A stretch of DNA of 48,255 nt from Chloroflexota bacterium. Its GTDB lineage: Bacteria > Chloroflexota > UBA11872 > UBA12225. The translations under genes and the position numbers were made by a program. Where the stretch lies: NCBI GenBank assembly GCA_009693165.1, contig SHXX01000009.1:1-48255 (forward strand). The letters run 5' to 3'. The notes beneath the pieces were generated by a model. The model had not been told where the DNA came from. It worked only from the letters and a program-made list of their open reading frames with translations, and did not search any database. Positions 1 through 48,255 of the stretch are shown piece by piece (positions within the stretch are counted from its first letter, which is position 1; each line of letters opens with the position of its first letter).

Positions 1-91
1 CCTCCAACCGGACGTTCGCCGCGCGGAGGTCAACGATCGTTGCCTGCTGCTCAACAACCAGTGCCTGCAAGGTGGCGACCACGGATGGCAT
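1..91 (-). CDS. Possible N-terminus of an IS66-like transposase (coiled-coil start), truncated by left edge
   Basis: Reverse-strand translation from ATG at 91: MPSVVATLQALVVEQQATIVDLRAANVRLE..., resembling the N-terminal heptad segment of IS66 TnpC proteins; the diagnostic part lies outside the window. Confidence 0.35.
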   Translation of the reverse strand, partial: MPSVVATLQALVVEQQATIVDLRAANVRLE

Positions 92-140
92 CACTCAACA
101 GAACGCGGAAGGAATACCGTCCGGCACCCTACCCCCGTGA

Positions 141-269
141 ACGGTTACCCTGCGCGGGGCACTCCTTGCAGGTGCCGACCTCCGCAGCGCCGACTTGACC
201 AATGCAATCCTTGACGACGCAGACTTGAGCGGCGCCATTCTGGATGGCACGACGGGTTACAAGCGCTGA
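141..269 (+). pseudogene. Pentapeptide-repeat protein C-terminal fragment
   Basis: Translation ...LRGALLAGADLRSADLTNAILDDADLSGAILDGTTGYKR* shows A(D/N)LxX pentapeptides; an in-frame TGA at 138-140 closes the frame upstream and there is no good start. Confidence 0.5.
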
Positions 270-410
270 TCATTGAACTTTGAACTCACCATCTGGCTTG
301 GTTCGTGTGGTTCATTCGCAAGTCGTTAGTTCCATCGAAAATTTGGCATTATGACATATTAGAATATATGATAAGTAGTATTTTAATATACTAAGCAATA
401 AATGACACAA

Positions 411-965
411 CTAATCCCGTGCGCTCAGTACGCGAACCGCCAAAACTGCAACCCCAAGCGTGAGCCCGGTCATCATCAGTGAATTTGGATCTCCCTGATA
501 GAGACTTGGCGGAATGATCGATGCTCCGGAAAGACCTGCAAGTACGTGGCTGTTGTAGAGACGCGGGACGCCTGACCTTGTAGTGATCCCCGCCAGGGCG
601 AGGCCGGCCATTGCGAGCGCCGCGATCACATCACCAAACTGCCCGATCCCCGTGGTGACGCCTGGGCTGATCATTTCCGGACTTGCAAGAAATGGCGCTA
701 CAGTGGCTCCGATTGCCTCACCTCCGGCCCGCAGCAGTACGGCGATGATGACGGACACTACGGTCGCGAGGGAGCGGGTAACGAGTGTCGAATGCCGGCG
801 GGAACGCTTCTGGACCGGCATCCGGGTCAGCCAGAGAACGACGGCAAAACCGGCCAAGACGGTCAGGACTTGCGGTGCGGTTCTCGAGGTCAAGAACAAC
901 CCGAACGCGGTAACGAGCGATCGCACATCTTCAAGGACAACCGTCAGCTGATCGGGCACCTGCAT
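411..965 (-). CDS. Hypothetical multi-pass membrane protein (184 aa)
   Basis: Complete ORF with several hydrophobic segments (VLTVLAGFAVVLWL, LATVVSVIIAVLL, VIAALAMAGLALAGI, GLTLGVAVLAVRVL). Confidence 0.6.
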   Translation of the reverse strand: MQVPDQLTVVLEDVRSLVTAFGLFLTSRTAPQVLTVLAGFAVVLWLTRMPVQKRSRRHSTLVTRSLATVVSVIIAVLLRAGGEAIGATVAPFLASPEMISPGVTTGIGQFGDVIAALAMAGLALAGITTRSGVPRLYNSHVLAGLSGASIIPPSLYQGDPNSLMMTGLTLGVAVLAVRVLSARD

Positions 966-1240
966 CGGACTGCCTCCAAGTATCTATTTCCGCAGACGCC
1001 ACCCTGGCGAAGGAACGCTACCCATGCATAAATCTGGGGCTGCGAGATTGGCGGTGCACCATTGTTGGTCGACTGAATAGCACACGCCCGTCTACGGTCG
1101 CTGACCAGAGTACTCTGATTTCCATTCATGGGCAACGAAGGAAATCTCCCACTGGAGCGCAAGCAGTCGCTCCGCATAGGTGGAACGGTCACCCGTTGAG
1201 ATGCAACCCGCGCTCGCCTCTCCAAGGGAACCGGATCTGC

Positions 1241-2143
1241 TTAGTCGGGCACCCATCCAACCACAGCAGTGTGATCAACGATCACGATCGGCATCGTTGA
1301 TGCCCACTCACGTGCCTGTGGCGTGACCGTTCCCGTGGTCACAAGGTAGGCACGCGCCGACCCTGTATTGATCAGGACACCGGCAAGCTCCCGAAGCACT
1401 GGCGCACCAACGCTGTTCCCTGCGCCAAATCTCTTGGCCTGCGCAACGACCTGAAGGCCGCTGCGAGACGCCACGACGTCGATCCCATCATCACCACCGC
1501 CACCTCGGGCACCAACGACTGTTGCCGCGTACCCTGCCTTGCGAAAACGGGAGGCGACCCATTGCTCGAAGTCTTCGGGCGACATCGCGCGCAATTGCTC
1601 AAGGCTGCGGGTGTCCGGGGAAAATACGTTCCGAAGTGACCAACTCAATCGTCCGAACCATCTTCCTGTCCACTCACCGAGCAGACCCCCTGCCCACCTG
1701 AACGGGGGCAACCGGGCAAGCCACAAGGTCGCCCAGAGTGACACAAGCACCATTGGTGCGGTGATCCATGCACGCTCGACGAGTGGTTCGGCCACGTACA
1801 GCCCGTACATCCAGCCGGCACCCATCACCAGTCCGAGCAGCAGGACCCGGCCGGCGACGGTCTGACGCGCCATCGATCCGAGTGCCCACCTGATCATGGG
1901 AACGCGAACGGCGATCACGAGCAGGGCGGTGGAGACTGTTGCGACCGCGATGGGCAAGGCGTCGTGGTTGGCCTGCGCGAATGCGGTGACGGGACTTTCA
2001 CCAAGGAATTGGGCGACGACCACGTTCGCGTAGTCAGTGCCGGCAAGGAGTGACACAGCACCAATGACCCACGCGTACAAGGCAAGGTCCAGCGACCATG
2101 TCGGCCGGAGCTTGCGAGTGCGGAGTGCACCTAGCCACACCAT
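1241..2143 (-). CDS. Membrane-anchored Mrr-like restriction endonuclease domain protein
   Basis: C-terminal EDFEQWVASRFRKAGYAATVVGARGGGGDDGIDVVASRSGLQVVAQAKRF matches the Mrr_cat pattern (D...QxK); N-terminal TM helices. The same frame continues upstream past a single TAG (2168-2170). Confidence 0.75.
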   Translation of the reverse strand: MVWLGALRTRKLRPTWSLDLALYAWVIGAVSLLAGTDYANVVVAQFLGESPVTAFAQANHDALPIAVATVSTALLVIAVRVPMIRWALGSMARQTVAGRVLLLGLVMGAGWMYGLYVAEPLVERAWITAPMVLVSLWATLWLARLPPFRWAGGLLGEWTGRWFGRLSWSLRNVFSPDTRSLEQLRAMSPEDFEQWVASRFRKAGYAATVVGARGGGGDDGIDVVASRSGLQVVAQAKRFGAGNSVGAPVLRELAGVLINTGSARAYLVTTGTVTPQAREWASTMPIVIVDHTAVVGWVPD

Positions 2144-2167
2144 CGCTGAGAGTGATGCAAGTGCCCC

Positions 2168-2371
2168 CTAGCCGACAGACATCGGCGGAAGGAGAGGCAC
2201 GGCGGCCAAGATTGGAATGGGCAAGAGCGCCATGATGGTCGGAAGGTGAAGGGCCCGTGCCCACCAGCGCGCAAAACGCCCCTGCCGGTAACGCACACCT
2301 CGTTTCCAGAACCGCTCCACCACCAAAGCCCTGAGTACAGGTCTAGGGACCGCGCGAATCTCCCCCCTCAC
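2168..2371 (-). pseudogene. 5' part of the Mrr-like gene, separated from the rest by one in-frame TAG
   Basis: 67-aa ORF MRGEIRAVPRPVLRALVVERFWKRGVRYRQGRFARWW...PPMSVG* is in the same frame as the 1241..2143 ORF, with no other stop between them. Confidence 0.5.
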
Positions 2372-2399
2372 CCATGCCGACGCAGGGGTGAGGGGGGAG
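2360..2399. repeat. Perfect 14-bp inverted repeat (hairpin)
   Basis: CTCCCCCCTCACCC (2360-2373) / GGGTGAGGGGGGAG (2386-2399), 12-nt loop, between the Mrr-like gene and the solute-binding protein gene. Confidence 0.7.
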
Positions 2400-2415
2400 G
2401 AACCGCCGAAGGGCC

Positions 2416-3861
2416 CTATGGCTTGATCGGGACTGCATACCCCTTGTACGGCAGGCAGCTGCCGTATTCGACCTCGTTGTTTATGCGGGTGTTGAATGCC
2501 TTGATCGTGTCCGCAAGGGTCTTCTTTCCGGCAAACACGTCGTTCATCTCGACAGCGTACTCGTCGTAGTGGCGGCGGGTGGTGTCATGCCGGAAGTGGA
2601 TGCCGTAGGGGACCTTGTAGGCGTCCGCAAAGACCTGGGTGTGCAGTTTCGGGTCACGCACGTACTCGGCCTGAGCCGTCTTGAGGGTTGGCAACTGGAC
2701 CTTTTCCTTCGCCCAGAAGTTCTGGATGTCAGGTCCGCCAAGCCACTTGATGAATTCGTAAGCCTGATCCGCAACCTTTGTCGTCTTGGAAACGGTATGC
2801 GGGTTGCCTGACACGATCGTCACACCAGGTTGGTCCTTGGTACGACCCGGGAATGGGGCGATGTCGTACTCGAAGTTCCCACCAATCTCCTTGCGGATCG
2901 CGCTGTGGGCCGCTGCCGCCCGGATGCGGAAGACGGCGCGTCCCTGCCCGAATGCCTTCTCTCCACCGCCGAGTTCGGCCTGAACCGCGTTCGGCATGAT
3001 CAGCTTGCGGTCGTACCACCCCTTGATGAACTCCTGCGCCTCGAGCGCCGCTTTGCTGTCCAGGGTGTATTTCATCGCTTCGAAATCCGCCCAGCCGCCA
3101 CCCCATGTCCAGATGAACATTCCGTTGGATTCGCTCATTCCCCAGGCGTCCGTCCGCACACCATAGACATCAGTTCCCGAGTTGCCCGTCACGCGTGCCG
3201 TCTTGACCATCATCTCCTGCATGTCTTCCAGGGTCCATTTCCCCTGGAAGTCGTCCCAGGGATCCTTCGCCCCTGCCTGCTTGAGAAGGGTCTTGTTGTA
3301 GTAGACCGCCCGTGGGTCAGCGTCGAATGGGAAGGCATAGGTCTTGCCACACCATATCTCGCTCCCCATGAGGACATAGTCCTTCCTGAGATCAATCTTG
3401 TCCCTCTTGAGGTAGTCGGAAATCTCGAGGATCGCGTTGGCGTTGTAGAACTTGCTCCAGATGAAGTTGTCACCGCACACCACGTCAGGAGCGGTACCCG
3501 AAGCAAACCAGGCGGTGTACTTTGCCGTGTCGCGGTTCGAGGCATTCAGGTCCACGGTCAACTTGACGTTGAACTCTTCCTCAAACTTCTTGAACAGTGG
3601 CTGGATTGGCGGAACAACTGCGTCGTACCAGGTGTTGAATGACACCTCGACCGGTGGTCCCTTGGTCTTCGGGGCGGCAGTAGGTGCCGGTGCCGAGGTG
3701 GCGGCAACCGCAGCGGTAGGCGCAGCCGAGGGTGGCTTCGGTGCCGCGGTCGGTGCCGCAGGCGCCGCCGGAGCCGCGTCCCCCCCGCAGGCGACAAGCA
3801 TCCCCGGAAGCAAGGTTGCAGTGGCCCGGGCAAGCCACGCCCGGCGTGTGTGCAATTTCAT
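2416..3861 (-). CDS. ABC transporter extracellular solute (sugar)-binding lipoprotein
   Basis: MKLHTRRAWLARATATLLPGMLVACGGDAAPAAP (lipobox LVAC), then a family 1 solute-binding fold: SFNTWYDAVVPPIQPLFKKFEEEFNVKLTVD..., FASGTAPDVVCGDN, WDDFQGKWTLEDMQEM. Confidence 0.85.
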   Translation of the reverse strand: MKLHTRRAWLARATATLLPGMLVACGGDAAPAAPAAPTAAPKPPSAAPTAAVAATSAPAPTAAPKTKGPPVEVSFNTWYDAVVPPIQPLFKKFEEEFNVKLTVDLNASNRDTAKYTAWFASGTAPDVVCGDNFIWSKFYNANAILEISDYLKRDKIDLRKDYVLMGSEIWCGKTYAFPFDADPRAVYYNKTLLKQAGAKDPWDDFQGKWTLEDMQEMMVKTARVTGNSGTDVYGVRTDAWGMSESNGMFIWTWGGGWADFEAMKYTLDSKAALEAQEFIKGWYDRKLIMPNAVQAELGGGEKAFGQGRAVFRIRAAAAHSAIRKEIGGNFEYDIAPFPGRTKDQPGVTIVSGNPHTVSKTTKVADQAYEFIKWLGGPDIQNFWAKEKVQLPTLKTAQAEYVRDPKLHTQVFADAYKVPYGIHFRHDTTRRHYDEYAVEMNDVFAGKKTLADTIKAFNTRINNEVEYGSCLPYKGYAVPIKP

Positions 3862-4081
3862 GAAATACGGTCTCCTCAATTGCCAGCGCGCCGGTTGTGA
3901 CGCGGATGCATACCGCAAGGTATTGGACAGATTTCCGCCGGTCAAGCGGCCACATGGCTTTTGACCGTGAGCATCAATGTGCCCATCAGGTTTGCGTCCG
4001 GTTCCCGGAGAAGTTGCCAGTTTCGGCAGATCCCGGAGACCCCAGGCGCGAGTGAACGCGCCATGCGGCATCATCCCAACA

Positions 4082-5731
4082 ATGGCGTATGGGCAGTTCT
4101 CGCGCGGCCGAACGACCTTTCAGGCAATCCTTGCCTCGGTACGTGCCGTACTCGTCGCGGTTCGCGTGGTTCTGACAATCCTGTCGGTAGCGTCAGTCGC
4201 AACGTGGGGTGCTTGGCTTGCATCCGGGCGGGTAGACAAGGCATGGCCGGAACGAAATCGCTTGGAATATGAAGTGAGGGAACTCGTTGCACGGTATCTG
4301 GTTCCGACAGCGACCGAAACCCTGCCACCCGGGTCCATCACCGGCAAGGTCCACATGCGTCTGCCAGACGCCACTCCATCACCAACCCCGGAACGGACCC
4401 TGGAGCTCGCGCCGTCCCCGTCGGTGAGCGCCCAGTGGTGGGTTACGCCCACCGTGGCTGCGACCGTGGCACCAACCCGCACCGCGTTGCCAACCTCCAC
4501 CCCCGCAGGGACGCCGGTGGGAACTCCAACTGCCCGGCTTGGCCCTGTCAGCGGTGCGACGGTGCTCATCGCGGATGCCGAGGCAAACGTCGTCGAGTCG
4601 ACAACAGATTCTTCGGGCGCATTCGCGCTTTCGGGTGTCGATGGGAGACGCTATCTGGTGGCGGTAAGTGCCCCCGGGTTCGCTTCGGTGGTCATTGATC
4701 ATCCTGCAACCCGGGATCCGGTTGATCGGCTCATTGCCTGGTTCCTGCCCGGCATCCTGGTGCCCTGGAATGGCGATGTGGCACTTGAAGTCGTGTTGGA
4801 CCGTCAACCGGATGCCCCAACGATCGCACCGCGCGAGGCCACCCTTGTGACCGGTGACCCCGTGACGGTCCGGTGCGAGAACCCCGTCTCAGCGAGTGCC
4901 GAACGGATGCCTGTCGACTTCCTGGGCCTCGACAATGCCGGGGGAATTATCTGGAAGTACCGACCCGGCAAGGATGAGGGCACTCCCGTGCCGGCCAGGG
5001 CGGACAACCGACCACGGCCGGTGGTGATCGCAGTGATCCCGGCCCCGCTTGCGATCAGCGATTGCGCGCTCGCCGGGTTGGCGTCGGCGGGAAGTGACGT
5101 TCTTGCCATCATCCTTCCACTTGATACCCGGGTCGAGCGAGATGTCCGGCTTGTCCGAATGCTGATCGCATCCGTCCGGCAGCCACCTCTGCCGAGGGTC
5201 GCGACGTCGCCGGATCCGCAAGGATGGCCCGGTTCCGCGGGCCAGGGTCCATTCATCCTCGGTGCGGGCCATGCGGCGGTTCACGCGCTACGTGCGGTCC
5301 GTGATGAACAAACCGGTGCCATTCCAGGGTTGATCCTCATCTCGTCACCCGTGGATATGTTCGCCATGCGCAGGCATTCCAGACGTGTTGCCGAGTTCCC
5401 CGGGCACCTCACCGACTTCCTGACCGGTCTTGGCCCGGCGGACCGTGAGATCGGACGCTACGTGCGCTACTCGGCGCAGTACAACCTGTCTGACGTCATC
5501 CCGCCAACAATGATCGTCCACCACCGGTCAGACCCCACGTTTCCATTCGCGCCTGTTGCGCGATACGCGAACACCTTGGCTCGGTTGGGGGTTCCGCTCG
5601 ACACCATGTTCATTGACGATGGCGCACCCGGGTTCATGGATGACCCCGAAACCGGGCGGGCGGTGCTTGGCCGGATCGAGTCGTTCATCACGTCGCACCT
5701 GCCCGCGAGCGCGAGCGACGGTTCTCGCTAG
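4082..5731 (+). CDS. Membrane-anchored protein with carboxypeptidase-regulatory-like domain and alpha/beta-hydrolase (prolyl-oligopeptidase-like) domain
   Basis: ORF 3977..5731; ATG at 4082 gives an N-terminal TM helix. GATVLIADAEANVVESTTDSSGAFALSGVDGRRYLVAVSAPGFASV (CarboxypepD_reg-like); C-terminal PPTMIVHHRSDPTFPFAPVARYANTLARLGVPLDTMFID (hydrolase tail). Confidence 0.65.
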   Translation: MAYGQFSRGRTTFQAILASVRAVLVAVRVVLTILSVASVATWGAWLASGRVDKAWPERNRLEYEVRELVARYLVPTATETLPPGSITGKVHMRLPDATPSPTPERTLELAPSPSVSAQWWVTPTVAATVAPTRTALPTSTPAGTPVGTPTARLGPVSGATVLIADAEANVVESTTDSSGAFALSGVDGRRYLVAVSAPGFASVVIDHPATRDPVDRLIAWFLPGILVPWNGDVALEVVLDRQPDAPTIAPREATLVTGDPVTVRCENPVSASAERMPVDFLGLDNAGGIIWKYRPGKDEGTPVPARADNRPRPVVIAVIPAPLAISDCALAGLASAGSDVLAIILPLDTRVERDVRLVRMLIASVRQPPLPRVATSPDPQGWPGSAGQGPFILGAGHAAVHALRAVRDEQTGAIPGLILISSPVDMFAMRRHSRRVAEFPGHLTDFLTGLGPADREIGRYVRYSAQYNLSDVIPPTMIVHHRSDPTFPFAPVARYANTLARLGVPLDTMFIDDGAPGFMDDPETGRAVLGRIESFITSHLPASASDGSR

Positions 5732-5765
5732 ATCACCTCGAGGCGCAAGGACCAGAACCGGGAAA

Positions 5766-5802
5766 CGCCACAACCCCACCTTGGCAAGGGGGAGTTGTGG
5801 CG
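5766..5802. repeat. Hairpin between convergent genes (candidate bidirectional terminator without clear T-tract)
   Basis: CGCCACAAC (5766-5774) / GTTGTGGCG (5794-5802), with inner partial CCCC/GGGG pairing. Confidence 0.45.
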
Positions 5803-5851
5803 GAAAGGTGCACCAGCACTCTGACCCTCTGGTAGCGGGGCAGTTCCCAAG

Positions 5852-7093
5852 TCAGTCGAAGAAGCCCCTATCCGACGCATGCAGGTGCTTGCGTGCCTCA
5901 TTGACACGGAATGTGACCCCGAGGCCCGGTCGGTCCCAGACGTCGATGAAGCCGTCCTTGACGATCGGGTCCGGCAGACCGTCGACGATGTCGTACCACC
6001 ACGGAGGCCGTGCGACCGGGTACTCGAAGGCAATGAAGTTGTGAGGCAGCGTGGCCGAGACTTGCACGAGGCCGGCCAAGCCGATCACTCCATCAAGTGT
6101 CCCGTGGGGCGCCATCAGGATCCCGTGGAGGTCCGCGTACTCGGCCACCCACTTGAGTTCGGCAAGCCCACCCACGTCGGCGGGATCCGGTCCAACGACC
6201 CGTACGGCCTGCTTCTCAAAGAGTTCCTTGAAATGATGGCGAAGGTAGATCTGTTCGCCGGTGTGGACGGGTGTGGACGTCGCCTGCGTCACTTCGCGAT
6301 AGGCCGAGGCATTCACCCAGGGCACGTAGTCGCCGGTCAGGATGTCCTCAATCCACATGATGTTGTGAGGTTCCATCGCCCGGCCGAACCTGATCGCATC
6401 CGGAATGGTCCATCCCGGGCCACAGTCAAGTGCCAAGCCGATGGATTCCCCGGTGACCTTCTTCATCGCCTCGACGCACCGGATGATGTGGTTCAGGCCC
6501 TGTTCGGTCAGCAGACCACGCGAACCCGCAAACCCGCCCCGCGATGGATCATCAACGCGGTCGTACGAATACGCGAAGTTCGGCACGGAGTCCGGCATTC
6601 CGGAGTGGTAGCTTACGCCTTGCTTGATGATCGTGAAGCCCTCGGGAGACTCCTTCATCATCTGCATGTTCTCCGCATACGCCTCGGGCGACTGGTCGCG
6701 CAATGGAAAACGCACGTTGCCGTTGTAGACGCGGACCTTGTCGCGCACCTTGCCTCCAAGCAGCTTGTGTACTGGAAGGTTTGCGGCCTTCCCGGCCACA
6801 TCCCATAGCGCCATCTCGATGGCAGACACGGACGCCCCCCAGGGCTTGAAGCTCCCACGACGCCGGATGCGTAGCATGCATCGCTCAACGTCCGTGGGGT
6901 CCATGCCAATCAAGGCGTCACGGTAGTAGAGGATGTGGGGCTTCAGGTAGGGCTTGCTCGACTCAACCTGCCCATACCCATCGATGCCGGCATCGGTCAC
7001 GATCCGGACGATCGGTGAGCAATGGGTGTCAAAGGCATTCGGGTCATCTGGGCGGTCGCCGATGACGGCAACCTTGATGTCGATGATCTTCAC
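5852..7093 (-). CDS. Mandelate racemase/muconate lactonizing enzyme family protein (enolase superfamily)
   Basis: GTG start at 7093 (VKIIDIKVAVIGDRP...). Motifs: GASVSAIEMALWDVAGKAANLPVHKLLGGKVRDKVRVY, ALDCG, MWIEDI, HTGEQIY, GGLAELKWVAEYADLHGILMAPHG. Confidence 0.85.
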   Translation of the reverse strand: MKIIDIKVAVIGDRPDDPNAFDTHCSPIVRIVTDAGIDGYGQVESSKPYLKPHILYYRDALIGMDPTDVERCMLRIRRRGSFKPWGASVSAIEMALWDVAGKAANLPVHKLLGGKVRDKVRVYNGNVRFPLRDQSPEAYAENMQMMKESPEGFTIIKQGVSYHSGMPDSVPNFAYSYDRVDDPSRGGFAGSRGLLTEQGLNHIIRCVEAMKKVTGESIGLALDCGPGWTIPDAIRFGRAMEPHNIMWIEDILTGDYVPWVNASAYREVTQATSTPVHTGEQIYLRHHFKELFEKQAVRVVGPDPADVGGLAELKWVAEYADLHGILMAPHGTLDGVIGLAGLVQVSATLPHNFIAFEYPVARPPWWYDIVDGLPDPIVKDGFIDVWDRPGLGVTFRVNEARKHLHASDRGFFD

Positions 7094-7251
7094 GCAGGGC
7101 TCCTTCCACCGGCCCGGCAACTCCACCGGGCCGGTCGGCAGAGTAGCACGTCCGTCAGGACCGTCTCGAGCAACCGCGCTATTGGCGAGATGCTCACGCG
7201 TGCCGGTGGCAGCCGCGATTGCACGTCGCCGTGAAGGGATTCCCGCCCAAG

Positions 7252-8247
7252 TCATACGCCCGTGAAGAAGCGGTGGACGACGCGGGTGACCGCCGTGATC
7301 GTCCGTTCGCCTACGTTGGGGTCGTCAAGGTCGTGGGTCAGGACCGCAAGTGCGTACGGTCCGGTCGGCCCAAACACGATGCCGGCGTCATTGCGGATCC
7401 CCTCCAACTGGCCACTCTTGTGGGCAAGTCGCGTACCGGGAGGGAGACCTGCTCGGATCCACGCTGACGGCTGGACCTGGGTCATCAGCTCAAGCATCTG
7501 GCCAGTCCCCTCTGGCGAAACAATCGTGCCCTCCATGAGGGCGCGAAGCATGGTCACTACATCACCAGCCGACGTCTCATCGGGCCGCTCGTCGACGTAG
7601 AACCAGGTTCGTGACATCCCCAATGACCGGGTCCATTCGTTGAGTTTTCGGCTCGTGATGGTGCGCAACAGGGCAAAGGCTGCAGTATTGTCCGAGATGC
7701 CGATCATCAGTGACAGCGCCTCGGCCACTGAAACGTCCTCACCAACACGATACTGGAGGATGCCGGCTCCCGGGGCTGCATCCTCAGGCATGATGGTGAT
7801 CATCTGGTCCAGGTTGACGCGGTTGCGTTCGATCTGGCGATACGTCTCGGTGAGGATGTTCAGTTTGAACAGGCTTGCCGGTGGGACAACATCGTCGGCG
7901 TTGAGGGCCATGCCGGTGCCGTCCACGAGGTGGACGACGGCAATCGCGACTGACGCAGCACGGTCCGGCAGCACTGAAGCCACCGCCTGGGCGAGCCGGG
8001 CACTTGGGTGGCGTGGCAACCATGGAGCGGGCACTTCCGATGCGAGGTGACCCCCCGTCCCCGTGACTTGTCGGGTGCCTTCCGCCATCGCGAAACCCGG
8101 GTGAGCCGTGAGGGCAGCCAATGCCAAGCCACCGAGCCAGCGCCGGGACCAGCCATGCTGCGAAGTCCGGGCCCCGCTCGTAGTGTCGGCGATCAGGTTT
8201 CGCGGGTCTTCCATGGTACTGAGGCGCCGAAGCAAAATTGCTCGCAT
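7252..8247 (-). CDS. Class A beta-lactamase-like serine hydrolase
   Basis: SLFK (SxxK), SDNTA (SDN), HKSG (K[ST]G) motifs in the right order; N-terminal hydrophobic segment. Confidence 0.8.
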   Translation of the reverse strand: MRAILLRRLSTMEDPRNLIADTTSGARTSQHGWSRRWLGGLALAALTAHPGFAMAEGTRQVTGTGGHLASEVPAPWLPRHPSARLAQAVASVLPDRAASVAIAVVHLVDGTGMALNADDVVPPASLFKLNILTETYRQIERNRVNLDQMITIMPEDAAPGAGILQYRVGEDVSVAEALSLMIGISDNTAAFALLRTITSRKLNEWTRSLGMSRTWFYVDERPDETSAGDVVTMLRALMEGTIVSPEGTGQMLELMTQVQPSAWIRAGLPPGTRLAHKSGQLEGIRNDAGIVFGPTGPYALAVLTHDLDDPNVGERTITAVTRVVHRFFTGV

Positions 8248-8342
8248 CGACCCACACCATCATGCGCGACCCTTGCACCGTCTGTCATCCGCGCGGCCTC
8301 CCTGCGCGGACTGACCGTGACATGATTGAGACCCACAAGACT

Positions 8343-8363
8343 GCCTAATCCAATCGATTAGGC
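8343..8363. promoter_or_regulatory. Candidate metalloregulator operator (8-5-8 inverted repeat)
   Basis: GCCTAATC-CAATC-GATTAGGC in the divergent intergenic region (8247 minus / 8425 plus), followed by AACCTGAGGGTT (another short dyad). Confidence 0.45.
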
Positions 8364-8424
8364 GCACCTTAACCTGAGGGTTCCCTCTAGACTAACCACG
8401 GGGGGTGGAGCGTATGCTCCACCC

Positions 8425-8946
8425 ATGTTGACGAAGATGTGGCGTGCAGCTTCCGATTGGTACGACCGTCACTATCTGGCGACGCTAGTCATAACCACTG
8501 CAGCCTTCGTCATGCAGATCTTCCACCTGTACTGGCTATTCACCGCGGTGATCCTCAGGAAACTTACTGGTGAGAGCTACTTTGTCTTCCCCGAAAACCT
8601 GACAATCGTGTACGTGATCGCCGACTACCTCGAGGTGCCCGCCCTCATTTCAATGACCTTGCTCTACGTGGCCGATCTCCGCAAAGGCCCCAAGACCAAG
8701 GCGATGTTGTACATCTTCCTACTCAACACCCAGTGGCTGCATCTCTTCTGGATCACGGATTCGATTGTCGTGCAAACATTCTCGGCAAGCCGCGCGCTGG
8801 CGTGGAACTCGGCCATCGCTTGGGTGGCAATCCTGATCGACTACCTCGAAGTTCCGGTCATCATTGAAATGCTCCGGAAGATCTATGACGAACGGGCTGA
8901 GATCGGTCACCGGGTCCGGGTCAGGTTGGCCGGCACTGCAACTTGA
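8425..8946 (+). CDS. Uncharacterised membrane protein with internal two-fold repeat (HLxW-x29/30-DYLEVP twice)
   Basis: 173 aa, several TM segments. FHLYWLF...IADYLEVPALI and LHLFWIT...LIDYLEVPVII have the same H-to-D spacing (33 residues). Confidence 0.75.
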   Translation: MLTKMWRAASDWYDRHYLATLVITTAAFVMQIFHLYWLFTAVILRKLTGESYFVFPENLTIVYVIADYLEVPALISMTLLYVADLRKGPKTKAMLYIFLLNTQWLHLFWITDSIVVQTFSASRALAWNSAIAWVAILIDYLEVPVIIEMLRKIYDERAEIGHRVRVRLAGTAT

Positions 8947-9058
8947 TGACACACCGGACCAAAACGCCGGAGCATCTTCACGATTGGTAGGATTTCGGTG
9001 ACCCAGTGATGGTCAAGGCGGCTTTGCAAGTTGCGCTGCAGTTCCAAGGACGAGTGCC

Positions 9059-9808
9059 GTGAGTGCATCGACAGGCCATGGCGTCGGCAACTCCCACACG
9101 GTGAGCGAAGCGCACGCCTCAGTCAACCCTCGTCGACCGCTTAGCCCAGCGGTCGAGCATTACCTGCAAGCCATCTACGCGCTCACGGCGGAGCGCAAGG
9201 TCCTCATTGGAGCACGCCTTGCCGAGCACCTCCGCGTGAGCGCACCCTCGGTGACCCAGACCCTGCACCGGCTCGAACGCGACGGATATGTGGTGCTCGT
9301 TGACCGTGGTGATCGCAAGGAAATCCAGCTGACGCCTTCGGGCAACGCGATTGGTGAGGCGTCGACGCGAAAGCACCGACTGATTGAGACGTGGCTGGTG
9401 CGCGACCTCAAACTCTCGACGACCGAGGCGCATGAAGCGGCTGAGCGTCTGGAGGCAGGCTTCGATGAACTCCTCTTGTCCCGCCTGTTCGAGGCGCTTG
9501 GGCAACCACTTGCATGCCCGCACGGCAATCCCATTCCCGGATGGGGGGTTATTGACCACGAAGGCGGCTATCTCGACCGAGTACAGGCCGGGGATAGCGT
9601 CGTAATCGGCCGCATTACTGAGGAAGCGGAGGCCGACCTCGACCTCCTCACCTATCTGGAGCGGAACGGGATCTTTCCTGGTGTCAACCTTGAGATCATT
9701 GCGGTCGATCGACGGAGCGGCGCCGTGACCGCCCGGTCGGAGCGAGGAACTGAAATCCGGATCGAGGGCCGGTCCGCCGCACTGATCTATGTCCGCCCCA
9801 TCTCTTGA
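9059..9808 (+). CDS. DtxR/MntR-family metal-dependent transcriptional regulator
   Basis: SPAVEHYLQAIYALTAERKVLIGARLAEHLRVSAPSVTQTLHRLERDGYVVLVDRGDRKEIQLTPSG...HRLIETWLV...AERLEAGFDELLLSRL...ACPHGNPIPG; GTG start. Confidence 0.9.
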   Translation: MSASTGHGVGNSHTVSEAHASVNPRRPLSPAVEHYLQAIYALTAERKVLIGARLAEHLRVSAPSVTQTLHRLERDGYVVLVDRGDRKEIQLTPSGNAIGEASTRKHRLIETWLVRDLKLSTTEAHEAAERLEAGFDELLLSRLFEALGQPLACPHGNPIPGWGVIDHEGGYLDRVQAGDSVVIGRITEEAEADLDLLTYLERNGIFPGVNLEIIAVDRRSGAVTARSERGTEIRIEGRSAALIYVRPIS

Positions 9809-9821
9809 TTGACCGTAGCGC

Positions 9822-10616
9822 ATGAGGGTCTATGCCGAACTCGCCCGACGTGCGTGGCAACGCCAACGTGCCTACGGAAACGCGAACCTTGCCGGCCTCT
9901 TCACGAACAGTTTCTTCGGATACATCCGGGTGGTCCCACTCATGGCCGCGTTTGCGTCCAGACCGGATATCAGCGGCTACGACCGGGATGTCGCAATCAC
10001 GTGGAACTGGCTGGCGCAGTCCCTTATCACGATTGTCGCCTTGTGGGGATGGTGGGACGTCGCGCTGACGATCCGGAGCGGGGAGGTTGCGATTGACCTT
10101 GCACGCCCAATTCACTACCTTGGGTATTGGCTTGCGCGCGATGTCGGGCGCGCCGCCTACTCCACGGTGTACCGGTTCATACCCATTCTTGCCGTAGGGC
10201 AACTGGTCTCGGGACTACGCTGGCCGGAGGCGCCGTGGCTGACGTGGCCGGCATTCATGTGCAGCCTCATTCTCGCCCTGTTCACAAGTTTCGCGTGGCG
10301 GTTCTTGCTCAACCTGGGAGCGTTCTGGCTGACGGACTATCGCGCAATCGCAAGTCTCGGCCTCGTTGCCACCACATTCCTGTCCGGCTTTCTCGTGCCA
10401 CTGGCATTCTTTCCACCCGCAATCAGAAGCATCCTCGAAGCACTGCCATTCGCTGCGATCATCCAGACCCCGGCTACCGTGTTCCTTGAGCGGGCCGATG
10501 GCATGGATCTCGCCCTGCTACTCGCGCAGCAACTCGGATGGGCCGTCGTGATGCTCGGGATCGCCCATTGGGGAGCACAGGTCGCGACGCGCCGGGTGAC
10601 TGTTCAAGGCGGATAA
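9822..10616 (+). CDS. ABC-2 type transporter permease (COG4587-like)
   Basis: 264-aa multi-pass protein 13 nt after the DtxR-like gene; AGLFTNSFFGYIRV..., GEVAIDLARPIHYLGYWLARDVGRAAYS... Confidence 0.8.
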   Translation: MRVYAELARRAWQRQRAYGNANLAGLFTNSFFGYIRVVPLMAAFASRPDISGYDRDVAITWNWLAQSLITIVALWGWWDVALTIRSGEVAIDLARPIHYLGYWLARDVGRAAYSTVYRFIPILAVGQLVSGLRWPEAPWLTWPAFMCSLILALFTSFAWRFLLNLGAFWLTDYRAIASLGLVATTFLSGFLVPLAFFPPAIRSILEALPFAAIIQTPATVFLERADGMDLALLLAQQLGWAVVMLGIAHWGAQVATRRVTVQGG

Positions 10617-10765
10617 GTATTCATCTGCCGTACTCGCTTCGCGTGTGCGATATCTCAGGCGTCGGAGCGATGCAGCGCTGGTTCATTCCAGACCAGTGTT
10701 GCACCATGAAGTGCTCGTTCGGTGAGTGACCACTGCGTTTGGCGGAATCCTGCACAATCCAGACC

Positions 10766-11602
10766 ATGACCCCTTCGAGCGTCTTCCTGCCGGCGCTGTA
10801 TGTACGCCTCGCCGTCGCACGGGTTCGCGGGCAGATGCGATACCGTGTTGGTTTCCTGTTGATGATCCTCGGCGTTTTCGTGGCAAACGCCTTCGAGTTC
10901 GTCGCCCTCCTCGTCCTGTTCGGTCAAGTCAAGGTGCTTGGTGGGTGGTCCGCCCACGAGGTCGCCCTCCTTTGGGGAATGTCGCAGATGTCCTTCGCGA
11001 TTGCCGAGGCGTTCGGTCGTGGGTTCGAGGGGCTTGCCCCTCAAGTCCGTTCCGGAGAGTTCGATCAGGTGCTCGTTCGCCCGCTTCCGGTGTTCTTCCA
11101 GGTCTTTGCCTCTGCATTCGAAGCGCACCGGATCGGCCGGTTCCTTCAGGGCGCGACGGCAGTCTGGTACGCCAGGAGCGATCCGGCATCGATCCCGTGG
11201 CAGGCGTCGCACTGGACGACGCTGATCTTCGCGGTGACAACGGGTGCAGTCATTTTCTTCGCGACGTTCGTGCTCGGTGGCGCCTGGGCACTGAGGGTCG
11301 TGGACGGGCAGGAGCTGATGAACACGTTCACTTACGGTGGCACCACGTTGGCAAGCTACCCCCTTGAACTGTTTTCCGATCCGATCCGCCGTGCGGCAAC
11401 GTGGATCCTGCCTCTCGCGTTCGTGAACTACTTTCCGGCCCTCGCACTGCTCGGGCGCGTCGGACCACCCGGCATGCTCCCGTTCGGCCTCACGCCAATC
11501 ATCCTCGCGATGTCTGCCCCGGTGGTCGCCATGACTTACCTTGGGGTTGCCGTGGTGGTTTGGGACCGTTCCGTCATGCGTTACCAAGGGACAGGCACGT
11601 GA
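10766..11602 (+). CDS. ABC-2 type transporter permease (COG3694-like)
   Basis: MTPSSVFLPALYVRLAVARVRGQMRYRVGFLLMILGVF...; RSGEFDQVLVRPLPVFFQV is typical of these paired permeases. Confidence 0.8.
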   Translation: MTPSSVFLPALYVRLAVARVRGQMRYRVGFLLMILGVFVANAFEFVALLVLFGQVKVLGGWSAHEVALLWGMSQMSFAIAEAFGRGFEGLAPQVRSGEFDQVLVRPLPVFFQVFASAFEAHRIGRFLQGATAVWYARSDPASIPWQASHWTTLIFAVTTGAVIFFATFVLGGAWALRVVDGQELMNTFTYGGTTLASYPLELFSDPIRRAATWILPLAFVNYFPALALLGRVGPPGMLPFGLTPIILAMSAPVVAMTYLGVAVVVWDRSVMRYQGTGT

Positions 11603-12630
11603 TTGCCGTTGAGGAGCTGAGGAAAGCGTTTCGCGTCACAACAAGGCGGACTGGTGGCTTCAGCGCGATTCGTGCCCTGCTTCCTGGCGCAACGTCATAC
11701 GTCGAGGCTGTGCGAAACGTCAGCTTCACGATCAATGGTGGCGAGATGGTCGCGGTTCTCGGTCCAAACGGCGCCGGCAAGAGCACGACCATCAAGATGT
11801 TGACTGGCATTCTGGTTCCGGACGCCGGAACCGCGACAATCCTCGGTCTTGTCCCGTGGCAGTCGCGCCGTGCCGTTGCCAAACGGATCGGGGTCGTTTT
11901 CGGACAACGGACCCAACTGTGGTGGGACCTTCCCCTGTCAGACTCCCTCGACCTGGTGCGACACATGTACGGAGTGCCGACGCAGCGGTTTGCAGAAAAC
12001 CTGGCAACCTGCCGCGAACTCCTTGAACTGGACCCATTTCTGGATCGGCCGGTCCGCCAGCTTTCACTCGGGCAACGCATGCGCGGAGACTTGGCCGCGG
12101 CCCTCATTCACGATCCGGAAATCCTCTTCCTTGACGAGCCGACAATCGGCCTTGACCTCGTGGTGAAGGCCAGGATCCGTGACGCCCTGCGGCATCTGAA
12201 TGAAACCCGTGGCGTCACGGTTCTTCTCACGACCCACGATCTGGCAGACGTTGCCCGCCTCTGCCAGAGGGTGCTATTGATTGACCACGGACGAGTGGTC
12301 CATGATGGCGGTCTCGAGGCACTGCGCACACGGTTCGGAAGTGGATGCACCCTCGTCGTGGATCTTGCTGATCCGTCAACCCCGGGACAGGCACCGAGTG
12401 CCAAGGGAGACGAAACCGATCAACGGAACGACGGTCCAATGGTCGTCCCGGGTGCCATCGAGATCCGCGCTGAAGGCAACCGTCACTGGCTCGCGTTCGA
12501 CCGCCGCGAGGTGTCGGCCTCCGACCTGATCGCCGCCGTGGCGTCACGGTATCCCTTGTCGGACCTTACGTTGGAGGAACCCGACATCGAAACCGTGATC
12601 GCCAGCCTCTATGCGTCTCGAACCGAGTGA
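11599..12630 (+). CDS. ABC transporter ATP-binding protein (COG4586-like)
   Basis: GTG at 11599 overlaps the permease stop (GTGA). Walker A GPNGAGKST, signature LSLGQRMRGDLA, Walker B ILFLDEPT, H-loop TTHD. Confidence 0.92.
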   Translation: MIAVEELRKAFRVTTRRTGGFSAIRALLPGATSYVEAVRNVSFTINGGEMVAVLGPNGAGKSTTIKMLTGILVPDAGTATILGLVPWQSRRAVAKRIGVVFGQRTQLWWDLPLSDSLDLVRHMYGVPTQRFAENLATCRELLELDPFLDRPVRQLSLGQRMRGDLAAALIHDPEILFLDEPTIGLDLVVKARIRDALRHLNETRGVTVLLTTHDLADVARLCQRVLLIDHGRVVHDGGLEALRTRFGSGCTLVVDLADPSTPGQAPSAKGDETDQRNDGPMVVPGAIEIRAEGNRHWLAFDRREVSASDLIAAVASRYPLSDLTLEEPDIETVIASLYASRTE

Positions 12631-12722
12631 TCTGTCTCAGGTACGAATTCGGGTCAAATGCCCAAGCATTGAATCCGGAACCGTGGCCCCGATTCATGTA
12701 CGCCATGCAATCCACGCACACG

Positions 12723-15700
12723 TCAAGGAATTTCACCATCCACCGGTGTGACTGCCCCGACATCAATCCACGAATAGTTGCCTGTCTCGGGATTGCGCAC
12801 GAAGTACCTATCGGCTTCACGTTCAAGCACCTGATACACAACCGGTGCGCGACCGATCGGACCGAAATCTGTGGCATCAGCGTATGGCGTGGACCAGACG
12901 TGGGTTGCCGGGTCGGTTGAGCGAACATATCTGGGCGTCTCCGCACACCCTGACATGCAGGGTGCGGGCGTCGCGGGCGCTGTTTCCGCGCTCTGGACGT
13001 CAGGAGGAGGAGTCGTTGGAGGGCCGGAAACGTCTACTGCGTCAACGTCAATCCATGCGTAGTTGCGGGTGATCGGATTGCGGACGTAATAGCGATTGGC
13101 CTCCCTTTGGAGGACCTGATACGTGACAGGAGCACGCCCGATCGGCCCGAAATCCGTCGCATCGGCATATGGCGTTGACCAGACGTGAGTGGAAGGATCC
13201 CTTGTCCGTACGAACTCAGGCAGGGACGACACCGGTGGCGTCGGAGCCTTCGGAGCGGTTGACGCATTGGCCGTCGCTGACGGGGTTGCCCCCGGTTCAT
13301 CCACGGCATCAACATCAATCCACGCGTAGTTTCCGCTGACAGGATTGACCACGTAATAGCGGTTCGCCTCACGTTTCAGGACCTGGTAGGTGACTGGTGC
13401 CACACCGATCGGTCCAAAGTCGGTGGCGTCGGGATGCGCTGAGGACCACACTCGCGTCCGGGGATCACGGGTCCGCACCGTCGCCGGCAGCGACGGAGCA
13501 TCGCTTCCTGTCACACGTGGAGCCGGGGCCGGGGCCACGTCACCGCGATTACTCTCTTCGCCGTCCGGCGGACCGGACGGGGCAACCGACTGGGCGTCAA
13601 TCCACCCATAGCCCTTGGTGACCGGGTTGTACACGGAGATGCGCCCGCCGACTTGTGGGCCAATGACCGGGAAGATGGTGTTGGCGGGTGCAGCGAGACC
13701 AAAGTCCGTCGCATTGTCGTCCGGACCTGAATACAGGTGTGCAGATCCGGACAAATTGACAAGGAACGCCGGTTGCAAGCCCACAGGCAGGAACAGCGTG
13801 CGATCAACTTCGCCCGCGGCAAGTGACCAGTCCTGGCGACCGGTCGAGGGATTGAACTCCGCCGGCGACCTCAGGTAGCCAATGAAGTCACCGGCCGAAT
13901 CGCGAGTCGCGTGGAGGTATGCTGGCGTCTGCCCGGAAGGCACGCGAAGCGATGGCATCGAGAAGGCAACGCGCGCATCCGGAGCAGTTGCAAGCACCGT
14001 CAGTCGGAACGGAGCCGCCACAGGTACGACACTGCCCCCACCGAGACTGCCTTGTTCGACCTCATTCAATTTGGGCGGTGCCGGTTCGAACACCATGGCC
14101 GACGCATCCGCAGGTGGGTCGACAAACGGCACCACTCCAGCCAAGGCACCGTAGGTCAACGGCAGGGCCAGTGAGGGCCAGTTGCCGGACTTCGGACGCT
14201 CAATCCGCGCCTGCTGAGCTGGGCGGACAAGGATGACTACCGATCGACGCACAACCGTGGAGGCCGAGGCTCCACCGACCTCGGCACCTTCGACGAAGAA
14301 TGACGATGCCTGTGGTTCGTCCAGCGAGAACGTGAGAATCTCGCGTCCGTCGGCGTCAACCTTCATCACGTCTGGCACCGCGACACTCACCTTCGCACCC
14401 GACTGAGCCAAGTCAGCAAGCGCGCCGAAGACCTTCCCCATCTCGGTAAGCCCCAGTGTCGAAGCCAGATTGCTGACCGTCGCCAGTTCACCGGGTGAGA
14501 AGCTGGCGAGTGTCGAAACAAGCGCCCGTGACTGCGACGGGTCGACCGATCCGACAACGGCCGTGACGGCCGAACGCTGATTGGGTGACAACTCGTCCAG
14601 GACCCGAAGCAACGTAATCGTCGCAGCACTGCCCGCCGACTTCAGGGCATCACTGAAGGCAACCTGCTGTTGTGCGGTGATCACCACAGGTTCCGCGTCG
14701 GGCAACCCACCGGTTGACCGGCCTGGGTTTGGCGAGACCGCAGGGCCCGACAAGGATGGTTCAAAGGTTGGCGGCAACTCAACCGTCGGCGCGACAGGCA
14801 GTGGCACACGGATCACGCGGGGCGGGTCGGGATCGGACCCTCCCGACCCACCCGGAGGCCGGTTTGACAAAACATAGTTCGATGACGCGAGCGCAAACTT
14901 GCCAGTGTGCGGACCGACCGGGTTACCGGCCAAGTCCGTCCCGGGGGCCCCCGAGGCAACCGCAATCCCGATCGTCGATGTGGGATCGCCAGCACCGATG
15001 ACGCCGGTCAGGCTGACAGTGATGGCGAAGCCGGTATCGGAACCCGGAACCGGTGCGAATGTCTTGATCGTCGGCACGCCGATGATGCCCAAACCGGTTT
15101 TCACCATGAACGTATCCGTGGAGGCGTTCTTGACAGGTTCGGTCATTGACACAATGAAGTCGACGGGAAGGGTGCCCGGTGTAAGTTCAGGGACCAGAGC
15201 CGGTCGGGTGACCGAACCTATTTCCGGGCGAACGGTATCGAGCGTTTTGGTTGTCTCGAAGTACGGCGATCCCGATCCGAGAACGTTGCCCGCGGCATCG
15301 ACAATGGGCGACGGTGATACGAGGCGCACCTTCAAGGTCGAACCAGCATCTCCCGGCGCGCTTAGGCCACCCAGACCGACCGACAAACTGTAGACCGATC
15401 CTGACCCGGATACGGCAATGGTGGGTGTGCCTGAGACTGATGGGCCACGTTCAACGGAGAACGCCGTCGCGGTGACATTGGACACCGACTTGGTGAATAC
15501 CACCTGGAACGTGAGTGAGTTGGTCCCATTGATCCGGGGTTCCACCAACCCATCTGTCGGTGTTGCAGTTGTCAGTCCGGGCGGGACAGTGTCGAGCGTG
15601 AAGGTGTCACTTGGTGTCGGGGTAGTTCCGGTAGTGACGGTGTTTCCGGCACTGTCTGCGATCATCGCCCCGCCTGGAATGTCCAGGCCAAGCGTCGAGG

Positions 15701-18700
15701 ACACGGCGCCTGTTGCGGTGGTCCCGGCCAAATCGAGGGCGACGGTAAACGTGGTGGTGGCAGATGATGCACCCGGTGTGACGGACTTCACCGTCGGGGT
15801 ACCCGTGACCGAAGAGCCGGTCGCAACCGTGAATGTGTTCGTGGCAACGTCATTGACCGGTTCCGAGAACGTGACCGTAAAGGTTGGAGCCGATTGTGCA
15901 CCGATCAGCGCCGGGGTGCCCGCCGCACGCGTGATTGATGTGACGCGCGGGGCCTCCGTGTCCAGGATGTAGCCAGAAACCGACCCCGTTGGCGTGGTGC
16001 CCGGCAGGGCGTTTCCGAATGGGTCCTTGATAACCGCGTCGCCAGCGACACCGATGTCGATTGAAGATGTCGATCCCCCAACGCCAGTCACGCCGCCAAG
16101 ACCGAGGGTGACGATGTACGCGGAACTCAGACCAGAAACCGTGGTTGTTGGATCGGCGACGACCGTGGCGAACGTCGGGATCGCCACGACCCCCGATCCA
16201 ATCCGAGCCACAAATGACGAGGTAGCCACTCCCGAAACCGGTTCCGAGAAGACAACCCGGAAACTTGGCGCAGTTAGCCCCCGGGTTATCGCCGGTGACG
16301 CAGTCCGGGATATCGAAGTCACTGTCGGAGCGTCGGTGTCGACGATGAATGCGGTCGAAGTGCTGCTTCCGGCAAATGTCGCCAGGTTTCCCGCAGCATC
16401 GGACAGCGGTCTTGTCGGGTTCGCCTTGAGCTTGAGGGTCGCTGTCGCATCGCGCCCGCCGTCGCCCCTGACAGCGGTCATGCCGACGGCGACCGTCCAC
16501 ATTCGGTCAGTTGCACCAATCACTGCATTGGGTTCAATGAGGTAAGGGTTTTGCCCATCTCCCAATTGTCCGGACGAACCAAGACCCCAGCATGATCCAA
16601 GCCCAGCGACGGTCACACCGCACGTGTGCGATCCAGCAGGCAGGATTGACGTGACCAGCCCGAAGCCAGCAACCATGCTGACCGGTGTGTTTGCTGCGAC
16701 CTGACTGCCATTTCCAATCTGGCCGGTCGCATTTGCACCCCAGCAGAAACCGGTCCCGCTTGTACTCACGCCACACGTACCGGATTGCCCGGCGTCGACT
16801 CTTGACATCCCTGAGCGCACGACGGTCGGGGACAACTTTGCTACGGAAGTCGCGTCCCCAATCTGACCGGTTTCGTTTGCACCCCAGCAATAGATTGTCG
16901 AACCCGTCGTGAGTCCGCATGAGTGTGATCCACCCGCGGAAACGGACATCCACACCGGCTGGCTGCCAACGCTGGACACAACCACCGGCGCCGGCGCGGT
17001 GCGCGATACGCGGGTTCCGTCGCCAAGCTGACCGCTCGCGTTGGCACCCCAGCACGCAGCTACGGTTCCGGAGGTCAGCCCACACGTGTGTGATCCTCCG
17101 GCACGCACGGTTGTCCACGTTGACGACGCCTGACCGGACAGCGGGTTCACCGCCACCGGCGCCGTCCTCGACGCGGTGCTTCCATCGCCGAGTTGTCCAT
17201 CACCGTTCCCACCCCAGCAGTACGCTACATTCGCGGTGGTGGTCCCGCACGAGTGGGTGGCACCCGCGCTGATCGTTGACCAAGTCAGCAACCCGGACAC
17301 AAGCGTGGGTGATGAACGGCCGTTCAGGTCTCCGCTTGTGCCGTTTCCGATCTGTCCTTCAAGATTTGATCCCCAGCAATACGCAATTCCCGCCACCGTC
17401 AATCCACAGGAGTGGTCATATCCGGCCGAAATGGCCTTCCAGGCAAGTCCACCCGAGACGCGTGTCGGCAACTTGCGCGATGTCGTGGTTCCATCCCCGA
17501 GCTGCCCAGACGCGTTATCACCCCAGCAATACGCCGTACCGGTTCCGACAATCCCGCAGGAATGCCGATCGCCTACCGTCAGCATAGTCCAGGTGAAGCC
17601 ACCACTGATGTCGGCGGGCAATGGCCGAACGGCCGAGAAACCCGCACCCAATTGCCCAGTCTCGTTCTTCCCCCAGCAATTGGGAACCAGACCGGTCGTG
17701 ATGCCGCAGGTGTGTGATGCCCCAACGGAAATCGATCGCCAAGTGAGTGAACCCGCCACTGCCGTCGGGGAGCTGCGCAATGTGGTCGTCGTATCTCCAA
17801 CCTGTCCGGCGGCGTTCGCACCCCAGCAATAGGCAGCACCAGATTGCGCAAGGCCACAGGTGTGGGAACCGGCCGAACTGCCACTCGCGGCAACCGTGGC
17901 CCATGATATCGAACCATTTACCAGCGTCGGGGTCGTCTGACCAGACAGCGAGCCGACTCCCAGTTGGCCACTCGTATTCAGGCCCCAGCACCACGAGGCA
18001 CCGGCTTGGGTCACGGCGCAGGTGTGGCGGTACCCGGCCGAAACCGCCTTCAGCGTGAGTGGCACCGACAGCGTCGTCGGGGCGGTTTGACCGGTGGTCG
18101 TACCGTCGCCAACCTGACCGGAACCGTTCGCCCCCCAGCAAAGCGCGGTGCCCTCCAGTGTGCCGCTCACGGTCGCAGTTAGCCCGCAAGTGTGGTCACC
18201 ACCTGCAGACAGCGATGCCCATCGGCGCGCGGTGACGACTGCCGTCGGCACGCTGCTGACGGTCGTCGTTCCATCACCGATCTGGCCATCGGAATTCCTG
18301 CCCCAGCAATGTGCTAGGCCGGCGACGGAGTACGTCGACGACGCCGTGACCGCGCACGTGTGTGCCGTACCGGCGGCGACCGACGTCCATGAGGCAGCAC
18401 TGACGACCGCGACCGGTGATGTCCGGTCGATCAAAGTCCCATCGCCAAGTTGGCCGCTGTCGTTGGCGCCCCAGCAATACGCCTTGCCGGTTGTGGTCAC
18501 CCCGCAGGTAAACCCAGAGCCAGAGGCCACGGAACCCCAGACGAGTTCACCGGCAACCAGCACTGGTTCGGTCCGAGACACAGACGTACCATCGCCAAGC
18601 TGGCCACGGTCGTTTGCGCCCCAGCAATATGCGGTACCCACGGTCGTCACCGCGCAAGAGTGGCCGGCGCCACTCGACACGGATGCGTAGGCCACGTTGG

Positions 18701-21700
18701 TGGCCGTAATCGTTGGTGTCCCGCTGATCCCGGCACCGGCTTCAAGCACGTATGACCCGGTGGCAACTCCTGAGACCGCCTCCGAATACGTCACCGCAAA
18801 CTCGGGAGAAGGGACCCCAGCGGTTGGCACCAGAGTGCCTGCTGGGAAACCTGCACTCGCCTTTGGCACGATCGAGACAAGGGTTGGCCTGACGTTGTCT
18901 AGGTTGAACGGCTGGTTGACACCCGTCGGGTCACTTGATGTGAGGGCGGTGCCTACGGTGTCGGCTACCGCTGACGCCGGGGAGACGCCGAGCCCAATGG
19001 TTGACCCGGCACCGCCATCTCCCGTGACCGACGCCGTCGAGAGTGAAACGGTGAATGTAGTGGTCGCCACCGACACCCCGGGCGTCACTGATGCCACACT
19101 TGGCATCCCAATGATCCCCGGCCCGCGCGCCACATAGAAGCTGCCCGCACCCACGCCAACGACCGCTTTCGAAAAGACCACCTTGAATGACGGGACGGTC
19201 TGCGCATCAATCCGAGATGCCGATCCGACGCGGGATATCGACGAAACTGAAGGCGCAACGCCGGTTGCATTGTCGAGGATGTAGCCCTGTCTCGATCCTG
19301 AGAGTGATGGTGAAAGGGCATTTCCCGACGCGTCAACAACACCCGGTGATGAGGTCAATCCAAGCGTGAAGGTGGCGCTTGCCGCCCCATCACCCGTCAC
19401 CCCACTCAGGTTCACAAAGACAGTGAATGTCTGGCCTGAACCCGACGCAGTGGCCACCGACCGGTCGACCACGGCTGGAAGTAGCGCGATCGACACGTTG
19501 CCATCACCGACTTGCCCGTTGACCGCCGTGCCCCAGCACCAGGCCTTGCCCAGCGAGTTGACCCCGCAGGTGTGCTGGAACCCAGCCACGATCGACTGCC
19601 AGCGGTCGTTGCCACCGACGGCAGTTGGTGCGGTGCGGGATGTCGTCGTCCCATCCCCCAGCTGACCCATGCCGTTGGCGCCCCAGCAGTACCCAATGCC
19701 CGCGGTGGTAATGCCGCAGGTATGGGAATCACCGGCCGAGATCGATGACCACTGGAAGCCGGAAACCGAGGTTGGCACGGTCCGTGAGGTGCCCGAACCA
19801 TCGCCTAACTGACCTGAAGCGTTATATCCCCAACAGGATCCTGAGCCCGTCTGGGTTACGCCACAGGTATGCCGTCCGCCTGCCGAAACCGTTGCCCACT
19901 TGGTGGATCCGCTGTCGTAGACCGCAAACGGAACGGTGCGCGTCGTCCCGGACGTTCCATCGCCGACCTGGCCGTCGGCATTGGATCCCCAGCAATACGC
20001 CAAACCTGCCGTCGTGACCGCACAGGAGTGCGCGCCACCGGCGGCAACCGACGTCCAGGCAAGTTGACCACTGACAGGTGAGGGTGTTGAACGGGAGGCC
20101 TGCGATGCGTCACCCAACTGCCCACTCGAGTTTGCGCCCCAGCACGAAACGGCTCCGCCAGTGGTGGTCGCACAGGAGTGAGAGGTTCCCGCCGAAATGC
20201 TTGATACCCCGGTCAGGCCCGAGACCACAGACGGCGAAGTGCGGTTGATTGTTGAACCATCGCCAAGGCGTCCGTCGCTGTTCGTCCCCCAGCAATAGGC
20301 AAGGTTCGGCGACGCACTGGCTACCGAACAGGCGTGCGATGAGCCAGACGAGATCCTGGACATCGGCACGGCACCAGATGAAGCCACTGGCGTGGCATTC
20401 AACAGAGATGATGCTCCGGCAACCTGTCCCTCATCGTTCGCACCCCAGCAATTCAGGACACCACCAGTGGCGATAGCGCACGTGTGATCACGGCCGGGTG
20501 CGACCGCAGACCACTGACGGTCGCCCGATACTTGGACGGCTGAGGCGCGCGTCGAGGCAGCGATTGGGCTTCCCAACTGTCCACTCGTGCCTGGCCCCCA
20601 ACAGTCCAGAATGCCAGACGTTCGGATCGTGCACGCGTGAAACCCTCCAACGCTTATCCGGGTCTGGGTCGTGTCACCACCAATGAGTGACGGTTGTGAT
20701 CGACTGACCAGCCCGCCAACCTGGCCGACCGACGCTTCACCCCAGCAATACAACTTGGAACCCTGGGTAAGGGCACATGTCTGGTCGCCTCCCGCGTCGA
20801 TGACACTCCAGGTCAACCCTCCAGCCACGATCGTTGGCGTACTGGCTGCCGAAACCGTGGCTGTGCCAAGTTGCCCGCTGCCGTTCGCACCCCAGCAATA
20901 CGCCTCCCCACCGGTTGTCAGGCCACAAGAATGGCTGTTCCCCACGTTGATGGCCTGCCAGGCGCGTCCACCAGACACAATCGTCGGTGTGTTCCTAGTC
21001 ACCGTCGTACCGTCACCGACCTGACCGAATGTGTTCACACCCCAGCAGGACGCAGCGGTGGACTGCTGGCCGCAAGTGTGCGCGCTCCCAGCGGAAATCG
21101 AAGTCCAACCTGTGCCGGAGATGAGGGTAGGGACATTGCGGTTCGAAGTCGTCGTATCGCCCAACTGACCGCTGGCGTTCGCACCCCAGCAGTACGTATT
21201 CCCGCCCATCAAGATGCCGCACGTGTGGTTGTCACCTGCGCTGATTGCAGTCCATTGCGCCGCCGGCACCCCGGCGGGGTCGGACACACGAGCTGGAGAC
21301 GTCGCATCCGTTTGGGTACCGTTCCCAAGTTGACCACTGTGGTTCCGTCCCCAGCAGTACGCCCATCCTGCCTGGGTGATACCGCATGTGTGAGAATCAC
21401 CTGAAGCGAGGCCCTTCCACGTGTAGCCAGCAGCTATGGCAGATGGCGACGTGGCTGTGGTCGCAGTGCCATTTCCAAGCTGGCCGTAGCCGTTTGCGCC
21501 CCAGCAGTATCCCTTGAGATCGATGGAGATCCCGCACGTGTGCATCAAGCCGGCAAAAACGTCGGCGTATGCAACGCCAACAGACAATGTAGGACTTGAC
21601 GTGATGCCAGAGCCGGTCACGATGCTGAACGTAGCGGCCGACACACCAGTCACCGGTTCATTCGTCGTGACCGCGAAGGCGGCTTCAGTGGTTCCAGCGG

Positions 21701-23636
21701 TTCGTTCAGCGGCACCGTTCGCCCGGGTGATTGACGTGATCGACGGCTGTACGGTGTCTAGGAGATAGGTCTCGCTCGTGACCGACAGCGATGTCGATGC
21801 GAGTTGGTTCCCGCCGGTGTCCACGATGACAGATACCGAGGACAGTGCGAGCCCTATGGTCGCTGATGACCCGCCATTCGCGGTGACACCCGCCAGACTC
21901 ACCGTGACCGTGTGAGACGTTGCGGTTGTCGAACCCGGGGACACCGAGAAAACAACTGGCGTCCCAGTGATGCCACTTCCAGTGACAATCTTGAAGCTGC
22001 TCGTCGCCACACCGGTGACCGCCCGACTGAAGGACACCACAAAGGTGGGACTGGCAGCTCCCGCACCGACACGTGGGTCAGTTGCACCACGCGCAATCGT
22101 TGAGATGACCGGCTCTGCGGGAATGATGACGGGCTGGGGCTGCGTGGCAGCCGCCGAGCCGTCACCGATCTGGCCGGAAGCGTTCGAACCCCAACAATAC
22201 GCCTTGCCGGTCAGCGTAATGCCGCACGCGTGGGATCCGCCAGCACTCAGCTGCGCCCATTTGAGTGAGGTCAGGATGGCTGTCGGAGCCGAACGGTTCT
22301 GGGTGCCACCGTCGCCAATCTGGCCAAATCCTCCAGAACCCCAGCAGTATCCGACATCAGTGTTATCCGTACCGCATGTTGTGTTTCCAGAAGAGGTGAC
22401 GGATTTCCATAGGCGTGTCCCCGATACGGGCGATGGAGAGAGCTGGGTGACCGTCGTCGAGTTCCCGACCTGACCGCTTGAGTTACCGCCCCAGCACGAG
22501 AGGGCGTTCGAGGCGGTGACCCCGCAAGTGTGGTCGGAGCCAGTGGCAATCGGGCTTAGGGCCGCGTTCCCTGAAACTGCCACCGGGGACGATCGCGAAA
22601 CCGTTGTGCCATCTCCCAACTGTCCGGTGGCGTTGAAGCCCCAGCAATAGGTCGCGCCAGACGTCAATTTGCCACACGTGTGGTACTTGCCCACCGAGAT
22701 CAAGGTGAACGGTATGCCACTAAGACCGGTCGTCTGGACAGGGTTTGGCGACAACCGCGACGTCGTCGTGCCGTCACCAAGGGCGTGGTTACTGTTGTCT
22801 CCCCAGCAATGGGCAGTGCCTGTGTTGCTCAGGCCACAGGTGTGACGCACGCCGGCAACCACTGTCGCCCAGGTGATGCCACCCACAACAAGTGTCGGTA
22901 CCAATCGTGATGTCGTCGTTGCGTCGCCCAACTGGCCGTAGGTGTTGCTACCCCAACAGTAGGCCGTGCCCCTCGTGGTGACAGCGCAGGTGTGTTCGAA
23001 CCCGGAACTGAGGACATCCCACCCGGTGCCCGCGACCTCGCCGGTTGGAATTGCAACCGAGACAGGGGTGAGTCGCTTTGTAGTCGTCCCGTCACCGATC
23101 TGGCCCGACCCATTGCTTCCCCAACACCACGCCTCGCCGATCGACGAGACGGCACAGGTATGGCTGAACCCTGCCGAAATGCCTTCAAATGCCGCTTCGA
23201 ATGAGGCTGACGCTGCCCGGACAACGCCACTGCGGGTCCGGCGGACAATCGGTGACGACTGCGATGGCGGCGTAGCGGTTGCACCAACCACGGACATCGT
23301 CGGGGAGGCCATGGCAATCGTCGGTGCTTGTGTAGACGCAGTCGTGGGCGCAATCGTGGCGAAGGAAACTGTTGACGTTGCAGTATGGGCAAGGGCAACC
23401 GACGGGGTTGCAAGACTTTGGCTGGTACGTGACGCCACGACCGTGGAAGTGAACACGAGACCAGACGAAGCGTCGGAGCCCGCAACCGGCACCGAAGCCG
23501 TCGGAAGGGTGGCCGCGCGCATCGGTAACTCGTCGCCAGAAGCGCCCCGCAGTTCAACCGACCCGGCAGCAATCCCGCCAAGCAAGAAAAGCGCGGAAGC
23601 AATCCGGCGGAGGTGGTCGACTGCTTTCCCCGTCAT
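12723..23636 (-). CDS. Giant secreted RCC1-repeat / Ig-like / SH3-like repeat protein
   Basis: One ORF (12723..23762 in the track); ATG at 23636 gives a signal-peptide-like N-terminus (MTGKAVDHLRRIASALFLLGGIAAGSVE). 35 SHTCGxTxxGxxYCWGxNxxGQLGDGT repeats, eight Ig-like units, four C-terminal ATDFGPIG...YAWIDVDAV repeats. Confidence 0.92.
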   Translation of the reverse strand: MTGKAVDHLRRIASALFLLGGIAAGSVELRGASGDELPMRAATLPTASVPVAGSDASSGLVFTSTVVASRTSQSLATPSVALAHTATSTVSFATIAPTTASTQAPTIAMASPTMSVVGATATPPSQSSPIVRRTRSGVVRAASASFEAAFEGISAGFSHTCAVSSIGEAWCWGSNGSGQIGDGTTTKRLTPVSVAIPTGEVAGTGWDVLSSGFEHTCAVTTRGTAYCWGSNTYGQLGDATTTSRLVPTLVVGGITWATVVAGVRHTCGLSNTGTAHCWGDNSNHALGDGTTTSRLSPNPVQTTGLSGIPFTLISVGKYHTCGKLTSGATYCWGFNATGQLGDGTTVSRSSPVAVSGNAALSPIATGSDHTCGVTASNALSCWGGNSSGQVGNSTTVTQLSPSPVSGTRLWKSVTSSGNTTCGTDNTDVGYCWGSGGFGQIGDGGTQNRSAPTAILTSLKWAQLSAGGSHACGITLTGKAYCWGSNASGQIGDGSAAATQPQPVIIPAEPVISTIARGATDPRVGAGAASPTFVVSFSRAVTGVATSSFKIVTGSGITGTPVVFSVSPGSTTATSHTVTVSLAGVTANGGSSATIGLALSSVSVIVDTGGNQLASTSLSVTSETYLLDTVQPSITSITRANGAAERTAGTTEAAFAVTTNEPVTGVSAATFSIVTGSGITSSPTLSVGVAYADVFAGLMHTCGISIDLKGYCWGANGYGQLGNGTATTATSPSAIAAGYTWKGLASGDSHTCGITQAGWAYCWGRNHSGQLGNGTQTDATSPARVSDPAGVPAAQWTAISAGDNHTCGILMGGNTYCWGANASGQLGDTTTSNRNVPTLISGTGWTSISAGSAHTCGQQSTAASCWGVNTFGQVGDGTTVTRNTPTIVSGGRAWQAINVGNSHSCGLTTGGEAYCWGANGSGQLGTATVSAASTPTIVAGGLTWSVIDAGGDQTCALTQGSKLYCWGEASVGQVGGLVSRSQPSLIGGDTTQTRISVGGFHACTIRTSGILDCWGPGTSGQLGSPIAASTRASAVQVSGDRQWSAVAPGRDHTCAIATGGVLNCWGANDEGQVAGASSLLNATPVASSGAVPMSRISSGSSHACSVASASPNLAYCWGTNSDGRLGDGSTINRTSPSVVSGLTGVSSISAGTSHSCATTTGGAVSCWGANSSGQLGDASQASRSTPSPVSGQLAWTSVAAGGAHSCAVTTAGLAYCWGSNADGQVGDGTSGTTRTVPFAVYDSGSTKWATVSAGGRHTCGVTQTGSGSCWGYNASGQLGDGSGTSRTVPTSVSGFQWSSISAGDSHTCGITTAGIGYCWGANGMGQLGDGTTTSRTAPTAVGGNDRWQSIVAGFQHTCGVNSLGKAWCWGTAVNGQVGDGNVSIALLPAVVDRSVATASGSGQTFTVFVNLSGVTGDGAASATFTLGLTSSPGVVDASGNALSPSLSGSRQGYILDNATGVAPSVSSISRVGSASRIDAQTVPSFKVVFSKAVVGVGAGSFYVARGPGIIGMPSVASVTPGVSVATTTFTVSLSTASVTGDGGAGSTIGLGVSPASAVADTVGTALTSSDPTGVNQPFNLDNVRPTLVSIVPKASAGFPAGTLVPTAGVPSPEFAVTYSEAVSGVATGSYVLEAGAGISGTPTITATNVAYASVSSGAGHSCAVTTVGTAYCWGANDRGQLGDGTSVSRTEPVLVAGELVWGSVASGSGFTCGVTTTGKAYCWGANDSGQLGDGTLIDRTSPVAVVSAASWTSVAAGTAHTCAVTASSTYSVAGLAHCWGRNSDGQIGDGTTTVSSVPTAVVTARRWASLSAGGDHTCGLTATVSGTLEGTALCWGANGSGQVGDGTTTGQTAPTTLSVPLTLKAVSAGYRHTCAVTQAGASWCWGLNTSGQLGVGSLSGQTTPTLVNGSISWATVAASGSSAGSHTCGLAQSGAAYCWGANAAGQVGDTTTTLRSSPTAVAGSLTWRSISVGASHTCGITTGLVPNCWGKNETGQLGAGFSAVRPLPADISGGFTWTMLTVGDRHSCGIVGTGTAYCWGDNASGQLGDGTTTSRKLPTRVSGGLAWKAISAGYDHSCGLTVAGIAYCWGSNLEGQIGNGTSGDLNGRSSPTLVSGLLTWSTISAGATHSCGTTTANVAYCWGGNGDGQLGDGSTASRTAPVAVNPLSGQASSTWTTVRAGGSHTCGLTSGTVAACWGANASGQLGDGTRVSRTAPAPVVVSSVGSQPVWMSVSAGGSHSCGLTTGSTIYCWGANETGQIGDATSVAKLSPTVVRSGMSRVDAGQSGTCGVSTSGTGFCWGANATGQIGNGSQVAANTPVSMVAGFGLVTSILPAGSHTCGVTVAGLGSCWGLGSSGQLGDGQNPYLIEPNAVIGATDRMWTVAVGMTAVRGDGGRDATATLKLKANPTRPLSDAAGNLATFAGSSTSTAFIVDTDAPTVTSISRTASPAITRGLTAPSFRVVFSEPVSGVATSSFVARIGSGVVAIPTFATVVADPTTTVSGLSSAYIVTLGLGGVTGVGGSTSSIDIGVAGDAVIKDPFGNALPGTTPTGSVSGYILDTEAPRVTSITRAAGTPALIGAQSAPTFTVTFSEPVNDVATNTFTVATGSSVTGTPTVKSVTPGASSATTTFTVALDLAGTTATGAVSSTLGLDIPGGAMIADSAGNTVTTGTTPTPSDTFTLDTVPPGLTTATPTDGLVEPRINGTNSLTFQVVFTKSVSNVTATAFSVERGPSVSGTPTIAVSGSGSVYSLSVGLGGLSAPGDAGSTLKVRLVSPSPIVDAAGNVLGSGSPYFETTKTLDTVRPEIGSVTRPALVPELTPGTLPVDFIVSMTEPVKNASTDTFMVKTGLGIIGVPTIKTFAPVPGSDTGFAITVSLTGVIGAGDPTSTIGIAVASGAPGTDLAGNPVGPHTGKFALASSNYVLSNRPPGGSGGSDPDPPRVIRVPLPVAPTVELPPTFEPSLSGPAVSPNPGRSTGGLPDAEPVVITAQQQVAFSDALKSAGSAATITLLRVLDELSPNQRSAVTAVVGSVDPSQSRALVSTLASFSPGELATVSNLASTLGLTEMGKVFGALADLAQSGAKVSVAVPDVMKVDADGREILTFSLDEPQASSFFVEGAEVGGASASTVVRRSVVILVRPAQQARIERPKSGNWPSLALPLTYGALAGVVPFVDPPADASAMVFEPAPPKLNEVEQGSLGGGSVVPVAAPFRLTVLATAPDARVAFSMPSLRVPSGQTPAYLHATRDSAGDFIGYLRSPAEFNPSTGRQDWSLAAGEVDRTLFLPVGLQPAFLVNLSGSAHLYSGPDDNATDFGLAAPANTIFPVIGPQVGGRISVYNPVTKGYGWIDAQSVAPSGPPDGEESNRGDVAPAPAPRVTGSDAPSLPATVRTRDPRTRVWSSAHPDATDFGPIGVAPVTYQVLKREANRYYVVNPVSGNYAWIDVDAVDEPGATPSATANASTAPKAPTPPVSSLPEFVRTRDPSTHVWSTPYADATDFGPIGRAPVTYQVLQREANRYYVRNPITRNYAWIDVDAVDVSGPPTTPPPDVQSAETAPATPAPCMSGCAETPRYVRSTDPATHVWSTPYADATDFGPIGRAPVVYQVLEREADRYFVRNPETGNYSWIDVGAVTPVDGEIP
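12738..13790 (-). repeat. Four SH3-like repeats (ATDFGPIGxAPVTYQVLxREANRYYVRNPxTxNYAWIDVDAV)
   Basis: TDFG codons recur near 12860, 13148, 13414 and 13700. The two C-terminal copies are near identical; the most N-terminal copy is divergent (ATDFGLAAPANTIFPVIG...YGWIDAQSV). Confidence 0.85.
16500..18700 (-). repeat. RCC1 cluster 3: 14 repeats
   Basis: CWG signatures near 16588, 16737, 16881, 17045, 17210, 17369, 17519, 17670, 17819, 17980, 18130, 18300, 18468, 18618. Confidence 0.9.
19450..21575 (-). repeat. RCC1 cluster 2: 14 repeats
   Basis: CWG signatures near 19530, 19680, 19828, 19986, 20137, 20287, 20440, 20596, 20738, 20888, 21038, 21182, 21348, 21498. Confidence 0.9.
22130..23195 (-). 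repeat. RCC1 cluster 1: 7 repeats (~150 bp period)
   Basis: CWG codon signatures (ccccagca/ccccaaca on + strand) near 22189, 22338, 22489, 22638, 22800, 22950, 23119. Confidence 0.9.
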
Positions 23637-24175
23637 GTTGGCCTTCAACCCAGAATGATTATTGACAATTCGAAATGACATAAAATTGTTCAACAATGCC
23701 CCACTGCGGCAGCGTGAACCTGTCCTGACCGTGAACGTACCGTGCAGATGGGAATTACGCAAACATCATCGAACTCGAATGATGGTGAACCCATCAATTT
23801 ATCTACTTGCTGGCGGTGCGGCACTTCATTCATCACGGAAAGTCTTGCGTGCCAGTCCGTTCACGCGTCGTCTCGCACGCTTGCACGGACCGATACCAGT
23901 GCGGACCGGGAAGGTGAGGTGGAACGCCAATCATCTGTCACGGCACGGCCTCCGCGCCTGCTTCAAGGAAATCCCGATGCCAACCACTGCGCATCGGGAG
24001 TAGGATGTGCGTACACCAATCAGGAACGAAGTCCAGACGGGCAGGGGGCGCGATGGTGGGCCGGAACGATCCGCACGGGTGGCGACCGGAGTGTCCATGG
24101 GGAGCTGTCTCCCATAGCGCCGTTCGCCTGGCATTTCTTGACGTTCCCGGAGTGTCTGGACCTTCCGCGAACGCG

Positions 24176-24670
24176 ATGGCGGCTACGGGGACAGCCGAAC
24201 CTCCAATTCGCCGGGTAACACGCCTCTCGTGGGCATGCAGCTTCACGGGTGTCCTGATCTTCGTTTCGATCGTGTCGTGGTTGCTTGCGATACACGCCAG
24301 AGTGATCACCGATGGGTCCTCGGGAAGGATCCCGCTTGCATCGGCCCCGGCCGGATTGCTGATCGTCGCCTTGGCGTTCGGGATCGCCACATGGGTGGGT
24401 GATATCCTGCCGGCGTGGATCCAGTCCGACCGACAACCACATGACCCCTCCGTTCCGTTGCAGTTTCCCATCGCCGGGTGGTGCCACGACTGCAGACGCC
24501 AGTTCGTGGATCCCGGGCCTGGAATCCGCACCATGGGGAACCCGTCTCAAGAAGTGCCCAGGTGGGCCGGACGAGTGCCTTTGAACCCAACGGACGGTAG
24601 CGTAGCGGGGCGGTCTGCCACGGACCAAGGACTGGACGCACCAACGCAAGCGGCGAGGGACTTGAACTGA
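24176..24670 (+). CDS. Hypothetical small membrane protein with C-terminal CxxC
   Basis: In ORF 24005..24670: two hydrophobic segments (WACSFTGVLIFVSIVSWLLAI, AGLLIVALAFGIATWVGDILPAW) then GWCHDCRRQF; start uncertain. Confidence 0.4.
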   Translation: MAATGTAEPPIRRVTRLSWACSFTGVLIFVSIVSWLLAIHARVITDGSSGRIPLASAPAGLLIVALAFGIATWVGDILPAWIQSDRQPHDPSVPLQFPIAGWCHDCRRQFVDPGPGIRTMGNPSQEVPRWAGRVPLNPTDGSVAGRSATDQGLDAPTQAARDLN

Positions 24671-24807
24671 ATCACATCACGACCAGTGATCTGACGTGGG
24701 ACAGGCAAGCGGGTAGCACCATCCGCCAACCGATCGACAAGGCGACCAAGACGCGCAGTGGCCCATGGACCCTTCTCCACCAGGCATTGATACCCGTTGG
24801 CCGCGCG

Positions 24808-25215
24808 ATGCCAGAACTAGAACAACGGAACCTTCGCCGGATTGCAAGCGCAAGCCATCCTCTGGGTCGGACTCCCTCTCTCGTGATCCTGGGAGCGCTT
24901 GTTGTCATGATGACTGCGATCGACCGTCCGAACCCTGTGGTAGGGGCGCACACGGACACCCCATTCCCAGTTGCGATCCGGGCCATCGATCCAAGTACAG
25001 CGGAAGTCGCAGTCCCTGGTGCAGGGATCGAACGGGTGAGACTGATCGGGACCGATACCGCGGGACCGGTGGTCCCAGGTCAGGAAACCGGGTGCATGTT
25101 CGACGAAGCGAAGCGGTTCATTCGGACACGGGTGCCGGGTGGGTCGCCGGTCCTGTGGGTCGCCAATCCGACGCAGCCCGACCGTGACGCGGACGGGTGG
25201 CTACTCCGCTTATGA
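24808..25215 (+). CDS. SNase (thermonuclease)-like protein, N-terminal half
   Basis: ERVRLIGTDTAGPVV...GCMFDEAKRFIRTRV...DRDADGWLLRL resembles the SNase N-terminal barrel; stop TGA at 25213-25215. TTG at 24787 is an alternative start. Confidence 0.45.
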   Translation: MPELEQRNLRRIASASHPLGRTPSLVILGALVVMMTAIDRPNPVVGAHTDTPFPVAIRAIDPSTAEVAVPGAGIERVRLIGTDTAGPVVPGQETGCMFDEAKRFIRTRVPGGSPVLWVANPTQPDRDADGWLLRL

Positions 25216-25766
25216 TCGAAACCGGTCCCAATACCCCCCTCATCCCCGGCGCAATCCCCAACCCAATGGTGCGCGCACCAATGGACCTCGGATACCTGCC
25301 TGTCGCCGGCGGGTATGCAAGAGTGCGGCCCCTCCCGAACCCGTCGATGGACACCCCGCAACTGAGGGTTGCCGAAGATAATGCACATGCGGAGGAAAAT
25401 GGGTTCTGGTCACCTGACGCGTGTCGCGGATCCCTAGGTGCGGACGGCACTTCGATGCAGCCGGGCGGTGCTGCAGGGATGGATCCGACGGTTCACCTGC
25501 CACTCACCGTTCCAGCTCTGGAATTGCCACCCGCAATCCGTGCCATCCTCGGCGACAATCCCGCGATTGATGCGTCGCTCGCGCCTGGACGCGCAGCCGT
25601 AGCAACAACGATCGCCGCTGCCAATTCGTCAATGGCAACGACGTTTGCGGTCCTTTCTGCAATCCCGACGATTGCTGCATCCCGCGACGGATCAGGCCGG
25701 CCTGACCCACCGCCAACATTGACCCCACTACCGATTCCGGTTCCGACACCAGATCCGTCAGAGTAG
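25212..25766 (+). CDS. SNase-like C-terminal half plus Ala/Thr/Pro-rich tail
   Basis: ATG at 25212 overlaps the previous TGA (ATGA). DLGYLPVAGGYARVRPLPNPSMDTPQLRVAEDNAHAEENGFWSPDAC resembles the SNase C-terminal LVxxGYAxV...AExxAxxxxxGxW segment. Confidence 0.45.
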   Translation: MIETGPNTPLIPGAIPNPMVRAPMDLGYLPVAGGYARVRPLPNPSMDTPQLRVAEDNAHAEENGFWSPDACRGSLGADGTSMQPGGAAGMDPTVHLPLTVPALELPPAIRAILGDNPAIDASLAPGRAAVATTIAAANSSMATTFAVLSAIPTIAASRDGSGRPDPPPTLTPLPIPVPTPDPSE

Positions 25767-25859
25767 TCCGCCCCCACCGTGGAACTGTTCCAAGGTTTGA
25801 AGCCTAAGGCGAGCGAACGCAACCGGTCTCAGAAGTGCCGGAATGCCGTCGGTGCTGTG

Positions 25860-27233
25860 TCAATCCGCGAGAAGGGATTTGGCAATCGCATTGTGTCGGC
25901 GAATAAGGGCCTCCTCGTCCACCGACTGCACACGACGATCCTTCACGATCACGCGTCCCTCAACAACGGTGGTGTCGACGTCGCCCGGCGAACAGAAGAC
26001 CAGGGCGGCCAACGGGTCGTGGTGTGCCCCGGCATACGCCAACCGGTCAAGTGAGACGCTGAAGAAGTCGGCGCGCTTGCCTCGTTCGAGGGTTCCGATA
26101 TCAGTACGCCCGAGGACCTGTGCGCCTCCGGACGTCGCGAGGCGAAGTGCCTGCCGGGCGGTCATGAGTGTCTCGGCACCGGCACCGGAGGCGCGTCGCA
26201 ATGCCGATGCCAGACGTGCAAGCAGCATCGCTTGTCGCGCCTCTGCAAGGAGGTTGCCTCCATCGTTGCTCGCAGATCCATCGACACCCAATCCAACGGG
26301 GACACCGCGCGCAACGAAATCGCGGATTGGCGCAATGCCCGAAGCCAGTCGCATGTTTGACGTCGGACAGTGGGCAACTCCGGCACCAGCCATCAACGGG
26401 ATCTCATCGGATGCCACGAAGACAGCATGAGCGAACCAGACGTCGGTGCCAACCCATCCGAGATGGTCCATGTAGGCCACCGGTCGCCGACCAAACCGGT
26501 CGATGCAGAACGCCTGTTCATCAATCGTCTCTGCAAGGTGCGTGTGCAGGCGTACGCCATATGCGCGCGCGAGACGGGCGGATTCGCGCATCAGGTCCCC
26601 CGTGACGCTGAAGGGCGAACATGGAGCCACCACAATCCGTGACAACGCGCCCGGTGTGGGATCGTGCCACGTTTCGATCAGGCGACTGGTGTCCCGAAGG
26701 ATCGATTCCTCATCCTCCACCACGTCATCTGGCGGCAGGCCTCCGTTGGATCGCCCAAGCGACATGCTTCCTCTCGATGCATGGAGACGAATGCCAACTT
26801 CACGGGCGGCGACGATCTGATCGTCGAGACGGCACCCGTTCGGGAACAGATAGAGATGGTCTGACGCGGTTGTGCACCCACTGCGCGCAAGTTCCATGAG
26901 GCCGACTTGGGTGGAGACGGCTACCGCTTCGGGTGTCAGGCGCCCCCAGATCGGATAGAGGGTGCGCAGCCAGTTGAACAAGTCAACATCCTGAGCGCCA
27001 GGCACGGCGCGGGTAAGCGACTGGTAGAGGTGGTGGTGCGTGTTGACCAAGCCCGGGGCTACGACGTGTCCCCGAAGATCCAGGACGGTGTCCGCGGTAT
27101 CCGGAAGATCCGCGGTTCGGCCGACCAGCTCAATCACCCCATCACGGGCAAACAGGCCGCCATCCGGAAACTCGGTTCCCGATGCGTCCATGGTGGCAAG
27201 GACAGTCGCGTGCCGAACGAGGAGCGTCTTCAT
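25860..27233 (-). CDS. Amidohydrolase, 8-oxoguanine deaminase / AtzB-TrzA-like
   Basis: MKTLLVRHATVLATMD...APGLVNTHHHLYQSLTRAVP, SPFSVT, HTHLAET, HCPTSNMRLASGIAPI, GLGVDGSASNDGGNLLAEARQAMLLARL. Confidence 0.85.
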   Translation of the reverse strand: MKTLLVRHATVLATMDASGTEFPDGGLFARDGVIELVGRTADLPDTADTVLDLRGHVVAPGLVNTHHHLYQSLTRAVPGAQDVDLFNWLRTLYPIWGRLTPEAVAVSTQVGLMELARSGCTTASDHLYLFPNGCRLDDQIVAAREVGIRLHASRGSMSLGRSNGGLPPDDVVEDEESILRDTSRLIETWHDPTPGALSRIVVAPCSPFSVTGDLMRESARLARAYGVRLHTHLAETIDEQAFCIDRFGRRPVAYMDHLGWVGTDVWFAHAVFVASDEIPLMAGAGVAHCPTSNMRLASGIAPIRDFVARGVPVGLGVDGSASNDGGNLLAEARQAMLLARLASALRRASGAGAETLMTARQALRLATSGGAQVLGRTDIGTLERGKRADFFSVSLDRLAYAGAHHDPLAALVFCSPGDVDTTVVEGRVIVKDRRVQSVDEEALIRRHNAIAKSLLAD

Positions 27234-27335
27234 GCGATGAATTGTGCTGGGAATGCGCTCGGTTGTGAGGCGCGCCCGCATCGCCGCCAGTCGGTCATTG
27301 ACCCGCACAACCACAACGACCGACTACACTGCCAT

Positions 27336-27355
27336 CGCCCGCCGTAGGGCGGGCG
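27336..27355. repeat. GC-rich 8-4-8 inverted repeat in divergent intergenic region
   Basis: CGCCCGCC-GTAG-GGCGGGCG, 26 nt upstream of the ATG at 27382. Confidence 0.5.
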
Positions 27356-27381
27356 CTCATTCGATGAGAAGGACGACACTG

Positions 27382-28947
27382 ATGCGCATCGTGGTCACGG
27401 AAACGGGAACGCCACTTGGTCAGTCGCTTGTGAAGCATCTTTCGATTTCGCACAACGTCGTTGAATTCAACGGTAATGCACTTGATCCCACGGCCTGCGC
27501 CCAGGCGGTCGCGAATGCCGAAGCCGTCATCGACCTTCGACCCGTCGCATCAGTCGACACCGCACCTGATCCCGGCAACCTGTCAGATCCAAAATCGTGG
27601 AAGGCCGCTGGTGTTCACATTGAGCATCTTTCGCGGGGTACGTACGTGCTCATGCGTGCAGCGGTCGAGGCGGGCGCGTCGAGGTATGTCCTCGGTAGCA
27701 CGTTGCGCCATCTCGAGGGCTACGATCAGAAGTTCTCCGTTGCCGAGACATGGCGCCCGCGCCCGGATGTCGATGATCCTGCGGGCCTCGGCGCGTATCT
27801 CGCCGAAGAGACGGCTAGGCAACTCGCCCTTGTCGAACCGTTTGCAGTCATTTGCCTGCGCTTCGCCACGATTTCCACCGGCCATGGCCCGATCGCGGGC
27901 GATGAAGTCCACGTCGACGACGCGGTCCAAGCGTGCGTGCGCTCGCTCGAGGCGCCTTTGGCCATAAGCGAGACCTACTCGCGCACTACCCTTGCTTCCG
28001 GCTGGTGGATTTTCCATGCTCCCGGTGGTGGCGATCTGTCGCGTTTTCCCGTCGGAGCCGCTCGGGGGATCGGCTATTCGCCCGCCCATGATTGCAAGGT
28101 GGCCGCACGCAATGGTGTCCGTGCCCTGCGCGACACATCAACCGTGACATCTCGCGTTATCCGGCGCGTCACGATGTTCGGCGCGGGTGGCCCACTCGGG
28201 GCGGCAACCGCGCCACACCTCATGAGCGCTTACACCGTTCGCCTGACGGACGCACGGCCGCTTGCCGACATCCGCGACGCTAACCAGCCGCAGTCCCCAG
28301 GGGCACCGTTGCCATCAGTACCCCCGCTTCCACATGAGGCGATCACTTGCGATGTCACCGACCCGGTGGCAGTCGCAGCCGCGTGCGAAGGTGCAGACGC
28401 AATCCTCAACCTGACGGTCATCCGGCACGACGTGCCCGGGTCTTTCAGGGTCAATCTGGAAGGCGCCTACTACGTGATGCGTGCCGCCCGCGCGCGTGGA
28501 ATTCGCCGGTCGGTGCATACAGGCCCTGCGTTGAACCTCCACGATCGGCCCGCGGGATACGGTCACGAGTTCGGCGTGCCCGATGACGCGCCGGCCCGGA
28601 CCGGCGTCTGGCAGTACACCGTGGCCAAGTACCTCGGTCAGGAAGTCGTACGTCTGGCGTCCGAGGCATACGGACTTGAATCACCAACGCTCGTGTTCTG
28701 CGCCTTCGTGAACCCGGACGTCGCCGAACCTGCCCCTGGTGGCCCACACCCGATGTCCATCTCCTGGGATGACGCCGGACGCGCCTTGCGCCACACCGTC
28801 GACGCCCCGGGCTACCCGGCACCCTTTGAGCTCATGCACATCACGGCAGACCTTCCACACGACCGTTACTCGAACGCAAAGGCGAAGGCACTCCTTGGGT
28901 GGGCACCTCGCGACAACCTTGAGCATCTCTACGCGCGCCACCCGTAA
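27382..28947 (+). CDS. Tandem NAD-dependent epimerase/dehydratase (two extended SDR domains)
   Basis: Two nucleotide-binding starts (RIVVTETGTPLGQSL; VTMFGAGGPLGAAT) and YTVAKYLGQE (YxxxK) in the second domain. Confidence 0.75.
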   Translation: MRIVVTETGTPLGQSLVKHLSISHNVVEFNGNALDPTACAQAVANAEAVIDLRPVASVDTAPDPGNLSDPKSWKAAGVHIEHLSRGTYVLMRAAVEAGASRYVLGSTLRHLEGYDQKFSVAETWRPRPDVDDPAGLGAYLAEETARQLALVEPFAVICLRFATISTGHGPIAGDEVHVDDAVQACVRSLEAPLAISETYSRTTLASGWWIFHAPGGGDLSRFPVGAARGIGYSPAHDCKVAARNGVRALRDTSTVTSRVIRRVTMFGAGGPLGAATAPHLMSAYTVRLTDARPLADIRDANQPQSPGAPLPSVPPLPHEAITCDVTDPVAVAAACEGADAILNLTVIRHDVPGSFRVNLEGAYYVMRAARARGIRRSVHTGPALNLHDRPAGYGHEFGVPDDAPARTGVWQYTVAKYLGQEVVRLASEAYGLESPTLVFCAFVNPDVAEPAPGGPHPMSISWDDAGRALRHTVDAPGYPAPFELMHITADLPHDRYSNAKAKALLGWAPRDNLEHLYARHP

Positions 28948-29019
28948 GAAGTGCCGCTCCGTTCCGGGGCCAATCACGGTGACCACGGGAATGAGGTAAT
29001 GGTCTCCACCGCATTTTTC

Positions 29020-30303
29020 CTATTCATTTATGGTGGCAAATGGTGTGTATGAGATATCGAGTTGCGGGGTGTCGATCGCGACGCCCCCAGCCTCATGCGA
29101 AGCCATCAGGGAGTCAAGGGCACCGGTCGTCAGCAGCGTGCGCGTGGCAGGCACCGTTGGGATGCCAGTTTCGATCATGTCCTGTACCCCCTCAATTAGC
29201 CACGCGAAATGTGAAAATGGCTCTAGGGTGCCCATGCCGAACCGGAATGCGATGCGGCTGACCGCGTCGGAACCTGGCAGCGTCACGTCGGCGGCGATTG
29301 CCCACTGTGGGGTGATTGTCTCGGGAATCATCGCCATCGCTTGCGTGCCGTCACGATAGTGAAGAAGGAAAGCCGAGGCCTCCGGGGCAAGCGACCGCGC
29401 ATCGCCGGGGGTAGCTCGGTCACAGACATTCAATGCAGCCTGCATCAGGGACTGATCCCACGCACCACGGTCCATGGCTTTCCATGCCTCTGGGCCGACA
29501 AGGCACTGCACACTGGCGATCCCTGTCTCACCACCATGGCGGCGTTCCAGGATGCACTGGAGTGCCTCGAGGGCGTGAAACCCATAGGCCTCCAATGGCG
29601 GGGGAGACACGACTACCGCCCGGTGGATGCGGGTCCCGATCGGAATGTCGACCCGAGGGGAACGCCAAGAGACCGGTGCCGTACTGACCGATGATCCCGC
29701 CATCAAGGGGATGCAGAGACGGGCCGCGCGGTCGACGATTGCGCGGGCGTCGTCCCACCCGACGCCCAGATGCTTGTCAATGAACACCGGCACCACGCTT
29801 CCCAGTTCCTCAAAGACGTCAGCGACGGCATCAAACCACTCGCGTCGTGGATAGAGACGTTGCCCGCGCGCATTCAGGGGATACTCGCCGTGTTCGCCGA
29901 CGATGAGTACACCATTGACAGCGACGGTGTCTGTTCCGAGCGTAAGCGCCTCACGGATTGTTGGAAGGATCGGGACCCCAGTCCGTTCGGACCACCCGCG
30001 AGAGAGGTCATTTTCCGGAAACTGGTCGATGAACATCGAAGCCACACCGACCCGGGGTCGGCGGATGCGCCCGTCCGTATCGGTCGGCAAGGGCGTCTCC
30101 GTGAGCGTGCGGACAGTTTCGCCGTAGTCAAGCGCATCCCGGTCATATACATGCGGCCACGAATAATCGCCAAGGAGTTTGCTGACGATCACATCGGCAT
30201 GTGAACGCGGCCGATACACGGTGCACAAGGCGGCGACACGGGGCCTCGCCCTCGATGTCTGAGATAAACCCTTTGCGTCGCCGGTTTCCAGAGGCATCAG
30301 CAT
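29020..30303 (-). CDS. Conserved hypothetical protein
   Basis: Long ORF (track 29020..30486), plausible ATG at 30303. PRVAALCTVYRPRSHADVIVSKLLGDY...VPVFIDKHLGVGWDDARAIVDRAARLCIPLMAGSSV... Confidence 0.75.
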   Translation of the reverse strand: MLMPLETGDAKGLSQTSRARPRVAALCTVYRPRSHADVIVSKLLGDYSWPHVYDRDALDYGETVRTLTETPLPTDTDGRIRRPRVGVASMFIDQFPENDLSRGWSERTGVPILPTIREALTLGTDTVAVNGVLIVGEHGEYPLNARGQRLYPRREWFDAVADVFEELGSVVPVFIDKHLGVGWDDARAIVDRAARLCIPLMAGSSVSTAPVSWRSPRVDIPIGTRIHRAVVVSPPPLEAYGFHALEALQCILERRHGGETGIASVQCLVGPEAWKAMDRGAWDQSLMQAALNVCDRATPGDARSLAPEASAFLLHYRDGTQAMAMIPETITPQWAIAADVTLPGSDAVSRIAFRFGMGTLEPFSHFAWLIEGVQDMIETGIPTVPATRTLLTTGALDSLMASHEAGGVAIDTPQLDISYTPFATINE

Positions 30304-30616
30304 TCTCCCTTGGCCCGGGCGGTGCCGAACCATATTTTGACAGCATACTGCGCGGCAATGCTTGACGGTTCGACCGAATATGTGACACACTAACTGTATG
30401 AAATCTGGCAACGCATCTCCAGGCACGAGCACATGGAACCGAGCGGGCAGCACCCTCACCCGTCGCGGTGTGCGGCGCGCGTTCACGCCTGACCGTTACA
30501 TTCATCATTGGCATGGCGGGAGCATGGACGTGTTCCCAGGAGCCACGGGCAGGCATGGGCGTAAGAGTTCACCCTCATGGCGCCGGTCAAGCCGAACGAG
30601 AATTGGACGGATTGCG

Positions 30617-33370
30617 ATGACCATCACTCCCAGCCTGGTTCCCGTGCAGTACAACCGCCACAACTTGCAAAGCCGGTTCCTTGCGGAACTAGAGAAGCGA
30701 ATACTGATCTATGACGGGGGGTTCGGCACCCAGATCCTGGCTAGGCAACATTTGCTCAGCGATGCCGACTACTTGGGAAATCCGCAGCGCGGGCCTCATG
30801 AGATCCTTGGGACCACGCGGCCCGAACTCCTTGAGGAAATCCACGCTGGCTATCTCGCCGTGGGTGCCGATGTCCTTGAGACCGATACCTTCCAGGGAAG
30901 TCCAAGGCGATTGCGTGAATGGGGCCTCGTCGAACGTGCATACGAGATCAACTTCAATGCCGTCGCGTGCGCCCGCCGGGCCGCCGACCGCTTCTCAACC
31001 CCGGACCGGCCGCGCTTCGTTGCGATGTCACTCGGACCAACAGGCGCCCTCCCCAGTGGGGATGAGGCATCCCTGATCGCCCTGTCGCTTGGTGCGGACG
31101 GAGTGCCTCTGTACCGCTCTCTGTTTGAGGAACTCGCCGAGGGTGCACGTCTCCAAGTGACCGCCGCAATCCATGCCGGTGCCGATGTCATCATCATCGA
31201 GACCCAATTCGACATCCTCGAGACCCGGGCTTTCATATCTGGGTGCACGCGCGCATTTCGTGACACCGGAACCCGCCTTCCGATCCAATGCCAAGTAACG
31301 CTGGAGATGTCCGGACGTATGCTGCTGGGCACCGACCCGGTTGCGGCCGTGACAATCCTCGAAGGACTCCCGATCGACCTGATCGGGCTGAACTGTTCGA
31401 CCGGCCCTGACTACATGCGCGAACCGATCCGCGTCATTTGCGAGACATCCCGGTTGCCTGTCACCTGCATCCCGAACGCAGGGCTTCCCCTGAACGTCGA
31501 CGGGCAGGCGGTCTACCCATTGGGACCTGGTCCGATGGCCGACGAACTGGTGGACTTCGTGACGGAATTCGGAGTGAATGTTGTTGGGGGCTGCTGCGGT
31601 TCGACGCCCGATCATATCGCCGAACTTGTTGCCCGACTGGGCGGGAAGGCGCCTCGTGCAAGGTCTGTCCCACACGTGCCCCGGATTGCTTCGGCGTTGC
31701 GCGCCTACGACCTGTTCATGGACCCGGCCCCGCTGATCGTGGGCGAACGAGTCAATTCGCAGGGGTCGCGTGTTGCCAAGCGTGCGCTGCTCCGTGACGA
31801 CTACGACAAGTTGATCGAGATCGCGCGGGAGCAAGTGGAGAACGGATCGCACGCGCTCGACATCTGCGTCGCTCTGACCGAACGCGCTGACGAGGTTTTC
31901 CAGATGGCGACCATCGTCAAGCGCCTCGGAGCGTCATTTGAAACACCGCTCGTGATCGACACCACAGAAGTCGAGGTAGTGCGGGCCGCCCTTGAGGTCT
32001 ACCCGGGCCGGGCCATCCTGAACAGCATCCACGCGGAGAACCGGGCTGAGCGGATCGACAAGTGGGTGCCGTTGATGAAGGAACACGGCGCCATTGCCGT
32101 CGCAATGTGCATCGATGAGCGGGGCCAGGCGACTGATGCCCAATGGAAGTTCGAGGCAGCCGAGAAAATCCACACCATTGTGTGTGGCGAGTACGGCATG
32201 CCCCCGGAAACCCTCATCTTTGACGCCCTGACCTTTCCGATCACGACCGGTCAGGCTGACCTCGCCAATGCAGCCGTCGAGACAATCGAGGCAATCAGAC
32301 TGATCAAGTCCCGTCTGCCCGGTGTGCTCACCATCCTCGGTGTGAGCAACCTGTCATTCGGCATCGATCCTTACGCGCGGGAGATCCTCAATTCGGTCTT
32401 CCTGTTTCACGCGGTCAAAGCCGGCCTGGACCTCGCCATCATCAACCCGGCGCACGCACGGCCGTACGCGGGCATTCCGGATGTGACCCGTGACTTTGCC
32501 GAGGCGGCGATATTCAATGCATCGCCGTCCGCATTGACGGACTTCATCGAGCATGTTGACACCCTCATCAAATCGGGTGGCGCCGAACCGGGACCGGGAA
32601 AGACCGGCCCCGGCGTGGTCGAACCCGAGGGGACCGACGAGCGGATCAAGTTCAGGATCCTCGAACGTCGCAAGGACGGGGTCGAGGAGCTGGTCGACAC
32701 GGCAATTGCCGACCGCACCGCGAACGGGACGCGAGGCCACGATGCTGCGGTCGACGTCCTGAACGGCGTCCTTCTCCCTGCAATGAAGCAGGTTGGAGAC
32801 GAGTTTGGCGCCGGCAAGCGCATTCTACCTTACGTCCTGCAGTCCGCCGAAGTCATGAAGAAGGCCGTCGCACGCATGGAGACGTACCTCGAACGCATCG
32901 AGGGTGTCACGAAGGGTACGGTCGTCCTGGCAACGGTCTACGGTGACGTCCACGACATTGGAAAGTCCCTGGTGCAGACAATCCTTGCCAACAATGGCTA
33001 CACGGTCCACGATCTCGGCAAGCAGGTCCCGGTGACCGAGATCGTTGAAGCGGCCGTCCGCCACGGTGCCGACGTGATCGGACTCTCAGCGCTTCTCGTG
33101 AATACCAGCCGTCAGATGCCTCTTGTCGTTCGTGAGTTGCACCGTCGTGGCCTCGACATCCCGGTCCTCATCGGAGGTGCGGCTATCAACCGTCCATTCG
33201 GCGCGAGGATCAACTTCGTTGACGATGCGAAATCGGCCCGGTACGCCGGGGGTGTCTTCTATTGCAAGGATGCATTCGAGGGTCTCGACTGGGTCGAGGC
33301 GCTCACGCAGTCTGGTGACCGGAATGCGGTAATCGCCCGCGTACAGACCGAAGTAGCAGCGGTGGCCTGA
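30617..33370 (+). CDS. metH: B12-dependent methionine synthase-like: homocysteine methyltransferase + pterin-binding + cobalamin-binding domains
   Basis: ILIYDGGFGTQIL, GLNCSTGPD, VVGGCCGSTPDHI (Zn Cys ligands), IVGERVNSQGSR...KLIEIAREQVENGSHALDI (pterin), GDVHDIGKSLV (DxHxxG), VLIGGAAIN. Confidence 0.88.
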   Translation: MTITPSLVPVQYNRHNLQSRFLAELEKRILIYDGGFGTQILARQHLLSDADYLGNPQRGPHEILGTTRPELLEEIHAGYLAVGADVLETDTFQGSPRRLREWGLVERAYEINFNAVACARRAADRFSTPDRPRFVAMSLGPTGALPSGDEASLIALSLGADGVPLYRSLFEELAEGARLQVTAAIHAGADVIIIETQFDILETRAFISGCTRAFRDTGTRLPIQCQVTLEMSGRMLLGTDPVAAVTILEGLPIDLIGLNCSTGPDYMREPIRVICETSRLPVTCIPNAGLPLNVDGQAVYPLGPGPMADELVDFVTEFGVNVVGGCCGSTPDHIAELVARLGGKAPRARSVPHVPRIASALRAYDLFMDPAPLIVGERVNSQGSRVAKRALLRDDYDKLIEIAREQVENGSHALDICVALTERADEVFQMATIVKRLGASFETPLVIDTTEVEVVRAALEVYPGRAILNSIHAENRAERIDKWVPLMKEHGAIAVAMCIDERGQATDAQWKFEAAEKIHTIVCGEYGMPPETLIFDALTFPITTGQADLANAAVETIEAIRLIKSRLPGVLTILGVSNLSFGIDPYAREILNSVFLFHAVKAGLDLAIINPAHARPYAGIPDVTRDFAEAAIFNASPSALTDFIEHVDTLIKSGGAEPGPGKTGPGVVEPEGTDERIKFRILERRKDGVEELVDTAIADRTANGTRGHDAAVDVLNGVLLPAMKQVGDEFGAGKRILPYVLQSAEVMKKAVARMETYLERIEGVTKGTVVLATVYGDVHDIGKSLVQTILANNGYTVHDLGKQVPVTEIVEAAVRHGADVIGLSALLVNTSRQMPLVVRELHRRGLDIPVLIGGAAINRPFGARINFVDDAKSARYAGGVFYCKDAFEGLDWVEALTQSGDRNAVIARVQTEVAAVA

Positions 33371-33397
33371 ACGGGTCGAACGTAGGAGAAAACGCCC

Positions 33398-34354
33398 ATG
33401 ATTGCGGCAAGCGCAAACCTGCCCAGCCTGCAAGTCGGTGCGCCACGTGTGCGCACCGTGCGTGATGGCACGGTCCCGCCGAACCTTGCGACACCGGGGT
33501 CAGTCATCACGATCGATCCCCGAAGTCTTGATCTACTGTTACCGCTTCTTGACCGTAATACCCTGTTCCGGCATCACTGGGGGTACCGCCCAATTCTCGA
33601 GACTCAACCCGACGCACCATCCCAACGCGCCTTGGCCCGCAAGGAAGCATGGGAGCGGATGCTCGTTCGGGAACTTGAACCCGAATTGCAGCAGTTGTGG
33701 CGCGACGCCAGGCGCGAGGGGTGGCTTCGCCCCTCGGCAGCATACGGGATCTTTCCGGTCCAGGCAGACGGTGATGAATTGGTTGTCTACGATCCCGTGG
33801 CGTTCCTTGCCGGCGCCCGCGGTCATTCATTGCCAATGCGTGCCAGGTTCAGTTTTCCGCGACAGCCCGACGATGGGTCTCCCCGGAACAAGGGACGCCT
33901 ATGCCTTGCTGACTACTTCCGCCCTATGGAATCTGGCGAGTATGACACTGCCGGCTTCCAGGTAGTCACCGCCGGTGCGATCGCAAGCCAGACGGCAACC
34001 GAACTCCAGCAAGCTGACCAGTACGACCGTGGATTCAAGGTACACGGTTTGGCAGCCACGGTGGCGGAATCCATGGCCGAATTCATTCAACAACGTATCC
34101 GGGTCGAAATGGGCGTGCCACCGGGGCAAGGTCTCCGGTATTCATGGGGTTATCTGGCGTGCCCGAACATTGCGGATCAGGTAAAGGTCCTGGATCTCCT
34201 TCCCCGTGCCAACACGGAACTTGGCATCTCCCTGACCTCGGGCTACCAATTTGACCCTGACCAGACTACCGCCGCCCTCGTTGTGCATCACGCAGATGCA
34301 ATCTATTTCGCAGTCCTCGGAGGTGATGCGAATACGAATGAACTGGCCGACTAG
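33398..34354 (+). CDS. Stand-alone methionine synthase activation (AdoMet-binding) domain protein
   Basis: ESGEYDTAGFQVVTAGAIASQTATELQQADQYDRGFKVHGLAATVAESMAEFIQQRIRVEMG...QGLRYSWGYLACPNIADQVKVLDLL matches the MetH C-terminal activation domain; RBS-like AGGAG before ATG at 33398. Confidence 0.82.
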   Translation: MIAASANLPSLQVGAPRVRTVRDGTVPPNLATPGSVITIDPRSLDLLLPLLDRNTLFRHHWGYRPILETQPDAPSQRALARKEAWERMLVRELEPELQQLWRDARREGWLRPSAAYGIFPVQADGDELVVYDPVAFLAGARGHSLPMRARFSFPRQPDDGSPRNKGRLCLADYFRPMESGEYDTAGFQVVTAGAIASQTATELQQADQYDRGFKVHGLAATVAESMAEFIQQRIRVEMGVPPGQGLRYSWGYLACPNIADQVKVLDLLPRANTELGISLTSGYQFDPDQTTAALVVHHADAIYFAVLGGDANTNELAD

Positions 34355-34419
34355 CCAGGACCATCCCGTAACCGCTCCAGTGGTGTCAGATAATGTTCCG
34401 TTTACACGGATAATCCACC

Positions 34420-35367
34420 ATGTGTGGGATGTTTACCATCATCCTCGCACTCACGCCTGCGGTGCTTTGGGGTATTTCCGACTTCGTCGGCGGCCTGGTT
34501 GCCCGCCGCCTATCGCCAGTCTCGGTCACTGCAATGTCTCAGTCGTGCGGTCTTGCAGCCACAGGCGCCGCATGCTTCTGACTCGGCGTTGACGCTCCAG
34601 ACCTCCCGACGGCACTGTTTGCCATCACTGCCGGTGTCGCGAGTGCTGCAGGTCTGGGTTGCTTCTACCGGGCCCTCGCAAAAGGGCATCTTGGAACGGT
34701 CACCGCAATCTCCGCATCAGGGGCGATCATCCCGGTGTTCGTGGGGGTGGTTGGCGGCGAAGCGATCAGCTTGATCGGTGCCATCGGAATCGTTGGCACG
34801 GTTGGAGGGATTGTCCTCGCTACCCATACCTCCACTGGAACGACAATGTCTTCGAGAGGCGCCGATCGCAGATCTATGGTCTTTGCCGTCATCGCGTCGA
34901 TGTGCTTCGGAACGTATTTCTGCCTGTTCAGTGAGGCATCGCGCGGCGGTGTCGCTGTCGCTTCACTCATTGAGGGGGCAGTGTCCGTTGCATGCCTCGG
35001 AACCGCATGGGCTGTCTTGAGTGGCTTCGCATCAAGACCAAACAAGCCGACAGTTAGTGACGCGACAACGCCCCGGATTGCTTGCGGGACAGTCGGTTCT
35101 CGCATTCTCAGCACGGCCAAGAAATATGGACCACCCGTCGTGACCGCAACCGGCATCGCTGCATCGGGATTGCTAGATCTCGGCGCAACCACGCTGTTTG
35201 CACACGCCAGCATTGCAGGCCGGCTCGGCGTCACCTCAACGCTTGGGGCACTCCATCCGGTCGTCACGATCCTGCTTTCACGGATTGTTCTCGATGAACG
35301 CCCCGGAAGCATCCAGTCCCTTGGTGTGGTGGTTGCCATAGCCGGCACCGTTCTCGCCACCATGTAG
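34420..35367 (+). pseudogene. DMT superfamily (EamA-like) transporter interrupted by one in-frame TGA
   Basis: MCGMFTIILALTPAVLWGISDFVGGLVARRLSPVSVTAMSQSCGLAATGAACF*LGVDAPDLPTALFAITAGVASAAGLGCFYRALAKGHLGTVTAISASGAIIPVFVG...; TGA at 34579-34581, frame otherwise open to 35367. Confidence 0.75.
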
Positions 35368-35429
35368 CGATCAAATCGGATGTAGGACCTCACCGAGGAC
35401 GGTAAAGTCATTGACCACCGTAAAGTAGC

Positions 35430-35729
35430 TTAGAAATTGAAAATACCTGACCCGGTAATCCACTTCACTGCGCGATCGATTCCGAAGATGATCAAGGCAA
35501 TGCCACAAAGCATGAGAATGGGCATTGTGAAAGCAACAATTTCGCCAACTATATCGTAGAAAGCACGACATGCATATCCAATACAAAATAGCGTGGTTCC
35601 GACAAGCCACAGCATCAACCCCTTGCCACCCAATATCAATAGCCCACCAAGAATGGGATTGATCGGCCGAGGCCTTCGCTCTTCGTTGTCCACAACACGC
35701 TGCAGAATTGCTCGTCCAGATTGCGCCAC
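35430..35729 (-). CDS. Hypothetical small membrane protein (99 aa)
   Basis: Two hydrophobic helices (GGLLILGGKGLMLWLVGTTLFCIGY; IVAFTMPILMLCGIALIIFGI). Confidence 0.5.
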   Translation of the reverse strand: MAQSGRAILQRVVDNEERRPRPINPILGGLLILGGKGLMLWLVGTTLFCIGYACRAFYDIVGEIVAFTMPILMLCGIALIIFGIDRAVKWITGSGIFNF

Positions 35730-36008
35730 TATGAAGATCAGTTTAGCACATTACTGCATATCTTGTTCAAGAAACCTGCATCTTAGGTTCACCACGTTCT
35801 GCCAATAAGGGCCGTGAATGATTGAGTACACAAAGGACTACGAGAGCCCATCTTAGGTTCGCACGCCTACCACCTGGTAACGCGGGAAGACGCTCTAACT
35901 TGGCGCCTCGATGCACGCTGCGGAACTGTCTCATCAGCCCACAGCGACTTTCTAGGCAGCGACATGGTTCGTGAAGAACTTTAGACCGAAACCAAATCGT
36001 TGGCGCCC

Positions 36009-36035
36009 TGGCCACGAAGGTTGTCTTCGTGGCCA
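36009..36035. repeat. Perfect 11-5-11 inverted repeat
   Basis: TGGCCACGAAG-GTTGT-CTTCGTGGCCA, in a gene-poor stretch. Confidence 0.65.
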
Positions 36036-36508
36036 ATGCGAATGGCGTTGACTGCCGGGTGGACGGCGCCAAAGAAGCCAACCTCGAATTCGGCTTGCTA
36101 GTCACCACGCTTTAGGCCCGTCGGTCCATCCTTGAAGTTTGCGAGACCACCCTGCTCCACCTGAAAAGGGTGCAGATCAGAACGGACGCAGCATTCGCGC
36201 CCGGGGGGATCGGCCGTCTGCAATTAGGCGAAAACCTGGCCTCATCAAGCCAGGACACCCGTGTGAAATCCGGAGAACCGGCACCAGCGAAGTCAAAGAG
36301 TGTCTCTACCGAATCGGCCTTTCCTGAACTTTGCGTGTGGAGGTCACGCGGCTGATCACGAGCAAAGGGTGTGCGGGCCCGTAAGGTGCGTGATATTTCT
36401 CACAGGGCAAGCGCGCCTCACAGTCAAAACCCTTCGGTATTCTTGCCTTGTTATCCGGTTTGGCGTGGCTTGAATTCGCTGCTCGCCTCCGATAGCATCG
36501 GTCTGATA

Positions 36509-37555
36509 ATGAAACCTGCCATCGAGCCAGTACAACACGAGTTCCTAATCAAGGATTTCAAGACGGAGAGCGGCGTCGTGCTGCCAGAGGCCCGCGTCGC
36601 TTATGGGACCTACGGGCACTCGAACGGCGCCGGCGACAATGCCGTGCTCCTAGCCTCGTCCTACATGGCGAAGTTTCAGGGCTACGACTGGCTAATCGGT
36701 CCCGGCAAAGCGCTCGATCCAAGCCAACTTTTTTTGATCAGCACTGAGATGTTCGGTAACGGCCGCTCCTCTTCCCCGAGCAACACCCCGGAACCATTGC
36801 ACGGACCGCGCTTTCCCGTCACGACCATACGCGACAATGTCGAGGCAGTGTATCGACTTCTCACGGAAGCGTTGCATGTTCATCATTTGGCTGCCGTGAT
36901 CGGGTTCTCGATGGGGGCTCAGCAGGCGTTCCAGTGGGCTGTGAGTTATCCGGAGTTCATGGATCGCATCGTGGCAACCGCAGGAACGGCCAAGACGTAC
37001 GGGCACGGGGTCGTGCGGCTCGAGGGGCAGATCGCCGCTTTGACGGCCGATGAGAACTTCAATGGTGGCGAATACACCGCCCCGCCGGAAAGGGGCCTGC
37101 AAGCCTTCGGAACAGTCTGGACCGGGTGGCTGTTATCGCAGGAATGGTGGCGCCGCGAATTGTGGAGGAACCCGGCCACCCCCGACCTTACCTTCGAACA
37201 AGTTGTGCAGAGATACAGCACAGGTTTCGCTTCCGTCGGGGACGCCAATGACCTGATTCTGCAAATGCGCACCTGGCAGAAGCACGACGTGGGAGGAACT
37301 CCGCCGTTCAAGGGCGACGCGGAAGAGGCGCTGCGCTCGATCAAGGTGCCGGTGTTGTACATGCCTTCCGAAACGGATTTGTATTTTCCGCTGACCGACG
37401 CGCGCTACGAAGCGCCGTTCCTGTCTCAGTGCAACTTGGTGCCGGTTCCATCGCTATGGGGTCACACTGGGGGACGCGGATCCAATCCGGCCGATGCGAC
37501 GTTTCTGAACGACCACATTGCCGCTTTCATGGACGACCGGGCACATGCACCGTAA
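36509..37555 (+). CDS. Alpha/beta hydrolase, homoserine O-acetyltransferase-like family
   Basis: FLIKDFKTESGVVLPEARVAYGTYGHSNGAGDNAVLLASSY..., nucleophile elbow GFSMGAQQAFQWA, acid/base region PSETDLYFPLTDA and SLWGHTGGRGSNPADATFLNDHI. Confidence 0.85.
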   Translation: MKPAIEPVQHEFLIKDFKTESGVVLPEARVAYGTYGHSNGAGDNAVLLASSYMAKFQGYDWLIGPGKALDPSQLFLISTEMFGNGRSSSPSNTPEPLHGPRFPVTTIRDNVEAVYRLLTEALHVHHLAAVIGFSMGAQQAFQWAVSYPEFMDRIVATAGTAKTYGHGVVRLEGQIAALTADENFNGGEYTAPPERGLQAFGTVWTGWLLSQEWWRRELWRNPATPDLTFEQVVQRYSTGFASVGDANDLILQMRTWQKHDVGGTPPFKGDAEEALRSIKVPVLYMPSETDLYFPLTDARYEAPFLSQCNLVPVPSLWGHTGGRGSNPADATFLNDHIAAFMDDRAHAP

Positions 37556-38050
37556 GGCCTCCTGACCGGCGGGTATCCCATGGATTTCACCCGCGGATTA
37601 CGGCCTGGCGAGTGGCAAAACTAAAGTCATGATGGTTGGGGCTCAGCGTCGACGGGCTAATGAAACGCTTGGGCGCATGAACCGCGGCCCTCACTCTTGA
37701 TCGCCACATTACGCTCCCGAAAAGTTAGATTCAGACCACTGGACTGGCATGACCAGCGTTCCATGCTTTTATACATATCACGTACTAGGGAGTGCCCACG
37801 CGTGATCGCCAATTTCCACATCCCAGCTGAACTGATCAGCACTTGACCGGGGCGAGTATCGTTCAGCCGCCCGGGCGCCCGGGCTGCAAGTGACTCTGGG
37901 CCAGCGACGCGGGCGGACGCCGGACCCTGACGCCTGACTAGGCCCCGCGGGACTGTCTCTTCAAGCCACGGAGACCCGGTAATCCGAGATACGATTCGTG
38001 ATGAACGGACACGTCAGGCATGCGAGACTGCGGACTGTGAAACCAACGGC

Positions 38051-38764
38051 ATGAGTGACGGATTGAAAATCTCTACCACGGTCTCCACGCCGTGGTGGGT
38101 CCGAAAGCGATGGCGACTCGGGCTGGCCATTGCATGGGGCGTGTACGTGTGCTATCCAAATCCGGGTGTTCTGGTGCGATCGATCCAGAACGCGTGGAGA
38201 CCGGTCATCGACGCCGAAGCCGTGCGCGAATGGGCACTTACTTTGCCAGCCAACGCACGGCAAATCGAGGCGGCGGTGCTTGAACGGGTCACGTACGCCG
38301 TACCGTGGGAAACCGATGGTGTGCCGTGGACCTTCCCGACACCGGCGGAAGTAATGGCACGCAACGCGGGAGACTGCCAGGGGCGCGCGGTCGTACTTGC
38401 GAGCGTCTTCGAGGCGCGAGGCATGCCCTATCGGTTGGAAGCTTCATTCGACCACATCTGGGTTGACTATCCGGGACGCAAGGGCACCGGGATTGAAAAT
38501 CCGAACAAGGTGATGGTCCGCCGCGCTCCAACGGCCGACGGTTGGGCGTCACGAACGAGGCTGCCCGAAATTGATTGGGCGGAGTCGTGGCGGATTGAAC
38601 GCGAGTACTTCTGGGACACCGCACCGTGGCTCAGGCGCATCCTGATCGCATCGGGGTGGGTTGCTCTCGCATTGATCCCAATGGTCCGTCGACGCATCCG
38701 GTCAATCGGCCCGGACGCCACCGCTTCTCACCGTGACGTCTCACCCGTGACCACGGTCTTCTGA
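38051..38764 (+). CDS. Transglutaminase-like membrane protein
   Basis: Cys/His motifs: TPAEVMARNAGDCQGRAVVLASVFEARGMPYRLEASFDHIWVDY; TM segments at the N- and C-terminal ends. Confidence 0.7.
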   Translation: MSDGLKISTTVSTPWWVRKRWRLGLAIAWGVYVCYPNPGVLVRSIQNAWRPVIDAEAVREWALTLPANARQIEAAVLERVTYAVPWETDGVPWTFPTPAEVMARNAGDCQGRAVVLASVFEARGMPYRLEASFDHIWVDYPGRKGTGIENPNKVMVRRAPTADGWASRTRLPEIDWAESWRIEREYFWDTAPWLRRILIASGWVALALIPMVRRRIRSIGPDATASHRDVSPVTTVF

Positions 38765-38907
38765 ATGGACCGGCACCGTATCCTCGTGATGCAACGCCGT
38801 ACGCCAGTCCGACGCCGACCTTCCTGACGAACCCGCCATGCATGCCCATTCCCGAGGGACCGAGGAGGAAACGTGCCTCGGCGCCAAAAACGCACTGGAG
38901 AAACCCG

Positions 38908-39177
38908 ATGCCGATCATTCCCGAAGGTGGCATTCCGACCCAGTTGGTAATCCATCCGACAAGTGGTGACGCCATCGTGATCCACGCAGACATGGCCGAT
39001 GTGGTCATCTACCGGGCGTCGGATTGGGATGCGAATGGGAGCAGTGCCTCCCCGATCGCATCGTTGTCGCGAGACGAGATTGCCACTCTGGCCGGCTTTG
39101 TCCGCTATTGGCTTGACGATGACACTGAAGGTTTCCGTTTCTCATCCGAAACTCCAAACATCACGTTCCGGAAATAG
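38908..39177 (+). CDS. Hypothetical protein (~89 aa)
   Basis: MPIIPEGGIPTQLVIHPTSGDAIVIHADMADVVIYRASDWDANGSSASPIASLSRDEIATLAGFVRYWLDD...; co-directional with neighbours. Confidence 0.5.
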   Translation: MPIIPEGGIPTQLVIHPTSGDAIVIHADMADVVIYRASDWDANGSSASPIASLSRDEIATLAGFVRYWLDDDTEGFRFSSETPNITFRK

Positions 39178-39230
39178 GCGTCACGCAACAACTCGCACAG
39201 CTGACGGCCGCCGACTACCATCGTGTCACC

Positions 39231-40238
39231 ATGACAACAGAAGTTCGGCTTGCCCTCCTCGGTTGCGGCGCGATCGCGCGATATCACCTTGACGCCATCA
39301 AAGGACACGTCCCCCGCGTGAGGGTCACCGCGTGCATCGACGCAGACTCGACGCGCGCGTCGGCCTATGCCCAAGAGACCGGCGGAACTGCGTTCGCCTC
39401 TCTTGATGACGCGATCGCCGCTGATGCGTTCGACGCGATCAGCATCATGCTTCCTCATGACCTGCACGAATCGACCACATTGAAGTGCCTTGCCGCCGGC
39501 AAGCACGTGATGCTTGAGAAGCCGATGGCACCGACGCTTGAGGCGTCATCCCGGATCCTGGATGCGGCGCGTGCCAGCGGCCGGGTCTTCATGCTCGCTG
39601 AGAATGCTCAATACTGGCCAGAGGTCGTCGCAGCGCTCAACCTCATTCGGCAGGGAGAGATAGGCGACCTGGTCACCGGTCGCGCCGCCTTCGTTTCCGA
39701 GTACAACCCGTACTGGTTCACGGGGCAGGCTTGGCGCCTTTCGCAGGCAAGGACTGGCGGTGGGATCACGATCGATGGTGGGTCGCATTGGGTCCGGCCA
39801 ATGCGGATGTGGTTTGGCAACATCACCCGTGTCGTGGGCGTAGTCGGATACCCAATGGAAGAGATGCAGGGTGATTCCCTTATGCGCTCCCTTGTGCAAT
39901 TCGAATCGGGTGTCTACGCCTCATACGATGGCCTGATGGTGAACACGCCACTCGGGCCGCAGGAATCTTGGCGGATTACCGGGACCGACGGTGAGATAGT
40001 GATCGGAGGCTTCCCCGGAGGCGGGGTCAACCTGTACAACCCGAAGCACCGCGGTGGTCTCGCCCTAGAAGGCAATTGGGGTTATGCCGTGAGTTTTGTC
40101 GGCGAAAACCAGGATTTTGTCAACGCCATTCTAGATGGTACCCCGCTCGCCGCCGGTCCAGAGGATTCGCTTCAGGAACTTCGGGTGGCGCACGCCATCT
40201 ATAAATCGGCCGCATCCGGGAGCTGGGAAAACGTCTGA
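39231..40238 (+). CDS. Gfo/Idh/MocA family oxidoreductase
   Basis: VRLALLGCGAIARYHLDAIKGHVPRVRVTACIDADSTRA...AGKHVMLEKPMAPTLEASSRILDAA...GGGITIDGGSHWVRPMRMWFG. Confidence 0.92.
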   Translation: MTTEVRLALLGCGAIARYHLDAIKGHVPRVRVTACIDADSTRASAYAQETGGTAFASLDDAIAADAFDAISIMLPHDLHESTTLKCLAAGKHVMLEKPMAPTLEASSRILDAARASGRVFMLAENAQYWPEVVAALNLIRQGEIGDLVTGRAAFVSEYNPYWFTGQAWRLSQARTGGGITIDGGSHWVRPMRMWFGNITRVVGVVGYPMEEMQGDSLMRSLVQFESGVYASYDGLMVNTPLGPQESWRITGTDGEIVIGGFPGGGVNLYNPKHRGGLALEGNWGYAVSFVGENQDFVNAILDGTPLAAGPEDSLQELRVAHAIYKSAASGSWENV

Positions 40239-40242
40239 GCCA

Positions 40243-41046
40243 CTAACCCCGCGCCTCGTCGATCAGGCGCGGGAGTTCGGCTAGCGAGCGGATCACCGGA
40301 GTTCCTGCGGTCCGTTCAGGCGGATATCGTCCATCACGGTCCAGAAGGACTGGACGTACGCCGACTGCACGCGCGCCCTCAACGTCGGCGGTCACGCTGT
40401 CGCCCACGTGAATTGCCAAGTTCGACTCGGACCGAGTGAGCCCGGCGTGGGTGAGGGCTGCATCAAAGATTGCCTCGTCGGGCTTCTCGGAATATACGAC
40501 GCCCGATACCACCAGGAAATCAAAATGACGGGTCAGGTCCCAGTGGTTCAAGAGTGGTTCAAGCCACTCCTCCCAGTTCGAGACGACGCCAACAATCAGT
40601 CCGTCCTGCTTACGGCGCCGGTCAAGTTCGTCCAGCAATGGACGTGCGTCATCGAAGAGCACCCACGTGTCGAAGTCGTTGAAGCGCGCGTGACACGCCT
40701 GAGCGATAGCCGGGATCATCCGGTCGGACACGCCACAACTCGAAAGCATCTCCGAGTACCGCCACGTCCAGTGTGCACGCGACTTCCCGAGTGAAGTTGT
40801 GTGTCGCTCGCCGTCCCGAAAGCGTGACGCGATCACCGGAGCGAGTTCACGTTCAGTCGCCAGAAGAGCCTCGGGTGTGATCGGTGCCCCATGCATGCCA
40901 GCGACGTCGGAAATCACGTGTGCCCATGTTGGGTGCGCGCACAGCAGGGTCTCACCGACATCGAGAAAGACGGCCCGTATGGATGCGGTCGCGGTCAATT
41001 CTGGCACCTCAGTATCTGTAAACCTGCTGGCGGGCCACGACGGCAA
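40243..41046 (-). CDS. HAD-superfamily hydrolase
   Basis: AVFLDVGETLLCAHPTWAHV (motif I), GVVSNWEEWLEPLL (motif II), SEKPDEAIFDAAL...HVGDSVTADVEGARAVGVRPVLLDR (motifs III/IV). Confidence 0.9.
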   Translation of the reverse strand: MPSWPASRFTDTEVPELTATASIRAVFLDVGETLLCAHPTWAHVISDVAGMHGAPITPEALLATERELAPVIASRFRDGERHTTSLGKSRAHWTWRYSEMLSSCGVSDRMIPAIAQACHARFNDFDTWVLFDDARPLLDELDRRRKQDGLIVGVVSNWEEWLEPLLNHWDLTRHFDFLVVSGVVYSEKPDEAIFDAALTHAGLTRSESNLAIHVGDSVTADVEGARAVGVRPVLLDRDGRYPPERTAGTPVIRSLAELPRLIDEARG

Positions 41047-41086
41047 TCGCGCGCCAAACCACTGTCAATGGTAAGGCAATGATCGG

Positions 41087-41353
41087 TCAAGGGTAGAGTG
41101 CCTTGCCTGAACGATCCTCCAGGAGGATTGCATCCGTCGGACACCGGCGCGCCGCGGCCCAGATGCGCGCATCGGTTTCCGCAACCGGATTGACAAACCG
41201 GACCTTCCCAGCCACGTCAAGCGAGAATCCGACCGGCGCCAGCGCCACGCAATCCGCAGCCCCGATGCAGACGCTTCGGTCGAGAATGATCACCAATTCT
41301 CCCGGCCCTCTGGCCTCAACCATGTCGTCTGAGGTCTCATTGGAAGTGCTCAT
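41087..41353 (-). CDS. Small ferredoxin
   Basis: VIILDRSVCIGAADCVALAPVGFSLDVAGKVRFVNP...AARRCPTDAILLED; Cys spacing typical of single-cluster ferredoxins. Confidence 0.8.
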   Translation of the reverse strand: MSTSNETSDDMVEARGPGELVIILDRSVCIGAADCVALAPVGFSLDVAGKVRFVNPVAETDARIWAAARRCPTDAILLEDRSGKALYP

Positions 41354-41382
41354 CGCTCTGTTGGGAAGGCTACCATTGGCAG

Positions 41383-42270
41383 GTGAGCATCCACGGTTCG
41401 GTGGCACCAGGCCCGCACTCGAACGGGTCCCGGACTGTCGACGTGGACGGCCTTTCCTGCCATGTCATAGACAGCGGACAGGGTGAACCGGTCCTCCTCC
41501 TCCACGGCATTGGCGGGTCTGCCGAAGAGTGGTCCAAGGTGATCCCTCAACTTTCCACCCGTTTCCGGGTCCTGGCACCGGATGCGCCGGGACATGGCCT
41601 GTCGCCAAAGCCTTCCGGTCGGGCGCATCCGTATGACCTTGCGTACTACACCCGGTTTGTATTGGAATTGCTGGATGCTCTCGGCATCGAACGGATCCCG
41701 GTCGTTGGCATGTCCGCGGGGGGCGCGATTGCCTTGAACCTCGCGACCGCCATGCCCGACCGGGTAGCGAGCCTCGTCCTTGTGAGTTCGGCCGGACTTG
41801 GAACTGAAGTGGCATGGTCTTACCGCCTTGGTTCGATCGCCCCACCATTCGTACGGTTTGGACTTCACCGCTCGACGGCCGCATCCACCCGGTCATTCGG
41901 CCGCGCGCTCTGCTTCAACCCCGAACGCATTCCGGATGGGTGGGCCGAGAGGCGGGTCGAGTCGTGGCGGGCACCCGGAGCAGTTGATGCATTTCTAGCC
42001 ACCGCGCGCGCCACAATCGGGTGGTCAGGCCAGAGGCACAACTTCGTCCACTGCCTACGTGAGATCAGTCACCGGACACTGATCCTGTGGGGAAGAAATG
42101 ACCCAATCCTGCCAGTCGCACACGCAACTCGTGCCGAGCGCCTGATCCCTGGTTCCACCCTTCATATCTATGACAAGTGTGGGCACATGCCCATCTGGGA
42201 ATACCCAAGCGATGTCTCGGCACGGATTGCCGACTTCCTCTCTGCCCCGGTCAACGCTGCGAAGTCCTGA
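41383..42270 (+). CDS. Alpha/beta-fold hydrolase
   Basis: VLLLHGIGGSAEEWSKVIPQLSTRFRVLAPDAPGHG, VGMSAGGAIALNLA, LILWGRNDPILPV, CGHMPIWEYP. Confidence 0.9.
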   Translation: MSIHGSVAPGPHSNGSRTVDVDGLSCHVIDSGQGEPVLLLHGIGGSAEEWSKVIPQLSTRFRVLAPDAPGHGLSPKPSGRAHPYDLAYYTRFVLELLDALGIERIPVVGMSAGGAIALNLATAMPDRVASLVLVSSAGLGTEVAWSYRLGSIAPPFVRFGLHRSTAASTRSFGRALCFNPERIPDGWAERRVESWRAPGAVDAFLATARATIGWSGQRHNFVHCLREISHRTLILWGRNDPILPVAHATRAERLIPGSTLHIYDKCGHMPIWEYPSDVSARIADFLSAPVNAAKS

Positions 42271-42437
42271 TCAAATTGGCTTCCAACCGCTGTGGTGAGT
42301 GCGTGGGGAACCACCGGAATTGATGGTCACTTCCTTTGGACTGGCTACCGGATCCCGGGTCGGCAAGACCAATTTCCAAATTCCTCGCGAGTTTCGGCAG
42401 ACCCCCTTCAGGATATCCAAGTTGTGTCGATAGTAAT

Positions 42438-42846
42438 GATGAGCGGGTGGAGAATGCACCATCTGCCGCGCACCTCGCGCAACGGAGCCGATGAAATGAT
42501 TGCGTCGACGATTGCCAACCGCGGTATCGAAGCTTACTCACGAGTACGCCTCGGGGCGGCCGACGGGTCGGTCACACGGGGACGTGCGTCCACCGCAGAA
42601 CTTGCCGTTCAGCCAAGCGTGTCCCCGGATGTGTTGCTGCGGCAGATGAGGTCTGGGCGCACATTGGCTGAAGTGTCGGTGAGCATCGGACCGTCAGCGT
42701 TTACGCCTTCGAGTGGTTCCCGGACGCCAGGTGCGGCGCGTAAGGAGAACGATGGAGCCTACGTCGCACCAATCGTGGCCCAGGCAGCCGCTCAGGCACC
42801 AGCCGCCAACCAGGCCGTTCCTGGCGCGGTTCGTGCAAACGCGTAA
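42438..42846 (+). CDS. Hypothetical small Ala/Ser-rich protein
   Basis: ORF in 42292..42846 followed directly by a strong terminator; no family recognised and start uncertain. Confidence 0.4.
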
Positions 42847-42872
42847 GGTCATTTCCTACCAAACTTGAAACG

Positions 42873-42908
42873 CCGCCATGGGGATGGGTTCCCCACGGCG
42901 GTTTTTTT
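42873..42908 (+). terminator. Rho-independent terminator
   Basis: CCGCCATGGGGA-TGGGT-TCCCCACGGCGG stem-loop followed by TTTTTTT. Confidence 0.9.
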
Positions 42909-42930
42909 GTGGCGGATCGACGTGCGTTGC

Positions 42931-43779
42931 CTAGAACAGGCAGACGCCACCGCAGATCGGGATGATCTGTCCCGTGACGTAATCCGAAAGGTCAGTGCAC
43001 AGGAACTCGACGACCTTTGCACAGTCTTCCGGATCGCCCAGCCTGCCCAAGGCGATCTCCTGGACGAGCCGGTCTCGGGTCTCGGGTTCGTTGCGCCCAC
43101 TTGCCAGGGCGCGAGACGAGAGGATCCACCCCGGCGCGATGCAGTTGACGTTCACGCCGAAGCGCCCGAGATCAGACGCAAGTTTCCTGGTGTAGTGATG
43201 GACAGCGGCCTTCGCCACCGAATACGAGGTTCCTCCTCCGGCACCTTGGGATCGCAAGCCGGCCTGTGATCCAACAAGGACGATCCTGCCTCGACCCTGC
43301 CTCTTCATGATTGGCGCAACTGCCTGACAAGTGATCACCGCGCTCGTGAAATTCAGATCCATCATCCGTTGAAAGTCGTCAATCGGAACCTCACTGGCGA
43401 CGCTCGGACCGGGAACCAGTGCCCCACCGGTGTTGCAAATGACGATATCGAGACGCCCGAATACTTCCTCGATCTTGGCAACCATCGCCCGGACCTGCGC
43501 CTCGTTCGTCGCATCGGCCTCGATGCCAATCGACCGGCGATCCAGTGCCCGGATCTCATCGACGACGGTTTCACATCCCGGTGTCAATGGTTCGTCGTAG
43601 CGCCGATTCGCAGTGAGGTCCAGGTCATTTATGACCACGTCGGCACCGAGGCGGGCCAGGCGGAGCGCATAGGCGCGCCCGAGACCGCGCGCACTGCCGG
43701 TCACGAGCGCCACCTGACCGGTCAGTTTCGGCGGCAGTGGTTCAAGTGCAAGCACATCCTCGACGGATCGTCCGGTCAC
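42931..43779 (-). CDS. SDR family NAD(P)-dependent oxidoreductase
   Basis: TGSARGLGRAYALRLARLGADVVINDLDL, ICNTGGAL, SYSVAKAAVHHYTRKLASDLGRFGVNVNCIAPGW. Confidence 0.92.
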   Translation of the reverse strand: MTGRSVEDVLALEPLPPKLTGQVALVTGSARGLGRAYALRLARLGADVVINDLDLTANRRYDEPLTPGCETVVDEIRALDRRSIGIEADATNEAQVRAMVAKIEEVFGRLDIVICNTGGALVPGPSVASEVPIDDFQRMMDLNFTSAVITCQAVAPIMKRQGRGRIVLVGSQAGLRSQGAGGGTSYSVAKAAVHHYTRKLASDLGRFGVNVNCIAPGWILSSRALASGRNEPETRDRLVQEIALGRLGDPEDCAKVVEFLCTDLSDYVTGQIIPICGGVCLF

Positions 43780-43898
43780 GTTGGGATCTCTCCTTGGGCA
43801 GGTGTGAACAAGTCTGTTTCCAACCCAGTCTATCCGCGTCCCAAGGGTGGCCCGGAACCGGCACACCGACGCAATGGGCAGTCATACTTGGCATCAGG

Positions 43899-45758
43899 AT
43901 GAACCTGACAAGCCTCCGCGACCTGATCGATCTCCTGCGTCGCGAGGGCGAGATCGTGGAAGTTACCGCGCCAGTCGATCCGTATCTTGAGATCGCCGAG
44001 GTCCACCGGCGCGTGATCGCTGCGGGAGGCCCGGCACTGCTCTTCCGATCGCCAAAAGGCAGCGACTTTCCCGTCGTCACGAACCTGTTCGGGACGATGC
44101 GACGGATTGAACTGGCGTTCGGGCGACGGCCGGTCGACTTCGTGCGCCAGGCCGCACGTGCGGCGACGGAACTCCTGCCGCCGACTCCGGCGAAGCTGTG
44201 GGAGTTCAGGGGCCTTGTTGGTGCGGGACTTCGCGTGGGGCTCCGTCGCGAAGCGACCGGACCAATCCTCGACGCCGTCCATTCACCGCCTGACCTCACG
44301 CGCCTGCCGGTGTTGACGTTGTCTCCCGACGATGGCGGACCGTTCGTCACGTTGCCCCTTGTCTTTACCGAGCACCCGGGTCCAGATGGTCACGGACACA
44401 ACCTTGGCATGTACCGGATGCAGGTCTACGACCGGCAGACGACCGGAATGCACTGGCAGATTGGCAAGGGCGGTGGGTTCCACCATGCGGCGGCTGAGCG
44501 TAATGGTCACGCACTGCCAGTGACCGTATTCCTCGGTGGCCCGCCGGCGATGATCCTCGGCGCAATCGCGCCGCTTCCGGAGAACCTTCCCGAACTGCTG
44601 CTGTCGTCACTGCTCATGGGCGAGCGGCTAGGTAGAACGCCAGACCCGGTAGGTGGATATCCCCTTTTGTCTCAAGCCGAGTTCGCCCTCGTCGGGGAGG
44701 TACCACCGGCGATCAGACGCACCGAGGGTCCGTTCGGCGACCACTACGGGTACTACTCGATGGCCCACGAGTTCCCGGTATTCAACGTCCGCAGGCTGTA
44801 TCACCGCAGGGATGCGATCTATCCCGCAACCGTCGTGGCCCAACCGCGGCAGGAAGACTACTTCATCGGGGAGTACCTCCAGGAACTGCTCTCCCCACTG
44901 TTCCCACTGGTCATGCCATCAGTGCGTGATATCTGGAGCTACGGCGAAACGGGCTTCCATTCCCTTGCTGCCGCAGTGGTACATGAACGGTACGCGCGGG
45001 AAGCGTTATCGGCGGCGTTCCGAATACTCGGCGAGGGGCAACTGGCACTGACAAAGTTTCTGCTGGTCACCGACACTCCCCGTGATCTCAAGGACTTTCC
45101 CGGCACGTTGGAACACATCCTCGCCCGGGCGAACTTCAATACCGACCTGTTCATTTTCGACCAGACCGCAATGGACACGCTTGATTACACAGGCAGTTCA
45201 CTGAACCGCGGAAGCAAGGGAGTGTTGATCGGGACGGGACCAGCGAAGCGACGTCTCCCGAGTGTCTTCGGCCTGGCCGAGGGGACGACACTGCCTGCCG
45301 GTGTTGCTGCGGCTGATGCCTTCTGTGACGGGTGCCTCGTCGTCTCCGGCCCAGCCTTCGAGGACGAACCCGGAGCGGTCGCAAGGCTTGTTTCGGCACC
45401 GGCGTTTGCCGGGTGGCCGCTGATCGTTCTCACCGACGACGTGTCCATCGCGCGCGACCCGGAGCGGTTCCTGTGGGCAACCTTCACCCGCTTCTCACCC
45501 GGTGCGGACATTCATGCCGCCCGGACACTTGCAAGGCGCCACCACCTGTCATACGAACCGCCGATCGGTATCGATGCCCGCATGAAGCCTTGGTACCCGA
45601 AGGAAGTTCGACCGCTGAAGTCGACTGCGGAAGGGGTGGATACGCGGTGGAAGGCACTCTTTCCACAAGGTATGGCCCAGAATCCGCGCCCATGCGGGCC
45701 ACCTGAGGATGACAATGCCCGAGTGCCGCTCCAACGTTCAATCGCGCCAAAGGATTGA
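43899..45758 (+). CDS. UbiD family decarboxylase
   Basis: MNLTSLRDLIDLLRREGEIVEVTAPVDPYLEIAEVHRRV...GPALLFRSPKGSDFPVVTNLFGTMRRIELAFG...GMHWQIGKGGGFHH...EGPFGDHYGYYS. Confidence 0.92.
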   Translation: MNLTSLRDLIDLLRREGEIVEVTAPVDPYLEIAEVHRRVIAAGGPALLFRSPKGSDFPVVTNLFGTMRRIELAFGRRPVDFVRQAARAATELLPPTPAKLWEFRGLVGAGLRVGLRREATGPILDAVHSPPDLTRLPVLTLSPDDGGPFVTLPLVFTEHPGPDGHGHNLGMYRMQVYDRQTTGMHWQIGKGGGFHHAAAERNGHALPVTVFLGGPPAMILGAIAPLPENLPELLLSSLLMGERLGRTPDPVGGYPLLSQAEFALVGEVPPAIRRTEGPFGDHYGYYSMAHEFPVFNVRRLYHRRDAIYPATVVAQPRQEDYFIGEYLQELLSPLFPLVMPSVRDIWSYGETGFHSLAAAVVHERYAREALSAAFRILGEGQLALTKFLLVTDTPRDLKDFPGTLEHILARANFNTDLFIFDQTAMDTLDYTGSSLNRGSKGVLIGTGPAKRRLPSVFGLAEGTTLPAGVAAADAFCDGCLVVSGPAFEDEPGAVARLVSAPAFAGWPLIVLTDDVSIARDPERFLWATFTRFSPGADIHAARTLARRHHLSYEPPIGIDARMKPWYPKEVRPLKSTAEGVDTRWKALFPQGMAQNPRPCGPPEDDNARVPLQRSIAPKD

Positions 45759-45760
45759 CA

Positions 45761-46465
45761 TTAAGCGGGCAAATCAAACAGGAGTGCCTCGGCTTCCATG
45801 GCGGTGCCGGTGAGACGCACCGAAGATTCTCCCGTGAAAGATGCGCCGTCCCCCGGATTGAGAGAGACGTCGTTGACAGAAAGCGCGCCAGTCGCGACGT
45901 GCAGCCACGCGACGCGACCGGGTGCGAGGATATGGGCGACCCTGTCGCCATCGCGCAACACGGTTGCGAAGATGCGTGCGTCCTGGCGGAATGCGAGTGA
46001 TCCGGAAACGCGGTCCGGGGACATGATCAGGCAGAGACGACCCGCCTTCGCGTCGGGCCCAAAGGCAGCCTGGGAATAGACCGGTTCGAGGCCCGGACGA
46101 TTGGTCTGAAGCCATACTTGAAGAAAATGCACCTCTTTAGCAGACGACGGATTTGCCTCGCTATGGGCCATGCCGGTCCCGGCAGATATGAGTTGCACAT
46201 CGTGACGATGCACGGTCGCACGCACGCCCGTGGTGTCTTCATGCGAGAGTGACCCATTCAGGATGTACGAGAAGATCTCGAAATCCCGATGCGGGTGCAT
46301 TGGAAAGCCGTGACCGGGCGCCACTCGGTCCTGGTTGATGACGCGAAGGACCGAGAACCCCCGGTGGGCAGGATCGTGATATTGCCCGAACGAGAATGTA
46401 TGGCGGCTGTCCAGCCACCCGAAATCCGCGTGACCTCTTTCTTCAGACCGTCGGATAGCGATCAT
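45761..46465 (-). CDS. Pirin family protein
   Basis: RRSEERGHADFGWLDSRHTFSFGQYHDPAHRGFSVLRVINQDRVAPGHGFPMHPHRDFEIFSYILNGSLSHEDTTG. Confidence 0.93.
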   Translation of the reverse strand: MIAIRRSEERGHADFGWLDSRHTFSFGQYHDPAHRGFSVLRVINQDRVAPGHGFPMHPHRDFEIFSYILNGSLSHEDTTGVRATVHRHDVQLISAGTGMAHSEANPSSAKEVHFLQVWLQTNRPGLEPVYSQAAFGPDAKAGRLCLIMSPDRVSGSLAFRQDARIFATVLRDGDRVAHILAPGRVAWLHVATGALSVNDVSLNPGDGASFTGESSVRLTGTAMEAEALLFDLPA

Positions 46466-47382
46466 CGCTTGGCCACCGTAAACGCCGTTTCGGCAAGGGC
46501 GAATGCACCAACCAGCCCGGCATCCTGCCCGTACTTCGGCGCAACGAGATAGTCAGTCTGATCACCAGTGATCTGTGGGGACGCAACATACCCGGCAAGC
46601 GTTTCCCGCAACCGGCGACGCGTTCGTTCCAACACATCGCTCCGTTGCATTACGCCACCACCCACGACGATGCGACGAGGTGAAAGCGCGAGAACGATCG
46701 ATGCCAATCCCGCAGCGAGGTACCCGGCTTCGAGTTCCCAGATCGGATGGTCGTCGGGAATGGTCTCACCAAGTTGTCCGAGACGACCGCTAATTGCCGG
46801 GCCCGCCGCCATTCCCTCGAAACACCCTGCCCCGTGGTAGGTACAGAAGCCGGTGTAGTCATCCATCTGGCCATTCGGCCAGGTGAGGCGCGGGATCGGG
46901 ATATGGCCCATCTCGGGATGAAGTAGACCGTGGAGGGGGAATCCATTGATGATTGCTCCCCCACCGATGCCTGTGCCTACGGTCAGGTACACGCAGGGAT
47001 CACAACCTTGTGCCGCCCCCCAACGCCACTCCCCGAGGGCGGCACCATTCACGTCGGTGTCGAACCCGACCGGCACGTCGAACGCGTCCTGAAGCGGACC
47101 GACAATCGGCGTGTGCGCCCAACCCGGCTTCGGAGTATTCGTGACCGACCCGTAATCCGGGGCCGCCGTGTCTAGTTGGATGGGTCCAAAGCAGGCAACT
47201 CCTATGGCGCCAAGCGCGTGCCCAGCGGAAGCCTCGCGGATGAAACTGATGCAGGCAGGGATCGTCAGATCCGGCGTGCGCGTGTCCATCCGCGTGCGGG
47301 CAATGATGTTGTCCGGCCCACTTCCCACGGCCACCACAAACTTCGTTCCCCCACCCTCGATCGCGCCGAAGACGAGACCCAT
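46462..47382 (-). CDS. ROK-family sugar kinase (fructokinase-like)
   Basis: MGLVFGAIEGGGTKFVVAVG..., YLTVGTGIGGGAIINGFPLHGLLHPEMGHIPI..., RIVVGGGVMQRSDVL; stop overlaps the pirin start (ATGA). Confidence 0.9.
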   Translation of the reverse strand: MGLVFGAIEGGGTKFVVAVGSGPDNIIARTRMDTRTPDLTIPACISFIREASAGHALGAIGVACFGPIQLDTAAPDYGSVTNTPKPGWAHTPIVGPLQDAFDVPVGFDTDVNGAALGEWRWGAAQGCDPCVYLTVGTGIGGGAIINGFPLHGLLHPEMGHIPIPRLTWPNGQMDDYTGFCTYHGAGCFEGMAAGPAISGRLGQLGETIPDDHPIWELEAGYLAAGLASIVLALSPRRIVVGGGVMQRSDVLERTRRRLRETLAGYVASPQITGDQTDYLVAPKYGQDAGLVGAFALAETAFTVAKR

Positions 47383-47534
47383 CGCTGCCCTCCTGACCCG
47401 AACCGAACCAGACCGTCGCGGCGTGCACGGACCTACGGCGCCCGACTGGTCTAAAACGGGATCAGCGTACCCCATCCGGCCGTCAACCCGAGTCCACGGA
47501 GAGGCAAATGATGCTTGACTATCAGGGAGCTGGA

Positions 47535-48255
47535 TCAGGCGAGTGCTGCACGCATTCGGTTCAACTGATCTGCAACACGGACGTACTCGTCCTCACCGCT
47601 GTGATGCTCGACGCTCCACGCTCCGTCATAGCCGGATGCGCGAAGCATCGCCACCTTTGACGCCAGTGGCCCTTCGCACGTCGTCTGATCGAAGTGCGTA
47701 TGGCATACCCATGGTGCGACGGCAGCATCGGCGGCGTGCCGTTCATCGTCAGTTCCGGTCCATGACCCGAGGTGCAACGAAATCCCGAAACCAGGATGGT
47801 CAATCGCCTCGTACAGCCGCTTCAGGTTCGCCCATGACTTCTCAGGTCCCCAGTGGTTCTCGGCGCCCATCCTGAACCCATGATCGTAGGCATACTGGGA
47901 ATAGTGGCGAAACCGCACGACGATATGTTCGAACTCGGCATCCAACCACGTCTCCCGCCGCGAACCGGCATCAATGCGAACGAACCGTGCGCCAAGTTGC
48001 GCTCCGGCACGGAGGTGCGCCCAGGCATTCGCCTCGTTGCGCGCCCGCACCTCAGGATCGTCGTCCCAGACGTGAGCCTGGTCAACGCACAGGTCCGCCA
48101 GTGACATGCCACGCTCGTCAAGGGCGTTCCGAACTTTTGCAAGGTACGCTTCATCGGTCGAAACGAGAAAACGGTTCCAGATGTCGGCCGCGTGGAGCCC
48201 AAACCGATAGCGGCAGGTTTCCAGGTAACCGAACACATCCATCCGGCCCGAGTTG
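47535..48255 (-). CDS. Sugar phosphate isomerase/epimerase (AP endonuclease family 2 TIM barrel), 5' end outside window
   Basis: GLHAADIWNRF...VRNALDERGMSLADLCVDQAHVW...AGAQLGARFVRIDAG...GFRMGAENHWGPEKSWANLKRLYEAI...HTHFDQTT. Confidence 0.85.
   Translation of the reverse strand, partial: NSGRMDVFGYLETCRYRFGLHAADIWNRFLVSTDEAYLAKVRNALDERGMSLADLCVDQAHVWDDDPEVRARNEANAWAHLRAGAQLGARFVRIDAGSRRETWLDAEFEHIVVRFRHYSQYAYDHGFRMGAENHWGPEKSWANLKRLYEAIDHPGFGISLHLGSWTGTDDERHAADAAVAPWVCHTHFDQTTCEGPLASKVAMLRASGYDGAWSVEHHSGEDEYVRVADQLNRMRAALA

Follow-up and report, generated by a model that had tools for sequence, protein, structure and literature searches.

A giant, probably secreted RCC1 protein of Chloroflexota with blades in sets of seven and two 14-blade arrays nested in immunoglobulin-like domains

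How are dozens of RCC1 blades accommodated in a single exported bacterial protein, and what might such a protein do? The question is raised by the 48,255-nt stretch of DNA analysed here (the window), which corresponds to contig C33 in a Chloroflexota genome of 2.2 Mb and 82% completeness. A previous reading made from the sequence alone had described an exported protein of ~3,640 aa. The gene is a single stop-free frame from ATG to stop (Table 1), and its N terminus reads by eye like a signal peptide, so that both the size and the predicted export agree with that description. The alignment with the orthologue begins at MT.KAVDHLRRIA, which supports the called start. A Ser/Thr/Pro-rich linker follows, reaching to residue ~148.

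Table 1. Features of the giant RCC1 gene, in order along the protein after the whole-gene entry (positions in the window)
Feature	Position	Strand	Basis or remark
Whole gene, 3,637 aa	12723..23636	-	One open frame; ATG start kept in orthologue
Signal-peptide-like N terminus, residues 1-33	23538..23636	-	By-eye reading; conserved in orthologue
RCC1 array A, 7 blades	22137..23189	-	Pfam, CWG count
Ig1, uninterrupted	21747..22115	-	Own Ig profile, E 7e-47
Ig2, N-terminal half	21579..21749	-	Ig profile column 2 to ~57
RCC1 array B, 14 blades, within Ig2	19461..21575	-	CWG count, Ig profile
Ig2, C-terminal half	19266..19448	-	Ig profile to column 124, E 5.7e-13
Ig3, uninterrupted	18888..19256	-	Ig profile, E 2e-47
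Ig4, N-terminal half	18705..18884	-	Ig profile from column 17, E 1.7e-10
RCC1 array C, 14 blades, within Ig4 at loop used in Ig2	16521..18695	-	CWG count, Ig profile
Ig4, C-terminal half	16335..16514	-	Ig profile columns 65-123, E 5.5e-7
Ig5-Ig8, four uninterrupted domains	14859..16334	-	Ig profile, E 7e-40 to 4e-49
Predicted helical domain, residues 2988-3078	14403..14675	-	Six helices, pLDDT ~70-75, otherwise poor model
Four SH3-like repeats ending W-I-D	12741..13778	-	Repeat profile; four copies in relatives too

The blades had been given as 35 in the order 7+14+14, and we obtained the same figures. CWG motifs (n=35) form blocks of 7 (residues 171-481), 14 (residues 711-1367) and 14 (residues 1671-2349) with a spacing of ~50 aa, and the models for the RCC1 repeat (PF00415) and RLD (PF25390) were matched far beyond their cut-offs (WD40_RLD, E=7e-296; RCC1, E=1.5e-217, with 31 stretches above threshold). 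The DNA signature CCCCA[AG]CA likewise occurs 35 times across the whole window, always inside the giant gene. It is, however, the reverse complement of the CWG codons, so the DNA and protein tallies are one count taken on opposite strands. The sequence-only reading had presented them as two counts; the number stood, but not the independence.

That reading had also raised the concern that assembly collapse might have altered the repeat number. No exact repeat in the gene exceeds ~18 bp, Ns are absent and independently assembled relatives have equal counts; we therefore consider collapse unlikely and rejected the blade count as an assembly artefact. Genomes of the genus carry the giant gene at an equivalent locus, flanked on one side by the ABC transporter gene (at 11401 in the window) and on the other by the gene found at 24005. 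The orthologue on contig 110 of genome G001 has 7+14+14 blades, and that on contig 10 of G002 (MAG UBA2235) has at least 5 in array A, which is interrupted by a gap of Ns, followed by 14+14. G003 has these parts on separate contigs, one holding the first array and another the final four blades of array C. For 33 of the 35 blades the best match in G001 was the blade at the same position, indicating that blade identity is fixed between orthologues. The neighbouring gene (24005..24670, + strand) has no Pfam match and is the giant gene's neighbour in G001, G002 and G003 as well. On the other side, 4.5 kb from the giant gene, is a class-A-like beta-lactamase gene (PF13354; 7252..8247, - strand), with synteny kept in locus L088.

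Whether blades come in sets of seven was addressed by a census of RCC1 arrays found with PF00415 and PF25390 in Chloroflexota genomes. Multiples of seven accounted for 55 of 59 intact arrays from 33 genomes (33 of 7 blades, 19 of 14, one of 21 and two of 28), counting arrays that are not independent samples, as some share one genome or genus (a binomial figure for them is thus no more than indicative), and including short spacers bridged by grouping in the 21-blade array and in one 28-blade array. The search models are biased to multi-blade arrays, not to multiples of seven. The remaining four arrays had 6, 6, 15 and 26 blades; none of the 59 had 8-13. Counts of 8 at the first census pass were an artefact: these arrays are really of 7, with one blade divided between both ends, the arrangement of a closed propeller. 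The rule of seven is broken most clearly by L122 (G187), whose array has 15 blades that score highly and repeat regularly every 50 aa.

The earlier proposal of seven-blade propellers, one single and two double, gains from this search for homologues in multiples of seven, and from the WRAP propeller of Nostoc punctiforme, whose uninterrupted run of 14 blades folds into two rings of seven (PMC9218822). The 14-blade arrays might instead close as a single larger ring or wind as an open superhelix. Blades 7 and 8 are joined without a linker or a seam in the sequence and keep the ~50-residue spacing, and blades seven apart were no more similar to each other than other blade pairs. AlphaFold gave only a low-confidence model of array B with its host (pLDDT 46, pTM 0.36), which we took, like that of the C-terminal 748 residues (pLDDT 41), as a hint only. 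However, array lengths leap from 7 to 14, the nearest solved structures (RCC1, UVR8 and HERC2) are all seven-bladed, WRAP offers a 7+7 precedent, and in 14-blade arrays the mean blade score is weakly periodic, dipping at positions 7 and 14 (permutation p ~0.03). We consider the larger ring or superhelix improbable and, more generally, a continuous or non-seven arrangement unlikely. Counting and the known fold lend good support to reading 14-blade arrays as 7+7, and the giant protein would thus carry sets of seven throughout. Foldseek searches with the low-confidence array B model returned UVR8 as best match (TM 0.57 by target) and other RCC1 domains as well, which only restates the sequence evidence. 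The lack of raised similarity at offset seven gives no sign of a duplicated seven-blade unit, and we rejected duplication as the source of the 14 blades. Arrays B and C showed no preferred register between them and were likewise rejected as recent mutual copies.

Double sets by themselves are not new, since 14-blade arrays are common in Chloroflexota; giant surface proteins are already known from the phylum too (PMC10608941). The architecture had been called unusual, which does not hold for the 14-blade arrays but does for their position: the unusual part is their insertion inside immunoglobulin-like domains. From the six uninterrupted repeats of ~125 aa between and after the RCC1 arrays we built a profile, and found eight related domains in the giant protein, six uninterrupted and two split. 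The profile is broken at columns ~57-65 of 125 around arrays B and C in the window, G001 and G002; the C-terminal half after array C was also found in G003. Wherever the genomes are readable, both 14-blade arrays thus lie inside Ig2 and Ig4 at one common loop. The domain matched no Pfam family and gave no match of weight in the PDB, and its presumed kinship to immunoglobulin domains is taken from the appearance of its sequence. It occurs in 39 of 399 sampled Chloroflexota genomes.

Among 19 further loci that encode this domain (L134 and L161-L178), several of them cut by contig ends, no array was inserted in it; L174 has 14 blades and then such a domain. A paralogue on contig 188 of G001 (L041 / L086) consists of blades followed by Ig1, Ig5-Ig8 and the C-terminal region; the block Ig2[14]-Ig3-Ig4[14] is missing from it. 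Its flank is without the conserved ABC transporter neighbour, and it is therefore probably at another locus. We lean, with some reserve, towards the view that closed seven-blade propeller pairs nested in one fixed immunoglobulin-like loop give a branched multivalent display, and that the host-guest unit is gained and lost blockwise. A partial literature search found no description of paired propellers nested in one such loop.

A proline-rich linker leads from the immunoglobulin-like domains to the predicted helical domain, which is followed by the four SH3-like repeats. The repeats matched no Pfam family and may adopt an SH3 fold; searches of the C-terminal region against Pfam, NCBIfam and PHROGs gave nothing of weight, and no toxin domain was matched within the last 748 residues. 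Inspection by eye revealed neither a sortase signal nor a transmembrane segment in the giant protein; sortases are present in the genus. Of the 72 cysteines of the protein, 70 form one pair per blade (C-x9-CWG, mostly ten residues apart), and the pair together with CWG was found in all 35 blades. The two non-blade cysteines are located near the C terminus. The repeats of the plant receptor CRINKLY4 have a nearly identical motif (C-x10-CWG) and were predicted to form a seven-blade propeller with one disulfide in each blade (PMC4617170). Genes for VKOR and a DsbA-like protein are adjacent in G001 and G002 and present in pieces in G003; neither was found in the window's own, 82% complete genome.

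Taken together, these results make it likely that the giant protein is a secreted multivalent binding protein, probably attached to the cell wall and probably an adhesin or ligand-binding receptor. The blade counts, the split host domains, the cysteine pattern and the conservation are read directly from the sequences; for this model we infer ring closure, stalk geometry, surface location and ligand binding. Every seven blades would close into one propeller, giving five propellers. In the paired propellers two seams would face each other, bringing chain entry and exit together, and because these are then close, we propose that a 700-residue insert could fit a short hairpin loop with the host still folded. 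The immunoglobulin-like domains would form a stalk, the two propeller pairs side arms and the single propeller the tip. A disulfide in each blade would stiffen the protein outside the cell, the SH3-like repeats may anchor it in the wall, and the blade surfaces could bind ligands carried by particles, polymers or adjacent cells. Giant genes of Chloroflexota often encode surface proteins (PMC10608941).

The large size, the many immunoglobulin-like domains and the wall-binding-like C terminus would also suit a structural component of a surface coat or sheath without a specific ligand. Blade sequences, however, vary along the protein and are conserved position by position across species, which fits specific binding faces better, and we hold a coat or sheath to be rather unlikely. 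Polymorphic toxin systems employ long repeat stalks, and this giant, secreted, repeat-rich protein could be the stalk of a contact-delivered toxin, the repeats serving as a presentation rod. We consider this highly improbable: a toxin or processing domain was not found in the giant protein, the SH3-like C terminus is ~82% conserved between species whereas toxin tips vary, and downstream no immunity-like gene was recognised, the conserved neighbour being an ABC transporter. The protein might, finally, bind beta-lactamase in the manner of BLIP-II, which is a secreted RCC1-like propeller (PMC9218822), given the nearby beta-lactamase gene with its conserved synteny. Several unrelated genes separate the two, however, and BLIP-II is one small domain, so that a stalked protein of 35 blades far exceeds the size that inhibition requires. 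Such a function is hardly credible to us, and the closeness of the beta-lactamase gene is probably a coincidence.

The binding protein that we favour differs from each known system with which we compared it. RCC1 and RLD domains (RCC1, UVR8, HERC1/HERC2 and RPGR) share the repeat family and the ~50-residue blade, but their solved members are single seven-blade rings, whereas the giant protein has five sets per chain, is bacterial and secreted, has cysteine-paired blades and bears two pairs nested in immunoglobulin-like domains. The ectodomain of CRINKLY4 / ACR4 is likewise extracellular and RCC1-like, with seven blades and cysteine pairs before CWG (PMC4617170), and an entry for it (7a0j) was among the structure matches. 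Its single propeller precedes TNFR-like and kinase domains, and it is without an immunoglobulin-like stalk or nesting; as Pfam matched no kinase in the giant protein, the likeness is one of working, not of membership. BLIP-II is a secreted bacterial RCC1-like propeller as well, but a single-domain beta-lactamase inhibitor, and WRAP is of the WD40 type, not RCC1, with near-identical blades on a STAND ATPase. Other Chloroflexota RCC1 proteins of 14-28 blades (such as L048, L097, L102 and L129) have arrays of 7, 14 or 28 blades, which usually begin near the N terminus; none was seen inside an immunoglobulin-like domain.

The giant protein thus offers a natural test of sevenfold propeller counting where sets lack linkers, and the census of array lengths makes the rule of seven testable across bacteria. 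It is also a case in which very large domains appear to be accepted twice at one loop of an unrelated domain. For an uncultured lake lineage of Chloroflexota related to MAG UBA2235, it is a candidate adhesin. The window's genome encodes a second RCC1 protein of 1,022 aa with 14 blades (L038, G000 contig 5). On contig 90 of G001 (L039), a 28-blade RCC1 protein has a second one directly behind it, truncated by the contig end after at least 16 blades. The C-terminal GWN...C...GY domain of L038 is common to L039 and L050.
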